A stretch of 64,000 nucleotides of DNA from the NCBI RefSeq assembly GCF_007997135.1, contig NZ_VORU01000006.1:1-64000 (forward strand). Direction: 5' to 3'. Position 1 is the stretch's first letter. Every line of letters starts with the position of its first letter. Source of the stretch: Aequorivita lipolytica. Lineage in GTDB: Bacteria > Bacteroidota > Bacteroidia > Flavobacteriales > Flavobacteriaceae. Made by a program: the position numbers and the translations under genes. This document shows, in pieces, positions 1 to 64,000 of the stretch. Below the pieces are notes generated by a model. It did not search any database. It worked only from the letters and a program-made list of their open reading frames with translations, and was not told the DNA's origin.

Positions 1-135
1 GCAACAGCGAAAGATTGGATTTTAAAATATTCCGAAGAATATTTGTCCAAAAAAGAAGCCTACGCTCGTGAACTGGCTATCAAAAGAAAAAAATCCAAAA
101 AATTTATCCAAAATCTTATCAACTCAGCTGAATAG
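1..135 (+). CDS. GIY-YIG nuclease family protein, C-terminal end (partial)
   Basis: The first 44 codons are open from the window edge and end in TAG at 133-135. The peptide (AKDW, then YAREL, then KRKKSKKFIQNLI) matches the C-terminal part of small GIY-YIG (URI-type) endonuclease-like proteins of about 80-95 residues, where a basic helix after the catalytic Glu closes the domain. The GIY and YIG strands and the catalytic residues lie outside the window. These small proteins are abundant in Bacteroidota and their role is not known; DNA repair or homing-like activity is inferred from the fold. The last codons overlap a tRNA-like 3' half (see next entry). Confidence 0.7.
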   Translation, partial: ATAKDWILKYSEEYLSKKEAYARELAIKRKKSKKFIQNLINSAE

Positions 136-188
136 CGCATCCCGATTTCCAATCGGGACGGTCGAAGGTTCGAATCCTTCTGCGATCA
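121..188 (+). pseudogene. tRNA-like 3' half (anticodon arm, T arm, 3' acceptor strand), Gly(TCC)-like
   Basis: A five-pair stem at 141-145/153-157 encloses the seven-base loop TTTCCAA, which would give anticodon TCC. A perfect T arm follows at 164-180 (stem GAAGG/CCTTC, loop TTCGAAT), then a 3' acceptor-like strand at 181-187 and an A discriminator. The 5' acceptor strand that should pair with 181-187 is absent, because that position is the coding end of the GIY-YIG gene, and the D arm around 121-139 is degenerate. It is therefore not a working tRNA. It could be a captured 3' tRNA end or an RNA processing or recognition element. Confidence 0.6.
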
Positions 189-193
189 CAGAC

Positions 194-218
194 AATCCCC
201 TATTCAGGGGATTTTTTG
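194..218 (+). terminator. Rho-independent terminator after the GIY-YIG/tRNA-like unit
   Basis: The stem AATCCCC (194-200) pairs with GGGGATT (207-213) around a TATTCA loop and is followed by T-rich sequence. It closes the transcript that carries the tRNA-like fragment. Confidence 0.7.
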
Positions 219-233
219 TTTTAACAAGCTGCC

Positions 234-509
234 TTAATAAACCACAATGTTTATTTCAGCATTAATTTCAATGGTTTTGTTTCCTGCCTTGGCTGTCTCT
301 ATAAGATTTGAAACTGTGGTTTGCGCACATTTTAATTCTTCAAGACGCTTTTTATATCTTTCTGAGTTACCAAGATTACGTTCTTCGCTACTAAATATTT
401 GACGGTTATTAAATTTTATTTTATCACCGATTATCGAAAATAATATTTCTTTCGCTTCCTCAGGCGTAAACTCACCCTTAATTAAATCTACTGTTTCCTC
501 TTTATTCAT
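234..509 (-). CDS. Small conserved flavobacterial protein of unknown function
   Basis: This is a 91-residue soluble, charged protein that starts at the ATG at 509. It has no signal peptide or membrane segment. The N-terminal pattern ETVDLIKGEFTPEEAKEIL and the later IEINAEINI strand resemble a family of short uncharacterised proteins often seen in Flavobacteriia; I know of no assigned function. Predicted structure is an N-terminal helix pair followed by a helix around residues 50-75 and a C-terminal strand. It stands alone, divergent from the LysR gene at 601, with its 3' end facing the terminator at 194-218. Confidence 0.65.
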   Translation of the reverse strand: MNKEETVDLIKGEFTPEEAKEILFSIIGDKIKFNNRQIFSSEERNLGNSERYKKRLEELKCAQTTVSNLIETAKAGNKTIEINAEINIVVY

Positions 510-560
510 AAATCATTTTTTTTCGTTCTAGATACAAATATGACGATGTTTTATCATATA

Positions 561-600
561 TTTTTATTTATATTTACTATCTATTACATAAAATATATTA
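561..600 (+). promoter_or_regulatory. Candidate operator shared with the dabB upstream region
   Basis: The 15-mer TTTTTATTTATATTT, followed by TATC and CATAAA, recurs in the same order and spacing at 6380-6413, upstream of dabB. Here it ends right against the LysR start codon. LysR regulators commonly repress themselves and activate a target from related sites, so this is a reasonable candidate for the regulator's binding site. The high AT content makes chance similarity possible. Confidence 0.35.
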
Positions 601-1524
601 ATGAATTATACACTGAATCAACTTAATATTTTTTTGAAAATAACGGAGCTTAAAAGTATCACCAAGGCAGCAGAAGCGCTTTATTTAACGCAGCCTGCAG
701 TATCCATTCAACTTAAAAATTTTCAGGATCAGTTTGAAATTCCCTTAACGGAAGTGATTGGAAGGCAGCTCTATGTTACCCCATTCGGTCAAGAAATTGC
801 CGAGGCGACCAAAAGAATTTTAGCCGAAGTGGAAATGATGAAGCATAAAGGCCTCGCCTTTAAAGGGCAACTTACAGGTCGTTTAAACATTGCCATTGTT
901 TCTACGGGAAAATATGTTATGCCGTATTTTCTCTCTACTTTTCTAAAACAGCACAGCGGGATAGATTTGGTGATGGACGTTACCAATCGTTATCAGGTAT
1001 TAGAATCTCTCGAAAAAAACGAAATAGACTTTGCCTTGGTTTCCGTATTGCCGGACAATCTAAAAGTGGAGAAAATAAGCCTAATGGAAAATAAATTATT
1101 CCTTGTAGGAAATCCTGAATTAGCGAAGACCATTTCAAAAGAAGAAAACGAATTGTTTGAGAATTTATCCTGGATTTATCGCGAAGAAGGCTCCGCTACC
1201 CGTCAATCTATGGAACGGTTTATAGCGAACAAGAAAATACAGGTAAACAAAAAAATACAGTTAACCTCCAACGAAGCTGTAAAACAAGCAGTCCTAGCGG
1301 GTTTGGGATTTAGCATTATGCCGTTGATTGGCTTAAAAAATGAATTGAATGACCGCGAAATAGCCATTATTCCCGTTAAAGGCCTTCCCATAAAAACGTC
1401 TTGGAATTTAATTTGGTTAAAGGGCAAAAAATTCTCCCCCGCTGCCCTCGCTTATCTTGAATTTTTGAAAAGTAATATTGAAGCGGTTATAAATACTAAT
1501 TACAAGTGGTTGGAAAACTACTAA
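601..1524 (+). CDS. LysR-family transcriptional regulator of the DAB locus
   Basis: This 307-residue protein has the standard LysR layout: a winged helix-turn-helix at residues 1-60 (TQPAVSIQLK recognition helix, followed by RQLYVTPFG), a linker helix to about 88, and a periplasmic-binding-like effector domain at about 90-295. LysR proteins of the CbbR/CynR type often control carbon-assimilation genes, and its neighbours here are dabA and dabB, so I infer that it senses a carbon-status metabolite and controls them. It is convergent with the DUF6671-like gene, with 16 bp between the stop codons. The same motif sits in front of this gene (561-600) and of dabB (6380-6413). Confidence 0.85.
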   Translation: MNYTLNQLNIFLKITELKSITKAAEALYLTQPAVSIQLKNFQDQFEIPLTEVIGRQLYVTPFGQEIAEATKRILAEVEMMKHKGLAFKGQLTGRLNIAIVSTGKYVMPYFLSTFLKQHSGIDLVMDVTNRYQVLESLEKNEIDFALVSVLPDNLKVEKISLMENKLFLVGNPELAKTISKEENELFENLSWIYREEGSATRQSMERFIANKKIQVNKKIQLTSNEAVKQAVLAGLGFSIMPLIGLKNELNDREIAIIPVKGLPIKTSWNLIWLKGKKFSPAALAYLEFLKSNIEAVINTNYKWLENY

Positions 1525-1540
1525 TTCAAAAAGCCACTAT

Positions 1541-2401
1541 TTAAGGATTGCAATAATCACAAAATGTGGGATCTTGAAACGGTATACCTTCTTTTTTCCG
1601 CTCACAAGTGAAAGCACATTTTTGGCACGAAAAGATATATGCCTTCACTCCCTTTGTAGGCAAATTGCATAGCTGGCAGCGTAAGCCACGCATAGCTTCA
1701 ATAATAGAAAAGCCGGGAGCATTACATTCGGGACAAAGTGAATTGATGTTAATCAGTAAGTTTTTCGTGGCCAATCCTATTGCCAGCATTCTGGTGGGAT
1801 TATTCATCGCCCGCATATCTGTTTCTGCACTGATGGTATTTCCACCTGTCAAAAATTCTAAAACTTGGCTTTGTAATGAAATGAAATCTTTAAAGTCTTT
1901 GTGTATGATTTCTGAATTAGCTTTATTTCTAACCTTCACAATTATTCCGTGTTCAGGAAAACCTATTCGCTCCGTAAACTCCTTCAAATCAAATAGTGCT
2001 TCTATTTTTTGATGGTTGAAATTTGTTTTTTCAGTAAAAAAACGACCTATTATTTCGAAATTGTTTTCTATATCTATAAGTATTACCAATTCTTCACTTC
2101 CCGTTACAAATGGACTTTCGGGATGCGGTCCGAAAGAGCCCTCACTTGCTATTACCAAAGTTTCATTACAATCTGAAAGTGCCGCTAAAGCTTTTGCTCG
2201 AACGGTTTCCAATGGATTGCTCTTTCGTTCAATTTCTCCACTAAAAGTGCCGAATTGATCTGTATTAAATCCCTTCGGCACTAAACATTTCATATTAAAT
2301 TCATCTTCCAGCAAGGGTGCAATTACCTTTTCCTTTGCGTGCATCGTGGCTATTACCACTCGCCTATTTTTAAAAATTTTGACACCCGTATATTTGTTCA
2401 T
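1541..2401 (-). CDS. DUF6671-like protein with C-terminal zinc ribbons
   Basis: This 286-residue cytosolic protein begins at the ATG at 2401, 17 bp after dabA, so it is probably the last gene of the dabB-dabA operon. Residues 1-190 form a domain with motifs TMHAKEK, PKGFNTDQFGTFSGE and ASEGSFGPHP that I associate with DUF6671. The C-terminus (about 220-286) carries four CxxC-type pairs (CPEC, CQLC, CQKC, CDYC) that should bind two zinc ions in rubredoxin-like ribbons. Its function is unknown. Placement beside a zinc-dependent carbonic-anhydrase-like pump suggests a role in assembly or metal supply, but that is inference only. Confidence 0.7.
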   Translation of the reverse strand: MNKYTGVKIFKNRRVVIATMHAKEKVIAPLLEDEFNMKCLVPKGFNTDQFGTFSGEIERKSNPLETVRAKALAALSDCNETLVIASEGSFGPHPESPFVTGSEELVILIDIENNFEIIGRFFTEKTNFNHQKIEALFDLKEFTERIGFPEHGIIVKVRNKANSEIIHKDFKDFISLQSQVLEFLTGGNTISAETDMRAMNNPTRMLAIGLATKNLLININSLCPECNAPGFSIIEAMRGLRCQLCNLPTKGVKAYIFSCQKCAFTCERKKEGIPFQDPTFCDYCNP

Positions 2402-2418
2402 TTCGAAAAAAAATTGAT

Positions 2419-4815
2419 CTAAACCGCAGTGGCTATTTCTACTTTACTTGCTGTTTTGGTGCTTTTCGTATTCGCTTCAGAAGATATAACGGCGTTCCAA
2501 TTCATTCCTTTTGAATATTTCTTGATACGATAATTATCATTTGGATCCATTGCCATTAGATAAATCCATTCGTTGTCCAAAAGACCTTTTAGATTTTCGT
2601 TTTTATTTAAAATACTCTCAATATTCTCAATCGGTGCCTGAATAATTACTGAAAGTCGCAGCGGTTGATGGTACATTTCATTATCGCTCTGGTTTACCGA
2701 TTCTAAAGGAAGTCCCATTTTTAAATCGCCACCATTGCCCTGCACTACACCAAATTTTCCAGTAATATTATGAGTTATTTTTGAACCGCCCCCAAAGGTT
2801 TCATTATCAACGGTCGAAAAATAATAATGGTTGTTGATCCACTGTGTAACCACCATCGGCCCCTGCATTATTCCTTCCAATGCGGCGCCTTCTAAATCTC
2901 GCTCCCAATCGTAAGAATGTAGAAAGCAACGTCCGTCAAGATTTAGATTTTTGGTCAATTTCCGCGGTGCGATTATAAAACTCGCATTTTTTGCAAGTCC
3001 CCATTCTGGTCGCGTTTCAGACCAATTATTGGCGTTGCTCTGGGCTTGCGAAACGCTCTTATTCTTATTCTTTTTATTTAAGCGTTCTGCAGTGGCATTA
3101 TCTTGTGCTTTGGCGAGATTAACTTTCAAATTTTGAATTGCGGAAGTCTGAACAGGTGGAACATCGGCGTCAAAGATTACAATTTCATCTGTTGTTGTGT
3201 TGTGTTCGGCTCCTATAAAAACCGTATCCTTTGGAATTTCAATAGCGTACTTCTCCATTAAAGTGTTACGTACATCTTTCAAATTGGCCATTTTGGCAAG
3301 CATCCGCGCGTTGTGTCTTCCAGGGCTTGCGGCACAGGCACCACAATCTAAACTGGAACCAAAGGGATTGTTTGCAGTATGGCTCCCGTGGCCTACAAAA
3401 AGAACCAGCGGCGCAAAGTTTTTCCAACCCGTGAGATCAAACGCTCCTTTTACAATTGCAACTTTTTCATCCAATGGAATGTCAAGTTGTTCGTGGTTTT
3501 CCCCTGAACACTTATTAATTTTTGGTTGGTATATTTTTTCATAATCGGTTGCTTGCAGGGTACTTTTTCTATAGTTATATCCTGGAAATAATGTTCTGCC
3601 AACCAGTGAAAAGCCATAAAAAATACCAGAACCTTCCACATAACCAAAGGCTGACGGGAGCATATTTTTCAATCTTCTCAAAAAGTATTCGCTGAAATTT
3701 TTCAGCTGAATTTTCTTGGCGAATTTTTCAGCTTTATCCGTCTTATTTTCCTGCGGTGTTTCTGAAACAACATAGGCAGAACCTAAAATTGGCGGACAAG
3801 ATTTACGAACAATACCGTCATTTTCATTTTTATAATCCATCGCAATTCCGAAGAAACCTGCGTAGCCGAAGGTTTCGTAGTTACCCGCATTTTCAATATG
3901 CCTGCGCATCATTTCAGAACGGGTGTCAATGCACAATGCAAATTGTGCATCGGGAATTTGTGGTTGTGAAGTTTTAGATTTCAATTCATTTTTATTGTTT
4001 TCTAGCGTTGTAGAAATTTGTTTTTGCCAACTCCCTTCCCATGCCTTTAACCAAAGATGGCGAAGCGTTAAGGTTTCCAAATGTTTTTTCGGAGAAGCGT
4101 TCTTCGGAAGAAACTCCGCTTTTAGTTGTTTCGCAATAAAAAGTCGCACGGCCAAGTAATCCAGCAATGTAATTGGATATTCTCTTTGCCAAGCTGTATC
4201 GTTTTCATTTCTATGCTTTATGTAGCCGGTCCAACCTGGAAGTGCGGCCAAATGGTGTTTGAAGATTTCTAAATGCTCTTTCTGTGAATAATCCTTCAAC
4301 AATATATCTAAGGTTTCAAGAGCTGTGGATGGAATATCGTTCGTATTTCGAACTTTGATTTCAGAATCATATTTAGCCAATTTTCTCCAAGAGTTATAAA
4401 AACCTTCATTTTTGTTCGGCATTTCCCATTCTGCCAATCCTTCGTCCATAAAGGCGGCGAGCCATTTTGAAACAAGCCTGTCTAGATTTGCATTGTGGTT
4501 TCTTTCAATGGTAACTGTTTCAATTTCCATCTGCTTCAGGGATTCTGAAGGTGTAGTTTTAAATCCGTTTTCTTTCAGCAAATTAGCCACTTCACTTTCC
4601 AGAATTTCATTGCGCTGCCAAGCTTGACGATAAACAGCAACTTCTGGAAATGATCTTGCTCCAAAAAGAGTTTCGGCTTGGTTCACGGCTTCGGAAAAGT
4701 GTTTCTTTTCAAACCCAACCAGCGGATTGGAAGTTACAAAGGTATACAGCGGCCAGGTGGTTCCAACAATTTCGGAAGCTTCATTTAAACTTTGCTGCAA
4801 TTTTGAATTCATCAT
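2419..4815 (-). CDS. dabA: DabA, carbonic-anhydrase-like subunit of the DAB inorganic-carbon pump (DUF2309)
   Basis: This 798-residue protein matches the UPF0753/DUF2309 family. DabA is a peripheral membrane protein with a beta-carbonic-anhydrase-like zinc site that converts CO2 to bicarbonate, coupled to ion flow through DabB. The expected zinc-site residues are visible: Cys295 and Asp297 in LCIDTRSE, His476 in VGHGSHT and Cys491 in LDCGAC; the His-Cys spacing of 15 equals that of characterised DabA. The start overlaps the dabB stop (ATGATGA), which implies translational coupling. It is near full family length and shows no damage. In a heterotroph it would supply bicarbonate for carboxylases; that use is inferred. 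Confidence 0.92.
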   Translation of the reverse strand: MMNSKLQQSLNEASEIVGTTWPLYTFVTSNPLVGFEKKHFSEAVNQAETLFGARSFPEVAVYRQAWQRNEILESEVANLLKENGFKTTPSESLKQMEIETVTIERNHNANLDRLVSKWLAAFMDEGLAEWEMPNKNEGFYNSWRKLAKYDSEIKVRNTNDIPSTALETLDILLKDYSQKEHLEIFKHHLAALPGWTGYIKHRNENDTAWQREYPITLLDYLAVRLFIAKQLKAEFLPKNASPKKHLETLTLRHLWLKAWEGSWQKQISTTLENNKNELKSKTSQPQIPDAQFALCIDTRSEMMRRHIENAGNYETFGYAGFFGIAMDYKNENDGIVRKSCPPILGSAYVVSETPQENKTDKAEKFAKKIQLKNFSEYFLRRLKNMLPSAFGYVEGSGIFYGFSLVGRTLFPGYNYRKSTLQATDYEKIYQPKINKCSGENHEQLDIPLDEKVAIVKGAFDLTGWKNFAPLVLFVGHGSHTANNPFGSSLDCGACAASPGRHNARMLAKMANLKDVRNTLMEKYAIEIPKDTVFIGAEHNTTTDEIVIFDADVPPVQTSAIQNLKVNLAKAQDNATAERLNKKNKNKSVSQAQSNANNWSETRPEWGLAKNASFIIAPRKLTKNLNLDGRCFLHSYDWERDLEGAALEGIMQGPMVVTQWINNHYYFSTVDNETFGGGSKITHNITGKFGVVQGNGGDLKMGLPLESVNQSDNEMYHQPLRLSVIIQAPIENIESILNKNENLKGLLDNEWIYLMAMDPNDNYRIKKYSKGMNWNAVISSEANTKSTKTASKVEIATAV

Positions 4816-6293
4816 AATGATTTCTTATTTGAAGTTAGAATGGATTTTTTATAAGGTTGTGAATCGTTCATCAGTTTTACATAAAGCCACGGTACTTTGC
4901 GGAAGATTCCTAATTTCATAATAAAGAAACCGATTAGGAAAATGATTCCGAAAATAATGTGCACCGCGGAAATTGGTACGGCGGCATCCACCATCGGCAT
5001 ATCGCCCATTAAGAAGGTTACCGCGTTGTAGAGCATTGCATAGAGCACGATACCCACTGTGAAAAGTAGTATGGGGAAGAAAATCTTTTGAAATGAATTG
5101 AAAATTTCCTGTTTCACAATATTGTAAGTTACCTGTCCTACCGTTATTGCAACAATTAGGGTTAGAATAATCCCACTGTCCATAGCCGTTCCTTTTCCGG
5201 TGAGATAGGAAAACAGCACCGCACCCATAGCTCCGAAAATTAATACCACCAAAGCTTGAACCGGCGTGATTACTATTTTGTATGGTTTGGTAGGTTTTGT
5301 ATTTTTAATTTCCTCTCCCGCCGAAAGGAACAAATAGGCCTTATAAAACCCGTGCAAAATAAGGTGTGCAATGGCCGCGTTAAAAAAGCCTAACCCGCAC
5401 TGCATAATCATAAACCCCATTTGGGCAATTGTGGAGCAGGCCAGTTTTTGCTTTACGTTTACTTGTAATAGTTTTGTGAACTGCGCTGTTACGGCCGTAA
5501 TTCCTCCTATTATGAAAAGAAGCGTCAAGGTATGTGATTCAAAAAACAATGTTGAAAAGAATGCGAGTAGAATTCCGGCACCATTTACAAAGCCAGCGTG
5601 CATAAGTGCAGAAGCCGGCGTAGGTGAAGTCATCGCCGATAGCAACCATCGCTGAAAAGGAAAAATAGCAGATTGTATTATTGCCGCCATTATTGTACAA
5701 AGCGCTGCAATAACGGTAATGTATGTTGGCAGGAATGACAGATTCTGAATTATTCCATCAATAGCGTATGTATTGGTTTGGGTTGCCAAAAGAAGTAATC
5801 CCGCTCCAAGAAAGAAAGTACCCAATAAAAAAAACTTTTGTGCGTACTCTGAAGCCTCCCGAGCCTCTGCCCAAGATTTGTTGATACCAATAAGTTGTGC
5901 CATAAATATGCCCATTAGCAACCAAGAACCCACAAAGGGAATTATATGGTTGGACATAACTAGAAGCATTACTGAGAATAGGAACCCCAGACTGTTTAGC
6001 GTAAAACTTAAGTGATGGGCGAACCCTTTTAAATAATTGCTCGCATAGGTACTTACTATGGCGCTAAAAAATGTTACCGTTGTCCAGATTAAAATAGTAA
6101 AACCGTTTATTCTGAAAATGTTTTCCCATTGCCACAAAGGCGTATTTGGTAGATAATAAATTATGGCAAAAAGAGTCGCTAGAAAAAGAACCCAGTGAAT
6201 GACGGGAACGAGTGTGTAAATTTTAGATTGTTGAAGTAATTTTTGGTTTGGATGGGATTGGTTTAAATCTGGTTGTTTCAGGATGGCCTGCAT
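4812..6293 (-). CDS. dabB: DabB, membrane subunit of the DAB inorganic-carbon pump (NuoL/MrpA-like)
   Basis: This is a polytopic protein of 493 residues with about 13 membrane segments and the proton-antiporter (NuoL/M/N, MrpA/D) signature around AMTSPTPASALMHAG. DabB proteins are this family's ion-conducting partner for DabA. I chose the ATG at 6293 (MQAILKQPDL); the codons just upstream contain no standard start. It is the first gene of the dabB-dabA-DUF6671 operon and overlaps dabA by a few bases. It could be confused with a stray Nuo subunit, but no other complex I gene is present, and dabA directly follows. Confidence 0.88.
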   Translation of the reverse strand: MQAILKQPDLNQSHPNQKLLQQSKIYTLVPVIHWVLFLATLFAIIYYLPNTPLWQWENIFRINGFTILIWTTVTFFSAIVSTYASNYLKGFAHHLSFTLNSLGFLFSVMLLVMSNHIIPFVGSWLLMGIFMAQLIGINKSWAEAREASEYAQKFFLLGTFFLGAGLLLLATQTNTYAIDGIIQNLSFLPTYITVIAALCTIMAAIIQSAIFPFQRWLLSAMTSPTPASALMHAGFVNGAGILLAFFSTLFFESHTLTLLFIIGGITAVTAQFTKLLQVNVKQKLACSTIAQMGFMIMQCGLGFFNAAIAHLILHGFYKAYLFLSAGEEIKNTKPTKPYKIVITPVQALVVLIFGAMGAVLFSYLTGKGTAMDSGIILTLIVAITVGQVTYNIVKQEIFNSFQKIFFPILLFTVGIVLYAMLYNAVTFLMGDMPMVDAAVPISAVHIIFGIIFLIGFFIMKLGIFRKVPWLYVKLMNDSQPYKKSILTSNKKSL

Positions 6294-6379
6294 AATTTTC
6301 AAGGTTTTTTAAAAATTTGAATTTTTAAGCTGATAACCAATTTATCAACGGGACAAATGTCCAAAAACCTTTTCATTAA

Positions 6380-6413
6380 TTTTTATTTATATTTTATATC
6401 ATTAGCATAAATA
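6380..6413 (-). promoter_or_regulatory. Candidate LysR operator upstream of dabB
   Basis: This is the second copy of the motif at 561-594: a perfect 15-mer, then TATC, then CATAAA at the same offsets. It lies about 87-120 bp before the dabB start, a normal distance for LysR-type activation. The 230-bp gap that holds it (6294-6523) has no open reading frame. Confidence 0.35.
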
Positions 6414-6523
6414 ATTTTAATGCAATAAGTATCGGAAAACTCTAGCCAATCAACTAAACATAAGCGGATCTCGAAGAATAAGGAAACCGATCAGAAGAAG
6501 AGTCGGTAGAAATTATTTATTTC

Positions 6524-8569
6524 CTATTCTGGATATTCAACTCTAAGATGGTAAATATTGTTGAGTTTCTTTTTGAGTACTTTCTTAATCATTTCAATTT
6601 CCTTGAAAGTAATATCCGCATTTAAAAATTGGCCCTGCGCCATTTGGTTGTTGATTATTTTTTCAACAAACTCATCAATAATTGTAGAAGATGGTTCCTT
6701 TAAACTTTTGCTGGCGGCCTCCACGCTGTCCGCCATCATTAAAATCGCAGTTTCTTTTGAAAAAGGAATTGGACCCGGATACGTAAAGTCGTCTTTATTG
6801 GCCTCTCCTTGAAGTTCCTTCTCTTTTTTGTAGAAGTAATATACCAGGCTCGTTCCGTGATGGGTTCTTATAAAATCAATCACCCGGTCCGGGAGGTTAT
6901 GTTTTCGGGCTATTTCTATGCCCTTTATTACGTGATCTATTATTATTTGGGAGCTTTCTTTCGGGTCCAGTTCGTTGTGCGAATTGATTGAATTCGCTTG
7001 GTTTTCGGTAAACATTGTTGGATTCAACATTTTGCCAACATCGTGGTAAAGCGCTCCTACCCGCACCAGCATACTGTTTGCGCCAATCTCGTTTGCGGAA
7101 GCTTCTGCCAAATTTGCAACGTTCAAAGAATGGTGAAATGTTCCCGGCGCTTTATTAGAAAGTTCTTTCAACAGTTTTGAATTGGTATCGCTCAGTTCCA
7201 ATAATGAAACATCTGAAACCAATCCGAAGATTTTTTCGTAAAAATATATAAGTGGATGCGCAAATAGCGTTGCCAAACCACAAAGAATAAAATATTGGAA
7301 ATTCTGCCATTCCATGGTTTGTATATTTCCTTCCTGAATTACGAAAAAGGCGAAATATCCAAGAATATATATCAACGTTATCTGCCCTACGGAAATAAAT
7401 AGGTTGGCTCTTTTGTACAATTCTGAAACGGTAAGAATCGTTACAATTCCCGCAATAAATTGCAGAAACATATACTCAAAACTATTGGGTACAATAAATC
7501 CGAGCAATAAAATTGTCAAAACGTGAACAAACAAACCAACGCGTGGATCGAAAAATGCCTTTAGAATAAGCGGCAGAATACATATGGGTACAATATAAAC
7601 ATAATCGGCGTGAACCTTTAATACCAGCGTGGTTAAGAAAACCATCAAAAAAATGTTGAAGAATATAAAAGTTACCTTGGTATTATTATTATATATGTAA
7701 GGACGATAATTTTTCAGAAATAGAAAAAGCATCAAAAACACTAGTGAAACCAACATAGAATAGCCAACCAAGAGCCACAGGTAGTTGTTTTTGCTCCATA
7801 TTTGGCTATCAAATTCGGCTTTCAGCGAATTTAAAATCTGGAATTTATCACCTTCCACCACTTCGCCTTTTGCGATTACTCGTCCACCTTTTTCAATGAT
7901 TCCACGATTTGGATTTAAGGCCTGTATTTCTGCATCAATGGCAGATTCTGTTAATTTGATATTTAGGGATACATTGGGCTGAAAAACCTCGTTAAAAATA
8001 TTGTAGAGCAATACTTGTGCATCTTCGGTTCTGTTCTTTTCAACCAGTTCCCTAACTTTTTTGTTAAGAATTTCCTTTTTGAAAAATTGTGAATAATTAC
8101 GCTCTTCTATCTCGTTTCCGTTTTTTAAATAAATAAGCCGGTCGCCATCGTATACGTGAATTTCATCAGTAACCCCATTTTTATACGCTTCGGAGATAAA
8201 CCTTTGCCCTAATGTCTCTAAGTTTTTTTGTGGCGTTTGGTAAAGACTATCCACATATTTGGTTTTAAGCTGGCTTTCAAAATTTTCTAAAACATCTTCC
8301 TCCACATTAGTATTATACTCAAAATACGGAATGGCATTCGCCCTTATTTCCTCACGCTCTTTCTTTAAAGTTTCTTCGTTCTTTTTGATGGTAAAGCTGA
8401 AGGGAGCGTAAAGATTTTCATACTGCCAAGGCTTCCCTTTTTGGAAATTATATTTAAACTGTCCGCCCTTCGGAAGAAAATAAATAACTAAAAGCGTGGA
8501 GATTATGAAAAGAAAAACCTTATAAATAAGGGATTGGTTTTTTGCGAACAAAGAAATAAGGTTCTTCAT
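6524..8569 (-). CDS. 7TM-HD family protein, probable c-di-AMP phosphodiesterase (PgpH-type)
   Basis: This 681-residue membrane protein has an N-terminal anchor (about residues 17-32), a large extracytoplasmic 7TMR-HDED domain to about residue 260, seven membrane helices to about 465, and a cytoplasmic HD domain. The HD metal ligands are visible in GTFHHSLNV and YHDVGKM, followed by HHGTS further on. PgpH of Listeria, which has the same architecture, hydrolyses the second messenger c-di-AMP, so turnover of c-di-AMP in osmotic or wall homeostasis is the likely role. It is transcribed on the same strand as dabB but separated by 230 bp, so probably independent. Confidence 0.88.
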   Translation of the reverse strand: MKNLISLFAKNQSLIYKVFLFIISTLLVIYFLPKGGQFKYNFQKGKPWQYENLYAPFSFTIKKNEETLKKEREEIRANAIPYFEYNTNVEEDVLENFESQLKTKYVDSLYQTPQKNLETLGQRFISEAYKNGVTDEIHVYDGDRLIYLKNGNEIEERNYSQFFKKEILNKKVRELVEKNRTEDAQVLLYNIFNEVFQPNVSLNIKLTESAIDAEIQALNPNRGIIEKGGRVIAKGEVVEGDKFQILNSLKAEFDSQIWSKNNYLWLLVGYSMLVSLVFLMLFLFLKNYRPYIYNNNTKVTFIFFNIFLMVFLTTLVLKVHADYVYIVPICILPLILKAFFDPRVGLFVHVLTILLLGFIVPNSFEYMFLQFIAGIVTILTVSELYKRANLFISVGQITLIYILGYFAFFVIQEGNIQTMEWQNFQYFILCGLATLFAHPLIYFYEKIFGLVSDVSLLELSDTNSKLLKELSNKAPGTFHHSLNVANLAEASANEIGANSMLVRVGALYHDVGKMLNPTMFTENQANSINSHNELDPKESSQIIIDHVIKGIEIARKHNLPDRVIDFIRTHHGTSLVYYFYKKEKELQGEANKDDFTYPGPIPFSKETAILMMADSVEAASKSLKEPSSTIIDEFVEKIINNQMAQGQFLNADITFKEIEMIKKVLKKKLNNIYHLRVEYPE

Positions 8570-8636
8570 AAAATTATAACTTAGAGTAAAGGTATAAATA
8601 AGGAACGAGTTATCCCAAAACCAATACCTGCAAAGA

Positions 8637-8667
8637 TTGATATTTAAGTTAGAAATATGTAATTTCG
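8637..8667 (+). promoter_or_regulatory. Flavobacterial-type promoter for the thiolase gene
   Basis: TTG at 8637-8639 is followed after 20 bp by TAATTTCG at 8660-8667. This fits the Bacteroidota -33/-7 consensus TTG-N17-23-TAnnTTTG with one mismatch. The predicted start would leave a leader of roughly 25 nt before the ATG at 8699. Confidence 0.45.
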
Positions 8668-8698
8668 CAGTCCTTATTTTAATTATTAAAACCGTAGC

Positions 8699-9877
8699 AT
8701 GAGCAACAAAGTAGTTATAGTATCCGCAGCCAGAACACCCATAGGAAGTTTTATGGGAAGCCTTTCATCACTAACAGCAACCCAATTGGGTTCTGCGACC
8801 ATAAAAGGCGCAATGGAAAAAATAAACCTCGATCCAGCTTTGGTTCAGGAAGTTTATATGGGTAACGTTGTTCAAGCTGGCGTAGGCCAGGCTCCGGCAA
8901 GACAAGCAGCTTTAGGTGCTGGAATTCCAGATACCGTTCCTGCTACAACAGTAAATAAAGTTTGTGCCTCTGGAATGAAAGCTGTAATAAACGCCGCACA
9001 AGCCATTGCTTTGGGCGATGCCGATGTAATTGTTGCCGGCGGAATGGAGAGTATGAGCAATATTCCACACTATGTATATATGCGAAGCGGAACTAAATTT
9101 GGTCCAGCTACCCTTATTGACGGAATGCAAAAAGACGGTTTGGTAGATGCTTACGATCACAACGCAATGGGAACTTGCGCAGATCTTTGTGCTGCGGAAT
9201 ACAACTTTTCACGCGAAGATCAGGATGCTTTCGCAGTAAAATCTTATGAACGCTCCGCAAAAGCTTGGGCTGATGGTAAATTTAACGACGAAGTAATTTC
9301 AGTTGAAGTGCCACAGCGCCGTGGTGAGCCAATTGTAATTTCTGAAGACGAAGAATTCAAAAATGTAAAAATGGACAAGATTTCTTCATTACGTCCTGCC
9401 TTTTCAAAAGATGGAACAGTAACTGCAGCAAACGCTTCAACCATAAATGATGGCGCTGGTGCAATGGTTTTAATGAGCGAAGCAAAAGCAAAAGAATTGG
9501 GACTAACTCCACTGGCTTACATAAAAAGTTATGCCGATGCCGCGCAAGAGCCAAAATGGTTTACAACCGCACCGTCAAAAGCGCTTCCAAAGGCTATTGC
9601 AAAAGCTGGAATCGATATTAAAGATGTAGATTATTTTGAATTCAATGAAGCATTCGCAGTTGTGGGTCTTGCAAATATGAAAATTCTTGGACTAAACGAT
9701 AGTAATGTAAATGTAAATGGTGGCGCCGTATCTTTAGGCCATCCACTTGGTTGTAGCGGAGTGCGTATTTTGATAACGCTTCTAAATGTTTTGAAACAAA
9801 ACGATGCCAAAATTGGAGCTGCAGCAATCTGTAATGGTGGAGGTGGTGCTTCTGCAATGGTAATTGAACGATTCTAG
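8699..9877 (+). CDS. Acetyl-CoA C-acyltransferase (thiolase)
   Basis: This 392-residue cytosolic thiolase has the full catalytic set: nucleophile Cys89 in NKVCASGM, His348 in GHPLGC and Cys378 in CNGGGGA. Biosynthetic acetyl-CoA acetyltransferases and degradative 3-ketoacyl-CoA thiolases look alike at this level. The length and the absence of a neighbouring fatty-acid oxidation multienzyme gene favour an acetoacetyl-CoA thiolase, but I cannot settle this. The reaction is reversible transfer of an acyl group between acetyl-CoA molecules. It is followed by the NlpC/P60 gene 26 bp downstream, and both probably end at the terminator at 10658-10685. Confidence 0.93.
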
Positions 9878-9903
9878 AACCCTATATTTTCAATAATTGT
9901 TGA

Positions 9904-10653
9904 ATGGATTACGGTATCTGTAATTTAAGTATTGTTCCACTTAGAGCTGAAGCTTCCGATGCGAGCGAAATGGTTACGCAACTACTCTATGGCGAACATT
10001 TCAAAATAGTTGAAACCCGAAAAAAATGGAGCCGAATCCGTTTGGCTTTTGATAAATATGAAGGGTGGATAGACAATAAACAATTTATAAATATAGCTGA
10101 AGAGGACTATTCAGATTTTGAAAAAAAGGAACTGAAGCTATCCTCAGATTTGGTGGATTTTGTTACTGCTGCAGATAACCAGTTATTTTCAATTTGTCTG
10201 GGAAGCAATGTTTCCGCAGCGCCATATTTGAAGCATAAATTTGAAGGAAAATCTATTTCCGAAAAACTTCCGAAGGAACACTTAATAGAAACTGCCTTAC
10301 TGTACTTAACCAGTCCATATCTTTGGGGAGGTAAAACACCATTTGGCATTGATTGTAGCGGCTTTACGCAAATGGTTTATAAATTGAACGGCCATAGGTT
10401 ATTACGCGACGCTAGCCAGCAAGCTACCCAAGGGGAAGCGTTGAGTTTTATTGAAGAAAGTGAGCCGGGAGATTTGGCGTTTTTTGACAATGACGAAGGA
10501 AAAATTACGCACGTTGGCATAATTATGAAAGATAACTACATTATCCACGCGCATGGGAAGGTTCGTATTGATAGGCTTGACCATAGCGGTATATTTAATT
10601 ATGATGTCCGCAACCACACACACAAACTCCGTGTAATAAAACGAATTATCTAA
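9904..10653 (+). CDS. NlpC/P60 (C40) peptidoglycan endopeptidase with SH3-like N-terminus
   Basis: This 249-residue protein has bacterial SH3-like repeats in its N-terminal ~105 residues (VPLRAEAS, GWIDNKQF) and a C-terminal NlpC/P60 domain. Catalytic residues are Cys151 in GIDCSGF and His203 in ITHVGI, with a polar third residue near His215. Such enzymes cut gamma-D-Glu to diamino acid bonds in murein peptides. No clear signal peptide is visible, so it may act on recycled cytosolic muropeptides, as YkfC-type enzymes do, or leave by another route. The start at 9904 lies next to an in-frame-independent TGA and is the first ATG before the SH3 region. Confidence 0.88.
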   Translation: MDYGICNLSIVPLRAEASDASEMVTQLLYGEHFKIVETRKKWSRIRLAFDKYEGWIDNKQFINIAEEDYSDFEKKELKLSSDLVDFVTAADNQLFSICLGSNVSAAPYLKHKFEGKSISEKLPKEHLIETALLYLTSPYLWGGKTPFGIDCSGFTQMVYKLNGHRLLRDASQQATQGEALSFIEESEPGDLAFFDNDEGKITHVGIIMKDNYIIHAHGKVRIDRLDHSGIFNYDVRNHTHKLRVIKRII

Positions 10654-10657
10654 AAAG

Positions 10658-10685
10658 AAAAACCCCTGATATTGCAGGGGTTTTT
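10658..10685. terminator. Bidirectional terminator between convergent genes
   Basis: The 11-bp stem AAAAACCCCTG (10658-10668) and CAGGGGTTTTT (10675-10685) is symmetrical. It can end both the + strand NlpC/P60 transcript and the - strand TPR transcript. Confidence 0.85.
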
Positions 10686-10705
10686 AGTATAATTGATATT
10701 TTAAA

Positions 10706-11965
10706 CTATCCTTTCGTTTCTAAAGCATCTAGTTTGGCTTTCATTTCCTTAAATTTTGCATCTTCCGCCAATTGACCGTAGATGTTCATCAAAGTCCTCA
10801 TCACTTCAGGATTGTTAGGATTGAGCTGCAATGCTTTTTCCAAGTAAGGCATCGTTTCTTTGTAGACATCATTTCGCTGCTGCTTCAATTCATCATATTT
10901 TTGATTGTCTGCCCTAGAATTGCCCAAACTGTTCATTTGCTCAACTAATTTATCTTCTTTGGAAAGTTTCAAAACCGCTACGTTAATCAGTGCCGCTTCA
11001 TAATTAGGGTCAAGCTCTAAAGCTTTTTTGTAATATCCAATTGCTTTATCGGTATTACCAATTTCAGCACTACCAACACCAAGGTTGAAATAGATTTCCG
11101 GGTTTTCTGGGTCTGAGGCCACAATTTTTTCCATCAATTCATTGTATCTTTCTACATCGTCCATTTTATAACTCATATCTGCATCAGCACGCATTAAGTA
11201 AATGTCATCTGGGTTTTCTGCACGAGCTGCTTTCATAAGTGAGGTTGCTTTTTCATTATTGCCCTGTTCAATATAAATGAGGGTCATATTTCTTAGTATC
11301 TCACCTTTTCTGGATTCGGTAACGCGTATTTCCGGTTTAATGAATTCACCAGATTTTACGGCGATATTCCTTAGGTTTTCGGTATCAAAAGGTTCTACTT
11401 CTCCAGTTTCCTTGCGTGTAGCAACAAATTCTTGTGTTTCACCTGTATAACCTGTGTCCAAAAGCATTTGATAATATTCTAAGGAAGTGTCGTAATCCTT
11501 ACCGTTTACGGCATTTCCCGCAGCAAAATAAAGATCTGATGGATCTTTACTTACCATATAGCTAGTGTATAACTTATCTGTTGCCATTTTATATTGGCCA
11601 GCGTTTTGGTCTTTTATTGCACCATTTATTAATCCCGCACGTAGGTTCTGCAGTGGAGCAGACAATTGGGCTTCCATTTTTGGATCTAGTTTCAGTGCTT
11701 CGCTAAATGCTTCGGCGGCACCTTTTAGTTTGGTGTAATCTGTTCCACCAGATCCTAATAATGCTTCTCCCCTTGCAGCATAAAACTGCGCCTTCATTTC
11801 ATCATCGGCAGCCCCTAACATAGGTTCCGCTTCGTTTAAATAGGATAGGGCTTCACTGTATTCATTCGATTTTAACGCTTTTTCAGCTTTTTTTATTTCC
11901 TTTTTTTGCCCAAAGGAAATAGCAGATACAAAAGCCAGTCCTGTTATTAAAATTCGTGTTTTCAT
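10706..11965 (-). CDS. Periplasmic tetratricopeptide-repeat protein
   Basis: This 419-residue protein has a Sec signal peptide (MKTRILITGLAFVSAISFGQ) and a chain of TPR helices through the whole mature part. The clearest is at about residues 285-325 (PEIYFNLGVGSAEIGNTDKA), with more near 35-100, 230-265 and 365-400. TPR proteins act as scaffolds for protein-protein contacts; no enzymatic motif is present, so the partner is unknown. It starts 10 bp after the gyrA stop on the same strand, so it is probably read through from gyrA as its downstream operon partner, an arrangement I believe is common in flavobacteria. Confidence 0.82.
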   Translation of the reverse strand: MKTRILITGLAFVSAISFGQKKEIKKAEKALKSNEYSEALSYLNEAEPMLGAADDEMKAQFYAARGEALLGSGGTDYTKLKGAAEAFSEALKLDPKMEAQLSAPLQNLRAGLINGAIKDQNAGQYKMATDKLYTSYMVSKDPSDLYFAAGNAVNGKDYDTSLEYYQMLLDTGYTGETQEFVATRKETGEVEPFDTENLRNIAVKSGEFIKPEIRVTESRKGEILRNMTLIYIEQGNNEKATSLMKAARAENPDDIYLMRADADMSYKMDDVERYNELMEKIVASDPENPEIYFNLGVGSAEIGNTDKAIGYYKKALELDPNYEAALINVAVLKLSKEDKLVEQMNSLGNSRADNQKYDELKQQRNDVYKETMPYLEKALQLNPNNPEVMRTLMNIYGQLAEDAKFKEMKAKLDALETKG

Positions 11966-11975
11966 GTGTTAAGGT

Positions 11976-14501
11976 TTATTCGTTATTTTCGGTTTGAGTT
12001 TCGTTATTATCAAGAGTAGTGCCATCATTATTTTCATCAGTTATATCAGTAACGTCTTCATCGTCATCCTTCATTGCTTTTGCAACTGCAGCGATGGCGT
12101 CATCTTCCCTGACTTTAATTAAGCGTACTCCTTGAGTGGCGCGGCCCATAACCCTGAGGTTAGCGACGGCCATTCTTATTGCAATACCCGATTTATTGAT
12201 GATCATTAAATCGTCGTCATCGGTTACATTCTTGATTGCTACTAATTTACCTGTTTTTTCCGTAATATTAATAGTTTTTACACCTTTTCCACCACGGTTG
12301 GTGATTCTGTAGTCGTCAATAGACGATCTTTTTCCGTAACCGTTTTCAGAAACAACAAGAATGTCGGAATCATTTTCATTTACGGCAATCATTCCTATAA
12401 CTTCATCATTTTTATCTCCGAGCCTTATTCCGCGAACACCAGAAGCATTTCTGCCCATAGATCTCGTCTTTTCCTCTTCAAAGCGAATGGCTTTTCCAGA
12501 GCGCACAGCCAACATAACTTGGCTAGTGCCAGTTGTCAATTTTGCTTCAAGTAATTCATCATCTTCACGAATGGTTATAGCGTTGATACCATTGGATCGC
12601 GGTCGGGAATATTGCTCCAAAGGCGTCTTCTTAACCTGCCCTTTTTTGGTGGCCATAATTACGTAATGACTGTTTATGTAATCTTCGTCCTTTAAATCTT
12701 GTGTACAGATAAAAGCTTTCACTTTATCATCCGGTTCAATATTTATCAAATTCTGAATAGCTCTTCCCTTAGAAGTTCTTGTTCCTTCTGGAATTTCGAA
12801 AACGCGCATCCAGAAACATTTTCCTTTTTGGGTGAAGAACAACATATATTGGTGATTGGTTCCCACAAATAGATGTTCCAAGAAATCCTCATTCCTTGTT
12901 GCCGAAGCTTTTTGACCTACCCCGCCCCTATTCTGTGTTTTATATTCCGAAAGTGAAGTACGTTTAATATAACCTGCGTGTGAAATGGTTAAAACCACTT
13001 GCTCATCTGCAATTAAATCTGTAATGCTTACGTCGCCACCTGCATATTCAATTGTTGAGCGGCGCTCGTCGCCATATTTAGTGCGGATCTCCTCAAGTTC
13101 TTCAGTTATAATCTGCATTCTGCGCTCTTTGCTTGCAAGAATGTCTCTGTAGTCCTGAATTGTTTTCATCAATTCTTCATACTCAGATCGAAGTTTATCC
13201 TGCTCCAAACCGGTCAACTGGCGAAGTCGCATTTCAACAATGGCCTTGGCTTGGATTTCCGTGAGCTTGAAGGTTTCCATCAACTTCTCCCTTGCCTCAT
13301 CGGCATTGGAAGAAGCACGAATTAATCTAATTACTTCATCAATATTATCGGAAGCAATAATCAATCCTTCTAAAATATGTGCGCGCTCCTCCGCTTTACG
13401 AAGCAAATACTCAGTCCGGCGAACCACAACTTCATGACGGTGCTCCACAAAATAGTGGATCAATTCCTTCAAGTTCAGCATTTGTGGTCTTCCCTTTACC
13501 AACGCAATATTATTTACGCTGAAACTGGATTGCAATGCTGTGTATTTATATAAGGTATTAAGTACGATATTCGGAATGGCGTCGCGCTTCAGAATATAAA
13601 CTATGCGCATTCCGTTTCTATCACTTTCATCGCGAATATTGGAAATGCCTTCAATTTTCTTATCGTTCACCATATCAGCGGTCTTTTTGATCATGTCCGC
13701 TTTGTTAACTTGATATGGAATTTCAGTAACAATGATACATTCCCGCCCTTGCACTTCCTCAAAGCTCGCTTTGGCACGCATCACTACACGACCTCGACCT
13801 GTATGGAAAGCTTCGCGAACACCTTCGTAACCGTAAATTGTTCCACCTGTTGGAAAATCGGGTGCTTTGATGTGCTGCATTAACCCGTCGATATCGATAT
13901 CGTTATCTTCAATATAGGCAATGGTTCCGTTTATAACTTCCGTAAGGTTGTGTGGCGGCATATTGGTTGCCATCCCCACTGCAATACCTGAAGCTCCATT
14001 TATAAGAAGTCCTGGAACACGAGTTGGAAGAACGGTAGGTTCTTTCAGGGTATCGTCAAAATTCAGTTTGTGGTCAACGGTTTCTTTATCAATATCGGCA
14101 AGCATATCTTCGGAAATCTTATGCATCCTTGCCTCGGTATAACGCATTGCCGCGGGGCTATCGCCATCAACGGAACCGAAGTTTCCCTGACCGTCAACCA
14201 GCAAATAACGCAAGCTCCATGATTGTGCCATACGCACCATGGCATCGTAAACTGAAGTATCACCGTGTGGGTGATATTTACCGAGAACCTCTCCTACAAT
14301 TCTCGCAGATTTTTTATGTGCGCCCGTGGCTCTAATGCCCAGTTCGTGCATCCCGAACAAAACCCTTCTGTGAACGGGTTTCATTCCATCGCGAACATCT
14401 GGCAGCGCACGTGACACTATGACCGACATCGAATAATCGATGTAGGCAGATTTCATTTCATCTTCAATGTTAATAGGGATTATTTTATCACCTTCAGCCA
14501 T
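11976..14501 (-). CDS. gyrA: DNA gyrase subunit A
   Basis: This 841-residue protein is the DNA-cleaving subunit of gyrase, which introduces negative supercoils with GyrB. The catalytic tyrosine is Tyr121 in AMRYTEARM. The winged-helix/tower region fills the first ~500 residues and the six-bladed beta-pinwheel fills about 510-805, including a NRGGKGV gyrase-box-like segment. The position equivalent to E. coli Ser83 is Thr82 and the Asp87 equivalent is Asp86, so the usual quinolone-contact residues are a Thr/Asp pair. The tail (about 808-841) is very acidic. gyrB is not in the window. It is divergent from clpC across a 258-bp gap. Confidence 0.96.
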
Positions 14502-14759
14502 AAAAAAATAGGTTTATTTATCGTTGTTAATCTAATGGAGCAAGATACACTTTTTCGTAGGTTTAACAGGGGTTTTTGCCATTCGTTATTCACGAATTTA
14601 TTAACAAATTTGAGGGGTAAAATCGTTAATAAGTATCCTTGAATATCCTTTGAATTCCACCATAAATTTTGTCCTTTTACTAAAATGATATCAAAGAGGA
14701 ACAGTTTTTGTCCTATTTTGGTTAATTTAGTACCAAACAGAAGAGCCGATATTTAAAAT
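14502..14759. promoter_or_regulatory. Divergent promoter region of gyrA and clpC
   Basis: This 258-bp AT-rich gap separates two divergently transcribed core genes, so both promoters must lie here. On the minus strand a TATCTTGC element about 55 bp before gyrA resembles the -7 box TAnnTTTG. On the plus strand the clpC side has TATTTTGG near 14713, again one or two mismatches away. I cannot map start sites. Confidence 0.4.
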
Positions 14760-17309
14760 ATGGATGATAATTTTTCCCCCAGAGTAAAAGATGTAATTGC
14801 CTTTAGCAAAGAAGAAGCGCTTCGTTTAGGCCACGATTTTATTGGCACTGAGCATTTAATGCTTGGTCTTTTAAGAGACGGTCAAGGCAAAGCGGTAACT
14901 ATTCTAAATGCACTAGCAATAGATTTAAACCACCTAAGAAGAAAAGTAGAGATTTTGAGCCCTGCAAATCCGGGCGTTACAACAAGTACAAACGACAAAA
15001 AGAATCTTCACCTTACCCGTCAAGCTGAAAGAGCGCTTAAAACTACGTTTTTGGAAGCGAAGTTGTTTCAGAGCAATTCCATAAACACTGCGCATTTACT
15101 ATTGTGTATTCTTAGGAATGAAAACGACCCTACTACAAAATTGTTGAACAAAATGAAGGTTGATTATGACGTGGTAAAAGATCAATTTAAACTTATGATA
15201 ACAAACGACGATGATTATATAGACACCCCAAGTGCAGAATTCCCGAATGATGACGATACTTCTGCGGAGGATGCTGGAAAGGAAAATCTCTTTTCTGGTA
15301 CAGCGGCAAAAACAAATAAAAAATCCAAAACCCCTGTTTTGGATAACTTCGGAAGAGACCTTACTGCAATGGCAGAAGAAGGAAAACTTGATCCCGTTGT
15401 AGGTCGCGAAAGCGAAATTCAACGTGTTTCACAGATTTTAAGCCGAAGAAAGAAAAACAATCCATTACTAATTGGTGAACCGGGTGTAGGTAAATCTGCA
15501 ATCGCCGAAGGTTTGGCACTCCGAATAATTCAACGTAAAGTTTCAAGAATACTTTATGATAAAAGAGTGGTGACTTTGGATTTGGCAAGCCTTGTGGCTG
15601 GAACCAAATATCGTGGCCAGTTTGAGGAACGAATGAAAGCCGTAATGAACGAGCTTGAAAAGAATGACGATATTATACTTTTTATTGATGAAATCCATAC
15701 AATTGTTGGTGCCGGTGGCGCTACGGGTTCTTTGGACGCCTCCAATATGTTTAAACCTGCTTTGGCAAGAGGTGAAATTCAATGCATTGGCGCAACAACA
15801 TTAGATGAATACCGTCAGTACATAGAAAAAGACGGCGCGCTGGAAAGACGTTTTCAAAAAGTATTGGTCGAGCCTACTACGGTTGAAGAAACCATTGAAA
15901 TTCTTACCAATATTAAAGATAAATACGAAGCACACCACAATGTAATTTATACTGATGAAGCTATAAAAGCTTGCGTTACACTTACAAATAGGTATATGAG
16001 CGAACGCTTCCTTCCGGACAAAGCTATTGATGCTTTGGATGAAGCAGGCTCTCGCGTTCACATCACCAATATTCACGTTCCCGATAAAATTTTGGAAATT
16101 GAAAAGCAGTTGGAAGAAGTACGCGAACTTAAAAATACGGTAGTAAAAAAGCAGAAATACGAGGAAGCTGCAAAACTTCGTGACGATGAGAAAAATCTTG
16201 AAAAGGAACTCGCTGTTCAGCAGGAAAAGTGGGAAGCAGATTCAAAACTTCACAAGGAAACGGTTTCGGAAGAAAATGTTGCAGAAGTTGTCTCCATGAT
16301 GACTGGAGTGCCCGTAAACAGAATAGCGCAAACCGAAAGTAAAAAACTTGCCGCCCTCCCCGACCGAATTAAAGGAAAGGTAATAGGCCAAGATGAGGCA
16401 GTTGCAAAAGTGGTAAAGGCAATCCAAAGAAACCGCGCTGGATTAAAAGACCCAAACAAGCCTATTGGTTCCTTTATATTTTTAGGACAAACCGGTGTTG
16501 GTAAAACACAACTCGCAAAAGTGTTGGCTCGTGAATTATTTGATTCAGAAAATGCTCTAATTCGTATTGACATGAGCGAGTATATGGAGAAATTTTCCAT
16601 TTCCCGTTTAGTGGGTGCGCCTCCAGGATATGTGGGTTACGAAGAAGGTGGTCAGTTAACTGAAAAAATAAGGAGGAAACCTTATGCCGTGCTTCTTTTG
16701 GACGAAATTGAAAAAGCACACCCAGATGTTTTCAATATGTTGCTTCAAGTTTTGGATGATGGTTATTTAACTGACAGTCTTGGAAGAAAGATAGACTTCA
16801 GAAATACTATAATAATTATGACTTCCAATATTGGTGCCCGCCAAATCAAAGATTTCGGACAAGGTGTTGGTTTTGGAACTTCCGCCAAGAAGAACCAGGA
16901 AGAATCACACACAAAAAGCGTAATTGAAAATGCATTAAAGAAAACCTTCGCCCCAGAATTCTTAAACAGAATTGATGACGTTATGGTATTCAATGCCTTG
17001 GAAAGAGAAGATATTCATAAGATTATCGATATTGAGCTTGATAAACTTTTTGCCCGTATATCAGATTTGGGCTACGAGCTTAAATTGACTGAAAAGGCCA
17101 AAGATTTTATTGCAGACAAAGGCTTTGATAAACAATATGGAGCTCGCCCACTGAACCGGGCCATTCAGAAATACATTGAAGATGCACTGGCTGAAGAAAT
17201 AATAAACAGTAGCTTGCAGGAAGGCGACACAATAACCATGGATCTTGATGAGAAAACGAATGAACTTACTATAAAAATCAAGAAGCAGAAAAACACGACT
17301 GAGTCGTAA
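14760..17309 (+). CDS. clpC: ClpC-type AAA+ chaperone, ATPase of the Clp protease
   Basis: This 849-residue protein has the ClpC order: a double Clp-N repeat (residues 1-145), a first AAA+ module with Walker A GEPGVGKS and Walker B FIDEIHT, a UVR-type middle segment ([21 protein letters not shown] region), a second AAA+ module with GQTGVGKT and [13 protein letters not shown], and a C-terminal D2-small domain. The short middle coiled coil and the UVR motif separate it from ClpB. It would unfold substrates and feed them to ClpP, which is not in the window. A strong terminator follows at 17332. Confidence 0.95.
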
Positions 17310-17331
17310 TTGATTAGATATCAATAAATCA

Positions 17332-17368
17332 AAAATTCCCAAATCAATTGATTTGGGAATTTTTTTTA
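17332..17368 (+). terminator. Strong terminator after clpC
   Basis: A 15-bp perfect stem (17332-17346 with 17351-17365) around the loop AATT runs into eight T residues. It is followed by a new AT-rich promoter region for the gene at 17450. Confidence 0.88.
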
Positions 17369-17449
17369 TTTATATATCAATAATATTTTAAGTATTTTAA
17401 AGGTATTCCTTAGAAAATATTAACTTACATATATTAAATTCATCATTTT

Positions 17450-17827
17450 ATGATTAAAACATTACATTTTGATTTTGGGGAAATTCGGGTTTTCAAAAAT
17501 TTTGTAGTTGTGATAATGAAAGAAGGAATTACAGTCAAACCTGAAGACAACCAGCATTTAGTAAATATTTCAAAAGAATATTTTAGCGAGAGATGTTTTG
17601 GTTACATAACCTATCGTATAAATAGTTACGCTGTGAATCCTATGGTTTATATTGAGACTTCAAAAATTGAAAACTTGGTAGCTTTTGCCGTTGTTTCGGC
17701 AGAGGGTCTAAAAGTAAGTAATCTACAGCTCGAAAAAAGATTTATAACTATCCCCTTTGAACACTTTAGCGATTTAGATAATGCTAAAAATTGGGTAAAC
17801 GGCCTAGTTTCTAAACGCGATTCCTGA
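17450..17827 (+). CDS. STAS/SpoIIAA-like small protein of unknown function
   Basis: This is a 125-residue soluble protein. The alternating pattern of short strands and helices (strand 12-25 FKNFVVVIMKEG, helix 30-42, strand 60-75, helix near 108-120) and the phrase FGYITYRINSYAVNP fit the STAS/SEC14-like proteins annotated in many flavobacteria. No catalytic motif or membrane segment is visible. It is a single-gene unit, convergent with the T9SS protein at 17837, with only 9 bp between stop codons and no obvious terminator between them. Its function is not known; a regulatory or lipid-binding role would be a guess. Confidence 0.55.
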   Translation: MIKTLHFDFGEIRVFKNFVVVIMKEGITVKPEDNQHLVNISKEYFSERCFGYITYRINSYAVNPMVYIETSKIENLVAFAVVSAEGLKVSNLQLEKRFITIPFEHFSDLDNAKNWVNGLVSKRDS

Positions 17828-17836
17828 GATAAAAAC

Positions 17837-18724
17837 TCATTTTATTACTCTGAAAGTTTTCTTAGTGCCTCCTATTCCATTTACTACAATTAAATATACC
17901 CCACTGCTGTAACTAGAAAGATCTATGGAAATGCTTTTTTCAAAATTATTGATAATGGTTTCAATTTTCTTTCCTGTTAAGTTGTAAAGAGTTGCCTCTG
18001 TTATTTTTCCAGTATTGGTCAACAAACAAACTCCGCTACCGTATATGCTGGAAACTACTACTTTTTCCAACGTATTACTTGGGATATCTAAAACAGTCGG
18101 GATACAGTCATCTATAGAGTCCAGGTTAGCATAAAAACCTGTAGCATTTTTGAAATAACAGCTTAATTGACCAACACCGTTAATATCTGGCTTTCCTCCC
18201 GGCGCATTGATAAGTGAAAGTGAGCCCACTCCTTCTACCCATACCGCATTACCCGTGCTAAAAGGGTTTGAAGGTGTAGGAGAAAAATACAAATGATCAT
18301 AATCCTGACCATTTACCAACGGCTTAGGAATAATAGAATCTAACTTAAAAAAACCACCGTTTTTAGGAAATGGCGATATGGGGTTTTGCATTTGAATGGT
18401 ATCTCCCACTTGAAGCGAAAAATCGTAAAGCAAATATTCTTGAATTCCACCACCAGGAATAATTTGCGCAAAATACAACTCCTTTTCAGCTACCTCTTCC
18501 CTCAGTAAAAAAGTTCTGGAGATATAATGATAGCCATCAAGTATTTTATACATTTTTCCATTTACCAGCGTGTCACCATCTGTGTAATAGATATCGCTGT
18601 AACAGCCAAAATTGCAGGTGGTGAAATGCCATTCGTTACTATAATCTAATATTGGCGTATAATCTTGAGCACGGATTGACTGAGTGCAAAATAAAAGTAT
18701 AAAAATTATATAAATAGACCTCAT
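17837..18724 (-). CDS. Secreted protein with T9SS type A sorting domain
   Basis: I place the start at the ATG at 18724, which gives a clean Sec signal peptide (MRSIYIIFILLFCTQSIRAQ) and avoids overlap with hutH; a longer frame to 18790 would bury that signal. The mature protein of about 275 residues has no recognised catalytic domain; it is rich in aromatic and Gly/Pro turns and includes a conserved-looking YTDGDTLVNGKMYKIL segment. The last ~75 residues (LEKVVVSSIYG through VYLIVVNGIGGTKKTFRVIK) are a T9SS C-terminal sorting domain, which sends the protein across the outer membrane via type IX secretion. The substrate or role of the passenger is unknown. Confidence 0.8.
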   Translation of the reverse strand: MRSIYIIFILLFCTQSIRAQDYTPILDYSNEWHFTTCNFGCYSDIYYTDGDTLVNGKMYKILDGYHYISRTFLLREEVAEKELYFAQIIPGGGIQEYLLYDFSLQVGDTIQMQNPISPFPKNGGFFKLDSIIPKPLVNGQDYDHLYFSPTPSNPFSTGNAVWVEGVGSLSLINAPGGKPDINGVGQLSCYFKNATGFYANLDSIDDCIPTVLDIPSNTLEKVVVSSIYGSGVCLLTNTGKITEATLYNLTGKKIETIINNFEKSISIDLSSYSSGVYLIVVNGIGGTKKTFRVIK

Positions 18725-18764
18725 AAAGCTTCTAGTTAAAATTGAATCACTAAGATATTTATTT

Positions 18765-20276
18765 TTATCCAAACAGTATCTCTGAATCAATGTCTAACGA
18801 TTGTAAAAATGCAACACTGGCATGAATATCTTCTGATAGCACTCTGTCGTTTTCAACAAAAGGAACTATAGATCGATAAGGTTTCAGAAATGACTCTATA
18901 AAAGAAGAGGATTTTTTCGGTTCTCTAAATTTTAATGCTTGCGAAGCATTCATCAATTCTATAGCCAATATGGTTTCAAGATTTTCAAGTACCCGCAAAC
19001 ATTTTGTTGCGCCGTTAGCCCCCATACTTACGTGGTCTTCCTGCCCGTTTGAAGATACAATTGAGTCAACCGAAGCCGGCGTTGCCAACTGTTTGTTTTG
19101 GCTCACAATACTCGCGGCAGTATATTGCGGAATCATAAACCCGCTATTAAGTCCTGGGTTACTTACCAAAAACGCAGGTAATTCGCGCAGGCCAGAAACC
19201 AATTGATAGGTTCTTCTTTCTGAAATATTACCGAGCTCCGCCAATGCGATTGCTAAATAATCGAATGCTAGTGCCAAGGGTTGCCCATGAAAATTGCCGC
19301 CTGAAATTATAAGATCTTCCTTAACAAAAATATTAGGGTTATCTGTCACCGAATTAATTTCAGTCTTAAATGTTTTGTGCACAAAATGCAAAGTATCTTT
19401 TGTTGCTCCGTGAACCTGCGGAATACATCTAAAAGAATAAGGATCCTGCACACTTTTCTTTTCGGAAAGACCCAATTCACTTCCTTCCAAAAATTCCAGA
19501 ATCTGTTCAGCGGTTTTTACCTGTCCGCGGTGTGGCCGCACCAAATGGACTAAAGCATTGAACGGGCTCATATTGCAATCAAAAGCATCTACGGAAACTG
19601 AACCAATTAAATCTGCCAAATAGGATATTTTATAACACTTTAAAAGACAATAAACGCCATAGGCACTCATAAACTGGGTTCCATTAAGCAGGGCCAGTCC
19701 TTCTTTGGCTTGCAGGGTAATAGGTTCCCAATTAAATTTTTTCAACACTTTTTCTGCAGCAATACGCTCGCCGCCATAATATACTTCACCTTTACCCAAT
19801 AACGGTAAAGAGAGATGGGCTAGTGGCGCCAAATCTCCCGAAGCACCCAAACTTCCCTGCGAATAGATTACGGGTAAAATATCATTATTATAAAAATCAA
19901 TCAATCTTTCCACAGTTTCAATCTGCACCCCGCTGTAGCCATAACTCAGCGATTGTATCTTCAGCAAAAGCATCAATTTTATGATTGGTTTTGGAACAAA
20001 TTCACCCGTACCACAAGCGTGGGACATTACGAGGTTTTCCTGTAATTGCGAAAGATTTTCTGAAGAAATCTTGACGTTACATAATGATCCGAACCCAGTG
20101 TTTATACCATAAACAGGCGTTTCATTATCTTTCATTTTGTGTATAAGATACTCTCGCGCCTTTTTTATATTAAGCTGTGCTTCTTCAGAAAGAGCAAGAG
20201 TTTTATGGTTTTCTGTAATGTCCCTGATTATGGAGAGGTCCAAAATTTCGGAACTTATATAATGTGTTTCTTGCAT
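18765..20276 (-). CDS. hutH: Histidine ammonia-lyase
   Basis: This 503-residue aromatic ammonia-lyase starts from the ATG at 20276; an upstream frame to 20294 would need a TTG. The Ala145-Ser146-Gly147 triad in GSLGASGDLAPL forms the MIO electrophile that deaminates histidine to urocanate. The catalytic N-terminal Tyr lies in PVYGINTGFG, and the substrate-binding QEDHVSMG segment is near residue 400. Tyrosine ammonia-lyases share the fold, so histidine is inferred from the overall HutH-like sequence. No other hut gene (hutU, hutI, hutG) is in the window, so any pathway must be encoded elsewhere. Confidence 0.9.
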   Translation of the reverse strand: MQETHYISSEILDLSIIRDITENHKTLALSEEAQLNIKKAREYLIHKMKDNETPVYGINTGFGSLCNVKISSENLSQLQENLVMSHACGTGEFVPKPIIKLMLLLKIQSLSYGYSGVQIETVERLIDFYNNDILPVIYSQGSLGASGDLAPLAHLSLPLLGKGEVYYGGERIAAEKVLKKFNWEPITLQAKEGLALLNGTQFMSAYGVYCLLKCYKISYLADLIGSVSVDAFDCNMSPFNALVHLVRPHRGQVKTAEQILEFLEGSELGLSEKKSVQDPYSFRCIPQVHGATKDTLHFVHKTFKTEINSVTDNPNIFVKEDLIISGGNFHGQPLALAFDYLAIALAELGNISERRTYQLVSGLRELPAFLVSNPGLNSGFMIPQYTAASIVSQNKQLATPASVDSIVSSNGQEDHVSMGANGATKCLRVLENLETILAIELMNASQALKFREPKKSSSFIESFLKPYRSIVPFVENDRVLSEDIHASVAFLQSLDIDSEILFG

Positions 20277-20454
20277 TGGGTTGGGTTTCCGCAAAAATAC
20301 TGATTTTTAATTGCTGTGCTACCATTCTTCGTTTCAAAAAGTGATTACCAATCACATCTCAATTTTTAGGAGATGCCCCATAAAAATAACAGTGCGCAAT
20401 AGAGTGATATCTTAATTCAATATGTAATTTTACAAGCAAATTAAAAATAGATAA

Positions 20455-21822
20455 ATGAAAAAACTAAGTTTATTTCTTTTGGTACTGATCATTGTTTCCT
20501 GCAAACAAGAGGAAAAACCTCAATATTCAGTAATAACTGGAACCGTTGAAAATAATAATTCGGAAACTGTATTTGTTCGCGGTAATGATTTCGAATATAG
20601 AACCCCAATTAATGGAGACGGAACTTTTTCTGACACACTTCTCATAAAGACTGATGGTTTTTATGAAATGTATGTGGGCCGTGAGCGCACTGGGATTTAT
20701 TTGGAAAAGGGAAAGAATCTTTCTGTTACCCTAAACGCAAATGAATTTGATGAATCTCTGAAATACGCAGGCGATCTGGGAAACATCAATAACTTTTTGG
20801 CTGCTAAATATCTTTGGAACGAACAAAATTCAGATTTCAAGAAAGTATTTTCAATGGATGAAGAGAACTTCCTAAAAAAACTGGAGAACAATCAAAAAAG
20901 CTTTGATAGTTTGTATGCGGCCAATAAAATTTCCAACGATAATTTCAAGAAAAAACTTGCTGAGGAAGATAGCTATTCGAGAGCCATTATGCTGGAGAAT
21001 TATAAAGAAGCACACATCTATTATTCAGGCAAAGAAGATTATAATGTTTCAGACGGCTTTTATGACGAATTGAAAAATATAAATTACACGGATACGCTCA
21101 CTTATAGAAATTCAGTGGGTTACCAAACGCTGCTTGATGCACATTTCAACCGATTAATTAGCGAAGAAGCAAATGGAAGCGACAGCATCAGTCAAACTAT
21201 TCGCTATATGAAAAAAGTAGATGAAAACTTGCCAGATGGTTTTGCAAAAGATAGAATTATGAGTTCATATTTACAATTCGGCCTTAAGCCTAACGCTACT
21301 TTAGATGAAACTTTTAATATTTACATAAACAGCAATCCTGATGCAGAAAATCTTGCAACACTTACCGAGCGCTACAACAAATTAAGAACAATTACTGAAG
21401 GTAATCCCTCCCCTACGTTTGATTATGAAAATCACAAAGGCGGAACCACTTCCTTAGAAAGCTTAAAGGGAAAGTATGTTTACATAGACGTTTGGGCTAC
21501 TTGGTGCGGGCCGTGCTTGCGCGAAATTCCTGCGCTGAAAGAGGTTGAGAAAGACTATCAAAACAAAAACGTAAAGTTTGTGAGCATTTCTATAGATGAA
21601 CCAAAAGATTACGACAAATGGAAAGCAATGGTTTTTGAAAAGGAACTTGGCGGAATCCAACTGATGTCCGATAATAACTGGAAATCAAAATTTGTAGCGG
21701 ACTACGCCATATTGGGAATTCCAAGATTTATATTGATTGATCCACAAGGCAACATCATTTCTGCAGATGCGCCACGACCATCCGACCCTAAGTTGAGAAA
21801 GATGCTCGACGAGTTGCTATAA
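20455..21822 (+). CDS. TlpA-like thiol-disulfide reductase lipoprotein
   Basis: This 455-residue protein begins with a lipoprotein signal (LIIVSCKQ, lipidated Cys16). Residues ~25-130 form a beta-rich domain of the DUF4369 type (ITGTVENNNSETVFVRG), the middle ~130-310 is helical, and the C-terminal third is a thioredoxin fold of the TlpA/ResA family with redox motif WCGPC at residues 350-354 and a cis-Pro region GIPRFILIDPQG. Proteins of this architecture reduce disulfides in the periplasm; the partner here is not apparent. It is a single gene, followed by a hairpin terminator at 21842-21894. Confidence 0.9.
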   Translation: MKKLSLFLLVLIIVSCKQEEKPQYSVITGTVENNNSETVFVRGNDFEYRTPINGDGTFSDTLLIKTDGFYEMYVGRERTGIYLEKGKNLSVTLNANEFDESLKYAGDLGNINNFLAAKYLWNEQNSDFKKVFSMDEENFLKKLENNQKSFDSLYAANKISNDNFKKKLAEEDSYSRAIMLENYKEAHIYYSGKEDYNVSDGFYDELKNINYTDTLTYRNSVGYQTLLDAHFNRLISEEANGSDSISQTIRYMKKVDENLPDGFAKDRIMSSYLQFGLKPNATLDETFNIYINSNPDAENLATLTERYNKLRTITEGNPSPTFDYENHKGGTTSLESLKGKYVYIDVWATWCGPCLREIPALKEVEKDYQNKNVKFVSISIDEPKDYDKWKAMVFEKELGGIQLMSDNNWKSKFVADYAILGIPRFILIDPQGNIISADAPRPSDPKLRKMLDELL

Positions 21823-21839
21823 TTAGCATTTAATATTTC

Positions 21840-21985
21840 AGCCACGAATACACGAATAAAATAAAAAAACATTCGTGTATTGGTGGTCTTTTTTTTCAGT
21901 TTACTTATTGCAACCATTACTCCCAATCTAATCCGCATAGATGATTGTCCACAAAAAAATAGAAAAGATTCGTGTATTCGTGGCT
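21840..21985. repeat. Three-arm inverted repeat between tlpA-like and nnr genes, first hairpin acts as terminator
   Basis: AGCCACGAATACACGAAT at 21840-21857 pairs with 21871-21886 (one mismatch), and the hairpin is followed by a T run, so it serves as the terminator of the + strand gene. A third arm at 21968-21985 is a perfect 18-bp reverse complement of the first and overlaps the last codons and stop of nnr. The outer pair bounds a 146-bp segment. Confidence 0.75.
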
Positions 21986-23531
21986 AACTTTTTTCAGCTG
22001 AGTTATTTGTAGTCTCTTCCTCTCTCGCGAATAAATCTATATATGCTTCCGAAAGATTATCAATTACATCGCCAGCCATAATCGCTTCATACCCCATCTG
22101 TCCCGCAGCAATATCGCCAGCCCTTCCATGCATATAAACACCAAATACCGAAGCCAATAATTGGTCGTATCCCTGCGAAAGCAAACCGGTAATCACTCCA
22201 CTTAGGGCATCACCGCTCCCGGCCGTTCCCATTCCTGGATTTCCCGTAGTATTTATGTAGAGTTTATTACTGAAGACCGTAATTGTATAAGCACCTTTAA
22301 TAACCAGGACAACTTCGTGTTTTTCTGAAAACTTTTTCGCCTTTTCAAGCTTGTCGTAATCGTTTTTCCATTCGCCTATCAATCGTTTCAATTCGCCAGG
22401 ATGTGGTGTTAAAACTGAATTTTTCGGAAGCAGTTTCAGCAAATCTTTGTTTTCGGAAATATTATTCAATGCATCGGCATCAATAACTAATGGAATATCT
22501 TTTTTCTGAAATAGAACTTTCAAAGCTGCTACCGTTGCTTTATTTTTTCCTAGCCCCATTCCTACTCCAATTGCTGAAGGTTCAATATCAAAGGCTATTT
22601 CACTAATAAACTCTTCCTCTTTATCGGTAATTACCATTGCTTCGGGCACAGTGGTCTGTAGAATATTATAGCCACATTTAGGCACAAAAGCTGTCACCAT
22701 TCCAGCGCCAATTCTAAAGGCGGAAGTAGTTGAAAGTACCGCAGCGCCAATCTTTCCATAACTCCCTGCAATTATAAGTGCGTGCCCGTAAGTTCCTTTA
22801 TGGTCAAACTTTTCACGGGGTTTGTAAAATCGTTGAGCCTCTGGTTTCGAAATTAATTGCGCCAAAGGCTCCGTAGTTTGAAGGAACTCTATGTCTAAAC
22901 CAATTTCCAAGGCGTCAAAATTTGATACAAACGGAGCTGTTTCGGGCAAAAAGAATGAAAGCTTTGGTGTTTGGAAAGTGAGCGTATGGTTCGCTTTAAG
23001 CACCGCTTCCTTGTCTTCTAAGGGTAAATTGGCATATAGCCCACTAGGAATATCAATTGCAAGTTTAAAGGCTTTGCTTTCATTTAAATATTGAATCAGC
23101 TTTTTTACCCAACCTCCCGGACAACGGTTAAGCCCGATGCCAAAAATAGCGTCCACAATAATATCTTCAGAACCTATTTCGGGGAAATCAGCCTCGCCCT
23201 TCATTAAAGTGGGCCATTTTTTGGTTACATTTTTTATCCTGTCATAATTCAGTAGAAAATTCTTGGAGCGCTTGTCGCTACAGTTTACCACATATACTAT
23301 CACATTATAGCCGTGCTCAATCATTAAACGACCGAGTACTAGGCCATCACCACCATTATTACCGATCCCGCAGAAAATGCGAATAGGCACGGGCGCTCCA
23401 TTCAACCGTCTATTGAGCCATTGAAATATTTGTATCCCGGCGCGCTCCATTAGGGCCTCCGTGGTAATTTCTTGTTTTTCAACCGTAATTTTATCTGCTT
23501 CGTATAATTGTTCTGCGGAAAATATTTTCAT
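21984..23531 (-). CDS. nnr: Bifunctional NAD(P)HX epimerase / ADP-dependent NAD(P)HX dehydratase
   Basis: This 515-residue protein fuses two metabolite-repair enzymes. Residues 1-215 are the YjeF_N epimerase (GNNGGDGLVLGR motif, AIDIPSGL), and about 225-500 are the ribokinase-like dehydratase (ITGLLSQG after GMGTAGSGDALSG, with HPGELKRL). Together they repair hydrated NADH and NADPH produced by enzymes or heat. The length is normal for the fused form. It stands alone on the minus strand; the stop codon lies inside the third arm of the inverted repeat at 21968-21985. Confidence 0.93.
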   Translation of the reverse strand: MKIFSAEQLYEADKITVEKQEITTEALMERAGIQIFQWLNRRLNGAPVPIRIFCGIGNNGGDGLVLGRLMIEHGYNVIVYVVNCSDKRSKNFLLNYDRIKNVTKKWPTLMKGEADFPEIGSEDIIVDAIFGIGLNRCPGGWVKKLIQYLNESKAFKLAIDIPSGLYANLPLEDKEAVLKANHTLTFQTPKLSFFLPETAPFVSNFDALEIGLDIEFLQTTEPLAQLISKPEAQRFYKPREKFDHKGTYGHALIIAGSYGKIGAAVLSTTSAFRIGAGMVTAFVPKCGYNILQTTVPEAMVITDKEEEFISEIAFDIEPSAIGVGMGLGKNKATVAALKVLFQKKDIPLVIDADALNNISENKDLLKLLPKNSVLTPHPGELKRLIGEWKNDYDKLEKAKKFSEKHEVVLVIKGAYTITVFSNKLYINTTGNPGMGTAGSGDALSGVITGLLSQGYDQLLASVFGVYMHGRAGDIAAGQMGYEAIMAGDVIDNLSEAYIDLFAREEETTNNSAEKS

Positions 23532-23702
23532 CTATAAGCTTATTTTAATAATTCACTATAAAATTTTAAAATGGCAGGTTTATTGTCTGTCCATTTCCAA
23601 AGATAGCAACATTCCCTCGTATTGTTGAAAAGAGCGTTTATAACTAATTGCCCATCCACCCAAAAAACGCTTGATTATTTATAATTTTAAAAAAAACATA
23701 TC

Positions 23703-24119
23703 ATGGAAACTAGAGATAGCTTACTGCTCAATATGCGCCCAGAGATTCCTTCTGCCAGAATAACCCCCAATATGTCTGCCAATGAAAGTTTTCAAAACAA
23801 GACCTTACGGCCTGTAATAAAACTTCAGCACCAATTATTGCTCGCTGCGTTTAAAAACTACATTAATAAACATAAAAATGTTTTTTATAGCCTCAGCGTT
23901 GAAAAGAAACTGGATTACATAGAAAACGCCATCCATAAGGACATGAAGTTTAGAAATTCGCTAAAGGGAATAATCATTGGCCAATTTACACTCGATGAAT
24001 TTGAAATTTACATTCAGAATTCATCTGCGCTTAACAAGCGGATGATGGATATTGTTAAAGAACGCCTAAAAGATAATTTGCTGTATTTTGAAAGGGTAAC
24101 GATGTTAATGGCTCAATAA
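23703..24119 (+). CDS. Conserved flavobacterial protein of unknown function
   Basis: This is a 138-residue, mostly helical cytosolic protein without signal peptide or membrane segment. The core phrases (NKTLRPVIKLQHQLLL, YFSLSVEKKLDYIENAI-like segment and KDMKFRNSLKGIIIGQFT) belong to a family frequent in Flavobacteriia that some pipelines label glyoxalase; I see no vicinal-oxygen-chelate motif here, so I do not accept that label. It is a single gene between nnr (divergent) and the OmpA gene. Its function is unknown. Confidence 0.65.
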   Translation: METRDSLLLNMRPEIPSARITPNMSANESFQNKTLRPVIKLQHQLLLAAFKNYINKHKNVFYSLSVEKKLDYIENAIHKDMKFRNSLKGIIIGQFTLDEFEIYIQNSSALNKRMMDIVKERLKDNLLYFERVTMLMAQ

Positions 24120-24183
24120 CAAACCTATATAAAAAGACTTCTTACAAGCACTTGTTAAATTTAATCTAATTAGAGTAATAAAC

Positions 24184-24214
24184 TTTCGTCTCCACATAAT
24201 TGTAGGTAATTTCG
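24184..24214 (+). promoter_or_regulatory. Flavobacterial-type promoter for the OmpA gene
   Basis: TAATTTCG at 24207-24214 is the same -7-like octamer seen before the thiolase gene. It lies 18 bp after CTTTCG, a weak -33 element. The implied leader is about 15-20 nt. Confidence 0.35.
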
Positions 24215-24233
24215 CATATTAAAACCTACAAAT

Positions 24234-25511
24234 ATGAAAAGATTAGTACTTCCTTTATTACTGCTAGCCGTTGGCGCAATTTCTGCCCAAGAAACCGCTT
24301 CTACTATGCAGGATGAAAAAAACAATGATTACAACCGATGGTCCGTCGAAATTTCCGGTGGTTTACACAAGCCAAGTAGACCCTTCGCCCCTGGCTATTA
24401 TACTAAAACCCCAGATATAGGTCAAGTTGGTCTCGGTGTTCGTTACATGTTTAATGACAAATTTGGTCTTCGCCTTGGCTTGGGCTACAATAATATTGAA
24501 GGCGATGAGGATAGTCTCCCTTTTGAATCCAGCTACTACCGAAGTACGCTTGAGGGTGTTGTGAATCTTACCAGCGTTCTAAATTTTAGCGATTGGACAA
24601 ATTCCGTGGGTCTTTTGATACACGGTGGTGCAGGATATTCCTTTATGGAGCATAAAAGCCCAGTGGCCATTGATGGAAATGACAACATGCTAAACATTAT
24701 GGGTGGTATAACACCAATGATCAAGCTGGGAAAAAGTGTTGCCCTTTTTGGCGATATTTCCGCTGTTGGCAATATTAGGCAGACCTTAACTTTAGATGGA
24801 ACACAGCGCAATATTAAAAGAGATGTGGACGGTTTTATGGTGAATGCATCCATAGGTCTTAATATATACTTAGGCGGTGCAGATAAACACGCCGATTGGT
24901 ATTCCGAAGAAAAGGATTATCAAGAACAAGTAATGTTGCTCGAGGAACGTGTGGCCAAATTGGAAACTGACTTAATAGATACGGATCAGGATGGTGTGCC
25001 AGATTATCTGGATAGAGAACCTAACACTATGAGTGGTGTTGCAGTAGATACTAAAGGTATTGCCGTTGATAAAAATAACAATGGTATTCCTGATGAAATT
25101 GAAACTTCCCTTGACGATCGCTACTTGAAAAAATCAGATTATGTAAAAGGTGGTGGTGACGACAACGTTGCAGAGTTACTGAACAAAGGGTACGTAAATG
25201 TTTACTTCCAGTTTAACAGCGACAGGCCAGAAACCTATTCTTTGGAAGCAATCAATTATTTGATGAAATATATGAAAGACCACCCAGGTTCAAATGCTGA
25301 ATTGATTGGTTATGCAGACGAACTGGGCAATCCGGAATACAACCAAAAGCTTTCAGAGAAACGAGCGAAAAGAGTTTACGATATCTTGATTGCCTCTGGA
25401 ATTGCTGAAAACAGGTTGACCTATAGCGGTGGTGGTGAAGATACGACCGTAGATAAATCTTCTTCCCCGGCAAGACAGTTGGTGCGAAGAGTTACCTTCA
25501 GGTTGAAATAA
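24234..25511 (+). CDS. OmpA-family outer-membrane protein with thrombospondin-3 repeats
   Basis: This 425-residue protein starts with a Sec signal peptide (MKRLVLPLLLLAVGAISAQ). Residues ~35-220 form a predicted eight-stranded barrel with alternating hydrophobic strands, followed by a coiled coil near 228-245, two calcium-type TSP3 repeats (DTDQDGVPDYLD, DKNNNGIPDEIE), and a C-terminal OmpA peptidoglycan-binding domain (residues ~310-425) with the typical IGYADELGNPEYNQKLSEKR segment. It would tie the outer membrane to murein, as the abundant P60-type OmpA proteins of flavobacteria do. A strong terminator follows. Confidence 0.9.
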   Translation: MKRLVLPLLLLAVGAISAQETASTMQDEKNNDYNRWSVEISGGLHKPSRPFAPGYYTKTPDIGQVGLGVRYMFNDKFGLRLGLGYNNIEGDEDSLPFESSYYRSTLEGVVNLTSVLNFSDWTNSVGLLIHGGAGYSFMEHKSPVAIDGNDNMLNIMGGITPMIKLGKSVALFGDISAVGNIRQTLTLDGTQRNIKRDVDGFMVNASIGLNIYLGGADKHADWYSEEKDYQEQVMLLEERVAKLETDLIDTDQDGVPDYLDREPNTMSGVAVDTKGIAVDKNNNGIPDEIETSLDDRYLKKSDYVKGGGDDNVAELLNKGYVNVYFQFNSDRPETYSLEAINYLMKYMKDHPGSNAELIGYADELGNPEYNQKLSEKRAKRVYDILIASGIAENRLTYSGGGEDTTVDKSSSPARQLVRRVTFRLK

Positions 25512-25530
25512 AAACTTATATAATTAATTT

Positions 25531-25560
25531 AAAGAGCCTTCCAATGGAAGGCTCTTTTTT
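25531..25560. terminator. Bidirectional terminator between OmpA gene and DUF2461 gene
   Basis: A 12-bp perfect stem (AAAGAGCCTTCC with its complement) around the triloop AAT is followed by a T run on the + strand. It lies between two convergent stop codons. Confidence 0.9.
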
Positions 25561-25578
25561 TATATATGTTCAACCTAA

Positions 25579-26259
25579 TTATTCAAGAAGTGAAACCCCA
25601 TTCAAGTCTGTTGTCAAAACATCGCTCGTATAATTGAAAAATGGACGAAGTAATTGATAGTGATAAATTAAGTTATCCTTAAAATCTGCAGCAAATACTT
25701 CTTTATCGGTAAACGGATGATTTACGAAAAAGTTCTTAAGCCTAATTAAATCTATATTTTCATCTTCTTTACTGAAACCTTTTGGAGCTGTCTTAACAGC
25801 GTATTGCTGATTGAAATTTCCGAAGGATTTTTTAAAATCTTTTTGTGCTAAAATCTCCCGTATTTCAGAACTGTCCATTTCAAATTCCTTGCGAATGCGA
25901 AGTAAATCTGCTGGGCTCGGATCAAAGAAACCTCCGGCCATATAACTATTTCCTGACTCCAAACGCAGGTAATAACCACCGCGACGCTGTGCTCCTGCCC
26001 TACTGAAACTAACACTACGGTGAACATTGTACGGAGTTTTGTCATTACTAAAGCGAATGTCTCGGTTTATGCGGAATATTTTTGTCTTGGCTATTTCATC
26101 TGTAACGTTTAGATCTTTCTCAACAGCTGCATAAAATTCCTTTAAAGCCTTTTCATTTGCCAAGTAATCCTTTTTGTGCTCCTGCATCCACTCGCGGTTA
26201 TTGTTATTTTTAAGTTTTAGCAGAAACTCGAAAGCAGATTTGGGAATGGTAGGATTCAT
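25579..26259 (-). CDS. DUF2461 domain-containing protein
   Basis: This 226-residue protein spans the whole DUF2461 family. Recognisable motifs are FLLKLKNNNNREW near the N-terminus, FRINRDIRFSNDKTPYN around residue 65, and the YLRLESGNSYMAGGFF region around 100. The family is widespread and has no proven biochemical role, though toxin-like and nuclease-associated functions have been suggested. No signal peptide or membrane helix is present. It is a single gene on the minus strand, convergent with ompA-like. Confidence 0.88.
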   Translation of the reverse strand: MNPTIPKSAFEFLLKLKNNNNREWMQEHKKDYLANEKALKEFYAAVEKDLNVTDEIAKTKIFRINRDIRFSNDKTPYNVHRSVSFSRAGAQRRGGYYLRLESGNSYMAGGFFDPSPADLLRIRKEFEMDSSEIREILAQKDFKKSFGNFNQQYAVKTAPKGFSKEDENIDLIRLKNFFVNHPFTDKEVFAADFKDNLIYHYQLLRPFFNYTSDVLTTDLNGVSLLE

Positions 26260-26499
26260 CTTTTTTTAGTAAATATAAAGGTTAATGTTCGAAGGGAAAA
26301 AAGGGAGGCTCTAAATTAACTTTCTTTCCCGATTCAGTCTTACAGCTTTGCTCATGATGGATTGCGAAGAATTGATTTTAGATTAAAGCTGAAATACTGA
26401 GCGTGGTGGAAGTCAGTCGAGAGTGAATTTAAATGTGGACTATATTGTATATTTATAAATTATCTATATTTATAGCAACAACTGTAAAACCAATATATT

Positions 26500-26934
26500 A
26501 TGAATGCAACAACAAAACCAAACAAGGCATTTTGGATAATCGCCGTGCTTGCACTTTTATGGAATCTGATTGGCGTCTATTTCTGGGCAATGGAATACTT
26601 CTTTATGACGGAAGAAATGAAAGCCGCCTATCCACCCGAAGAACTTGAATTAATTAACAGTGCCCCATCATGGGGAATCTATGTTTATGCAATTGCTGTT
26701 TTTGGTGGTCTATTGGCAAGTATTCTACTATTAGCGCGCAAGAAAATGGCAGTTGTTATTTTTGGACTCTCCTTATTCGCTATTTTGCTTCTGCAGGGTT
26801 ACTGGATTTTTGCTATGGATATGGCAGCCATTATGGGCCCTCAGTCGCTAATTATGCCCCTCATTGTCATAGCAATCGCTATTTTTGAATATTTCTATAG
26901 TAAAGGTGCTGCACAGAATGGGTGGATAGTATAG
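26500..26934 (+). CDS. Four-helix membrane protein of unknown function
   Basis: This 144-residue protein has four hydrophobic segments at about residues 10-32, 58-80, 84-104 and 110-132, with a short acidic loop (MTEEMKAAYPPEELELINS) between the first two. Small proteins with this loop are common in flavobacteria and marine Gammaproteobacteria and have no assigned role; a sugar-transporter label sometimes used for them is not supported by anything visible here. It is followed by the bidirectional hairpin at 26952-27001. Confidence 0.7.
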   Translation: MNATTKPNKAFWIIAVLALLWNLIGVYFWAMEYFFMTEEMKAAYPPEELELINSAPSWGIYVYAIAVFGGLLASILLLARKKMAVVIFGLSLFAILLLQGYWIFAMDMAAIMGPQSLIMPLIVIAIAIFEYFYSKGAAQNGWIV

Positions 26935-26951
26935 TCTTATATTTCATAAAC

Positions 26952-27001
26952 AAAAAAACGTTTTGAAGGAACACTTCTGTGAACATCCAAAACGTTTTTT
27001 T
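26952..27001. terminator. Bidirectional terminator
   Basis: AAAAAAACGTTTTG (26952-26965) is perfectly complementary to 26988-27001, with a 22-nt loop. The A and T tracts on both sides allow termination in both directions between convergent genes. Confidence 0.8.
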
Positions 27002-27029
27002 GACTCTTTTGAGTTATATTTATAATGCC

Positions 27030-27479
27030 TTAAGCAGGTTCCAATGTGCGCTTTGATTTTCTATAAATATAATTTGGATAAATAGTCCGTTTTGCAAAAC
27101 GGTTCAGTTTATCGCTATTTACCATTTTTATATAAATTTGTCTGGTTACACCAAAGTATTCATAGGTATTGCCATCTAAATAAGTAATCTCTAACAGCAT
27201 TCCTTTGTGCTGAAAATCGGCAATGCCTGAGTTCGTGATAGTTTCTGTGTATTCTTCAAGATTAGCTGCTTTCGTTTCTGGGGCAATGCTTACCAGAAAA
27301 TGGTAGCCATCTATAATTTTTCGGCTATTCACTTCGGCTTCCTCACGCAGCGCATCACCATCTTGAAACTTGTCTGGGTGCCATTCCTTTACCAAGTTTC
27401 GGTAACTGGTTTTTATTGCTTTTAGCTCTATCTCCTTTTCAACTCCAAAGAGTTTTTTGTATTCATTGATGCGTTTCAT
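27030..27479 (-). CDS. J-domain protein with C-terminal KTSC-like domain
   Basis: The likely start is the ATG at 27479 (MKRINEYKKLFG), giving 149 residues; the longer frame to 27554 has an unlikely leader. Residues 1-65 are a DnaJ-type J domain with the HPD tripeptide at 34-36, needed to stimulate Hsp70 ATPase. The remainder (about 85-135, ITYLDGNTYEYFGVTRQIY) resembles the KTSC domain, a small beta-rich module found with lysyl-tRNA synthetase and in phage. Such J-KTSC fusions are seen in Bacteroidota; their client is not known. Terminators lie on both sides. Confidence 0.75.
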   Translation of the reverse strand: MKRINEYKKLFGVEKEIELKAIKTSYRNLVKEWHPDKFQDGDALREEAEVNSRKIIDGYHFLVSIAPETKAANLEEYTETITNSGIADFQHKGMLLEITYLDGNTYEYFGVTRQIYIKMVNSDKLNRFAKRTIYPNYIYRKSKRTLEPA

Positions 27480-27616
27480 AAGCTTATTGTTTTGCGGCCG
27501 CGAAAGTACAGTTAATATTTTAGAAATGGTTGATTTGTATAATATTAATAACAAGAAAATTAAAGTGACTACCGTGTTACACCCCTAACGAAGTTTTCAT
27601 AAGTTGTTTCAAAACA

Positions 27617-27644
27617 AAAAACCATCCGTTAAGATGGTTTTTTA
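27617..27644. terminator. Terminator of the cold-shock gene
   Basis: AAAAAACCATC (27617-27627) pairs with GATGGTTTTTT (27634-27644) around a six-base loop, just beyond the cold-shock stop codon on the minus strand. Confidence 0.8.
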
Positions 27645-27663
27645 ATAGTTTTACTTAAGCGTG

Positions 27664-27855
27664 TTATAGCAATCTTACTTTTACAGCGCTAAGACCTTTG
27701 TCCCCTTGCTCCACATCAAATTGAACTTTATCATCCTCACGAATGTTGTCAATTAGATTGGTTGAATGAACAAAAATGTCTTGATCTGTGTCTTTTACTT
27801 TAATGAAACCAAAACCTTTAGCCTCATTGAAAAATTTTACTGTACCTTCTTTCAT
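27664..27855 (-). CDS. Cold-shock domain protein
   Basis: This 63-residue single CSD protein binds single-stranded RNA and DNA as a chaperone. RNP1 (KGFGFI, residues 13-18) and RNP2 (DIFVH, 26-30) are intact. I use the ATG at 27855 because the family begins MKEGTVKFFN; a longer frame to 27906 would add an unusual N-terminus. It carries a long AT-rich leader, as cold-shock mRNAs usually do. Confidence 0.93.
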   Translation of the reverse strand: MKEGTVKFFNEAKGFGFIKVKDTDQDIFVHSTNLIDNIREDDKVQFDVEQGDKGLSAVKVRLL

Positions 27856-28310
27856 TACATTTACTTTTTTAATATTTATTAATTTATTTATAAATCCTTT
27901 TAACATTTTTAGTATTCTTTAAATTATAATTTGCTGTTTGCCAATCTTGGACTAAGTTGATTTAGTTTTTACCAAACTCTTGCAGAGCCTGTTATAGAAA
28001 ATTTATTGTTATTGCTATAACGGCCAATAGCCTTTATATGTTAAGGTAAAAAAGAAAGCGTAGGATTGATTAAAATTCGGTGGAGATTAAAAAAAGATAA
28101 GCTGACTAAATCGTCTATGCGGTAAATGTAGGTGAAATAAACCCAGCGCTTACTTTATATATGTTAAAGAATTGATTCTCATATAAATAATCAACATAAT
28201 TATCGCTAAAGAGCGACCGAATGAATGACTGAAGCAATCTGCCCTGGCATAACCAAGAGAACAGGTAGGCCCGTGAGATTAACGCGTTTCGCTCGAAATA
28301 ACATTTATAA
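27856..28310. promoter_or_regulatory. Long leader and spacer upstream of the cold-shock gene
   Basis: This 455-bp stretch holds no credible gene. On the minus strand it must contain the cold-shock promoter and leader. A short inverted pair (TTATAG near 27991 and CTATAA near 28015) could form a hairpin in the leader. The far end (about 28207-28300) has a GC-richer patch with GAAGCAATCTGCCCTGG, which recurs imperfectly near 38320 as GAAGCAACCTGCCCTATC, so it may be a dispersed repeat. Confidence 0.4.
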
Positions 28311-29624
28311 TTAAAGAATATAAATCCGCACTTTCTTCTTTTTGAGGCGACTGTTGTTCAATTTACCCACCAATTGGCTTGCAAGCGCTAAGGGTACTGC
28401 AACAAAAGCACAATCCTGCTTTAACTCTATAGCACCCAATTGTTCTTGCCGTATGTTTCCCTGTTTTATAAATAGTCCTGCAATATCACCTTTGGAGATT
28501 TTGTCTTTCCTTCCGCCCGAAATAAAAAGGGTTTCCCATAACTCCGCTTCTTGCATTGCTACTTGTGGAATTTCTATGGGTTCAGTTTTTTCAATAAACT
28601 CGGGTAAAAGCTGGTTTTTCCATTTCAGCACATAGGCGGTGCCTTTTTCATTAACTCTTGCCGTTCTGCCGTTTCTATGTGTAAATTCTACTGCAGAATG
28701 TGGCAGCTCATAATGAATTATAAATTTTAATTCAGGAATATCAATCCCTCTGGCGGCAAGGTCTGTGGCCACCAAAATCTGGCTAGTGCCATTTCTAAAT
28801 TTTATAAGCGCACGCTCCCTGTCCTTTTGCTCCATTCCGCCAGAAAAACAGGTATGGCTTAGGTTGTTTTTATTTAGAAAATCGCTGACCATTTCAATAC
28901 TATCCCTAAAGTTGCAAAAGATGATTCCGGGTTGGTTGCCTAGGTAAAGCACAAGCTTCAACAAGGTTGTCAGTTTGTCTTTATCAGGGGAAATAACTGT
29001 TTTTATAGCTAGTTTATAATCTATTTTTTCAGATAAATAATCTAGCACTGTTGGCTTATCCAATTTCACAAACTTTGGAATTCCAACTCCCTGTGTGGCA
29101 GAAGTTAATATACGCTTACTTACAGCAGGTAATGAATTAAGTATTTCACTCATTTCACTTTCAAAACCAATTTCTAGCGACTTATCATATTCATCCAGAA
29201 TCAAGGTATGGATACTCGCTTTTGAAAATCGATCATCGTCAAAATGATCCAGAATTCTTCCCGGTGTACCCACTAGAATAGCTGGCGTATGTTTTAATTC
29301 TATTTTGTCCTTGCTCTTTGCCCTACCGCCATATACGGCATTCACCTTAAAGCCCGAACCCATATTACGAATTACTTGTTCTATCTGTATGGCAAGCTCT
29401 CGAGTAGGAACAACTATCAATGCTTGAACTTCTGGGTTAGCAGCATCCAAATTTTTAAGAATAGGCAATAAAAACGCTAGCGTTTTCCCTGTTCCCGTGG
29501 GAGATAACAAAATGGTATTTGCTGTTTTTTCAATTATGGCAATAGCTTCCTCTTGCATAGGGTTTAAGGCCGCTATGTTTAGCTTTGCAAGTATATCCTT
29601 TTGGTCTTTTGTTTCGTTTGCCAT
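28311..29624 (-). CDS. DEAD-box-like RNA helicase with DEYD motif and DbpA-type C-terminus
   Basis: This 437-residue helicase has Walker A SPTGTGKT, motif III SAT, and C-terminal motifs VATDLAARGID and HRNGRTAR. Motif II reads DEYD in place of DEAD. The last ~75 residues (KISKGDIAGLFIKQGNI to the basic KKKKVRIYIL end) match the DbpA RNA-binding domain, which in E. coli targets 23S rRNA hairpin 92, so a role in 50S ribosome assembly is likely. Its ATG overlaps the stop of the upstream helicase gene (TAATG), so the two are translationally coupled. Confidence 0.88.
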   Translation of the reverse strand: MANETKDQKDILAKLNIAALNPMQEEAIAIIEKTANTILLSPTGTGKTLAFLLPILKNLDAANPEVQALIVVPTRELAIQIEQVIRNMGSGFKVNAVYGGRAKSKDKIELKHTPAILVGTPGRILDHFDDDRFSKASIHTLILDEYDKSLEIGFESEMSEILNSLPAVSKRILTSATQGVGIPKFVKLDKPTVLDYLSEKIDYKLAIKTVISPDKDKLTTLLKLVLYLGNQPGIIFCNFRDSIEMVSDFLNKNNLSHTCFSGGMEQKDRERALIKFRNGTSQILVATDLAARGIDIPELKFIIHYELPHSAVEFTHRNGRTARVNEKGTAYVLKWKNQLLPEFIEKTEPIEIPQVAMQEAELWETLFISGGRKDKISKGDIAGLFIKQGNIRQEQLGAIELKQDCAFVAVPLALASQLVGKLNNSRLKKKKVRIYIL

Positions 29625-30970
29625 TATTTCTTTTTCTTCTTTTTCTTTGAAGTTGCTTCTTCTTTTGGAGCAGTTACAGCGGTTTGCGCCAATTGATGTG
29701 CAAGTATTTTATCTATCAACTCTTCCTTGGTTAAGTGGTGGAATACGGTGCTTATCTTTTCTTTAAAATCTGCTGAAATGGTCCGGTTGGGTTTTGTTTT
29801 AAAAATTTTCTTTGCCCATAACAGCGTATTGTTTTCCTCTGTGCTTTGGGCATCTGGTTTTTTCATTTCAGTAAAAACAATACCCAATTCTTCTTCAAAC
29901 TCTGGAATTTCAAAAACTTCCTCTTGCTGCAGTATGGTTACCGAAAGCCCCGTTGCCCCTGCCCTAGCCGTCCGGCCGCTTCGGTGTACGTAGGTTTCAT
30001 AAGTATCTGGCAAGTGATAATTAATCACATAACTAATTTCCTTAACGTCCAGTCCACGTGCTGCAAGGTCAGTGGCTACCAAAATAGCAATATGTCCTTC
30101 CCGAAACTGCCCCATAACACGATCGCGAATGGCTTGGGTTAGACTACCGTGGATGGCGCCTGAAGAAAATTTATTAATAGCAAGATTCTTCGCAAGTTTA
30201 TTTACTGCGGCTTTTGTTTTACAAAAAATAATGCCCCGTTCTCCTTCCTTACTACTTAAAAAGTGCATCAACACCTCCAACTTCTCAATAGGTTCCACCA
30301 CCATAAATTGATGGTCTATGCCCTGATGCCCCATAGTTTCCATATCGGCTTCTATATGCAGCACTTGTTTGCTCATATAGTTTTGAACCAATTGTTTTAT
30401 GGTGCCCGGCATGGTAGCGGTAAACAAAAGCGTTCTTCTACTTTTTGGGATTTCTACAATAATGCTGTCCAAATCTGTTTTTAAGGCGCTGACCATTTCA
30501 TCGGCTTCATCGAGAACTAAATATTTAACGTTTTTAAGATCAATAGCTTTCCGATTTAATAAATCTACCAAGCGTCCTGGGGTTGCTATTACAATATGAG
30601 TGGTGCTCTTTAAACGTTCAATCTGTGGCTTAATAGGAATGCCGCCACAAAGTGAGGCAATACTAATTTCAGGACTGTTGATTGCAAAGGATACCAAATT
30701 AGTATTTATTTGCTGCCCCAGCTCTCGGGTAGGCGCTAGAATCACAGTTTGTATATGGGTGCTTTTAGTATCTATAAGTTGCAGTAATGGTATTCCAAAG
30801 GCTGCCGTTTTTCCTGTTCCCGTCTTCGCTAAGGCCACAACATCCTTTGTTTGGGTAAGAATGAGCGGAATTGTTTTTTGTTGGATGTCTGTGGGCTCAG
30901 CGATGTTTAACTCGGCTAAACTCTTTTGTAGTGCAGGATTGATTCCTAAAGCTGAAAAGGTATTGGGCAT
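29624..30970 (-). CDS. DEAD-box RNA helicase (RhlE/DeaD-like)
   Basis: I start at the ATG at 30970 (MPNTFSALGINPALQKSL), since a flavobacterial DEAD helicase normally begins at the Q-motif leader and the upstream frame to 31045 is poorly typical; this gives 448 residues. Motifs are complete: Q motif (EPTDIQQKTIPL), AKTGTGKT, PTRELG, VLDEADE, TATMP and HRSGRTAR. The C-terminal tail is lysine-rich. It is an ATP-dependent RNA unwinding enzyme of uncertain target. It is the first gene of a two-helicase operon; the second begins inside its stop codon. Close to the cold-shock gene, it may help in cold adaptation. Confidence 0.9.
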   Translation of the reverse strand: MPNTFSALGINPALQKSLAELNIAEPTDIQQKTIPLILTQTKDVVALAKTGTGKTAAFGIPLLQLIDTKSTHIQTVILAPTRELGQQINTNLVSFAINSPEISIASLCGGIPIKPQIERLKSTTHIVIATPGRLVDLLNRKAIDLKNVKYLVLDEADEMVSALKTDLDSIIVEIPKSRRTLLFTATMPGTIKQLVQNYMSKQVLHIEADMETMGHQGIDHQFMVVEPIEKLEVLMHFLSSKEGERGIIFCKTKAAVNKLAKNLAINKFSSGAIHGSLTQAIRDRVMGQFREGHIAILVATDLAARGLDVKEISYVINYHLPDTYETYVHRSGRTARAGATGLSVTILQQEEVFEIPEFEEELGIVFTEMKKPDAQSTEENNTLLWAKKIFKTKPNRTISADFKEKISTVFHHLTKEELIDKILAHQLAQTAVTAPKEEATSKKKKKKK

Positions 30971-31200
30971 AAGGCTGTTTTCGGCAAAGATAGTCAGGGT
31001 TTTGGTGAAAAGGGTTAATAAGCGAAGCATTTTGCTTAACTTCAATTATCTGGCTTTTATAGATTCAAATGAATACAACCCCACTAATCCATTAAGTCTT
31101 AGAAGATGTTCAGTGATTATTCTATTCTCTCTGACTGTCTAAAATTTTATGGGCACTGCTCACTCTATTTACAGCTATAAACGTTTTCAATTAAACAATT

Positions 31201-33342
31201 TTAAGCTGGAACCCGCTCCGCAACTTCTCTCCTATCCCAATTTCTGTGCTGTTGAATTGCTTTTTTAAACTCACTTGCTTTTCCGTTTACAATTACTGCC
31301 TTATCATCCATATGTCCCGAAACGAAAGTCTTGTTTAAAAATTCCTCTCCTTCATTATCGGCAGCAATCGCCTTACAGTGCTTAAACGCTTCGTTTACAA
31401 ATTTTATATACTTAACATTCTCGGCTAATGTCTTTACAGATTTCTTACCTCCGGGAATATAAACTGCATCAAAAAGAACACTTTCTGTTGTCATTATTGC
31501 AGCATCTACTTTATGCTTCATTTTTTCATCACAAGTGATAGTACCGCCGTGAGGTGCAACTATTTTAATCATAGCTCCCTCCTTTTCCAATGCTGATTTT
31601 ATTTTACTCAGATCTTTCATACTAAACCCATCTGCGGCCAATACTGCAATCTGGCGCGTGGCGATGCTAACAAATTTGGTATTTGCCTGACTTAAGGCTG
31701 GCGATTTATCCAAGTAGTTTTTCTTGGCAATAGGCTGATGTTTTGACACATCTGCATCTGCTCCTATAGCTTGGTTCACCGGCTCCTTAATTTTCTTGGG
31801 TACTTTTATTCCCAATCCTTTAGAAACCTTTAATGCTAAGTCGTTGTCTATTTGATTAATCATATAAAGCATTCTTTCTTTTATATGGTCCAACTTGCAC
31901 TTGCCCAGCTCGAAGGTATAGGCAGCTACAACATGTTCCTGTTCCCACTCGGATAGACTTCTGTAAAACAAAGCGGGCTGCGAGAAGTGGTCGCTAAAAC
32001 TCTCACTACGTGTACGCACCTTTTTGGCATCAATACGCTCTTCATAACTTCCAAAAGCACCTTCTGCCATTTTAGACAAGTGTGGACAACCACCACTTAT
32101 AGAATTCGGAAAATAGGCCGTTTGCCCTTGGGGAATTTCCATCTGCATATGGCCATCCCTCTGGTTATTATGCCCTTTAACCACAGGTCTATTAATGGGT
32201 ATTTGATGAAAGTTTGGACTGCCTAATCGCGAAAGCTGAGTGTCGCGATAGGAGAACAAACGTCCCTGTAACAATGGATCATTCGTAAAATCAATTCCAG
32301 GTACAATATGGCCAGGTAAAAAAGCTACCTGTTCGGTTTCAGCAAAGAAATTATCAGGGTTTTTATTAAGGGTCATTTTTCCTATAACTTTTACGGGTAC
32401 CATTTCTTCGGGTATAAGTTTGGTGGGATCGAGCAAATCAAATTCATATTTGTGCTCATCGGCTTCAGGTATTATTTGGACTCCAAACTCCCATTCCGGA
32501 AAGTAACCTGCGTCTATCGCTTCCCATAAATCCCTCCTATGAAAATCAGAATCTGCTCCGCTTATTTTTACAGCCTCATCCCAAGTTACTGAATGAACCC
32601 CCAAGACAGGTTTCCAGTGAAATCTTACAAAATGGGATTCTCCTTCTTCGTTTATAAATCGAAAAGTATGGATTCCGAAGCCCTCCATCATCCTAAAACT
32701 TCGCGGAATTGCCCTATCGCTCATAAGCCATATTTGGTTGTGCAAAGTTTCAGTGGCGTGCGATACAAAATCATAAAAAGTGTCATGGGCAGACGCTGCC
32801 TGAGGTATTTCATTGTTAGGTTCCGGTTTTACTGAATGCACCAAATCTGGAAATTTCATGGCATCCTGAATAAAAAATATTGGCATATTATTGCCCACCA
32901 AATCCCAAGTTCCCTCTTCGGTGTAAAATTTGGTTGCAAATCCCCTAACATCTCTCGCCAAATCCGTGGAACCTTTAGACCCTCCTACTGTAGAAAATCG
33001 CACAAAAACTGGGGTCTTTCTAGAGGTATCGTTAAAAATGCCTGCCTTGGTATATTGTGGTATGGCCTCAAATAGTTCAAAATAACCGTGCGCTCCACTT
33101 CCGCGGGCATGTACTATGCGCTCTGGAATACGCTCATGATCAAAATGGGTTATCTTTTCACGAAGTAAAAAATCCTCCAATAATGTTGCGCCACGCTCGC
33201 CAGATTTTAGGGAGGTATTGGTGTCATTGATTTTCAATCCTTGATTTGTTTTCATAGTAGATCCCTCTACTTTCCAAGTATCGTCCTTTAATTGCTCAAC
33301 TTTTTGAGAAATATTTTCCTTTTTCGAATTTTTGTTTTTCAT
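31201..33342 (-). CDS. Large-subunit catalase (KatE/HPII type) with C-terminal DJ-1-like domain
   Basis: This 713-residue protein degrades hydrogen peroxide. The catalytic His78 sits in RIVHARGSGAHG, the distal Asn151 in GNNMPIFFIQD, and the haem-ligand Tyr in RLFSYRDTQLSR. The C-terminal ~150 residues (from KFVSIATRQIAVLAADGFS) form the class I glutamine-amidotransferase-like domain typical of large, stable catalases. It is a single gene with a 750-bp upstream spacer, and it heads the stress-type cluster (SDR, small charged protein, DUF1328 remnant). No OxyR or PerR gene is in the window. Confidence 0.94.
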   Translation of the reverse strand: MKNKNSKKENISQKVEQLKDDTWKVEGSTMKTNQGLKINDTNTSLKSGERGATLLEDFLLREKITHFDHERIPERIVHARGSGAHGYFELFEAIPQYTKAGIFNDTSRKTPVFVRFSTVGGSKGSTDLARDVRGFATKFYTEEGTWDLVGNNMPIFFIQDAMKFPDLVHSVKPEPNNEIPQAASAHDTFYDFVSHATETLHNQIWLMSDRAIPRSFRMMEGFGIHTFRFINEEGESHFVRFHWKPVLGVHSVTWDEAVKISGADSDFHRRDLWEAIDAGYFPEWEFGVQIIPEADEHKYEFDLLDPTKLIPEEMVPVKVIGKMTLNKNPDNFFAETEQVAFLPGHIVPGIDFTNDPLLQGRLFSYRDTQLSRLGSPNFHQIPINRPVVKGHNNQRDGHMQMEIPQGQTAYFPNSISGGCPHLSKMAEGAFGSYEERIDAKKVRTRSESFSDHFSQPALFYRSLSEWEQEHVVAAYTFELGKCKLDHIKERMLYMINQIDNDLALKVSKGLGIKVPKKIKEPVNQAIGADADVSKHQPIAKKNYLDKSPALSQANTKFVSIATRQIAVLAADGFSMKDLSKIKSALEKEGAMIKIVAPHGGTITCDEKMKHKVDAAIMTTESVLFDAVYIPGGKKSVKTLAENVKYIKFVNEAFKHCKAIAADNEGEEFLNKTFVSGHMDDKAVIVNGKASEFKKAIQQHRNWDRREVAERVPA

Positions 33343-34092
33343 ATTGCAAGTTTTAATTCTATAATTTATTCGATGGATTGAGTATGATGCTTAATCCAAA
33401 TTTTTCTTTATCAAAACAAATTCCACATCGTGTATTTTACATTGGTGATCCCTTAAGTGCCTCCTTTCCCGGAACAAATTATTTCTTGTCCTCTTAGAAA
33501 TTTATTTATTTGGATGTAAAATTTACTATGAAATTATAAATAAATCAATTCTATTGAAATAGTTCAATTGTTTATTTTAAATAATCTTGCTATTAAGTTA
33601 AAAATTATGGCTTTTCAGCTATATTTTCTTCGAAGAAACTTAACCCACAATAATTTGACTCGGAATTTCGAATGCTAGTTTTTTATTCAAACAGTCATCT
33701 GTAGGAATATTTCTAAGTTCACCTAAACGTATAGACCCTTAACTAATCTCTTACCTTCCATTACTTTATAAAGTTAATTGAAAAGCGTCTACTACCAATA
33801 AAAAAAGCTGAAAATTGTAATTTCAATTTTATAGTGGGTTAAGTTTCTCCTCAAAAAAAGTCAGAATATTATTTCCTTTGTGATTTAAAACCATTGTAAA
33901 TGTGCTTTAATTCCACCCAATCAACTACCCTTCAAAAGCACTCGATCCAATCACCACTAAATGCGGAAAACCGGGTTTTTCGAAAATAATTATGATCAAA
34001 TAAATATTTAAAGTTAAAGCAATTACCTATATAAATTAATCTTAAAGCCTATCCGTTACTGAAAAGAAATTATTAGATTTAAAAAAAAAACT
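33343..34092. other. 750-bp gene-free spacer containing a spaced inverted repeat
   Basis: No reading frame here looks coding. The only structure I find is a perfect 15-bp inverted repeat: AGAAACTTAACCCAC at 33634-33648 and its complement at 33834-33848, bounding 215 bp. No target duplication is seen outside the arms. The catalase promoter must lie at the left end and the SDR promoter at the right end. Confidence 0.6.
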
Positions 34093-34914
34093 ATGAAAAA
34101 GAAAACAATTTTAATCACTGGTGCAGGTTCAGGTCTTGGTAAAGGAACCGCCGTAGGTCTAGCAAAGAAAGGCCATCAAGTAATTGCCGCAGTGCATACT
34201 TGGGAACAGATGTCTCGTTTTATTACCGATCTGGAGAATACAGATTATAAAAAAAATATTGAATTGATAAAGCTTGATATCCGCGATATGATGGATTGTG
34301 AAAAGGCTTGGGATTTTGAGATTGATATTTTGGTCAATAATGCCGGTATTGGGCAAACAGGTCCGATGGCGGAAATTCCTGTAGATCTTATTCGCGAAGT
34401 AATGGAAACCAATGCGTTTTCAACCTTGGAATTCTCTCAACCCATAATAAGGAAAATGGTGGAAAGAGGAAATGGGAAAGTGGTATTCCTATCTTCCGTG
34501 GCAGGTTTAGTGACCAATGCTTATCTAGGCCCATACAATGCCTCCAAACACGCTTTGGAAGCTATAGTTCAATGCTTGCGCGATGAATTAAAACCTTTAG
34601 GGGTAACCGTTGCCACCATAAACCCAGGTCCTTTTGAAACCGGCTTTAACGATAGAATGTACGATACCTACCAGCAATGGTTTGATGAAGATCTACACTT
34701 TACTCCCTTAAAAGATATCGAAAAAGCTGCCAAGGGAATGGCCAACAATCAATTGGATCCGCAAGAAATGATTGATAAAATGGTAGAAATAATTCCGATG
34801 GAATCTCATGATTTTCGCACTGTTTTTCCCGAGAAATTAGCAGAAAAATGTCAAGAATATCAAAAAAGACAATACGATATCAAAACGGATACCGTAGATA
34901 AATCTAAGAAATAA
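34093..34914 (+). CDS. Short-chain dehydrogenase/reductase
   Basis: This 273-residue classical SDR has the NAD(P) motif TGAGSGLG (residues 9-16), the NNAG motif near 82-85, and the catalytic set Ser135, Tyr148, Lys152 (YNASK). The substrate cannot be read from the sequence. A small number of SDRs of this type sit beside catalase and general-stress genes, and the same context here (large catalase upstream) hints at a stress-induced role in detoxifying carbonyl compounds. The start ATG at 34093 is preceded by a long A tract. Confidence 0.87.
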   Translation: MKKKTILITGAGSGLGKGTAVGLAKKGHQVIAAVHTWEQMSRFITDLENTDYKKNIELIKLDIRDMMDCEKAWDFEIDILVNNAGIGQTGPMAEIPVDLIREVMETNAFSTLEFSQPIIRKMVERGNGKVVFLSSVAGLVTNAYLGPYNASKHALEAIVQCLRDELKPLGVTVATINPGPFETGFNDRMYDTYQQWFDEDLHFTPLKDIEKAAKGMANNQLDPQEMIDKMVEIIPMESHDFRTVFPEKLAEKCQEYQKRQYDIKTDTVDKSKK

Positions 34915-35131
34915 CGGCCGAAGAAAAATAATTCTTCATTGAGTCCTAACTCAGATTGGAACTATTACCAACAGTCCCTTAAAAGAGAGTTAGGTAAATT
35001 TTATGCCGTGAGGCATCTGTCAGAATACTTTCTAAACAAAAATGAAATCAAAACTAGCTGCTTTTGATAAGTAGACTTAATTAATTATTCATATAACTAA
35101 AACAAAATATTTTACCTTAATAAAATCAATC

Positions 35132-35281
35132 ATGGAAGACAAAAAAGATAATAATCGCCCAGAGCAGCGCCCTATTGATCCTGACAAAAATAACGCAAAT
35201 CAGGAAAAAGAATACAGAAAAGATAAACGCGAAGGAAAGATTGATGAAGATATTGAAGATGAAATTGATGACGAATCATAG
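35132..35281 (+). CDS. Tiny highly charged protein of unknown function
   Basis: This 49-residue frame starts at ATG 35132 and ends TAG at 35279-35281. Almost half the residues are Asp, Glu, Lys or Arg, with a C-terminal acidic stretch (DEDIEDEIDDES), so it should be disordered. Its coding character and position between the SDR and other stress genes suggest that it is real. Similar small charged proteins accompany stress genes in flavobacteria, but no function is known. Confidence 0.5.
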   Translation: MEDKKDNNRPEQRPIDPDKNNANQEKEYRKDKREGKIDEDIEDEIDDES

Positions 35282-35630
35282 CATTAAGCGCAGTAAATAT
35301 TTATATCGAGTCCACAAATTTATAATACCCAATTTATGCCTACCATTTTCAACACTTAAATTTCACCTCGGCGGGGTTTAATTCCTTTGAAATTTGTTAA
35401 CGGGTCTTCAGATATAATGGTTGCCCTGTTTATTTTGTCATTAAATTCTAATACAATAAACATTTCCGAAGGGCAATAACGCTATTACTGAATCTATCGT
35501 TTTAGCCAATTGTTCATTCAAATAAGACATTAAACAAATGTTTTGAATCAAAATGATCACCTTTTTCGTTTTAGATTTGTATTCCCATTTCAATTAAAAC
35601 CCAACCTGCGAAACCGATAACCTAAAAATT
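35282..35630. other. 349-bp spacer without a recognisable gene
   Basis: I see no convincing reading frame, terminator hairpin or repeat in this AT-rich stretch. It probably carries the promoter for the small membrane protein at 35631. Confidence 0.5.
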
Positions 35631-35759
35631 ATGCCGGATAAAAAAGGCATTGATAATGGTTTGCTTATTAGCAAGCTTATAGTTTATATTTATGTTGCCC
35701 TAATGTCGTTTTCTTTGATATTGGCAATTATCTCTATTGTTATTTTTTCCAATAATTAA
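35631..35759 (+). CDS. Single-helix small membrane protein
   Basis: The ATG at 35631 opens a 42-residue frame that ends TAA at 35757-35759. A short polar N-terminus (MPDKKGIDNG) leads to one long hydrophobic helix (about residues 16-39). Its codon usage and the clean hydrophobic pattern support a real gene, but it is short and no family is recognised. It lies just upstream of the DUF1328 remnant. Confidence 0.45.
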   Translation: MPDKKGIDNGLLISKLIVYIYVALMSFSLILAIISIVIFSNN

Positions 35760-35875
35760 TTGAAAAACCCAAATTCATAAACTCTTAACATCTTTTGTTA
35801 AACATCATTTAAATTTTCTAGTTTCTTGGCTACAATCTGTAAATTAGTGGAATACTAACACAAAAAACTAAAAAT

Positions 35876-36037
35876 ATGATACGTTGAATTATTATTTTCC
35901 TTGTTATTGCCATTATTGCCGCTATCTTCGGATTTGGTGGTATTGCTGAAGGAGCAACCGATATTGCCCAAATTATTTTTTACATTTTCTTGGTTTTATT
36001 GGTACTTGGACTATTATCCCGATTGTTTATAAGATAA
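35876..36037 (+). pseudogene. DUF1328 (YtjA-like) small membrane protein, interrupted by TGA at codon 4
   Basis: Read from the ATG at 35876, the frame gives MIR[22 protein letters not shown] and continues to TAA at 36035-36037, which would be 53 residues. The family normally has Trp at position 4 (MxRWxIIFLVIALIAA), so TGG has become TGA. The rest of the frame is intact, with two hydrophobic segments. It is either a recent nonsense mutation, a sequencing error, or a readthrough site. TGA is used as an ordinary stop elsewhere in this window (for example dabB and the 17450 gene). DUF1328 proteins are often linked with stress and catalase genes. Confidence 0.75.
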
Positions 36038-36080
36038 TCCTTACACTTAAATTACATTTCTAACAACTAAAAAAACAACT

Positions 36081-36482
36081 ATGAGAATTGAAGCATACTT
36101 AGCTTACCGAGGCAACTGCCAAGAGGCATTTAATTTCTACCAAGAAATTTTCGGCGGCGAAATCAAAAACACAGAAACTTATAAGGACAAGGAAATAGAT
36201 ATTCCAGAGAACTATCGCTCCAAATGGCAACACGCAGAATTACGAGGAAAGAATTTTACAATTCTGGGTTATGATGCAGCTCCCGATACTCCCCTAACAG
36301 ATGGAACGAATATGCATCTTGGGGTAGATATGGACACTGAAGATGCTGCCAAAGCTGCCTTTGATAAATTATCTAAAAGCGGACAAGTACACACTAATTT
36401 TCAAGAAACTTCTTGGGGTGCTAAATATGGCAGATGTACGGATAAATACGGGATTAATTGGATGATTAATTTCAAAAAATAA
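36081..36482 (+). CDS. VOC/glyoxalase-fold protein (PhnB-like)
   Basis: This 133-residue protein shows the paired beta-alpha-beta-beta-beta pattern of the vicinal-oxygen-chelate superfamily, with PhnB-like phrases AYLAYRGNCQEAFNFYQEIFGG at the N-terminus and WGAKYGRCTDKYGINWMIN at the C-terminus. PhnB-type members lack a proven activity, although some bind metal and methyl-transfer or demethylase roles have been suggested for relatives. It is a single gene followed by a terminator. Confidence 0.85.
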   Translation: MRIEAYLAYRGNCQEAFNFYQEIFGGEIKNTETYKDKEIDIPENYRSKWQHAELRGKNFTILGYDAAPDTPLTDGTNMHLGVDMDTEDAAKAAFDKLSKSGQVHTNFQETSWGAKYGRCTDKYGINWMINFKK

Positions 36483-36502
36483 TTTGCTTTATTATAATTT
36501 AG

Positions 36503-36536
36503 AACCCGAACTTATTAGCTAGGTTCGGGTTTTTCT
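36503..36536 (+). terminator. Terminator after the VOC gene
   Basis: AACCCGAAC (36503-36511) pairs with GTTCGGGTT (36523-36531) around an 11-base loop and is followed by TTTTC. Confidence 0.88.
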
Positions 36537-36626
36537 TTTGTATGAATCGCTGTCATTATTAAATACCATTTGTATTATTACATTGATATTTCTTAATTTG
36601 GCTTTCTCAACATTAACAGCGATAAC

Positions 36627-37469
36627 TTGAAAAACCTAAGCTTTATAATTCTTATTTTTTTGTGTGGTAACAGCGTAAACTCCCAAATTAAACTTACACA
36701 TAATGCAGGTGCTGGCCCCTTGGAAACAATTATGTTCACTTGTGTTGAAGACGAGTATTGGGCCAGAACCTATATTTTGGAAGATTTTGGTGTCGCTATT
36801 GATAGTGAATCATATGTCCTTAAAGGAGAAATTGCATTTTATAGATCTTATGCGGGTGCAACGGCAAAATTTAATATATATGCCATAGACGAAAATTTTC
36901 CCCAAAGTTTCCCTTCAGCAATACTTTTGGGCAGCAGCCAGATTGAACCCATTCCGTGGTATAACGGTCCAGAAACCATGATATTGAATTTTGAAACCCC
37001 AGTAGAAATCCCACCAAATGTGGAAAGAATTTTGGTAGAAGTACAAAAAGGTGACGATCCCAATAGTTTCTTCTCCCCATTAGCCTATGCGGCAGGAAGT
37101 GAATTCGAGAATGACTATTCGTATTACAAAGGCTGTGGACAAAATTTTACCTATAAAACTACTGCCAATTTAAACCCTCCAAGACCTAATGCCAATTTTA
37201 TTGTAAATGCGATTGTAGATAAAAACTTATCAAATTATGAGAATACAATGGAACCATTTACGCTATACCCAATTCCAACTCGGGATATCTTAAAAGTCAA
37301 ATCAAAGTTATCACTTCAGGATTTTAAGATTTACACTATTACTGGTACCCTTTTAATTGAGGATTCCATCTCTGAAACTATAGATGTTTCTGTATTAGAA
37401 TCAGGCATTTATTTTTTTGAGACTATAATTGATGGCACCCGAATTATAAGAAAATTTTTAAAATTGTAA
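36627..37469 (+). CDS. Secreted protein with T9SS type A sorting domain (TTG start)
   Basis: This 280-residue protein must start at the TTG at 36627 to keep its signal peptide (KNLSFIILIFLCGNSVNSQ); no in-frame ATG exists before the mature part. The middle ~170 residues form a beta-rich domain with no recognised catalytic motif, including an ERILVEVQKGDD strand typical of jelly-roll-like modules. The last ~70 residues (FTLYPIPTRDILKVKS through IRKFLKL) are a T9SS type A sorting domain. It would be exported to the cell surface; its role is unknown. Confidence 0.78.
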   Translation: MKNLSFIILIFLCGNSVNSQIKLTHNAGAGPLETIMFTCVEDEYWARTYILEDFGVAIDSESYVLKGEIAFYRSYAGATAKFNIYAIDENFPQSFPSAILLGSSQIEPIPWYNGPETMILNFETPVEIPPNVERILVEVQKGDDPNSFFSPLAYAAGSEFENDYSYYKGCGQNFTYKTTANLNPPRPNANFIVNAIVDKNLSNYENTMEPFTLYPIPTRDILKVKSKLSLQDFKIYTITGTLLIEDSISETIDVSVLESGIYFFETIIDGTRIIRKFLKL

Positions 37470-37494
37470 AAAACCTATTCTCAGTCCGTCGTAT

Positions 37495-38088
37495 CTACTT
37501 CCAGATTTTATAATTTATAACCAACTTTTTTGTTTGAATCAGTTTTCGCCAGTCAATAAAGAAAAGACAGAAAAGAAGTAATAAGCTCAATATTAAGCTT
37601 GCAATTGACTGCCAAGAGAATAGATTCTCGATAATACTTCCAATATTTTCTGATGCGTATTTTCCCAGATGTAATGCAATTGTGTCACTAGTAAATTTGC
37701 CAATAATAAATGCTGGTATAATATAAAGGGGTCTTAATTTGGAAATGCCCGCCCCTAAAAAAAGAGGTGTAGTGGGAAGTGGTAATAACGAATATGCAAG
37801 TACGATCGCTTGGCCCTTCCATTTATTCTCTTTCATTTTCGCACCAAGAAACTGAATATCATTATTCTTCGATTCGTTCAAATATTTAGTTGCTAATAAT
37901 GGAGCATATAAAAGCAGAATATATCTGCCCAAAACCGAGCCAGCTACGCCTATTATAATTACTGCCCACACATTCAACCCAAAAATGATCTGAAAAAACA
38001 TCATTATGGTAAATGCAGGCGGAAAAGGAAAAGGAACTATATCAAACAATAACGCGCCTAAAAAAACTAATAGATATTGCCACCACAT
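37495..38088 (-). CDS. DedA/VTT-like membrane protein
   Basis: The ATG at 38088 (MWWQYLLVFLGALLFDIVPFPFPPAF) gives 197 residues; a longer frame would need a TTG at 38124. Five or six hydrophobic segments and a loop resembling the VTT/SNARE-associated family (GSVLGRYILLL, then LPLPTTPLFLGAGISKL) are seen. DedA-type proteins help translocate undecaprenyl phosphate or other lipids across the membrane, so a transport role is possible. The match is by pattern only. Confidence 0.55.
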   Translation of the reverse strand: MWWQYLLVFLGALLFDIVPFPFPPAFTIMMFFQIIFGLNVWAVIIIGVAGSVLGRYILLLYAPLLATKYLNESKNNDIQFLGAKMKENKWKGQAIVLAYSLLPLPTTPLFLGAGISKLRPLYIIPAFIIGKFTSDTIALHLGKYASENIGSIIENLFSWQSIASLILSLLLLFCLFFIDWRKLIQTKKLVINYKIWK

Positions 38089-38365
38089 TTTATACTTTTT
38101 TTTACTGAAATTTCCATTAAACAATTACCGCACAACGGTATATATGAAAACTTTTACTAAAAGTTTCTAATAGTCGAAAGGTAGCAAATCGTGTGGGATT
38201 CATACTGAATGAAGGAAGTAAAAGCCAAAAATTTGCACACAACTTAATTGGTAGCATACGTGACTGCCCATAATCTGCTTGCCTGACCTACACTTGCCTG
38301 TTGATGAAGGATAAAATTGAAGCAACCTGCCCTATCGCAGTTTCAATCATGATGGCAAGTAGAAA

Positions 38366-38737
38366 TTATTCGTAGACGGTATTTAATTTCCAAAAACTTA
38401 TCTCAGGAGGCCCAGCAAGGAAAGTAGAAGATTCACCTATAAATTTTTGCAAATGTTCCGTCTTCATATGCTCATTTTTATAATAGCTTTCATCTTCCCA
38501 TTCTTCGTAGAGTAAGATGTTTGAGTTATCATTGGGATCAATGTACATTTTAATTTGTTTGAAGTGTTCTTCTTTCTCCACTTCCCCAATAAGTGTTTTC
38601 AAAGCAACAACCGCATCAATGTTCTTGTTGGGTTGGGTTTTATATTTTACAAAGACTACCAAGTTTTCTTTTGAATCTGAATTACAACTTAGCAATACAG
38701 TAAAAAGCGCAAAAAAAAGTAAGTGAAGCGTTTTCAT
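38366..38737 (-). CDS. Lipoprotein with antibiotic-biosynthesis-monooxygenase (ABM) fold
   Basis: This 123-residue protein has a lipoprotein signal (FTVLLSCNSDS). The mature part has the ferredoxin-like pattern of ABM/YgiN quinol monooxygenases: a first strand (NLVVFVKYKTQ), helix, a strand with ILLYEEWEDE, and a final helix (HMKTEHLQKFI). Relatives act in quinone or small aromatic metabolism, or in signalling; a periplasmic lipid-anchored form has no known substrate. It is a single gene. Confidence 0.78.
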   Translation of the reverse strand: MKTLHLLFFALFTVLLSCNSDSKENLVVFVKYKTQPNKNIDAVVALKTLIGEVEKEEHFKQIKMYIDPNDNSNILLYEEWEDESYYKNEHMKTEHLQKFIGESSTFLAGPPEISFWKLNTVYE

Positions 38738-39005
38738 AATTTTTTAAATTAATTTGTTTAGATCTCGATTCCTATTATTAAAAGTACAAAACTTCGTTAA
38801 ATAAACCGGTATAAAGTTTTTAGAGGAATGTTGCTTAGCTTAAGTCACGAGCGAAAAGCTCAAGCCAGAGGGGGATCTATTATATCACTAAAACGAAGAA
38901 CATTTTTTTTCAAAGCTTAATTGGTGTATTTGGGTTTTCGAGGGACACTGCGTTGCAAACGCGCGCGAGCTTGGATGTAAAAAAAGCGCTGATAGATATT
39001 TTAAA

Positions 39006-39272
39006 TTATTTACTCATTTTTCCAGCTCTTTCTTTTAGCCCTTTCACATTGGTAGGATAAGGATTTTGTTTTAAAATTTTAGCCGCGTGAACCAGATCAT
39101 GCACCATTAAAAGCATCATATTATTGGTAAATTCATGTTTATCTACACCAGCTTCAATATAACTTGGCCCAGGGCCAGCTTTCCCTACATAATAGGTCAT
39201 GGCATTTACGGGCACCGTAAATCCATGTGCCGAAAGATCAAAACAAATACTTGAGATAGCTTTCAATTTTGT
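39006..39272 (-). pseudogene. C-terminal fragment of a flavodoxin-family NAD(P)H-dependent reductase
   Basis: The 87-90 codon frame before the stop at 39006 reads ...HGFTVPVNAMTYYVGKAGPGPSYIE... and ends with HAAKILKQNPYPTN. This is the C-terminal third of NADPH-dependent FMN-reductase/flavodoxin-fold proteins, which have GPGPSY followed by a helix and NPIP. The frame is closed upstream by a TAA at 39273-39275 and has only TTG as start; the flavin-binding N-terminal half is gone. It is a truncated pseudogene at the edge of the accessory island. Confidence 0.65.
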
Positions 39273-39354
39273 TTAAAATGCATTCGTCCTGAATTTGGAT
39301 AACAGAGTTTTCTCACGCCAATTAGTGATAAGCAATAAAAATTGACAAAGCGAT

Positions 39355-40351
39355 TTATAACGTGTTTTGAGTGGCGAATAAAATATCTTTCATCTTGTCA
39401 ACATGAAATTGTATATCTTCTCCTTTTTCCCGATAGCTTGCTGCCATTCTAGATAAGCCTTTTTTATTATTATCGTCTTCCATTTTCTTCAAAAGATTAC
39501 TGCGCTCCTCCATAATGCGCAAGGCTATCCATAGTGTAGATTCTAATATTTCACCCTGCTTCACTACCAAATCTTTTTCAGAATACGAATGCCCAATATG
39601 GCAACGGTACCGGTCTGATTTTCCATTTTGTTTGGGGGATGTCCCACAATCCGCCGCCACAATCAGGACAGGCATAAATACTTTTTTCGCCGATTTGTTT
39701 TACATGTTCATAATCCACTACTACTCTTTCAGCAATTTCAGATTCTATAATTACATCTTGTGGGGCAGCAATTTCCTCGGGGTTGGTTTGGGTAATTTCA
39801 AAAATTGTCTCACCCATTTGGTGGAGTGGCATGCAGTAATCAACTTCCATGTTATTGAGAACTGACAAGGGCATGTCTGGATATTCTGCTTCGTTAGGGT
39901 CTTGTACCATGCAGGTTCCTCCACTTCTTTTAATTGCTAACATGCCTGTAGTTCCGTCATCAAGCGAGCCTGTTAATACAATCCCAATAACTCGTGTACT
40001 GTATGCGGCAGCGGCTGAACGGAACAATACATCAATGGAAGGGCGCCAACGATTTTCCTCAGGGCCGCGACCAAGAATAATTTTATTTTTCTTAACGAGT
40101 AAATGTTGATTGGGTGCGGCAACGTAAATATGACCTTTTTCTATTGAAGCATCTTCTGCTACTTCACATTTTAAAGAGGTATGTGGTTGAAGTCGATGCA
40201 CTAAAAAATCGCTGATACTTGTGCGTGATAAGTGCATCACGATAAAAAAAGCCGCATCCATATTTTCTTTCAATTGCGAAACCAATTCTATCAAGGCATT
40301 CATACCGCCAGCCGAAGTGCCAACAACAATAATAAATTTAGGTGTTTTCAT
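39355..40351 (-). pseudogene. CheB-type chemotaxis methylesterase, broken by a frameshift
   Basis: From the ATG at 40351 the first frame reads a CheB catalytic domain: the GTSAGGMNAL Ser motif, His in VMHLSRT, and Asp in LTGSLDDGTTGM. It then enters the C-terminal extension with CPDCGGGLWDI and leaves its frame near 39640. The second frame takes over with PKQNGKSDRYRCHIGHSYSEK and the helix up to 39355, which is the normal continuation. The junction is a run of five C bases (minus strand ATCCCCCAAAC). Removing one C restores one frame of about 330 residues. Either a real slippage mutation or a homopolymer sequencing error. Confidence 0.8.
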
Positions 40352-40821
40352 TTTTTAAATTTTTTTATAATCATTAAGAATGCTGCCATTGATTTGCAAA
40401 CGAATGAGACGATAAAAAAAGTGCCCTAGTCAGTTTTATATTAGCAAGGTTCCTTAGAAGGCATGCAGCCTGGAAATAAACTTAATACCAATCATGTTTC
40501 TTTCAAATATACCAAAAATTCAATCCTTTTTATCGCAACACAAACCCAATATATTTAAAGCCAAAGAACTTATCCCATAACTTCCGTTATAATTTTTGGG
40601 CGGCAAGCGGTGCAAAAAAAGTTCGGACAAAACTTTGGTTCCCTCTTTAAATGGGCAATAGAGACGTAGGTTTTCGAGGGATGTGTTTTAAAATTGAAAT
40701 CGAAGATAAAGTTAAAACACTGAATTTCTAATTTTTAATCGCTAAGGGGAGTGTTTCCAGATGTTGGGTTACTCACTGTAGCAAAGGACACAGAGGTAAG
40801 CCCGAGCCAACTTAGAGTTTT
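40352..40821. other. 470-bp spacer with decayed double-hairpin repeat
   Basis: No gene is visible. The right end (40752-40812) has a degenerate copy of the island's repeat (TGTTGGGTTACTCACTG core) just 9 bp beyond the stop of the T9SS gene at 40822. The middle part (40670-40740) shows GTTTTCGAGGGA, also found near 38934, so it belongs to the same spacer family. Confidence 0.5.
40752..40812 (+). repeat. Double-hairpin repeat, degenerate copy
   Basis: The core GGGTTACTCACTG is retained and AAAGGACAC follows; the flanking arms have drifted. It lies 9 nt from the stop codon of the minus-strand T9SS gene. Confidence 0.55.
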
Positions 40822-41436
40822 CTATTCTAGAATAATCTTCTTTATTGAAATTCCATTTTCGGTTTCAATTTTTAAAAAATAGATCCCTCTTTTATTTGCT
40901 GAAAACTTGGTTTTATTTTTTGTCGTGTTAAAAATCTTATTTCCCAAAATATCATAGGCTGAAATATTTATTATTTCAGAATTAGATTCGATTGTTAATT
41001 GCTCATTTACAGGTAACGGATTGGGATATATTATAATATTGTTCAATTTATTGTAATCACCAATGGAGAGTGCAGCACCATCACCGTGTACAACATTTGA
41101 TGGGAGCGATTCGCCCGATGGATTTATGTAGACTGCCGTTACATAATAATCACCTTCCCCATAGGTTACATCTTCATAAGTTGTAGTGGTGAAAAACACC
41201 ATAAAATCTTCCTCAAAATACAGATTGTAACCCACTAATTCAGATTCAATACCTGACACGTCTGGCGCATCGAATGAATAGTAATATACCGTATCTCCTG
41301 GGTCGTAACCTGGGCCACAAGTGTCTGGCCATGCATAACAAAATTGAATATCGAAGTTTGTTGGACTTGGGAAATCCTGTCCATAAGAAAGGTTTGAAAT
41401 AACGATAAAAGTGAAAAGATATAGTAGCGTTTTCAT
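40822..41436 (-). CDS. Small secreted protein with T9SS type A sorting domain
   Basis: The ATG at 41436 gives a clear signal peptide (MKTLLYLFTFIVISNLSYGQ) and a 204-residue precursor; the frame to 41472 is a less likely extension. The mature N-terminal ~105 residues form a beta-rich module of fibronectin type III-like appearance (phrases VVGYNLYFEEDFMVF and YYVTAVYINPSGES). The rest (IIIYPNPLPVNEQLTIESN through KKIILE) is a T9SS sorting domain. The passenger function is unknown. It is the first gene of the accessory island reading from the left. Confidence 0.8.
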   Translation of the reverse strand: MKTLLYLFTFIVISNLSYGQDFPSPTNFDIQFCYAWPDTCGPGYDPGDTVYYYSFDAPDVSGIESELVGYNLYFEEDFMVFFTTTTYEDVTYGEGDYYVTAVYINPSGESLPSNVVHGDGAALSIGDYNKLNNIIIYPNPLPVNEQLTIESNSEIINISAYDILGNKIFNTTKNKTKFSANKRGIYFLKIETENGISIKKIILE

Positions 41437-41578
41437 ATGAACATATTTTTGGTTTAAAAAATGATAGTACAAGTTACAATTTAAGTCTTTTTTAACGTTA
41501 ATTAATGCAGGTTAATTGGAACTAATTAATTGGTTTAGTTCTATTTGCGCTAACAGGTACATACTTCCATCCACCCCT

Positions 41579-41645
41579 GTCTATTCCAAATATATCAAAA
41601 ATTAACTATGTACTCTAACTCGAGCCTTCTCTATAATAACAATTT
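41579..41645. repeat. Spacer-module left block (restriction-tail scar)
   Basis: The ~65-bp block CTATTCCAAATATATCAAA... through TCTATAATAACAAT recurs at 42912-42980 and 44871-44940 with about 75-80% identity. On the minus strand its end would read IVIIEKARV, similar to the VAIIEEATV end of the restriction-methylase gene. Confidence 0.5.
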
Positions 41646-41703
41646 ACTCACGCTTTTAATATTATATATTGTGTTAGTGAATTGCCAATTATAATTTAGC
41701 TAA

Positions 41704-41811
41704 TTATGACGCTTCAACAATGGCGATTTGCTCTTCGGTTAGGTTATGGCGTTGATATACTGGCTTGCCTATTTGGGTTGTGAAAGTTAATCGCTGCAAA
41801 GGCACTCCCTC
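41704..41811 (-). pseudogene. Leftover C-terminus of a type IIG restriction-methylase gene
   Basis: On the minus strand the frame at 41704-41811 ends VYQRHNLTEEQIAIVE-AS-stop. The intact restriction-methylase gene at 51929 ends VYQLYNLTEDEVAIIE-EATV-stop. DNA in the two places is also alike over about 75 bp. Everything upstream of ~36 codons is absent, so this is the stub of a lost relative. It sits right beyond the 3' end of the STM3941-like gene. Confidence 0.65.
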
Positions 41812-41820
41812 TCATAATAT

Positions 41821-42837
41821 TCATCTCCACTCTTGTAATTTTGGGTCATATATTCTCTCCTTATTGAATAGGTCGAAAAGTTTTAACTCGTAATCCGTAT
41901 CAGTCAAACTATATTCAATCTTATTCGCAAAGTATTTCTCTAATAAGTTCAAATCACCATCAATATTTATTGTTTCTAAACCGCTTGGATATTTAGAGTA
42001 ACGGTTTTTATAATTTTCAGCTTCGGTTGAAATTTTCTGTCCAACACTTTCTGTTATGTGGTCATAGGTCTTAATTGTAAATAAATACAGAACCATATTT
42101 ATAAATCCAAACCAAGCAATGGTTTCTGCATATGTCCGAACTTTCGAGTCCTTATTGCTCCCCCAATACCAACGAGCTATCAAAGCTGCTACACCCATTG
42201 CTATCATAATTGTCCAAAATGCGGCAAGACCTGTTAAGGTCAACATGAGTAAACCAATGGAACTTAAAATGTAAAGAATTGCCTTCTGAAAACCTAAGAG
42301 CGAGGAACCTACCTTGTTAACCTTAAATGACTGGATGATATTTCTTCTTTCTTCTTTTTCCGATTTGCTTAACTTGTTTATTAGATCATTCAGAGTATTT
42401 ACATTAATGTTTATTTGCCCTAAATTTAAATTGAGCTGCTGTGCTCCAATTTGTTTATTAATTTTCGCTGCCCACTTGTATTGTTTTTTTTTGAAAATAA
42501 ATGTGTTGTCTGCTACTATTGAAACAAACTTTTGTCCAAAGATGTCAATTGGATATGCTACAATTATTTGTTCCCATTTAATCTCGTCCTGGTTTGTGGT
42601 TCTGTCCCAAATGCCATTTTCATTAATTATAATTTGAGGCCTTTTATCAAAAATTTGAAAAAGTCCTACTGGAATACCAAGGCCGAAGAAACAAACACCA
42701 AACCAACCCATTATGTAATTAATTGTTCCTGGAGAATCTTGCGTTATCATCCATATTCCAATCACTACAAACGGAATAGTCAATCCAATAATTTTCAATC
42801 CTTTGGCCGTCGTTTTATATAGTTTTATTTCCTTCAT
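41821..42837 (-). CDS. STM3941-like membrane protein of unknown function
   Basis: This 338-residue protein begins with two membrane helices (about 14-32 and 42-62), followed by a PH-like soluble segment (IIINENGIWDRTTNQDEIKWEQI, typical of the STM3941 family), then further helices around 187-240 and 243-260, and a soluble C-terminal tail of ~75 residues. The N-terminal half matches a family whose role is not known; the C-terminal half may be an added cytoplasmic domain. It is a single-gene unit of the island with its promoter in the spacer to the right. Confidence 0.65.
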   Translation of the reverse strand: MKEIKLYKTTAKGLKIIGLTIPFVVIGIWMITQDSPGTINYIMGWFGVCFFGLGIPVGLFQIFDKRPQIIINENGIWDRTTNQDEIKWEQIIVAYPIDIFGQKFVSIVADNTFIFKKKQYKWAAKINKQIGAQQLNLNLGQININVNTLNDLINKLSKSEKEERRNIIQSFKVNKVGSSLLGFQKAILYILSSIGLLMLTLTGLAAFWTIMIAMGVAALIARWYWGSNKDSKVRTYAETIAWFGFINMVLYLFTIKTYDHITESVGQKISTEAENYKNRYSKYPSGLETINIDGDLNLLEKYFANKIEYSLTDTDYELKLFDLFNKERIYDPKLQEWR

Positions 42838-43217
42838 TTATAGTTTCACTGGCTTTCGTCGTGGTCTTATTATATCCCTACTAACATACATATATACTTC
42901 ACACCACACTTGTCTATTTCAAATGTATTAAAAAAATTAACTATGTATTCGAACTCGTTGCGTCCTCTATAATAGCAATTGAAATTGAAGTTGAAGTTGA
43001 AAAATCCATCTGTGGAGGACACGCGTTTCAAATGCATACCAGCTTGGTATTATAAATTCATAAAATCAGTGACTGAATAACGTAAAGGAAGATTAATAAA
43101 AATTGCTCTCGTTTATTTTTTACTAGCGCGAACGTCTCGCTCGTGCCGGAAATGCTAGGTTACTCACTGAGCCGAAGGACACGGGCGAGACACCCGTACC
43201 AGCGGGAGTAATTTTTA
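42838..43217. repeat. Spacer module A (about 300 bp) with double-hairpin repeat
   Basis: This gene-free spacer holds, in order: the restriction-tail scar block at 42912-42980; a GAAGTT microsatellite at 42979-43004; a conserved stretch with ACACGCGTTTCAAATGC and ATTCATAAAATCAG; and the double-hairpin repeat at 43123-43204. The same order recurs at 44871-45173 and, without the first block, at 48870-49094. It must also contain the promoter for the gene to its left. Confidence 0.75.
43123..43204 (+). repeat. Double-hairpin (REPIN-like) repeat, full copy
   Basis: Two local hairpins (arms around GCGAACGTCTCGC and CGGGCGAGACACCCG) flank the 17-mer core. The outer sequences are themselves nearly complementary, so the whole 82 bp can also fold as one long stem. 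It lies 13 nt beyond the stop of the gene at 43218. Confidence 0.8.
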
Positions 43218-43931
43218 TTAAAGTATATTGTCAAAACAATTCAATGAATATATTGCATTTTCCGGTATTATCCAGTTAGTAATGGTATTTGAATAATCAA
43301 TATCGTCCACCTGAACACACTCCAAAGTAGTATTGTTAAGCCCAAAAAAGAATATCAATATTTTATCATTACTGTTATTTCTAACATTAACTGTTTTCAA
43401 ATTATAATTGCACACGCCTTTAATTACCACAAGATTTGTGTTTTTGGAAAGGTCTAGTGTAGCAATTTTTGTGGTTCTTATATCTAGATGTGTCAATTTG
43501 GTATTTGGGCTAAGATCTATTTCATAAAAGGGATTGTTTCCGCAGTTAAGACTTTCTAAACTAAGATTGTTACTCATATCGAGCGTGTTTAACTTATTAT
43601 TTGCGCAATTCAATGCTATTATATTTACAAATTTCTCGATTCCGGTTAAGCTTTCAATAGTATTAAAGGAAACATCTATAGCGCCTTTATATGCCGTGGC
43701 TTCTTCAAAACTAATTTCATTGTCTTTGTTTGTATTAATATCAAAATTGTTCAATATTATTTCTTTAAGGACCATATCTTCAAAATGCACGAAGGGCCCA
43801 TCACCTATGGTATATTTAAAATATTTGTTTTCTTCCTGCAAATTTTCTTCCTCCGGTAAGCTGTCTTTGGAGCAGGATATTGTTAAGAAAGGTGCCAAAA
43901 ATAAGAGAAATAATAGCTTTGAAGTTTTCAT
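43218..43931 (-). CDS. Leucine-rich-repeat-like lipoprotein
   Basis: This 237-residue lipoprotein has a signal peptide ending FLTISCSKDS with a lipidation Cys. A segment with EF-hand-like NKDNEISFEEA follows, then four or so degenerate LRR units (ALNCANNKLNTLDMSNNLSLESLNCGNN, then LDIRTTKIATLDLSKN). The last ~60 residues have no recognised domain. Such lipoproteins sit at the outer membrane and may bind surface partners; no target is known. It is a solo unit in the island. Confidence 0.75.
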   Translation of the reverse strand: MKTSKLLFLLFLAPFLTISCSKDSLPEEENLQEENKYFKYTIGDGPFVHFEDMVLKEIILNNFDINTNKDNEISFEEATAYKGAIDVSFNTIESLTGIEKFVNIIALNCANNKLNTLDMSNNLSLESLNCGNNPFYEIDLSPNTKLTHLDIRTTKIATLDLSKNTNLVVIKGVCNYNLKTVNVRNNSNDKILIFFFGLNNTTLECVQVDDIDYSNTITNWIIPENAIYSLNCFDNIL

Positions 43932-44024
43932 AGTTTTATTTTTTTAAGTTCAACGTTGTGTTTATGCTTATTGACTGGTAAACAAAATATTGCTATAAAT
44001 ATAAGCAGCATTTTTTGATTTCTT

Positions 44025-44063
44025 CACTCATCGAAGAGCACGGGCGGAACGTATGAGCCAGCG
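44025..44063 (+). repeat. Double-hairpin repeat, right-half remnant
   Basis: The right part of the repeat is retained (ACTCA, CACGGGCGG, GAGCCAGCG), with a damaged hairpin. It lies 30 nt beyond the stop codon of the gene at 44094. Confidence 0.6.
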
Positions 44064-44093
44064 TGGAGTATTTATTATTGAAAATAATTTTTT

Positions 44094-44813
44094 CTAATAT
44101 TGAAATGCGAACGGATTTACTTGGTCAATAGTATGAGGAATTTCATCTGTAAAGCCATCGGTTTCGATACCATTTTTTTTCATAATCCATCGAATTTTAA
44201 AGTGTTCAGCGGTTTCGGGTACGCTGTAATAAATTATGGACTTTACATCAATTCCGGTCCAAGAGGTTTCTTCCCAAGGTCCAATGGTACCGCCACCTGG
44301 AAGCTGTTCTTCTGGATGGTAGGTGTTTTCTATCCCAAAGTTTTCAATATCGGTTCTTTTCACATTTATTAGTCCTGCAAAGAAATCAATGTTAATAAAA
44401 TCATTTCCGTCAATTGGATTGGTGTTATTGACAGATATTTTAAACTTAATAAATTTATCGACTTCTATAATAATAGGTTCATTAATTGGATAGTCTGTAT
44501 ATATTCCTGTTCCAGAGTAATCGTCATCTCCTTGATGAACAATTGTAATAAATGCACCTACTTCATTTATTAAGGCTGCTGAAAAATTTCCATTTACGTC
44601 TGTGATAACTTCTGTGCGGTCTAACTCTTTAATAGTTGAGAACAAACCAGAACCAGTGTGTTTTCTTGTCATTACAATTACCGATTGGTCAGCAATTCCG
44701 TTTCCATCTAGTGCACGTTGGACTGTACCATTGATAGTGGCATTTATAGCATCATCAGAAGAACAACTGATTAATATCAAAAAAAACAGCAATAAAAGAT
44801 GTGATTTTTTCAT
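44094..44813 (-). CDS. Lipoprotein with carboxypeptidase-regulatory-like N-terminal domain
   Basis: This 239-residue protein has a lipoprotein signal (FLILISCSSDD). Residues ~25-130 look like a carboxypeptidase D-regulatory/transthyretin-like beta-sandwich (INGTVQRALDGNGIADQSVIV and VNGNFSAAL are typical). The C-terminal ~110 residues are beta-rich and unrecognised. Surface-anchored structural or binding proteins of this kind are common in flavobacteria. It is a solo unit in the island. Confidence 0.65.
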   Translation of the reverse strand: MKKSHLLLLFFLILISCSSDDAINATINGTVQRALDGNGIADQSVIVMTRKHTGSGLFSTIKELDRTEVITDVNGNFSAALINEVGAFITIVHQGDDDYSGTGIYTDYPINEPIIIEVDKFIKFKISVNNTNPIDGNDFINIDFFAGLINVKRTDIENFGIENTYHPEEQLPGGGTIGPWEETSWTGIDVKSIIYYSVPETAEHFKIRWIMKKNGIETDGFTDEIPHTIDQVNPFAFQY

Positions 44814-45193
44814 GATTTGAGTTTTTTATAATATGAATTATAACAAGCTAATATACTTCATTATACACATGCTTATTAAAATATATCAAACAATTAACTA
44901 AGCCCTCTAACTCGTAGCCTCCTCAATATTAGCAATTAAAAATTAAGTTGAAGTTGAAGATGAAGTTGAAAAATTAAGCAGTAGAGAATACGCGTTTCAA
45001 ACACACAACTGCTTAGGATTATTGATTCATAAAATAGTTATTGAATAACGTAAAGAAAGATTAGTTAAAAATTGCCTTCGTATATTTTTGTGCTAGCGAG
45101 TGTCTGGCTCGTGCCGGAAATGCTGGGTTACTCACTGAGCCAAAGGACACGAGTGGGAACCCCAGCGCCAGCGTGGAGCAAAATAATTTATTC
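44814..45193. repeat. Spacer module B (about 300 bp) with double-hairpin repeat
   Basis: Module B repeats the order of module A: scar block at 44871-44940, GAAGTT microsatellite at 44944-44973, ACACGCGTTTCAAACAC-like stretch, then the double-hairpin repeat at 45092-45173. On the minus strand the end of the scar block would read IANIEEATS-stop. Confidence 0.75.
45092..45173 (+). repeat. Double-hairpin repeat, full copy
   Basis: The core GGGTTACTCACTGAGCC is intact; the left hairpin reads GCGAGTGTCTGGCTCG and the right hairpin is drifted. It lies 20 nt from the stop of the gene at 45194. Confidence 0.78.
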
Positions 45194-46276
45194 CTACTTC
45201 TTCTTTTTTTCCTTGAGCTTGTCAATCTGTTCTTGGGCTCTCTTTAATTCTTTTTCTGTGGCAGGGTCGGGCAATTGTTCTTGGGCACCTTCCGGTTCAA
45301 AGTCTAAAGATGCGTAATATGGAAAATGATCAGAATCTATAGCCTCCTCCACTCTAATATCTGATACTCTAAATTCTGGCGTCACATAAATATGGTCCAA
45401 AGGCCATCTTAACAATGTTTTCTCAGCATTGTAAGTACTGTAAAATCCTCGACCTATTCTTATATCCAGTAGTTCCGCAGTGTTTTTAAAGAGCTTTGAA
45501 GTATCAGACCAGGGGATATCGTTTAAGTCCCCAATTACAATTACGGGTATTTCCGATTCCCTTGCTAATCTTGCGGTAAGCATCATTTCAGCATCCCTAT
45601 CTGTTGAAAGTGGGTTTTCCTGTGGCATTGGTGGGGTGGGATGAATGGCGTAAAGTTGTATCAATTCTCCAGTAGGCATTTTAAATTTTGTATGTATTGA
45701 CGGTATGGTATCGGTAACCATAAATTTTATTTCGGGATCTATAAGTTCATACTTTGAATATAATAACATACCATAGGTGTTGGAAAGTGGCAGTTCTACA
45801 CTGTAAGCATACTTTTTACCCAAGCCTTTATTTATAGCTTTTTGCCACAAGCTATCTGCCTCAGTAAAAACCATAATATCTGCATTCAAATTCTTTATTA
45901 GGGCGACTAGTTTATGGTTATTTTCATTTTTCTGCAGAACATTTGCAGTAAGTATTTTTACCCTGCGATCTTTTTGGGAATTAGTAGCTGAAAGCACATC
46001 TTTTTTATAAAGTGGGGTAAAAGATACTATAACTGAAAATTGATACACAAAACATCCTATTAGGACGGAAAGCAATACAACATCTTTCTTTTTCTGAAAA
46101 CTAAAAATGATGCTATATAATAATATGGCAAAAAATGTAAGTGCAGTTACTTGAAGATGTGGAAAGCCCCACATGCGTACCCACCAATAATCTGCGGGCA
46201 ATAATGGCAAAAAGGTTATTATAATAGTTATAACCCCAAACCAAAAAAAGATCTGTCTAAATGCAATTTTTTTCAT
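45194..46276 (-). CDS. Membrane-anchored endonuclease/exonuclease/phosphatase (EEP) protein
   Basis: This 360-residue protein has three N-terminal membrane helices (about 10-28, 38-55, 67-88) and a C-terminal EEP (DNase I-like) domain from residue 108. Visible catalytic elements are LTANVLQKN, the metal-binding Glu in VFTEAD, and VIGDLNDIPWSD and DSDHFPYYASL. The C-terminal coiled-coil tail (TEKELKRAQEQIDKLKEK) is lysine-rich. EEP members cut phosphodiester bonds in nucleic acids or lipids; the substrate is unknown. Only 15 bp separate it from the upstream membrane-protein gene, so the two form an operon. Confidence 0.85.
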   Translation of the reverse strand: MKKIAFRQIFFWFGVITIIITFLPLLPADYWWVRMWGFPHLQVTALTFFAILLYSIIFSFQKKKDVVLLSVLIGCFVYQFSVIVSFTPLYKKDVLSATNSQKDRRVKILTANVLQKNENNHKLVALIKNLNADIMVFTEADSLWQKAINKGLGKKYAYSVELPLSNTYGMLLYSKYELIDPEIKFMVTDTIPSIHTKFKMPTGELIQLYAIHPTPPMPQENPLSTDRDAEMMLTARLARESEIPVIVIGDLNDIPWSDTSKLFKNTAELLDIRIGRGFYSTYNAEKTLLRWPLDHIYVTPEFRVSDIRVEEAIDSDHFPYYASLDFEPEGAQEQLPDPATEKELKRAQEQIDKLKEKKKK

Positions 46277-46291
46277 TGTTGTAGTGCGTTT

Positions 46292-46843
46292 TTATTCCGT
46301 TTTCTTTCTGTTTTTCAAAATTAATAGGGTAATGATATAAATTAATACTATGCCAAAAGGTATTACAACAAATCTGTATTCTGGTAGCAGGTACCAAAGT
46401 ACAAGAACCAAAACTGTTCTTGTAAGCGCATGGAAAATACCAACCCAATGATTAATAATCCATGAAAATGGTAGCCACATTAGTCCTGTTAAAATTCCTA
46501 CTGTTAAAGGTAATGACGAATAGTCTATAATAAAAAACGGAATTGCAATTGAATATACCAAAATTGCTTGCCCTACAGTAAAAAAGAACAGTTTGTCAAA
46601 TTCATTTTTAGGTTTTGTTTTGTCCAGAAAATTCTCGCCCGTAAATTTTGAAATAAACATTCCCAAATACACAATGCAGCCAGTGGCAATGAATAATACC
46701 CAAACAGTTGCTTGAATTGGTAGTGTAAGTCCTGCAATGCCAACTATTAACCACGCTATTAAACCAGCTAAAGGTGTTGCTAGGAATTTTCTATTTGCGA
46801 ACTCAATTCGTTGTTCTTCGAGCGTTCTTTTAGGATGGTTCAT
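46292..46843 (-). CDS. Membrane protein of unknown function (DUF7010-like)
   Basis: This 183-residue protein has about five or six hydrophobic segments (25-45, 47-66, 88-105, 110-130, 137-160 and 162-178). The N-terminal phrase LEEQRIEFANRKFLATPLAGLIAW resembles the DUF7010 family of small membrane proteins; I offer this tentatively. It is the first gene of the operon with the EEP gene. Its role is not known. Confidence 0.6.
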   Translation of the reverse strand: MNHPKRTLEEQRIEFANRKFLATPLAGLIAWLIVGIAGLTLPIQATVWVLFIATGCIVYLGMFISKFTGENFLDKTKPKNEFDKLFFFTVGQAILVYSIAIPFFIIDYSSLPLTVGILTGLMWLPFSWIINHWVGIFHALTRTVLVLVLWYLLPEYRFVVIPFGIVLIYIITLLILKNRKKTE

Positions 46844-46911
46844 TTATTAGTATGGTTGTTGAATTTTTTAGGTTGCATTACCTTGTAAAGCAGGATTTTC
46901 TTTTTATGCAC

Positions 46912-46995
46912 CGCTAACATAACCGTCTCGCTCGTGCCGGAAATGCTGGGTTACTCATTGAGCCGAAGGACACGGGCGGGACGCCCGCTACAGCG
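46912..46995 (+). repeat. Double-hairpin repeat, full copy with drifted left arm
   Basis: The left arm reads CGCTAACATAACCGTCTCGC (drifted), and the centre and right hairpin (CGGGCGGGACGCCCG) are intact. It lies 48 nt beyond the stop codon of the rhuM gene. Confidence 0.78.
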
Positions 46996-47043
46996 AGGGT
47001 TTTTGGAAAAATACAGACTGGAGGTTCGCGATAGCTAAAAGAT

Positions 47044-48048
47044 TCATTTTTTTGGAGGCTTTAGTCGCTTTATGTCTTCTTCTATTTCCTTTAAGCTTTG
47101 TTCTTTTTCTATTACTTTTTGCTGTTGTTTGAATTTCTCATATTCTTCACCTGCTTTCTCCACAGCTTTATTATGACTTATTTTTCCTGCGTGAGTTAAA
47201 AGTTCTCTGCCATTTAGTTGCAAAATACTGTCTAGTCTATTTGCCCAATCTTTCATATACATTGGCGTTTGTTGTTGTGCCATAGTTTGAGCAAATGCTA
47301 AATATTGTTCTACCAAAAGCCCTAATAGTTTTATTTCATCCTCATCTAAATAATTTTTAGCAATACTTACTTCGGTTTTTTTAATAGCTATTTTTCTCTT
47401 TTTATGATAGGAAAGCATACCCATAAGCGGTAACGAGGAGTCTGCACGCCTAAAAACTAATTCTGCTGCGGTTTGCTGGCTTATTGCCCAAAGCAGTTTG
47501 TTTTGAACCATCTTGAAAAACTGAATGGTATTTTTATCTTTTGGATCATAATCTATACTGGTAGCGTAAATGTCTTTTATTTTTTGATAGAAGAATTTTT
47601 CTGATAATCGTATTTCACGAATACGGTCTTGCAGCTCATTAAAGTAATTCATTGCAGTGCCCGACTTAAAACGGTCATCATTCAAGGCAAAACCTTTAAT
47701 AATGTATTCTTTTAAACGTTGGGTAGCCCAAATACGAAACTGTGTACCTTGCACCGATTTTACTCTATAACCTACTGATATAATAACGTCTAGATTATAA
47801 TGTTCTATATCTCTTTCAACTGTTCGAGAGCCTTCGGTCCGAACTTGTCGGAATTTCCGACTAGTTGCTTCTGCCTCCAACTCGTTTTCTGAAAACACGT
47901 TTTGAATATGCTCTGTAACAGTACTTCTACCTTTCCCAAACAAGGTAGCCATTTGGTCTTGCGTAAGCCACACCGTTTCTTCTTCTAAGCGAACATCTAT
48001 TTTAATGTTGCCGTCTTGGTTTTGGTAAATTAATATTTGGTCATCCAT
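47044..48048 (-). CDS. rhuM: RhuM-family protein
   Basis: This 334-residue protein matches the virulence-protein RhuM family: an N-terminal beta-rich part with VWLTQDQMATLFGKGRSTVTEHI (helix-turn-helix-like), the conserved YNLDVIISVGYRVKS segment, and QFRIWATQRLKEYIIKGFALND. The C-terminal half is helical with a coiled coil at 295-330. RhuM, first named in a Salmonella pathogenicity island, has no proven biochemical role and is frequent in mobile and defence islands. It is next to a ParDE module, so it may belong to the same kind of genetic cargo. Confidence 0.88.
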   Translation of the reverse strand: MDDQILIYQNQDGNIKIDVRLEEETVWLTQDQMATLFGKGRSTVTEHIQNVFSENELEAEATSRKFRQVRTEGSRTVERDIEHYNLDVIISVGYRVKSVQGTQFRIWATQRLKEYIIKGFALNDDRFKSGTAMNYFNELQDRIREIRLSEKFFYQKIKDIYATSIDYDPKDKNTIQFFKMVQNKLLWAISQQTAAELVFRRADSSLPLMGMLSYHKKRKIAIKKTEVSIAKNYLDEDEIKLLGLLVEQYLAFAQTMAQQQTPMYMKDWANRLDSILQLNGRELLTHAGKISHNKAVEKAGEEYEKFKQQQKVIEKEQSLKEIEEDIKRLKPPKK

Positions 48049-48107
48049 TGTCTTGAACTAGTCTTTTGACAGATTTTCTGATGGGCTTTTATTTTTAGTG
48101 GTCTTCA

Positions 48108-48167
48108 TTCGCGCTCGTACCAGAAATGCTGGGTTACTCACTGAGCCGAAGTACACGGGCGAGTACA
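48108..48167 (+). repeat. Double-hairpin repeat, truncated copy
   Basis: The centre GGGTTACTCACTGAGCC is intact; the left arm is shortened (CGCGCTCGTACC) and the right hairpin ends after CACGGGCGAG. It ends 4 nt from the toxin stop codon. Confidence 0.72.
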
Positions 48168-48171
48168 GTTT

Positions 48172-48471
48172 TTATTCCACGCCTCTTTTCCTCAAATCCA
48201 TTCTTTCGTGTAAAATTCTTGTTATTTCAACATAGCTTTCGCTTAAAGGTCTGTAGAATATAATATGTCGATTTGCTTTCATTCCCAGAAGTTGCTTTGA
48301 TATTCCTTCATAGTTTTTTCCTAAATCTGGATTTTCTGCAATTTCTTGGCAATTAGAAATTAGTGAATCGTAATATTTGTCAGCTTGTTGTTCTGACCAA
48401 ACCTCAAAAGTATAATTCCAAATCTTTGATAAATCCGCAACAGCTTTGTTCGTCAACTTATATTCAGCCAT
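48172..48471 (-). CDS. parE: ParE/RelE-family toxin
   Basis: This 99-residue protein has the ParE/RelE toxin fold. The N-terminal helix pair begins AEYKLTNKAVADLSKIWNYT, followed by the strands MKANRHIIFYR and YVEITRILHERMD. ParE toxins poison gyrase; the RelE branch cuts ribosome-bound mRNA. The RILHERMDLR ending favours ParE. Its start overlaps the antitoxin stop by 8 nt, the usual coupled order antitoxin then toxin. Confidence 0.88.
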   Translation of the reverse strand: MAEYKLTNKAVADLSKIWNYTFEVWSEQQADKYYDSLISNCQEIAENPDLGKNYEGISKQLLGMKANRHIIFYRPLSESYVEITRILHERMDLRKRGVE

Positions 48472-48715
48472 TCGAGTGTTTTTTCGCTTTTAGAGATTCA
48501 AGGTGTTTCTTTGGGTCAAAGTCGTGAGCTATTCCACTGTCAATTCCTTCTTGAATTGCGCTTTTCAGAGCAATCACTTTGCTTTCTTCCTCTTCTAAAA
48601 GTCTTAATCCTGCGCGTATTACTTCGCTAACATTTTTGAACCTTCCTTCACTTATACTACTTTGAACGAATTGATCAAAATAATTTCCGAGTGATATTGA
48701 TGTGTTTTTGTTCAT
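48464..48715 (-). CDS. parD: ParD-family antitoxin
   Basis: This 83-residue ribbon-helix-helix protein has a ParD-type N-terminus (NTSISLGNYFDQFVQSSISEGRFKNVSEVIRAGLRLLEEEE) and a disordered, charged C-terminal tail that would wrap the toxin. It binds its own promoter as a dimer and represses the operon, as is usual for the family. The 677-bp spacer upstream (48716-49392) must hold that promoter. It is unlike the neighbouring membrane genes and is the only clear toxin-antitoxin module in the window. Confidence 0.9.
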   Translation of the reverse strand: MNKNTSISLGNYFDQFVQSSISEGRFKNVSEVIRAGLRLLEEEESKVIALKSAIQEGIDSGIAHDFDPKKHLESLKAKKHSNG

Positions 48716-49392
48716 TTGATTACAATTTTACTCAAATATACCAAAAATTGGTATTTTGGCAAAATTTTTATCAAATCGTGGGCGCCTTGCGTATATACGC
48801 CATCTTGCTCATGTTATTTTAAATACAGTAAAAAAAATATTTGAAGGTATTCAAATGCTTGCATCCGCAGGATGAAGGTGAAGTTGAAGTTGAAGTTGAA
48901 ACTGAAGTTGAAAAAGCCATCTTTGAAGAACACGCGTTGCAAACACACACCAGCTTAGGATTATAGATTCATAAAATCAGTTACCGTATATCTTAAAGGA
49001 AGATCAAAATTGCCTTCGTTTAGTTTTCGCTAGCGCGAGCGTCTCGCTCGTGGCGCAAATGCTGGGTTACTCACTGAGCCGAAGGATACGGGGGAATTGT
49101 TTATTGTTTATTGTTTGTCTTCTTATTTTTTTGCTAGCGCGAGCGTCTCGCTCGTGCCAGAAATGCTGGGTTACTCACTGAGCCGAAAGACACGGGGGAA
49201 TTGTTTATTGTTTATTGTTTATTGTTTGTCTTCTTATTCTTTTGCTAGTGCGAGCGTCTCGCTCGTGCCGGAAATGCTGGGTTACTCACTGAGACGAAGG
49301 ACACGGGCGGGACGCCCGCGCCAGCAGGGGGTAAAGATTTGATGGTTATTTCAAATATAAACAAACTGCTCATTAAGTAATAGCTCATCTAA
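48716..49392. repeat. 677-bp spacer with module C and a triple tandem repeat array
   Basis: The left part has no gene and holds spacer module C: a GAAGTT microsatellite at 48873-48914, the ACACGCGTTGCAAACAC stretch, and the first copy of the double-hairpin repeat from 49029. The right part is the tandem array at 49029-49325. The parD promoter must be at the left end. No open frame is convincing; an 81-codon frame that runs through the array is an artefact of the repeats. Confidence 0.7.
49029..49325 (+). repeat. Tandem array of three double-hairpin repeats
   Basis: Repeat units start at 49029, 49133 and 49244. The first two lack the right hairpin, which is replaced by GGGGAATTGTTTATTG... through TTCTTATT; the third is full length. 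The units are 104 and 111 bp long; the 7-bp difference is one extra TTTATTG step, so the linker contains a variable-number heptamer. The array ends 67 nt from the stop codon of the gene at 49393. Confidence 0.82.
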
Positions 49393-49941
49393 TTATTCTA
49401 TATGCGGCTCATCGTTTTTATCTTTTCTGTTTAACCATTTTGCAATGTGTACATAGTTTGTTAATAGTATATAACCAAGAATTATATTCATTCCCGCAAT
49501 AGCCCAATTAAAATAATCAAATGGTTTCCCGAAAGCTAAATCTTCCATAGCGTTTAAACCATTTGTGGCAACCTGTTTTTTAAAAGCCAGATAACACGAG
49601 TGGAGAAAGTCTGGTAGATAATCTATTATTAGAAAGCCACCGATTACTATTAATGCTAATTGCACAATGGTTCGGCTGTTAAAATTGCTAAACACAATAC
49701 GGTCATCGTCAAAGCCTTTATCTATTTTAAGTAGGTCGATGATTTTGTCGGTTTTTAAAATTAGAAATATGTAAACTAGAAATACGAATACTAAAATCCC
49801 TAAAATCCAGAGAAAAGAAAAGGGTTCAAAATCATAAATTATATAACTAATATTTGAGGGGATGTAATAGAATACCGCTAATATTAAGGAATAAAGGCCA
49901 AATAGTTTGATTATGATTCGGAAGAAGTCTTTTTTGGTCAT
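49393..49941 (-). CDS. Four-helix membrane protein of unknown function
   Basis: This 182-residue protein has four hydrophobic segments near residues 9-27, 40-62, 91-109 and 146-167, with a short soluble loop (KIIDLLKIDKGFDDDR) after the second. No enzymatic motif is visible and no family is recognised. The low-complexity hydrophobic composition and AT-rich codons are similar to the other island membrane genes. It is a solo unit. Confidence 0.6.
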   Translation of the reverse strand: MTKKDFFRIIIKLFGLYSLILAVFYYIPSNISYIIYDFEPFSFLWILGILVFVFLVYIFLILKTDKIIDLLKIDKGFDDDRIVFSNFNSRTIVQLALIVIGGFLIIDYLPDFLHSCYLAFKKQVATNGLNAMEDLAFGKPFDYFNWAIAGMNIILGYILLTNYVHIAKWLNRKDKNDEPHIE

Positions 49942-49970
49942 AGTTTTTTGAGTGATTTCAATTTAACTTA

Positions 49971-49999
49971 GAGACACGGGCGGGACGCCCGCGCCAGCG
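49971..49999 (+). repeat. Double-hairpin repeat, right half only
   Basis: GACACGGGCGGGACGCCCG and GCCAGCG are a perfect copy of the right hairpin; the left half is absent. It lies 13 nt beyond the stop codon of the gene at 50013. Confidence 0.75.
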
Positions 50000-50012
50000 T
50001 GAGGTATTTATT

Positions 50013-50822
50013 TTACTTTTTATCTATTATATTCAAATCATAATAATATTCTTTACCGCAAGAGCACTCTTCTATTAAGCCAGAATCATAGAAATTAACA
50101 AAATTCCTTACAGCAAAAATAGCCGTCGTATAGTCAAATTTTATTAGCCTTTGGTAAAGATCTTTATACTTTGTATTCGTTTTTTCAGGTGAAGGTTTTA
50201 AATGAATTATATCATTTCTTAAACAAATGATTCGCCGAATAATATTGTCATCTTTTCTATTAACTCTTTTAAACTTATCTTTTTTTATTTCCGGAATTGC
50301 CGTGTTGATTTTGTAGTCAAGGGTTAATTTTTTCATTGGTTCTCCGTTTTTATCAATGGGTTGATAATCATCTGTAATTATGCTATTAGCATAAGTTTCA
50401 ATTGTTGCCTGAAGATTTATAATACAATTAGTTGCTAGCTGAAAAAAAAATCCAAATTTCTTTGGGTCAACTAGCTTTCGATGATTTTTCAGTGTAGGAG
50501 AATCTTCTATCAATGTATTTTGGCTTGCAACCAAATTTTTATGACTCATTACTGCGTTTGAGTAAAAAATAGTGACAGGATTTAACTCTGGCAAAACTAT
50601 TTTTTTCCCAAAATGAAATACATCAAAACCAAAAACTATATTATCATCAAATAATATCATTAAATCATAACCATATTGATCAGAAGTTTTTTTTGAGTTT
50701 TCAACTTCAGTTATTATTTTTTGACTTTCCTCTGGTATTACAATGTCTTTTATTACTTCAGAAGGATTAAAGTCAATATCAATATTTGTTGTTGGTTTTA
50801 ATTTTGTGTGTGTTAGATGCAT
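50013..50822 (-). CDS. Protein with HEPN-like RNxxxH motif, possible abortive-infection RNase
   Basis: This 269-residue soluble protein is not recognised as a whole. Its C-terminal half is helical and contains RNDIIH at residues 202-207, which fits the catalytic RNxxxH (Rx4H) motif of HEPN RNases. An earlier helix (CIINLQATIETYANSII, about 133-149) could be the partner helix. HEPN proteins cut RNA in many abortive-infection and toxin-antitoxin systems. The N-terminal ~110 residues (beta-rich) are of unknown type. It sits 1.1 kb from the type IIG enzyme in the same island, but no antitoxin is adjacent. Confidence 0.55.
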   Translation of the reverse strand: MHLTHTKLKPTTNIDIDFNPSEVIKDIVIPEESQKIITEVENSKKTSDQYGYDLMILFDDNIVFGFDVFHFGKKIVLPELNPVTIFYSNAVMSHKNLVASQNTLIEDSPTLKNHRKLVDPKKFGFFFQLATNCIINLQATIETYANSIITDDYQPIDKNGEPMKKLTLDYKINTAIPEIKKDKFKRVNRKDDNIIRRIICLRNDIIHLKPSPEKTNTKYKDLYQRLIKFDYTTAIFAVRNFVNFYDSGLIEECSCGKEYYYDLNIIDKK

Positions 50823-50948
50823 TTAAAGTTTATTGTTTTTGTTACCGACATGGATGGTATTATCGGGATGGTTTTACAGTTAAAAATGATATATATAGGT
50901 ACAATTTACATGGAGAACACGCGTAACAAAGGTAAGTTAACGTGGGGT

Positions 50949-51644
50949 TTATACATCTAATCGTTCGATATATGTATCTAAATTTATTGTACATTGATAG
51001 AATTCATAAAGCATTGGACATAGAAAAGACAGGTTTTCTTTTTCTTCAATCATACCTTTTTGATCTAAATAGATATAACCTATTCTCATAAATGCGCATT
51101 TCCGAATATCATTCAATAGTCTAATATGGTCAGTTTCCAAGTGAGACATGAATCTAAATAGCTCTTCTATGTGGTCATTGGTCTTTTTTTGGATATTTTT
51201 AAAATGTTCTAAATAACTAATTGGAGAAATAGTACCTCTAATCCATAAGAAATCATACGTATCTGTAATTTTATTAAGAAGACAAAATGTTTCAAAATCC
51301 GCTTTGGTCAGTCCCCTTTTTACAGTAGGTATGTCAGACGGGGGTTGTATTCCTAAATTAGGTTTTATAATTGTACTTCCGGTATATGCAATATCAAAAG
51401 ATAACCATTTTGCAGTTGCGTAAATATTTTTTAAATCTCTTTTTTTGGGTAGAGCCACCACCACCTCATAGAATAAATAGGTTACAATATAAGCTAGACT
51501 TAAATCATAGGTGACTTCACCAATCTCACTACCTATGTCCCATATTTCAGGCACAGAAACAAAAATGAATTTTATGACTAAAATGCAGCCTATAGCGATA
51601 ATTAAGATTGTTCGTAGTACAATGTTTTGTTTTTTGGTAGTCAT
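50949..51644 (-). CDS. Two-helix membrane protein of unknown function
   Basis: This 231-residue protein has two N-terminal membrane helices (about 10-28 and 44-66) separated by a short loop, and then a helical cytosolic part of about 165 residues (KKTNDHIEELFRFMSHLETDHIRLLNDI looks like a coiled segment). No catalytic motif is seen. It lies between the HEPN-like gene and the restriction-methylase on the same strand, so it could be a defence-associated membrane effector, which is inference only. Confidence 0.6.
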   Translation of the reverse strand: MTTKKQNIVLRTILIIAIGCILVIKFIFVSVPEIWDIGSEIGEVTYDLSLAYIVTYLFYEVVVALPKKRDLKNIYATAKWLSFDIAYTGSTIIKPNLGIQPPSDIPTVKRGLTKADFETFCLLNKITDTYDFLWIRGTISPISYLEHFKNIQKKTNDHIEELFRFMSHLETDHIRLLNDIRKCAFMRIGYIYLDQKGMIEEKENLSFLCPMLYEFYQCTINLDTYIERLDV

Positions 51645-51684
51645 TATATTTGCGCCTATCTTAATTATTTACATATAGCAGTTA

Positions 51685-51825
51685 TTAATCCCCAGGATTA
51701 TGCCTATGAGGTTTTAGACCTGGGTGATTCGGTTTGCTTGGAGGAGCAACCCTTCTTCTTCTATCTGGCGTATCATCAGGCTTATTTGGCTTCGGTCCAG
51801 GTTTAATTGCTTTAATTGTCAACAT
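51685..51825 (-). CDS. Possible 46-residue proline-rich peptide
   Basis: An ATG at 51825 opens a frame ending TAA at 51685-51687, with sequence rich in Pro, Lys and Arg (IKPGPKPNKPDDTPDRRRR, then PPSKPNHPGLKP). It has no AT-rich noise character, unlike the flanking spacer, so the frame may be coding. Without relatives I cannot rule out chance. It lies upstream of the 231-residue gene and downstream of the restriction-methylase. Confidence 0.35.
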   Translation of the reverse strand: MLTIKAIKPGPKPNKPDDTPDRRRRVAPPSKPNHPGLKPHRHNPGD

Positions 51826-51928
51826 CGCATTTTGTTATAAAATTATTCTTAAACAAGTTACTCTATTTAACTATTTACAGTCTCGTTTTTCATAGGTTGT
51901 TCTTAACAAACTTTTCAACATTGAACTT

Positions 51929-54900
51929 TTAAACAGTTGCCTCCTCAATAATAGCAACCTCATCTTCCGTTAGGTTGTAGAGTTGATAGACTAGCTGGTC
52001 TATTTGGGCTTCGAGGGCGGTGGTGTCTGCTTTTACATCTGTTTGTTTAAGAGCGAAAATGTTTTCCACTAAATCAACAATTTTAGATTCTATTTCTTCA
52101 TCTACAATTTTAATGGGAAGCATTCTGCACTGACCAATTTTCGCTTTCGGAAAAACTCCATCCCTTTCTGAAAATTTGTTCACGAAATAGAAACCCATAA
52201 GTTTTGAATTTAATATCCCGACCAAATATTTACAATTGTATTCAGGGTTTGGTATGAATACGTGCGCTGTATTTTTGACAGTATAATCTTCTTTTGTGTA
52301 ACTAACAAGTAAACCACTTTTACTAGGTATTTCACGAATAATAAATCTTTCGCCTTCGAAATATTTTGAATCGCGAGCTGCCCCAAGATGTTTACCGTAT
52401 TTTAGGTAATTACCTTTCCAATTTATAGAATATTTTTCCACATCTGAACCAGTTACATGTTTTCTAAAGTCTTCACTCAGCTTTTCCTTAGAATTGAAAA
52501 CTTTCTCCTTCCGGTCGGAAATTGTTTGAGGCGGTGTACCCTTTCCTGTTTCGTATTCTTTTATTCCACTGGAAGAATCGGTAATTTCATTTAAGAGAAC
52601 AGTTTCTGTCTCAATCTTTGACAATAATTCTTTGTTAACAGAACTTGTAAGAAAATCGAAATAATAATTTTCATTGTTTTCAAAAGTAGACTGCTTGAAT
52701 TTTTCAAAGAAAACAAAATCAGTTTTATTGATTTCAAAAGCATTTAATGAGCTATCATTTTTTTTCGGTAATTGACAAGTAATTACCACTGTATCAACAG
52801 TTGCGTCTGGAAATACCCCAATAGGAGTGTTTATTATATTGTTCACAGAACTTTCATCTAAAATGAATTTTCTAATCTTCGAATTATTTAGATTATTAGA
52901 GATTGAATTTGGTATTATAAATCCAAAATTGCCTTTCTTATGAAGGACTTGAAAAGCCTTTTCTATGAATAATATGAATAGATCGGATTGATATTCTGCA
53001 ACAGAATAATTATTTAGCATATAATTCTTTTCATGAACATCTTTAATGTCTCTGAAATTAACATAAGGCGGATTCCCAATAACCACATCAAAGCCCACAA
53101 AATCCCCACTATCATCCAGCACCTCGGGAAACTCAAAGCGCCATTCAAAGGCATCTTCGTAAATCTTGTTGTTTTTTATTTCTTCTATTTCGGTTTCCAG
53201 CTTGGTGGTGGCTTCCGCCAGTTGCTTTAGCTTTTTGTTCCAAACGGCTTTTTCCTTTTGGGTCATCGCAAACATTTGAGTTTGGTTGGTCATGCCAAAG
53301 AGTTCGCCCTTTAGTTTGGTCAACCGTTTCACCTTTGGGTCGTTGCTGGAAATTTCACTTCTAAAATCGCTCTTTATGGCGTCTATCAGCTTTTCCATGG
53401 CGTGCTTCTGCTCCTTGTTTTGGGCGTTGCGGTAGGTATCTACCGCCACACGGTAGCTGTCTATGGTCCATTTGCTGCTTTTTAGGGCTTTTGTTAGGTC
53501 TGCATCAAGCGCAAACCTGCTAATGAGGGAGTTGCCGCACTTTATGTTTATGTCTATGTTTGGGAGGGTTTCTAGTTCGGTTTCGTTTTTATAATAGGCG
53601 TTTTTAAGCAGCTCTATCCAAAGCCGCAGGCGGCAGATTTTTACTGAGTTTGGGTTTATGTCTACCCCAAACAGGCAGTTTTCAATAATGGTCTGCTTTT
53701 CGTGAAAGAGGGTTTGCTGTATGCGCTGGCTTTCTGAAACAACGGGCACTTCGGCTCCGCTCAGTGACCGTTTTGAAGGATTGTATTCAAAGAGTTCGCC
53801 GTCTTCGTCGGTTACTATCAATTCGTCATTTACTACTTCAAACTGATATTCCTTTAAACGCTTGCCGTCGCGGTCCTGCAATATTTTTAGGTCGTTCTTG
53901 ATGGCAATCATTTCATTTAAGGCAGAAACTAGGAAATGCCCGGAGCCCACTGCGGGATCACATATTTTTAGGCTGTTTACAATTTGGTTGGCTTCTGCCC
54001 TATCTTCTGTTCCTATTTTATCATACAGCGCATCAATATCTTTACAATCCCAGCCTTTGGTTTCGTTAAACTTTTGCACCACCGCCTTGCGGATGGTTTC
54101 GCGGCACATATACATTGTGATAAAGCCGGGGGTAAAGAAAGAGCCGTCTTTATAGCCGTTTATCTTTTCAAAGATAAGCCCGAGTACCGAGGCGTTGATG
54201 AGGGTTTTGTTGTCTTCCTGTATTTCTTCTTTGCCCTCGCTGCTAAAGTCGTAAGCGTTTAGGAATTCAAACAGATATTCCAAAGTGCTTAAACTGCCCG
54301 TGCGTTTTTTACCGTTATCGGTCTTTAGCACGGTGGCTTGATAGATAGGCAGGGGTTTATCGTCGCGCAGGTTGCTTATAAACAGCGTGCCGTGCTCAAT
54401 GCCCGTAGGTTCAAAGAGCGAACTGTTTAGGTAGGGCACTTTTGCGAAAGTGTCCTTTACATCCTCATTGCGCTGCTCGTGTTTGCGGGCCAGCACTTGG
54501 AAGAAGAGGCTGTTGAGGTCGTCATAGTTTTTTATCTTGTCTATGCTTAGGAACTCGTAACTCTTATCGCTTTTATGATATGTGAGTAGCTGCGCCTCCA
54601 ACAGTTTTAGGAAAAGAATACGGTTTATCCAAGTAATGGCTAACTCTAAGCCTACGTTGAAAAGACGTTCCTCTTGGGTAGCGCCAAAGTGGAGTGGATT
54701 ATCCAAACGGTTTATTTTATCTAAACTATCTAATTGAATGATAGCGTTTTCCAAAAAACTGCCTGTATTGCGTTCTCCTGCTTTGTTGCGTTCTATCAGT
54801 TTTTTGCTGCCTTCCTTTGTTTCGGAAAGGCCTATTATGTGGAGCAGTTCCCCATAAAAGCGTTTGTCCAGACTATTGCTGTCATTGGCGAAAGGAAGTT

Positions 54901-55609
54901 TCAGCAAATGCTCTGGCGAAAGGAGCTTAAAAAGGGCAATGAGTTTGTTATCGTCTTTTGGGTTATCGTTGCGCAGTGGATTTTCGTACTCGCGGATGTC
55001 AAAGAAGGTGAATTCAATTTCCTGTGTTATTGTATTGATAAAAGGCTCGGCTATTTCTTTGTAGAAGAAATCGGTATTCTTTCCTGCCAGCCTGCCGCCC
55101 TCAAAGTCATTGAACTGTTTTACCAGTGCTTTGTTTTGGGCGAAGAGTTTTTCGAAGCTGTTGGCGTCAAAAATGAACCATTCGTTAATGTTGGTAACCA
55201 CCAGCTGTTTTACCTCCAGGTTTTTATGGGTAATGCGCTCCCGCAAATAATAAAGCACCAATTCCTGAAATGCTTTTACGTTAAGCTTTGCCGCAGTAAC
55301 CATCTCGGTCCTATTGGTAGGTTTTTTGGCTTCAATAATTACGCCTACGGTGCTTTTTGCCTTGTTGCCGTTGTGGATAACCAGATCGTTCCGCCCTTTG
55401 GTGTTTATAAAATGGTTGGGTTCGTAATAGGTTCTTTTTAGGAAATCTGAAACCAGGTTTTTATGAAACTCCTCGCTCTCGGTATCGTTGGTTCGGTCCA
55501 GCAGTTCAATCAAGTTTGCCTTGAAAGCTTCAATCTCTGTGCGGTTAGGTTTTATTTTTAGAAAAGCTTTGTTTATTGCCTTTCGTGGTTTTAGGGGTTT
55601 TGGCAGCAT
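51929..55609 (-). CDS. Single-chain type IIG restriction enzyme / adenine methyltransferase
   Basis: This 1226-residue protein combines cleavage, methylation and target recognition in one chain. The N-terminal PD-(D/E)XK-like nuclease has Asp75 (NDLVIH) and Glu93-x-Lys95 (IIEAKKP). The gamma-class N6-adenine methylase core has motif I DPAVGSGHF at about 540-560 and catalytic NPPY near residue 855. The C-terminal ~300 residues are a TaqI-like recognition domain, with a final coiled segment (ALEAQIDQLVYQLYNLTEDE). No separate S or R gene is near. It should protect its own DNA and cut foreign DNA. Length and motif spacing look intact. Confidence 0.88.
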   Translation of the reverse strand: MLPKPLKPRKAINKAFLKIKPNRTEIEAFKANLIELLDRTNDTESEEFHKNLVSDFLKRTYYEPNHFINTKGRNDLVIHNGNKAKSTVGVIIEAKKPTNRTEMVTAAKLNVKAFQELVLYYLRERITHKNLEVKQLVVTNINEWFIFDANSFEKLFAQNKALVKQFNDFEGGRLAGKNTDFFYKEIAEPFINTITQEIEFTFFDIREYENPLRNDNPKDDNKLIALFKLLSPEHLLKLPFANDSNSLDKRFYGELLHIIGLSETKEGSKKLIERNKAGERNTGSFLENAIIQLDSLDKINRLDNPLHFGATQEERLFNVGLELAITWINRILFLKLLEAQLLTYHKSDKSYEFLSIDKIKNYDDLNSLFFQVLARKHEQRNEDVKDTFAKVPYLNSSLFEPTGIEHGTLFISNLRDDKPLPIYQATVLKTDNGKKRTGSLSTLEYLFEFLNAYDFSSEGKEEIQEDNKTLINASVLGLIFEKINGYKDGSFFTPGFITMYMCRETIRKAVVQKFNETKGWDCKDIDALYDKIGTEDRAEANQIVNSLKICDPAVGSGHFLVSALNEMIAIKNDLKILQDRDGKRLKEYQFEVVNDELIVTDEDGELFEYNPSKRSLSGAEVPVVSESQRIQQTLFHEKQTIIENCLFGVDINPNSVKICRLRLWIELLKNAYYKNETELETLPNIDINIKCGNSLISRFALDADLTKALKSSKWTIDSYRVAVDTYRNAQNKEQKHAMEKLIDAIKSDFRSEISSNDPKVKRLTKLKGELFGMTNQTQMFAMTQKEKAVWNKKLKQLAEATTKLETEIEEIKNNKIYEDAFEWRFEFPEVLDDSGDFVGFDVVIGNPPYVNFRDIKDVHEKNYMLNNYSVAEYQSDLFILFIEKAFQVLHKKGNFGFIIPNSISNNLNNSKIRKFILDESSVNNIINTPIGVFPDATVDTVVITCQLPKKNDSSLNAFEINKTDFVFFEKFKQSTFENNENYYFDFLTSSVNKELLSKIETETVLLNEITDSSSGIKEYETGKGTPPQTISDRKEKVFNSKEKLSEDFRKHVTGSDVEKYSINWKGNYLKYGKHLGAARDSKYFEGERFIIREIPSKSGLLVSYTKEDYTVKNTAHVFIPNPEYNCKYLVGILNSKLMGFYFVNKFSERDGVFPKAKIGQCRMLPIKIVDEEIESKIVDLVENIFALKQTDVKADTTALEAQIDQLVYQLYNLTEDEVAIIEEATV

Positions 55610-55788
55610 TGCATTTGGTAATTGGTGTTGATGGGGGAAATTAGTGATTTTTTGGGGGATTGCACTTGAAATAATAAGGCAAAAAGCAGAAATTATATGT
55701 TCGAGTTTGAACTAGCAAGGGATTAGCGGGGGTTATATTGCAAATGCTTTGTTTAATTGGGTACGCTTTGGAAAGGCACGGCAGCGGA

Positions 55789-57060
55789 CTATTGATTTTT
55801 GTCTGTAAGTAGCACTTTGTCTATTCTGGCGCCGTCCATATCTACTATTTCAATTTCAAAATTGAGCCATAAAAGGGTGTCGCCTGTAGCTGGTATTCGG
55901 CTTAATTGATTCAGTATTAAACCGCTTATGGTATTAAATGGATAATCTTCTGCCAAATCGTCTAAGTCTATTTTTCTTAAAAACTCTGTAAGTGGGTATT
56001 GTGCGTCTATAAGCCAACTGCCGTCTTCGCGATGAATAAAATCAAACTCGCTGCTGTAAAAATCAGACACATCGCCCACCAAGGCTTCCAATAAATCGTT
56101 CATTGTTACTATACCTTGCATTTGGCCAAACTCATCTATAACAATAGCTTGATGTGTGTTTCCGGTTTTGAATAATTTCAACGCTTCATAAGCAGATAAG
56201 TTTTCTGAAAAGTATTGCGGCTGCCTTAAGTGATCTGTAATTTTAAATTTAGGTTTATTAATGTGTTTGAAAAGGTCTTTGAGTAAAATTATACCCTCAA
56301 CACCACTTTCCTTATTCAGCACTGGGTAAACAGAGTGCATTTCACTATTTACGGTGCTGTTGATAGTTTTTACGTTAAAGGTTGTTCTTAAAAAAATAGT
56401 GTCGAACCTATGTGTCATTAGCGACGCTACTTTACGGTCGCCCATGCTGATAACCCGCTCCATAATGTCCTGCTCTATTTCGTGAATGGCGCCTCCTTCC
56501 ATCCCTTCCTGAATAATTGCTTTTATTTCTTCTTCAGTTACTCTGCCTTCTAAAGTGGGCTTGATTTGAAACAGTTTAATAATTGCGTCTGAAGTAAAAG
56601 TGAGCAACCAGATGAAAGGCGCAGCGATTACAGAAATGTAATACATTGGGAATGACAATAGTTTTGAAATCTTTTCGGGCATTGTCAGCCCTATTCGTTT
56701 GGGAACAAGTTCGCCCAGCACCAATGAAAAGAAGGTAAGTGTTACCACAATAATTGTTACTGCAATGGTCTCGCTGTATTGCCTAAGCAGTCCAAAGTTG
56801 TTTAGGTAGTTAACTAAATCATCTTCAATTTTTTCGCCGCTATAAATACCCGTAAGTATCCCTATAAGCGTAATGCCAATTTGAACGGTGGAAAGAAATT
56901 TTCCTGGGTTTTGAGAAAGTTCAAGAGCCTTTTTTGCGGTTTTATCACCTCTTTTAGCTGCGGTTTCCAGGCGTGATTTACGCGATGAAACCATAGCAAT
57001 TTCTGACATGGCAAAAATTCCATTCATCAATATCAATAGAAATATAATCAGTATTGCCAT
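55789..57060 (-). CDS. CNNM/CorC-type membrane protein with CBS pair (hemolysin family)
   Basis: This 423-residue protein has the CNNM order: an N-terminal DUF21 membrane domain with about four helices (1-23, 58-78, 95-120, 130-160), a CBS pair at about 205-330 (MTHRFDTIFLR, then QAIVIDEFGQMQGIVTMNDLLEALVGD), and the C-terminal CorC/HlyC domain (LIDAQYPLTEF... to EIEIVDMDGARID). Characterised relatives export magnesium or cobalt ions; the older name is hemolysin-like. It is a single gene at the right edge of the accessory island, on the same strand as the restriction enzyme. Confidence 0.9.
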   Translation of the reverse strand: MAILIIFLLILMNGIFAMSEIAMVSSRKSRLETAAKRGDKTAKKALELSQNPGKFLSTVQIGITLIGILTGIYSGEKIEDDLVNYLNNFGLLRQYSETIAVTIIVVTLTFFSLVLGELVPKRIGLTMPEKISKLLSFPMYYISVIAAPFIWLLTFTSDAIIKLFQIKPTLEGRVTEEEIKAIIQEGMEGGAIHEIEQDIMERVISMGDRKVASLMTHRFDTIFLRTTFNVKTINSTVNSEMHSVYPVLNKESGVEGIILLKDLFKHINKPKFKITDHLRQPQYFSENLSAYEALKLFKTGNTHQAIVIDEFGQMQGIVTMNDLLEALVGDVSDFYSSEFDFIHREDGSWLIDAQYPLTEFLRKIDLDDLAEDYPFNTISGLILNQLSRIPATGDTLLWLNFEIEIVDMDGARIDKVLLTDKNQ

Positions 57061-57123
57061 GGCGTAAAGTTAATGATTATGTTGTTCTATAAATATGTTA
57101 ATTTATTGTTGTGTTTTTTGATT

Positions 57124-57155
57124 TCAGTGGCGAAAAGCTCTGCGCCGGCGGGGGT
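57124..57155 (+). repeat. Possible decayed double-hairpin repeat
   Basis: The segment CAGTGGCGAAAAGCTCTGCG with CGCCGGCGGGGG resembles the repeat's right half only weakly. It is listed because its position, 10 nt beyond the stop of the gene at 57166, matches that of the real copies. Confidence 0.3.
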
Positions 57156-57165
57156 TATTATTGTT

Positions 57166-57804
57166 CTACCAATTTCCTTTTTCATATAGGTCTAAAAATG
57201 AAGCTGCCGACAGGTTTAAAAAGTCGACTAAAAAGTGAGCCAGTATAATCCATCTCAAACTAGCTGTTTTCTTATAGACGAGTCCCCAAACTATTCCCAT
57301 AATGAATGTAGAAATTATTACGGTTAAACCGCTATTTAAATCTGAATTCACTCCGAAGACAGCGTGACTAAAAGCAAATACTAAACTTGTGAATAGTATT
57401 GCGGTCCAATTTGACCAGTTTTTTGTGTAATTAAGAAGTAATCCGCGCCAATAAAATTCTTCAATCCATGGATTGAATAGCGCTAACAAAATCCAAGGTA
57501 ACCAAACTTGCCAAATTTGTAATGTTTCGTAATGCATTAGAAACAATGGAAGTGGAAGTAATCCAACGATTAAAGCCAAGATGTTCCAACCGAATGAACC
57601 TTTGGGTTTTTGTAAAAATTTCTTTCTTGTTTCCTTATCAGTATATTTAAAAATAAAGAATATAAAAAGACACCATTGAATCAAAATGATTGGTATAAAA
57701 GCCCATTTTCCGATAATGTTTCCGAATAGAAAGGCGATTCCAAAGCTGATTGCAATAATCAAAAATGGTGATGCGAGAACAATTTCCTTTTTTGTTATTT
57801 TCAT
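57166..57804 (-). CDS. CPBP-family intramembrane metalloprotease
   Basis: This 212-residue protein has about six membrane helices. The three CPBP motifs are present: EExxxR at Glu115-Glu116-Arg120 (WIEEFYWRG), FxxxH at FAFSHAVFG, and a third His in LAHFLVDFLN. Rce1-type relatives cleave prenylated proteins in eukaryotes, and bacterial members process peptides or affect bacteriocin immunity. The substrate here is unknown. It is a single gene. Confidence 0.85.
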   Translation of the reverse strand: MKITKKEIVLASPFLIIAISFGIAFLFGNIIGKWAFIPIILIQWCLFIFFIFKYTDKETRKKFLQKPKGSFGWNILALIVGLLPLPLFLMHYETLQIWQVWLPWILLALFNPWIEEFYWRGLLLNYTKNWSNWTAILFTSLVFAFSHAVFGVNSDLNSGLTVIISTFIMGIVWGLVYKKTASLRWIILAHFLVDFLNLSAASFLDLYEKGNW

Positions 57805-58423
57805 ACGGGATTGGTTTTATTAAATGTATGGCAAGAAGCGGATTTGCTTAGTACCTATTGCGGCTATCTTACAAATATGCGACATTATTTATTTAATAAT
57901 CTTTTCAAAATTTTAAAACATATTAAATCCCAATAAGATATAATCTTCCGTAATTTTTTTTTCAGACTTTAAAAGGCCATAGGATGGAATAGAAACTAAT
58001 CGTTTGGGAATTATTTCAGCTATTTCAGAAACCATACCTCCCTTTCACCCTTATGATACGTTAATCTCATTTATGAATTTTATCTACCTACTAAATCTTT
58101 TTTCCCTCTCGCACATCATAGAGTATATTTTCTGATTCTGGCAATTCATCCATATTTTAAATTATGCCATTTGCATTAGGATAGCTTGAAATATAGTAAT
58201 ATCTTATTCAACAGATTTTTTTCTGAAAAACGCACTAATTCGCTCTTTTTGAGAATTCTGTATAATTAAATTTGGATTATTACCTAAAAAACTTCGGTAG
58301 GGTAATCTCACCGAAAAGTATTGCAATATAAGATTGGAAATTAATAGATACCATCTCTCCCATTCCTAGAAATAACAGAAAAAATGGACCATCATTGGAC
58401 ATTATTCTTAAAAAATATATCGT
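57805..58423. other. 619-bp gene-free spacer
   Basis: This AT-rich stretch between divergent genes holds no credible reading frame, repeat-family member or clear hairpin that I can find. Both flanking promoters must lie in it. It also marks the right boundary of the all-minus-strand island. Confidence 0.5.
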
Positions 58424-60217
58424 TTGAAAACAATAATTTTATCTGTAAAGTGTAACAAGCTAATCTCCATAAAAACCATGGTGAATGTTCTCCTATTTAC
58501 GCTTTTGAGCAATATGGTAGGAATAGGCGTTTACACTGCAAAAGCTCAAGACTCAACCAGCACCAATGTTCCTTCAAAAGATAGTACCATAGTAGAGGCT
58601 AATATTAATACAAGTTCAATTCAGGGGTATGAAGAGAACTATTATGTAGTTCAGCATAGAAATCAATTTTTTGATCGCTCGGAAATAAATGTGAACAGAG
58701 AAACTCCCCAAGCTTCTCTTGAAAATTTTATTTTGAGCGCAAGAAATGCTGATTATCTCAAGGCTGCCCATTCCTTCAATTTAAATTTAATTTCTGATGA
58801 TGTTTCTAATGAACAAATAGAGCAATTAGCCCAAAAACTCTACATTATCATCAATAAAAATGTCACTATTGATTGGGACAAATTGTCTGAGAGACCTGAT
58901 GGGCAGAGCGATGAAATATTCACTAATAATAAAGCGGTTTCCAGAGAACCACGAAAGAGTATCGCTTTTGGGAAATTAAGTCTCAATGAAAGAGATGTAA
59001 CCCTGAGACTCCAACGGATAAAATACAAATCTGAGCCACCATATTGGGTGATATCGGCCAATACAGTAGAACATATTGACGCGCTTTATACAGCCTACGG
59101 ACCGACTAAAATAGTTCAACTCATCCCAGATGGTTGGGGATTGAAAGGTGAATTTTTAAAAATCCCTATTTGGAAAATTATTGGATTATTTATTTCAGTG
59201 GGCATAGCCTATGGCTTAGGCTGGCTCACGATGTTTCTTTTAAAACGCATATTTGGTAGGTCAAAGTGGGAATGGATATCTTCTTTCTCGTCGCGCCTAG
59301 CGCTACCTGCTGGTTATTTCGTTGGGATGTTTGCGCTATATTTGCTTTTAAACAACTTAATAGTATTTAGCGGCGATTTAGCAAATTGGTTTTATACAAT
59401 GCTTTTGATTGCAACAGTAGTTTGTGGTACTTGGTTTATTATGCGTATTTTAAATGCCTTTATCTTTTATGTGGCAGAAAATAAAACAGATGATATCTAT
59501 GCTGAAGAAAACTTGAAAAGTCGTCAAGTCCTAACCCAACTATCGGTAGCTAGAAGGGTAGTGTCATTCATAATTTTTTTGATAGGGGCTGGCATCATTC
59601 TTTCTCAATTTGAAAGTTTCAAAAACTTGGGGACATCACTCTTTGCCTCTGCCGGAGTTGCTACCATAATTATTGGTATTGCTGCCCAAGGTACTTTGGG
59701 TAATATTATTGCTGGAATTCAAATAGCAATTACCAAACCAGCCCAGATTGGCGATCTGGTACTATTCGATGGACAATGGGGCCATGTGGAAGACATTGGC
59801 TTTGTATATATGATCGTTAAAACTTGGGATGAAAGGAGAATAGTTACACCGCTTAAGAGTGTTATTTCAAATTCATTCGAAAATTGGTCCATGCGGGGCT
59901 CAAAGCAAATTCGTTCTATTGATATTTACACCGATTATAGAATTAATATCCAAAAAGTTCGGGAAAAATATGAAGAACTCCTTAGAGAATCCCCAGCTTG
60001 GGATAAACAAGTTTCACCATCCGTTCAAGTTGTAGAATCTACTGAAAAAGCTATTAAGATTAGAGCCTTGTGCAGTGCCAGTGATCCTTTTACTGCCTGG
60101 GATTTACAGTGCGAGTTAAGGGAAAAACTTATAGATTACATCTGTGAATTAGAAGAAGGCTTGGGATTGTCAAAAACCAGAATTGCTTTGGAGTCCACTG
60201 ATAAAGAAGATTTATAG
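58424..60217 (+). CDS. Mechanosensitive channel of the MscS family
   Basis: This 597-residue protein has a signal peptide-like N-terminus, a periplasmic domain of about 200 residues, three to four membrane helices between 245 and 405 and a cytoplasmic MscS core (GVATIIIGIAAQGTLGNIIAGIQIAI pore helix, then DLVLFDGQWGHVEDIGFVYMIVKTWDERRIV). MscS channels open under membrane tension to release solutes on hypo-osmotic shock. The frame as given starts at TTG 58424; an ATG at 58478 would also give a hydrophobic leader but without positive charges, so I keep the longer form. It is a solo gene. Confidence 0.88.
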   Translation: MKTIILSVKCNKLISIKTMVNVLLFTLLSNMVGIGVYTAKAQDSTSTNVPSKDSTIVEANINTSSIQGYEENYYVVQHRNQFFDRSEINVNRETPQASLENFILSARNADYLKAAHSFNLNLISDDVSNEQIEQLAQKLYIIINKNVTIDWDKLSERPDGQSDEIFTNNKAVSREPRKSIAFGKLSLNERDVTLRLQRIKYKSEPPYWVISANTVEHIDALYTAYGPTKIVQLIPDGWGLKGEFLKIPIWKIIGLFISVGIAYGLGWLTMFLLKRIFGRSKWEWISSFSSRLALPAGYFVGMFALYLLLNNLIVFSGDLANWFYTMLLIATVVCGTWFIMRILNAFIFYVAENKTDDIYAEENLKSRQVLTQLSVARRVVSFIIFLIGAGIILSQFESFKNLGTSLFASAGVATIIIGIAAQGTLGNIIAGIQIAITKPAQIGDLVLFDGQWGHVEDIGFVYMIVKTWDERRIVTPLKSVISNSFENWSMRGSKQIRSIDIYTDYRINIQKVREKYEELLRESPAWDKQVSPSVQVVESTEKAIKIRALCSASDPFTAWDLQCELREKLIDYICELEEGLGLSKTRIALESTDKEDL

Positions 60218-60503
60218 AAGAAATTTCACTTAAATAACGGGATTGTATATTGTTAGTGACGGATTTCGAAGCAATTAACTTTCGGTTTAGCACTTGGTTT
60301 GATTAAAGCTAAAATGTTTTATTCCAGTACAAAACCGCCATTAACCATCCATAGAAGTAAAAATTTCGTCATTTCAATTCCATTCTTTTATTGGATTAGA
60401 AGATAGTCATATATAAGACAATTCTAATGTCACCCATTACGGATAATTGTCAGGCTCTTTTCGCAGGATACGCTAGTATGCGCTGGCTTTTTCAGCTATA
60501 TTT

Positions 60504-61625
60504 TTAAATCAAGGTCAATAAATATCCTACTATTGCTCCTCCTAATACTATAAATGCACTATTCAACTTTTTAAAAACAAAGACCAAAATCAAACTTGCA
60601 ACCGCAATTAAAATTGTACGCCAATCTGTAAGTGTATCCTTTGCCATTTCCACGCAAACTGCAATTATCAATGCAACTGCCGCAACATTTACTGCGTCCA
60701 AAATCGCTCCGATAATCTTTGACTTCCGCATTTTAGGTATTAACGGGTTTAATATTAAAACAAATAAAAACGACGGAAGGAAAATTCCAACAGTTGCTAC
60801 AATTGCACCCGTTATTCCGTTCATTTGCCAACCTATAAAAGTTGCGGTAGACAAAACGGGTCCAGGCGTTATTTGTCCAATAGCAACTGCGTCAATTAAC
60901 GCTTGTCTTGTTAGCCATCCGTTTGCGACTAATTCTGTGTCGAGAAATGCAAACAAAACATAACCGCTTCCATAAAGTATTGCTCCAACTTTTAAGAAAA
61001 TCAAGAATATTTTGAAAACATCAATTTTTGAAGGATCGGCAAGTTGAAAAAGTAAAAGTGGAATAAAAATCTTTAAATTACCCGTATTCTTTTTGAAGAA
61101 ATACAGTGCCAAACCAAGTAAACCACAGCCAAAAAGAGCGATTATTTCGTTTACTCCGAGTAAGCAGACTACTAAAGTTATGATGCCTAAAATCGCGAGT
61201 TCTATGTTTTTTACCGCCTTTTTTCCAAGTCGGAACGCCGCCATTATGATTATTGCAATAACTGCTGGTTTAATTCCGTAAATGAAAGGCTCAACTTTTG
61301 GTAACTGTCCATATTCTAGATAAAGCCAAGCAAAAACGGAAGTGATAACAACTGCCGGAAAAATAAAACAAAACCCTGCCACAAACAGCCCTTTCCAACC
61401 TGCACGTTCGTGTCCGCAATGCATTGTCATTTCAGTCGAATTCGGACCCGGAATTAAATTGGTTGCACCCACTAGGTCCAGAAAGTGTTCTTGTGTCATC
61501 CACTTTCTTTTTTTTACCACTTCGTCTTCCATCATTGCGATGTGAGCAGCTGGTCCACCAAAAGCAATACTTCCGAGTTTAAAAAACAATTTTGCTATTT
61601 CTATCAGTTCTTTATTGTTTGACAT
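60504..61625 (-). CDS. chrA: Chromate transporter (ChrA)
   Basis: This 373-residue membrane protein is a two-domain CHR transporter. Both halves carry the family motif: FGGPAAHIAMMEDE near residue 18 followed by DLVGATNLIPGPNSTEM, and, in the second half, GSGYVLFAFLDTELV followed by DAVAIGQITPGPVLS. ChrA exports chromate, sharing resemblance to sulfate transporters. About ten membrane segments are predicted. It is a single gene; a chrB-type regulator is not present in the window. Confidence 0.9.
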   Translation of the reverse strand: MSNNKELIEIAKLFFKLGSIAFGGPAAHIAMMEDEVVKKRKWMTQEHFLDLVGATNLIPGPNSTEMTMHCGHERAGWKGLFVAGFCFIFPAVVITSVFAWLYLEYGQLPKVEPFIYGIKPAVIAIIIMAAFRLGKKAVKNIELAILGIITLVVCLLGVNEIIALFGCGLLGLALYFFKKNTGNLKIFIPLLLFQLADPSKIDVFKIFLIFLKVGAILYGSGYVLFAFLDTELVANGWLTRQALIDAVAIGQITPGPVLSTATFIGWQMNGITGAIVATVGIFLPSFLFVLILNPLIPKMRKSKIIGAILDAVNVAAVALIIAVCVEMAKDTLTDWRTILIAVASLILVFVFKKLNSAFIVLGGAIVGYLLTLI

Positions 61626-61790
61626 ATTTATTCGGTTATAATAACTGTCATGCTTAAAAGCTGAACAAGGTTCAAAATATAAAATATTTTACTTTGTTAT
61701 GTTACATTAATAATAAATAAAATGCCCACTACAAAAATATATGCAGAGGGCATTTGCTTTGGAACAAAGAAAAGTGTTACTAATTCAAAT

Positions 61791-62345
61791 CTATTGTACC
61801 GTCACGTTAAAGGTTGCTGCAATATCTGTTTCTCCCCCAGCATCGCCAAGACCCGTATTTGGTTTTGTAGGTTCGTGACGCAGCGTAAACGTTAATGTTC
61901 CTGAACTTGCTGCACCTGCTGTAAGCGTGAATTGTGTTCCCAATGGGTTTCCATCAGTATCAAAATTGCTATAGGCAGTAGTTACGTCCAATCCGCCACC
62001 GAGCGTATAGAAAAATTGGTGCTCCCCTGCTTCTTCCTCCACTTCTACGGTAATATTTTCAGGTGGGTTCACGGTTTCGTTAAGCAGTACAATGGCGCCA
62101 TTGTAAGTAACTCCAGTTGCCAAGTTTCCTGAAACGGTAACAACGGGTGCGTTGGGACCATCGCCGTCCAAATCGCGGGTCTGTAAAATAATGGCCGTTC
62201 CGCCGCCATTGGGGGCAAGGGTTACCGTGAAAGTAGTAATTACTTCTTCTTCGTTTACTTCCACGGGGGTATCATCATCACTTGAGCACGATACAAATAA
62301 TAGTGTTGCAAAAATTGCAGTTGCTAAAAATTTTACTTTTTTCAT
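61791..62345 (-). CDS. Lipoprotein partner of the TonB-dependent receptor
   Basis: This 184-residue protein has a lipoprotein signal (LLFVSCSSDDD) and a beta-rich mature domain with a repeated VTVSG/TLTAGAASSGTLTF pattern and a short cluster of acidic residues. Relatives are annotated as periplasmic-binding-type proteins in flavobacteria, found together with TonB receptors of the ZnuD type, so it may bind the same ligand at the outer face. It ends about 18 bp from the TonB receptor and is transcribed with it. Confidence 0.65.
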   Translation of the reverse strand: MKKVKFLATAIFATLLFVSCSSDDDTPVEVNEEEVITTFTVTLAPNGGGTAIILQTRDLDGDGPNAPVVTVSGNLATGVTYNGAIVLLNETVNPPENITVEVEEEAGEHQFFYTLGGGLDVTTAYSNFDTDGNPLGTQFTLTAGAASSGTLTFTLRHEPTKPNTGLGDAGGETDIAATFNVTVQ

Positions 62346-62364
62346 TTGTTTTTGTTTTAAATAA

Positions 62365-64000
62365 TTAATAATTGAGTTTAAGGTTTAATAAAAAGTTTCT
62401 GCCCAAATCGTCTGCATAATAGCGCAAGCGGTTTAGGTAATTTCTGTAAGAGGTGTTTAATACATTGGTAATTCCAAAACCTACCGTAAGTGTTGATGTT
62501 TGGGTGGTTTTAAAATCGATGCTCGTATTAAAGTTGAACAAGTTGTATGCATCGGGCGGTGTACTTAAGTCCACAGTTTCCATAGTTTCAGTCTCTGGAA
62601 TAAACACTTCAAAATTGTTATCGGGATATTCGTTCTGGTGGAATACATACTCATTCTGCAATGCCAAGCGTAGATTTTTGAACGCTGGATTTTGATAGAC
62701 AATTTCGTTTTTGGTATTTGCGGGCGGTATATTTATCAAGGGTTCATCGCGAGAACGGTCGTACCCTTTTACCAATGAGAACTGGTGGTTGAAACGGAAA
62801 TTTTCAGCAAAGGCATAAGAGGCTTCAAAATCCACTCCCAACAGTTGCGCATCGGTCTGTCTGTACTCCCATACTTGAAAATTACCTCTTACTGTTTGCT
62901 GGATTTCTGTGGGTTCAATAACGATAAAATCATTAATGGTGTTTATAAAGGGATTTACTGAAAAGCTGAACTTTTCATTTTCACGCTGAAGGGTCAATGA
63001 TACTTTATGTCCCACTTCTGAATTGAAACGCAAATCTCCCAACTCAATACGGGAAGCGGAATGGTGTAAGCCCTCGCTAAAAAGTTCGGAAGGATTGGGT
63101 GCACGGGATGCTATTGAATAATTGAAAAACAGTTTATACTCTACGTTGAATTTGTATGTAGCTCCCAATGTTGCCGAAGGGTTATAAAAATTGAGTTGGG
63201 GATTGGTCAAAATTTGATTGTCCAATTCTTCTACTACTAATTCAGGGAATAGTTCGTCATAATTTCGGGATTCCCAAAAAGAGGTTCGATAGAATTTAAA
63301 AACGTCCATATACGTATAATCAAATCGTCCACCTGCTTCCATAAGCAGATTGTCATTCAAGCGGTAATCTGCTATGGCATATATTCCCAAATCGTATTTA
63401 TCATAATCTGGTATCAATCTGCGCACTCCGGTATTTGGGTCTGCAAAGTTGTTTTGATATCGGGCCATTATACCAGTTTTTAGGTTTATTGCATCGGTTA
63501 AGTGAGAATCCAAATCCAGCATCAGTGTATGGGTAACCAGTTGTAAATCCAACGATGCCTTATCCCTATCTGCACCACGCCTGATATCAAATTCCAAGCG
63601 GTTGTTGTGTTGAAAATCATATTGTAGGCTCAATTTTCCGAAGCTATCAAACTTTTTGAAGCCTTTTATTCGGGCTAAATGGTGCGTTACATCTTGCTTT
63701 GGTTCGTTTATTTGATATGTAAAATCATTGATGACTAAAGGTCTATTGCTATTTATGGCTCTAATTTGGTCCTGTGCACCTCCCAAGTGTGATGCCCTTA
63801 AAATGCCGATTTCATTTTTAAAGAGTGAATAATAAGCCTCTACGCCATAATTGAACCGATTAATGCCCACGAGCAAAGAAGCGTTTCGTTCAAAAATCCC
63901 AGTATTGCTCAACACATAATCCGGTGCTTCAAAATCGCCAAAACGTTTCAATGTTCCTTGCAGGGTTGAATACCATCCGCTTTGATAACTCTTTGTAAAT
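62365..64000 (-). CDS. TonB-dependent receptor, ZnuD-like (C-terminal part, cut by window edge)
   Basis: The frame is open to the right window edge at 64000, so the signal peptide and plug domain are missing. What is visible is a beta-barrel of alternating strands with extracellular loops, the SRAPNPSELFSEGLHHSASRIELGD segment typical of ZnuD-type zinc receptors, and an aromatic C-terminal strand (LGRNFLLNLKLNY). Import of zinc or another small ligand powered by TonB is inferred. The lipoprotein 18 bp downstream is its operon partner. Confidence 0.88.
   Translation of the reverse strand, partial: FTKSYQSGWYSTLQGTLKRFGDFEAPDYVLSNTGIFERNASLLVGINRFNYGVEAYYSLFKNEIGILRASHLGGAQDQIRAINSNRPLVINDFTYQINEPKQDVTHHLARIKGFKKFDSFGKLSLQYDFQHNNRLEFDIRRGADRDKASLDLQLVTHTLMLDLDSHLTDAINLKTGIMARYQNNFADPNTGVRRLIPDYDKYDLGIYAIADYRLNDNLLMEAGGRFDYTYMDVFKFYRTSFWESRNYDELFPELVVEELDNQILTNPQLNFYNPSATLGATYKFNVEYKLFFNYSIASRAPNPSELFSEGLHHSASRIELGDLRFNSEVGHKVSLTLQRENEKFSFSVNPFINTINDFIVIEPTEIQQTVRGNFQVWEYRQTDAQLLGVDFEASYAFAENFRFNHQFSLVKGYDRSRDEPLINIPPANTKNEIVYQNPAFKNLRLALQNEYVFHQNEYPDNNFEVFIPETETMETVDLSTPPDAYNLFNFNTSIDFKTTQTSTLTVGFGITNVLNTSYRNYLNRLRYYADDLGRNFLLNLKLNY

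Follow-up and report, generated by a model that had tools for sequence, protein, structure and literature searches.

A GIY-YIG nuclease family at tRNA genes of Bacteroidota, probably a selfish, homing-like element

The window analyzed here, a stretch of 64,000 nucleotides from Aequorivita lipolytica, opens within a small GIY-YIG nuclease gene that reads into a broken copy of a tRNA gene. Such arrangements are probably the work of a selfish, homing-like GIY-YIG nuclease that amplifies itself along with tRNA genes, as the phage nuclease SegB does. Observed in support of this reading were the position of the gene, tandem units and empty sites in sister genomes, the match between tail and tRNA, purifying selection on the protein, conserved palindromes, and recurrence of the same anatomy phylum-wide. 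The feature in the window is itself best explained as a truncated unit that closes an array at a tRNA-Ser(GCT)-Pro(TGG)-Arg(TCT) operon.

The window tail and tRNA sites in Aequorivita

The features at the start of the window, all on the forward strand, are as follows.

1–135 (+): 3' part (44 codons plus stop) of a nuclease gene from the tRNA-associated GIY-YIG family, based on the open reading frame and a PF01541 match
121–139 (+): D-arm remnant of tRNA-Arg(TCT), coding for the final nuclease codons, with similarity to tRNA-Arg from about 123
133–135 (+): TAG stop of the nuclease, contributed by the copied tRNA's D loop, as likewise in the sister genomes G015, G004, and G019
140–158 (+): palindrome TCCCGATTTCCAATCGGGA, with an 8-bp stem and 3-base loop, standing where the anticodon arm should be
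164–180 (+): T arm, GAAGG TTCGAAT CCTTC, equal to that of the class-A tRNA-Arg(TCT) of sister genomes
181–189 (+): 3' acceptor strand TGCGATC (the strand proper, 181–187) plus AC, the 5' partner being absent
194–220 (+): terminator-like hairpin with T run, belonging to the tRNA operon (AATCCCC..GGGGATT-TTTT; recognized by eye)

The nuclease gene starts abruptly and lacks its 5' part because base 1 of the window is also base 1 of its contig (C43). The remaining fragment of 44 residues, which covers only the part of the protein with residue E64, was aligned with five intact relatives from tRNA-Arg sites plus one from tRNA-Val (alignment A1), and all seven members matched PF01541, in agreement with the original prediction of a GIY-YIG frame at the window start. 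The perfect T arm, 3' acceptor strand, and terminator described downstream of it were recovered as well. In place of the proposed Gly(TCC)-like anticodon arm, however, positions 140–158 hold a 19-base palindrome, TCCCGATT-TCC-AATCGGGA, and since the predicted fold of this stretch has a stem of 8 bp and a loop of three bases, TCC is the loop of the palindrome and no anticodon; the copied tRNA is Arg(TCT). Nor has the gene replaced the 5' half of the tRNA, as had been supposed: the D arm is present and holds the stop codon, and the sole missing part is the 5' acceptor strand. The palindrome pattern was matched once in the window, against an expectation of 0.01. The tail scored 23.7 bits with the Rfam tRNA model (cut-off, 29), and ARAGORN called no tRNA gene anywhere in the window, so the tail is derived from a tRNA yet is no tRNA gene. 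Judged by its sequence, it is a broken tRNA-Arg(TCT) copy in which the D arm survives for the most part, along with the T arm, 3' acceptor strand, and operon terminator.

Searches of 28 Aequorivita genomes, including the window's own (G000), with window positions 1–230 returned a match in all 28. In 24 the match lay within a cluster of tRNA-Ser(GCT), tRNA-Pro(TGG), and tRNA-Arg(TCT); outside those 24 were G013 and G016, in which only tRNA-Arg was called, G017, whose contig starts inside the locus, and the window's own genome. The order in sister genomes is tRNA-Ser, tRNA-Pro, tRNA-Arg(TCT), and a terminator, followed by repeated blocks of GIY-YIG gene, broken tRNA, and terminator; empty sites were also found. 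As read in G015, G019, G005, and G004, the unit consists of an intact tRNA-Arg, its terminator, and a nuclease gene whose ATG lies at or just past the T run and whose stop codon falls within the D arm of the following tRNA copy or a short way past it; that copy continues with palindrome, T arm, acceptor strand, and terminator. Where units are in tandem, the next nuclease ATG comes directly after this terminator. Two units each are present in G005 and G004, at least two in G019 across a contig gap, and one in G015, and the distal tRNA copies in G004 and G005 are mispaired or wrecked. The site is filled in G000, G004, G005, G015, and G019, giving an intact nuclease (or one interrupted solely by a contig end) in 5 of the 28 genomes, and is empty in G022 and others. 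In G022, the empty tRNA-Arg(TCT) has a similar terminator and, 2.2 kb on, the gene that also follows the window tail. A deletion scar in G026 retains the first codons of a lost nuclease, and G023 carries a nuclease relic. The gene at window positions 2422–4815 was discarded as a species marker because only 5 of the 28 genomes have it, and gyrB was used instead.

In the assembly of the window's own genome, tRNA-Arg(TCT) is absent from the contigs, and tRNA-Pro(TGG) is not among the typed tRNAs; two further matches, 83 and 88 bases long, are untyped. An intact tRNA-Gly(TCC), the tRNA to which the tail had been likened, does occur elsewhere in this genome but is not the parent. Contig C2 ends shortly past tRNA-Ser(GCT), within broken tRNA-Pro copies bearing the palindrome TCCCGATTTAGCATCGGGA. 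Most simply, the parent tRNA-Arg(TCT) is missing from the assembly as it sits in a contig gap, and the gap between C2 and C43 would hold tRNA-Pro and tRNA-Arg, then the beginning of the nuclease unit(s). Assemblies were seen to break within arrays at the contig ends of C2 and C43 in G000, C131 and C147 in G019, and C110 in G025.

The unit anatomy has an exception in G004, in which the upstream tRNA-Arg is reduced to its 3' half and the remainder has apparently been displaced by an integrative element; by eye, an apparent element of ∼7 kb (C2:107319–114300) lies between an intact tRNA-Arg(TCT) and the 3' half. Also by eye, a 3' part of tRNA-Arg(TCT) lies beside the start of an integrase-like gene in the window's genome (C3:3215–3500). 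Such apparent targeting of the tRNA-Arg gene would be in keeping with the window tail being a scar left at its attachment site by an integrase-carrying element that makes use of the 3' end of the tRNA. This origin is barely conceivable, as between the tRNA copies of the units read in G005, G015, G019, and G004 there is the nuclease gene alone and no integrase. Elements that integrate at a tRNA and restore its 3' end duplicate a piece of the tRNA, leave an intact tRNA, and carry integrases. The nuclease family also leaves an intact tRNA beside a duplicated piece, but its units hold the nuclease only, and nearly the whole tRNA, beyond the 3' end, is duplicated.

The tRNA-Arg(TCT) genes of Aequorivita (L039–L069) fall into two allele classes, told apart by base pairs in the acceptor, anticodon stem, and T stem. 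Both are dispersed over the gyrB tree, whose strong branches force at least four changes with G017 counted as class B. This scatter suggests repeated replacement of the tRNA-Arg(TCT) gene or sorting of tandem copies. Class A was found in all five nuclease genomes (5/10 versus 0/17; Fisher p = 0.003, with the class of the window's genome taken from its tail and G017, in which the full tRNA was unread, omitted). The idea of an element that carries a resistant, immune tRNA allele was nevertheless dropped as a general rule, because relics occur with class B (G026 and G023) and tRNA-Val is the same with or without a nuclease.

The latter tRNA, tRNA-Val(TAC), is identical over 76 bases in the 26 genomes with an ARAGORN call. 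A nuclease follows it in six of these (G004, G005, G006, G019, G023, and G025, in the last of which a contig end falls inside the nuclease), and none was seen in the remaining 20, two of which (G009 and G016) have short downstream sequence (<240 bp). Filled sites differ from empty ones by an insertion that sits past the terminator and closes with a second terminator. The single-contig genome G005 carries five nuclease copies at tRNA-Val, the first four spaced 357–360 bp. In one tRNA-Val tail of this genome (C1:1929480–1929700; L244), the palindrome TCCCGAAGCAAGTTCGGGA is present in eight copies, most of them tandem and separated by 5 bases. Derivation of the palindrome loop from a leftover anticodon loop was considered and rejected, the loop TTTACA of a tRNA-Val tail recurring in a broken tRNA-Ala copy.

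Further broken tRNA copies were noted at other sites. Copies of tRNA-Pro, 86 bp long and with a palindrome replacing the anticodon arm, are arrayed in tandem at the end of C2 in the window's genome (L038/L073; three copies up to the contig end) and in G005 (11 copies, L044 about 420–1380), where the array lies directly upstream of tRNA-Pro(TGG); within the stretches read, no nuclease was present at tRNA-Pro. In the window's genome, broken copies of a tRNA-Gly, two tRNA-Leu, and a tRNA-Ala (C36:340–440, C24:450517, C27:335620, and C23:2507) bear TCCCGA..TCGGGA palindromes in their D, T, or anticodon arms, likewise with no nuclease in the stretches read.

The nuclease family across Bacteroidota

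A wider alignment (A2) was made of 52 proteins chosen from 76 usable ones. All 52 matched PF01541, with a weak match to T5orf172 in 10, and Y6, Y17, G19, R28, and E64 are invariant; the Y, Y, R, and E of this set are presumably the GIY-YIG active-site residues. The protein is minimal, a single domain of about 84 amino acids with no separate DNA-binding domain. For the AlphaFold2 model (mean pLDDT 86.5), the nearest solved folds are UPF0213 protein BH0048 and Slx1, in agreement with sequence profiles. Single-domain GIY-YIG proteins of the UPF0213/YhbQ type are the closest solved structures by profile (PDB 1zg2, E = 4.9e-10; 1ywl, E = 5e-8), with 1zg2 closest by fold as well. Both entries are titled hypothetical proteins, and proteins of the UPF0213/YhbQ type are not known to be tRNA-locus elements. 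Slx1 follows as the next closest fold (Foldseek E = 0.024; profile E = 0.0015) and cleaves branched DNA, an activity that would suit hairpin or cruciform targets. Slx1 is a host repair enzyme, with the partner Slx4 and extra domains, and is not known to be mobile. The profile phrog_314, annotated “homing endonuclease,” matched 16 of the 52 members (best E = 4.8e-7), the first member being unmatched. Two other assignments were rejected: PADLOC gave only weak matches to defence systems (PDC-S14 models, 10/52 and 9/52; UzuA, 7/52), and for a phage origin there was one weak IMG/VR relative, with a “distant” plasmid search using window positions 1–230 returning empty.

Among Aequorivita pairs with estimable dS, dN/dS of the nuclease ranged over 0.08–0.24, as compared to 0.02–0.05 for gyrB, and therefore the protein is under selection, weaker than that on gyrB. 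Nuclease dS between Aequorivita species was about equal to gyrB dS, so no recent horizontal transfer is seen, and the patchy distribution of the nuclease could result from loss alone. Purifying selection is also consistent with a domesticated nuclease that serves its host (e.g., through on-demand amplification of tRNA genes or upkeep of tRNA loci) rather than itself, and the SegB report describes a benefit of SegB-driven tRNA amplification to phages under attack (PMC13096335). We regard a host-serving role as unlikely, given that the nuclease was not seen at 20 of 26 tRNA-Val sites, occurs intact, or truncated solely by a contig end, at just 5 of the 28 tRNA-Arg sites, and has left a scar in G026 and a relic in G023; moreover, the additional copies, being broken tRNAs, contribute nothing to tRNA dose.

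A profile search over 395 evenly drawn Bacteroidota genomes gave matches at E ≤ 1e-10 in 236, a limit that also admits other GIY-YIG proteins (e.g., one on contig C30 of the window's genome), and at E ≤ 1e-18 in 133. Loci numbering 170 were classified. Eighty were named loci (the best 80 of 123 confirmed relatives), mostly from Bacteroidota, with one record each under the titles Calditrichaeota and Neomarinimicrobiota; the other 90 came from 90 phylum genomes (30 from the search and 60 hand-picked among the listed matches, one per genome, with several contig-start ones skipped). An intact same-strand tRNA lay within 300 bp upstream of the nuclease in 132 of the 170 loci, at a median distance of 45 bp. 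The nuclease ran into an intact tRNA at the gene end in another 7, contig edges accounted for 18, and 13 showed neither arrangement. When only the phylum set was taken and the upstream distance was capped at 200 bp, the count was 67/90. When Rfam was run on 17 loci lacking an upstream tRNA and three others, many proved to have a tRNA at the nuclease end or farther upstream. As a control, the other PF01541 GIY-YIG loci of the window's genome were inspected, and a tRNA was found within their 3.2 kb in 0 of 6. The survey thus bears out the earlier statement that genes of this kind are frequent in Bacteroidota.

The commonest upstream tRNAs were Val(TAC) (41), Ala(GGC) (24), Asp (15), Gly(GCC) (15), Asn (13), Arg(TCT) (11), and Lys (6). 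At least two nuclease copies were present in 16/80 named and 28/90 phylum loci. A mirror form also occurs, in which a broken copy is followed by the nuclease and then by the intact tRNA, whose 5' half can code for the nuclease C terminus (L277). By eye, other small GIY-YIG genes of the window's genome (L001 and L003, on C30 and C44) lie amid different REP-like repeats, which may hint at a wider link of GIY-YIG genes to repeats.

An arrangement due to chance, i.e., a tandem tRNA duplication decayed to a pseudogene beside an unrelated nuclease gene, would account for tails that are decayed tRNA copies and for the nuclease-free pseudo-copies of tRNA-Pro, -Gly, -Leu, and -Ala in the same genome (within the stretches read). 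It is already contradicted by the survey, which places 139 of 170 related nucleases at an intact tRNA, whereas the 300-bp surroundings of the 33 tRNAs make up 0.6% of the window's genome, and it is extremely unlikely.

Of 122 tails tested, 95 were scorable (at least 30 against any tRNA), and 94 of these matched the type of the local tRNA, with 17.0 expected; the tail's own tRNA was the best match for 73. This similarity indicates that the tails are made from, or kept similar to, the local tRNA. Tails were present in most homologues, so the outcome named at the start as a refutation, a tail not conserved among homologues, did not occur. A nuclease tree was built from 77 of the 80 named proteins (three rows with an internal stop were dropped) and two typed proteins; based on few columns and with many forks unresolved, it required 24 changes of tRNA type, versus 45.5 with shuffled labels. 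Its strong branches force at least five switches for Val and at least three each for Ala and Arg.

The presence of a tail in most homologues, together with retention of the palindrome as a covarying hairpin (see below), would also be expected if the tail were a functional RNA, namely a tRNA-like mRNA 3' end by which the nuclease transcript is recognized or stabilized. A conserved tRNA-like fold of this kind had been proposed, but the tails did not display it: the T arm was intact in 37/121 last tails, as compared to 110/121 neighbouring intact tRNAs. The mispaired or wrecked distal copies in G004 and G005 and the absent 5' acceptor strand also count against it, and the window tail folds barely better than shuffled sequence (z = −1.30; 22/200 shuffles equally good). 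A functional RNA tail is accordingly rated very unlikely.

Palindromes in tails and genomes

The palindrome core TCCCG..CGGGA was present in 128/212 broken-copy regions and 108/161 loci, as compared to 4/4240 shuffles and 0/98 and 1/89 flanks. Among 92 distinct palindromes, the two base pairs next to the core vary yet remain paired (90/92 and 63/70), and the third (19/37) is already at the loop. Palindromes occupy the anticodon arm, often the T loop too, and, in copies of other tRNAs, the D loop. Across the window's genome, TCCCGAN{3,9}TCGGGA was matched 51 times and a reversed-motif control once. Of the 50 sites taken into a proximity test, 9 lay within 300 bp of an intact tRNA, versus 0.3 expected (6/33 when counted as clusters).

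Palindrome density was related to the nuclease at two scales. Outside the fetched loci, whose palindromes were subtracted, the eight Aequorivita genomes with a nuclease at tRNA-Arg or tRNA-Val contained 5.8–20.9 palindromes per Mb, as compared to 2.0–11.4 in the 20 others (one-sided p = 1.4e-5, with kinship not corrected), and three comparisons within gyrB groups agree. At least seven of these 20 (G008, G009, G011, G016, G020, G021, and G022) have a more distant match elsewhere at E ≤ 1e-18, and among these seven only G022 has many palindromes. For the 395 Bacteroidota genomes, with no palindromes subtracted, the median per Mb was 4.32 in the 133 with a match at E ≤ 1e-18, a limit chosen after the data were seen, 1.58 in the 103 with a weaker match, and 0.80 in the 159 with no match. 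Permutation within families attained the observed value in 0/2000 trials, and the control motif was not raised. Of the seven testable families, f4 and f17 were not significant alone, and f8 ran in the opposite direction (5 and 3 genomes).

By analogy to RAYT/REP, the nuclease and the palindromes may form one parasitic system, in which the GIY-YIG protein would recognize, cut at, or mobilize TCCCG..CGGGA hairpins, the palindromes would be non-autonomous partners, and the broken tRNA copies would be their preferred landing sites. This proposal extends, and does not exclude, the explanation by a selfish nuclease. The pattern would then be that of a two-part Bacteroidota parasite, a tandem minimal GIY-YIG nuclease with mobile, mostly 15–22-base palindromes, standing as a counterpart of RAYT/REP; we put this forward tentatively, as a possibility that we think somewhat doubtful. 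Palindromes would be inserted into, or swapped for, hairpin arms of spare tRNA copies and dispersed in proportion to the nuclease, and tRNA genes would offer safe, essential, self-repairing homes. The single-system proposal is likewise possible rather than probable. It agrees with the abundance of palindromes in broken copies relative to controls, with their covarying pairs, with their occupancy of D, anticodon, and T loops, and with densities that track the nuclease both in Aequorivita and in the 395 genomes. That tracking is a correlation only, however, with an E limit set post hoc, family f8 reversed, and f4 and f17 not significant; matches within that limit in at least seven of the other Aequorivita genomes are accompanied by many palindromes only in G022, and a palindrome entering a tRNA arm was not caught between close strains.

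The likeness to REP/RAYT systems lies in a low-copy gene for a small enzyme that tracks, by correlation, many dispersed short palindromes. RAYTs are HUH Y1 transposases and not GIY-YIG proteins. No HUH Y1 transposase domain (TnpA_REP) was found by Pfam on the 52 members, which gave only GIY-YIG and weak T5orf172 matches.

Relation to SegB and proposed mechanism

The nearest functional parallel is SegB, described (PMC13096335) as a free-standing GIY-YIG homing endonuclease of T-even phages that is located among tRNA genes and cuts inside them, with the motif RAWTSGAAC at 23/83 cut sites. In that report, SegB is required for tandem amplification of tRNA and nuclease through homologous recombination, and homologues are reported in phages, including those of Bacteroidota (PMC13096335). 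RAWTSGAAC is the reverse complement of GTTCGAATC (written GTTCSAWTY), the tRNA T loop, which is one of the places where palindromes interrupt the tails of the family described here. The two systems share a nuclease family and a tRNA-gene setting, with cleavage by the chromosomal family presumed. As for a SegB-like element, the nuclease has no intron or intein host, and both filled and empty sites exist (tRNA-Val, 6/26 filled; tRNA-Arg). In contrast, SegB is phage-borne, whereas the present family is chromosomal, about 84 amino acids long, and single-domain, with one weak IMG/VR relative, and each of its genes has an intact tRNA copy on one side and, on the other, a broken one with palindromes. 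SegB is also the larger protein.

We infer that the nuclease cuts tRNA genes, most likely at the T loop or in a hairpin arm. Homologous recombination between tRNA copies, in repairing the break, would amplify nuclease and tRNA together, one tRNA copy would be held intact by selection such that the cell retains its tRNA, and the nuclease would persist as a selfish, homing-like element with its essential target gene unbroken. The original suggestion of a mobile nuclease that rebuilds its target with a carried tRNA piece survives in spirit, in that a piece of tRNA is duplicated and one tRNA is left intact; the part assigned to Gly(TCC) does not. Several observations count against a homing-like reading: the intact tRNA stays beside the nuclease and is not visibly protected, dS is near that of gyrB, constraint is weaker than on gyrB, the tRNA-Val allele is invariant, no separate DNA-binding domain is present, the closest solved relatives are UPF0213 and Slx1 and not homing enzymes, and 13/170 loci show no tRNA under the criteria applied.

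Among the open-access papers listed by literature searches, none dealt with chromosomal GIY-YIG genes at Bacteroidota tRNA genes. Neither the nuclease domain nor the idea of homing is new in itself; what appears to be new is the chromosomal, widespread, tRNA-sandwiched form with palindromes. If the selfish, homing-like reading is true, a large share of Bacteroidota carry an unrecognized selfish nuclease family at their tRNA genes, which would account for open reading frames that end in tRNA-like sequence, for tandem pseudo-tRNAs, and for short palindromes. It would also explain draft genomes and metagenome-assembled genomes that seem tRNA-deficient, because assemblies break at the arrays. Such a family would link the tRNA amplification newly described for SegB with bacterial chromosomes, and a driver of short palindromes outside RAYT systems would become directly testable.
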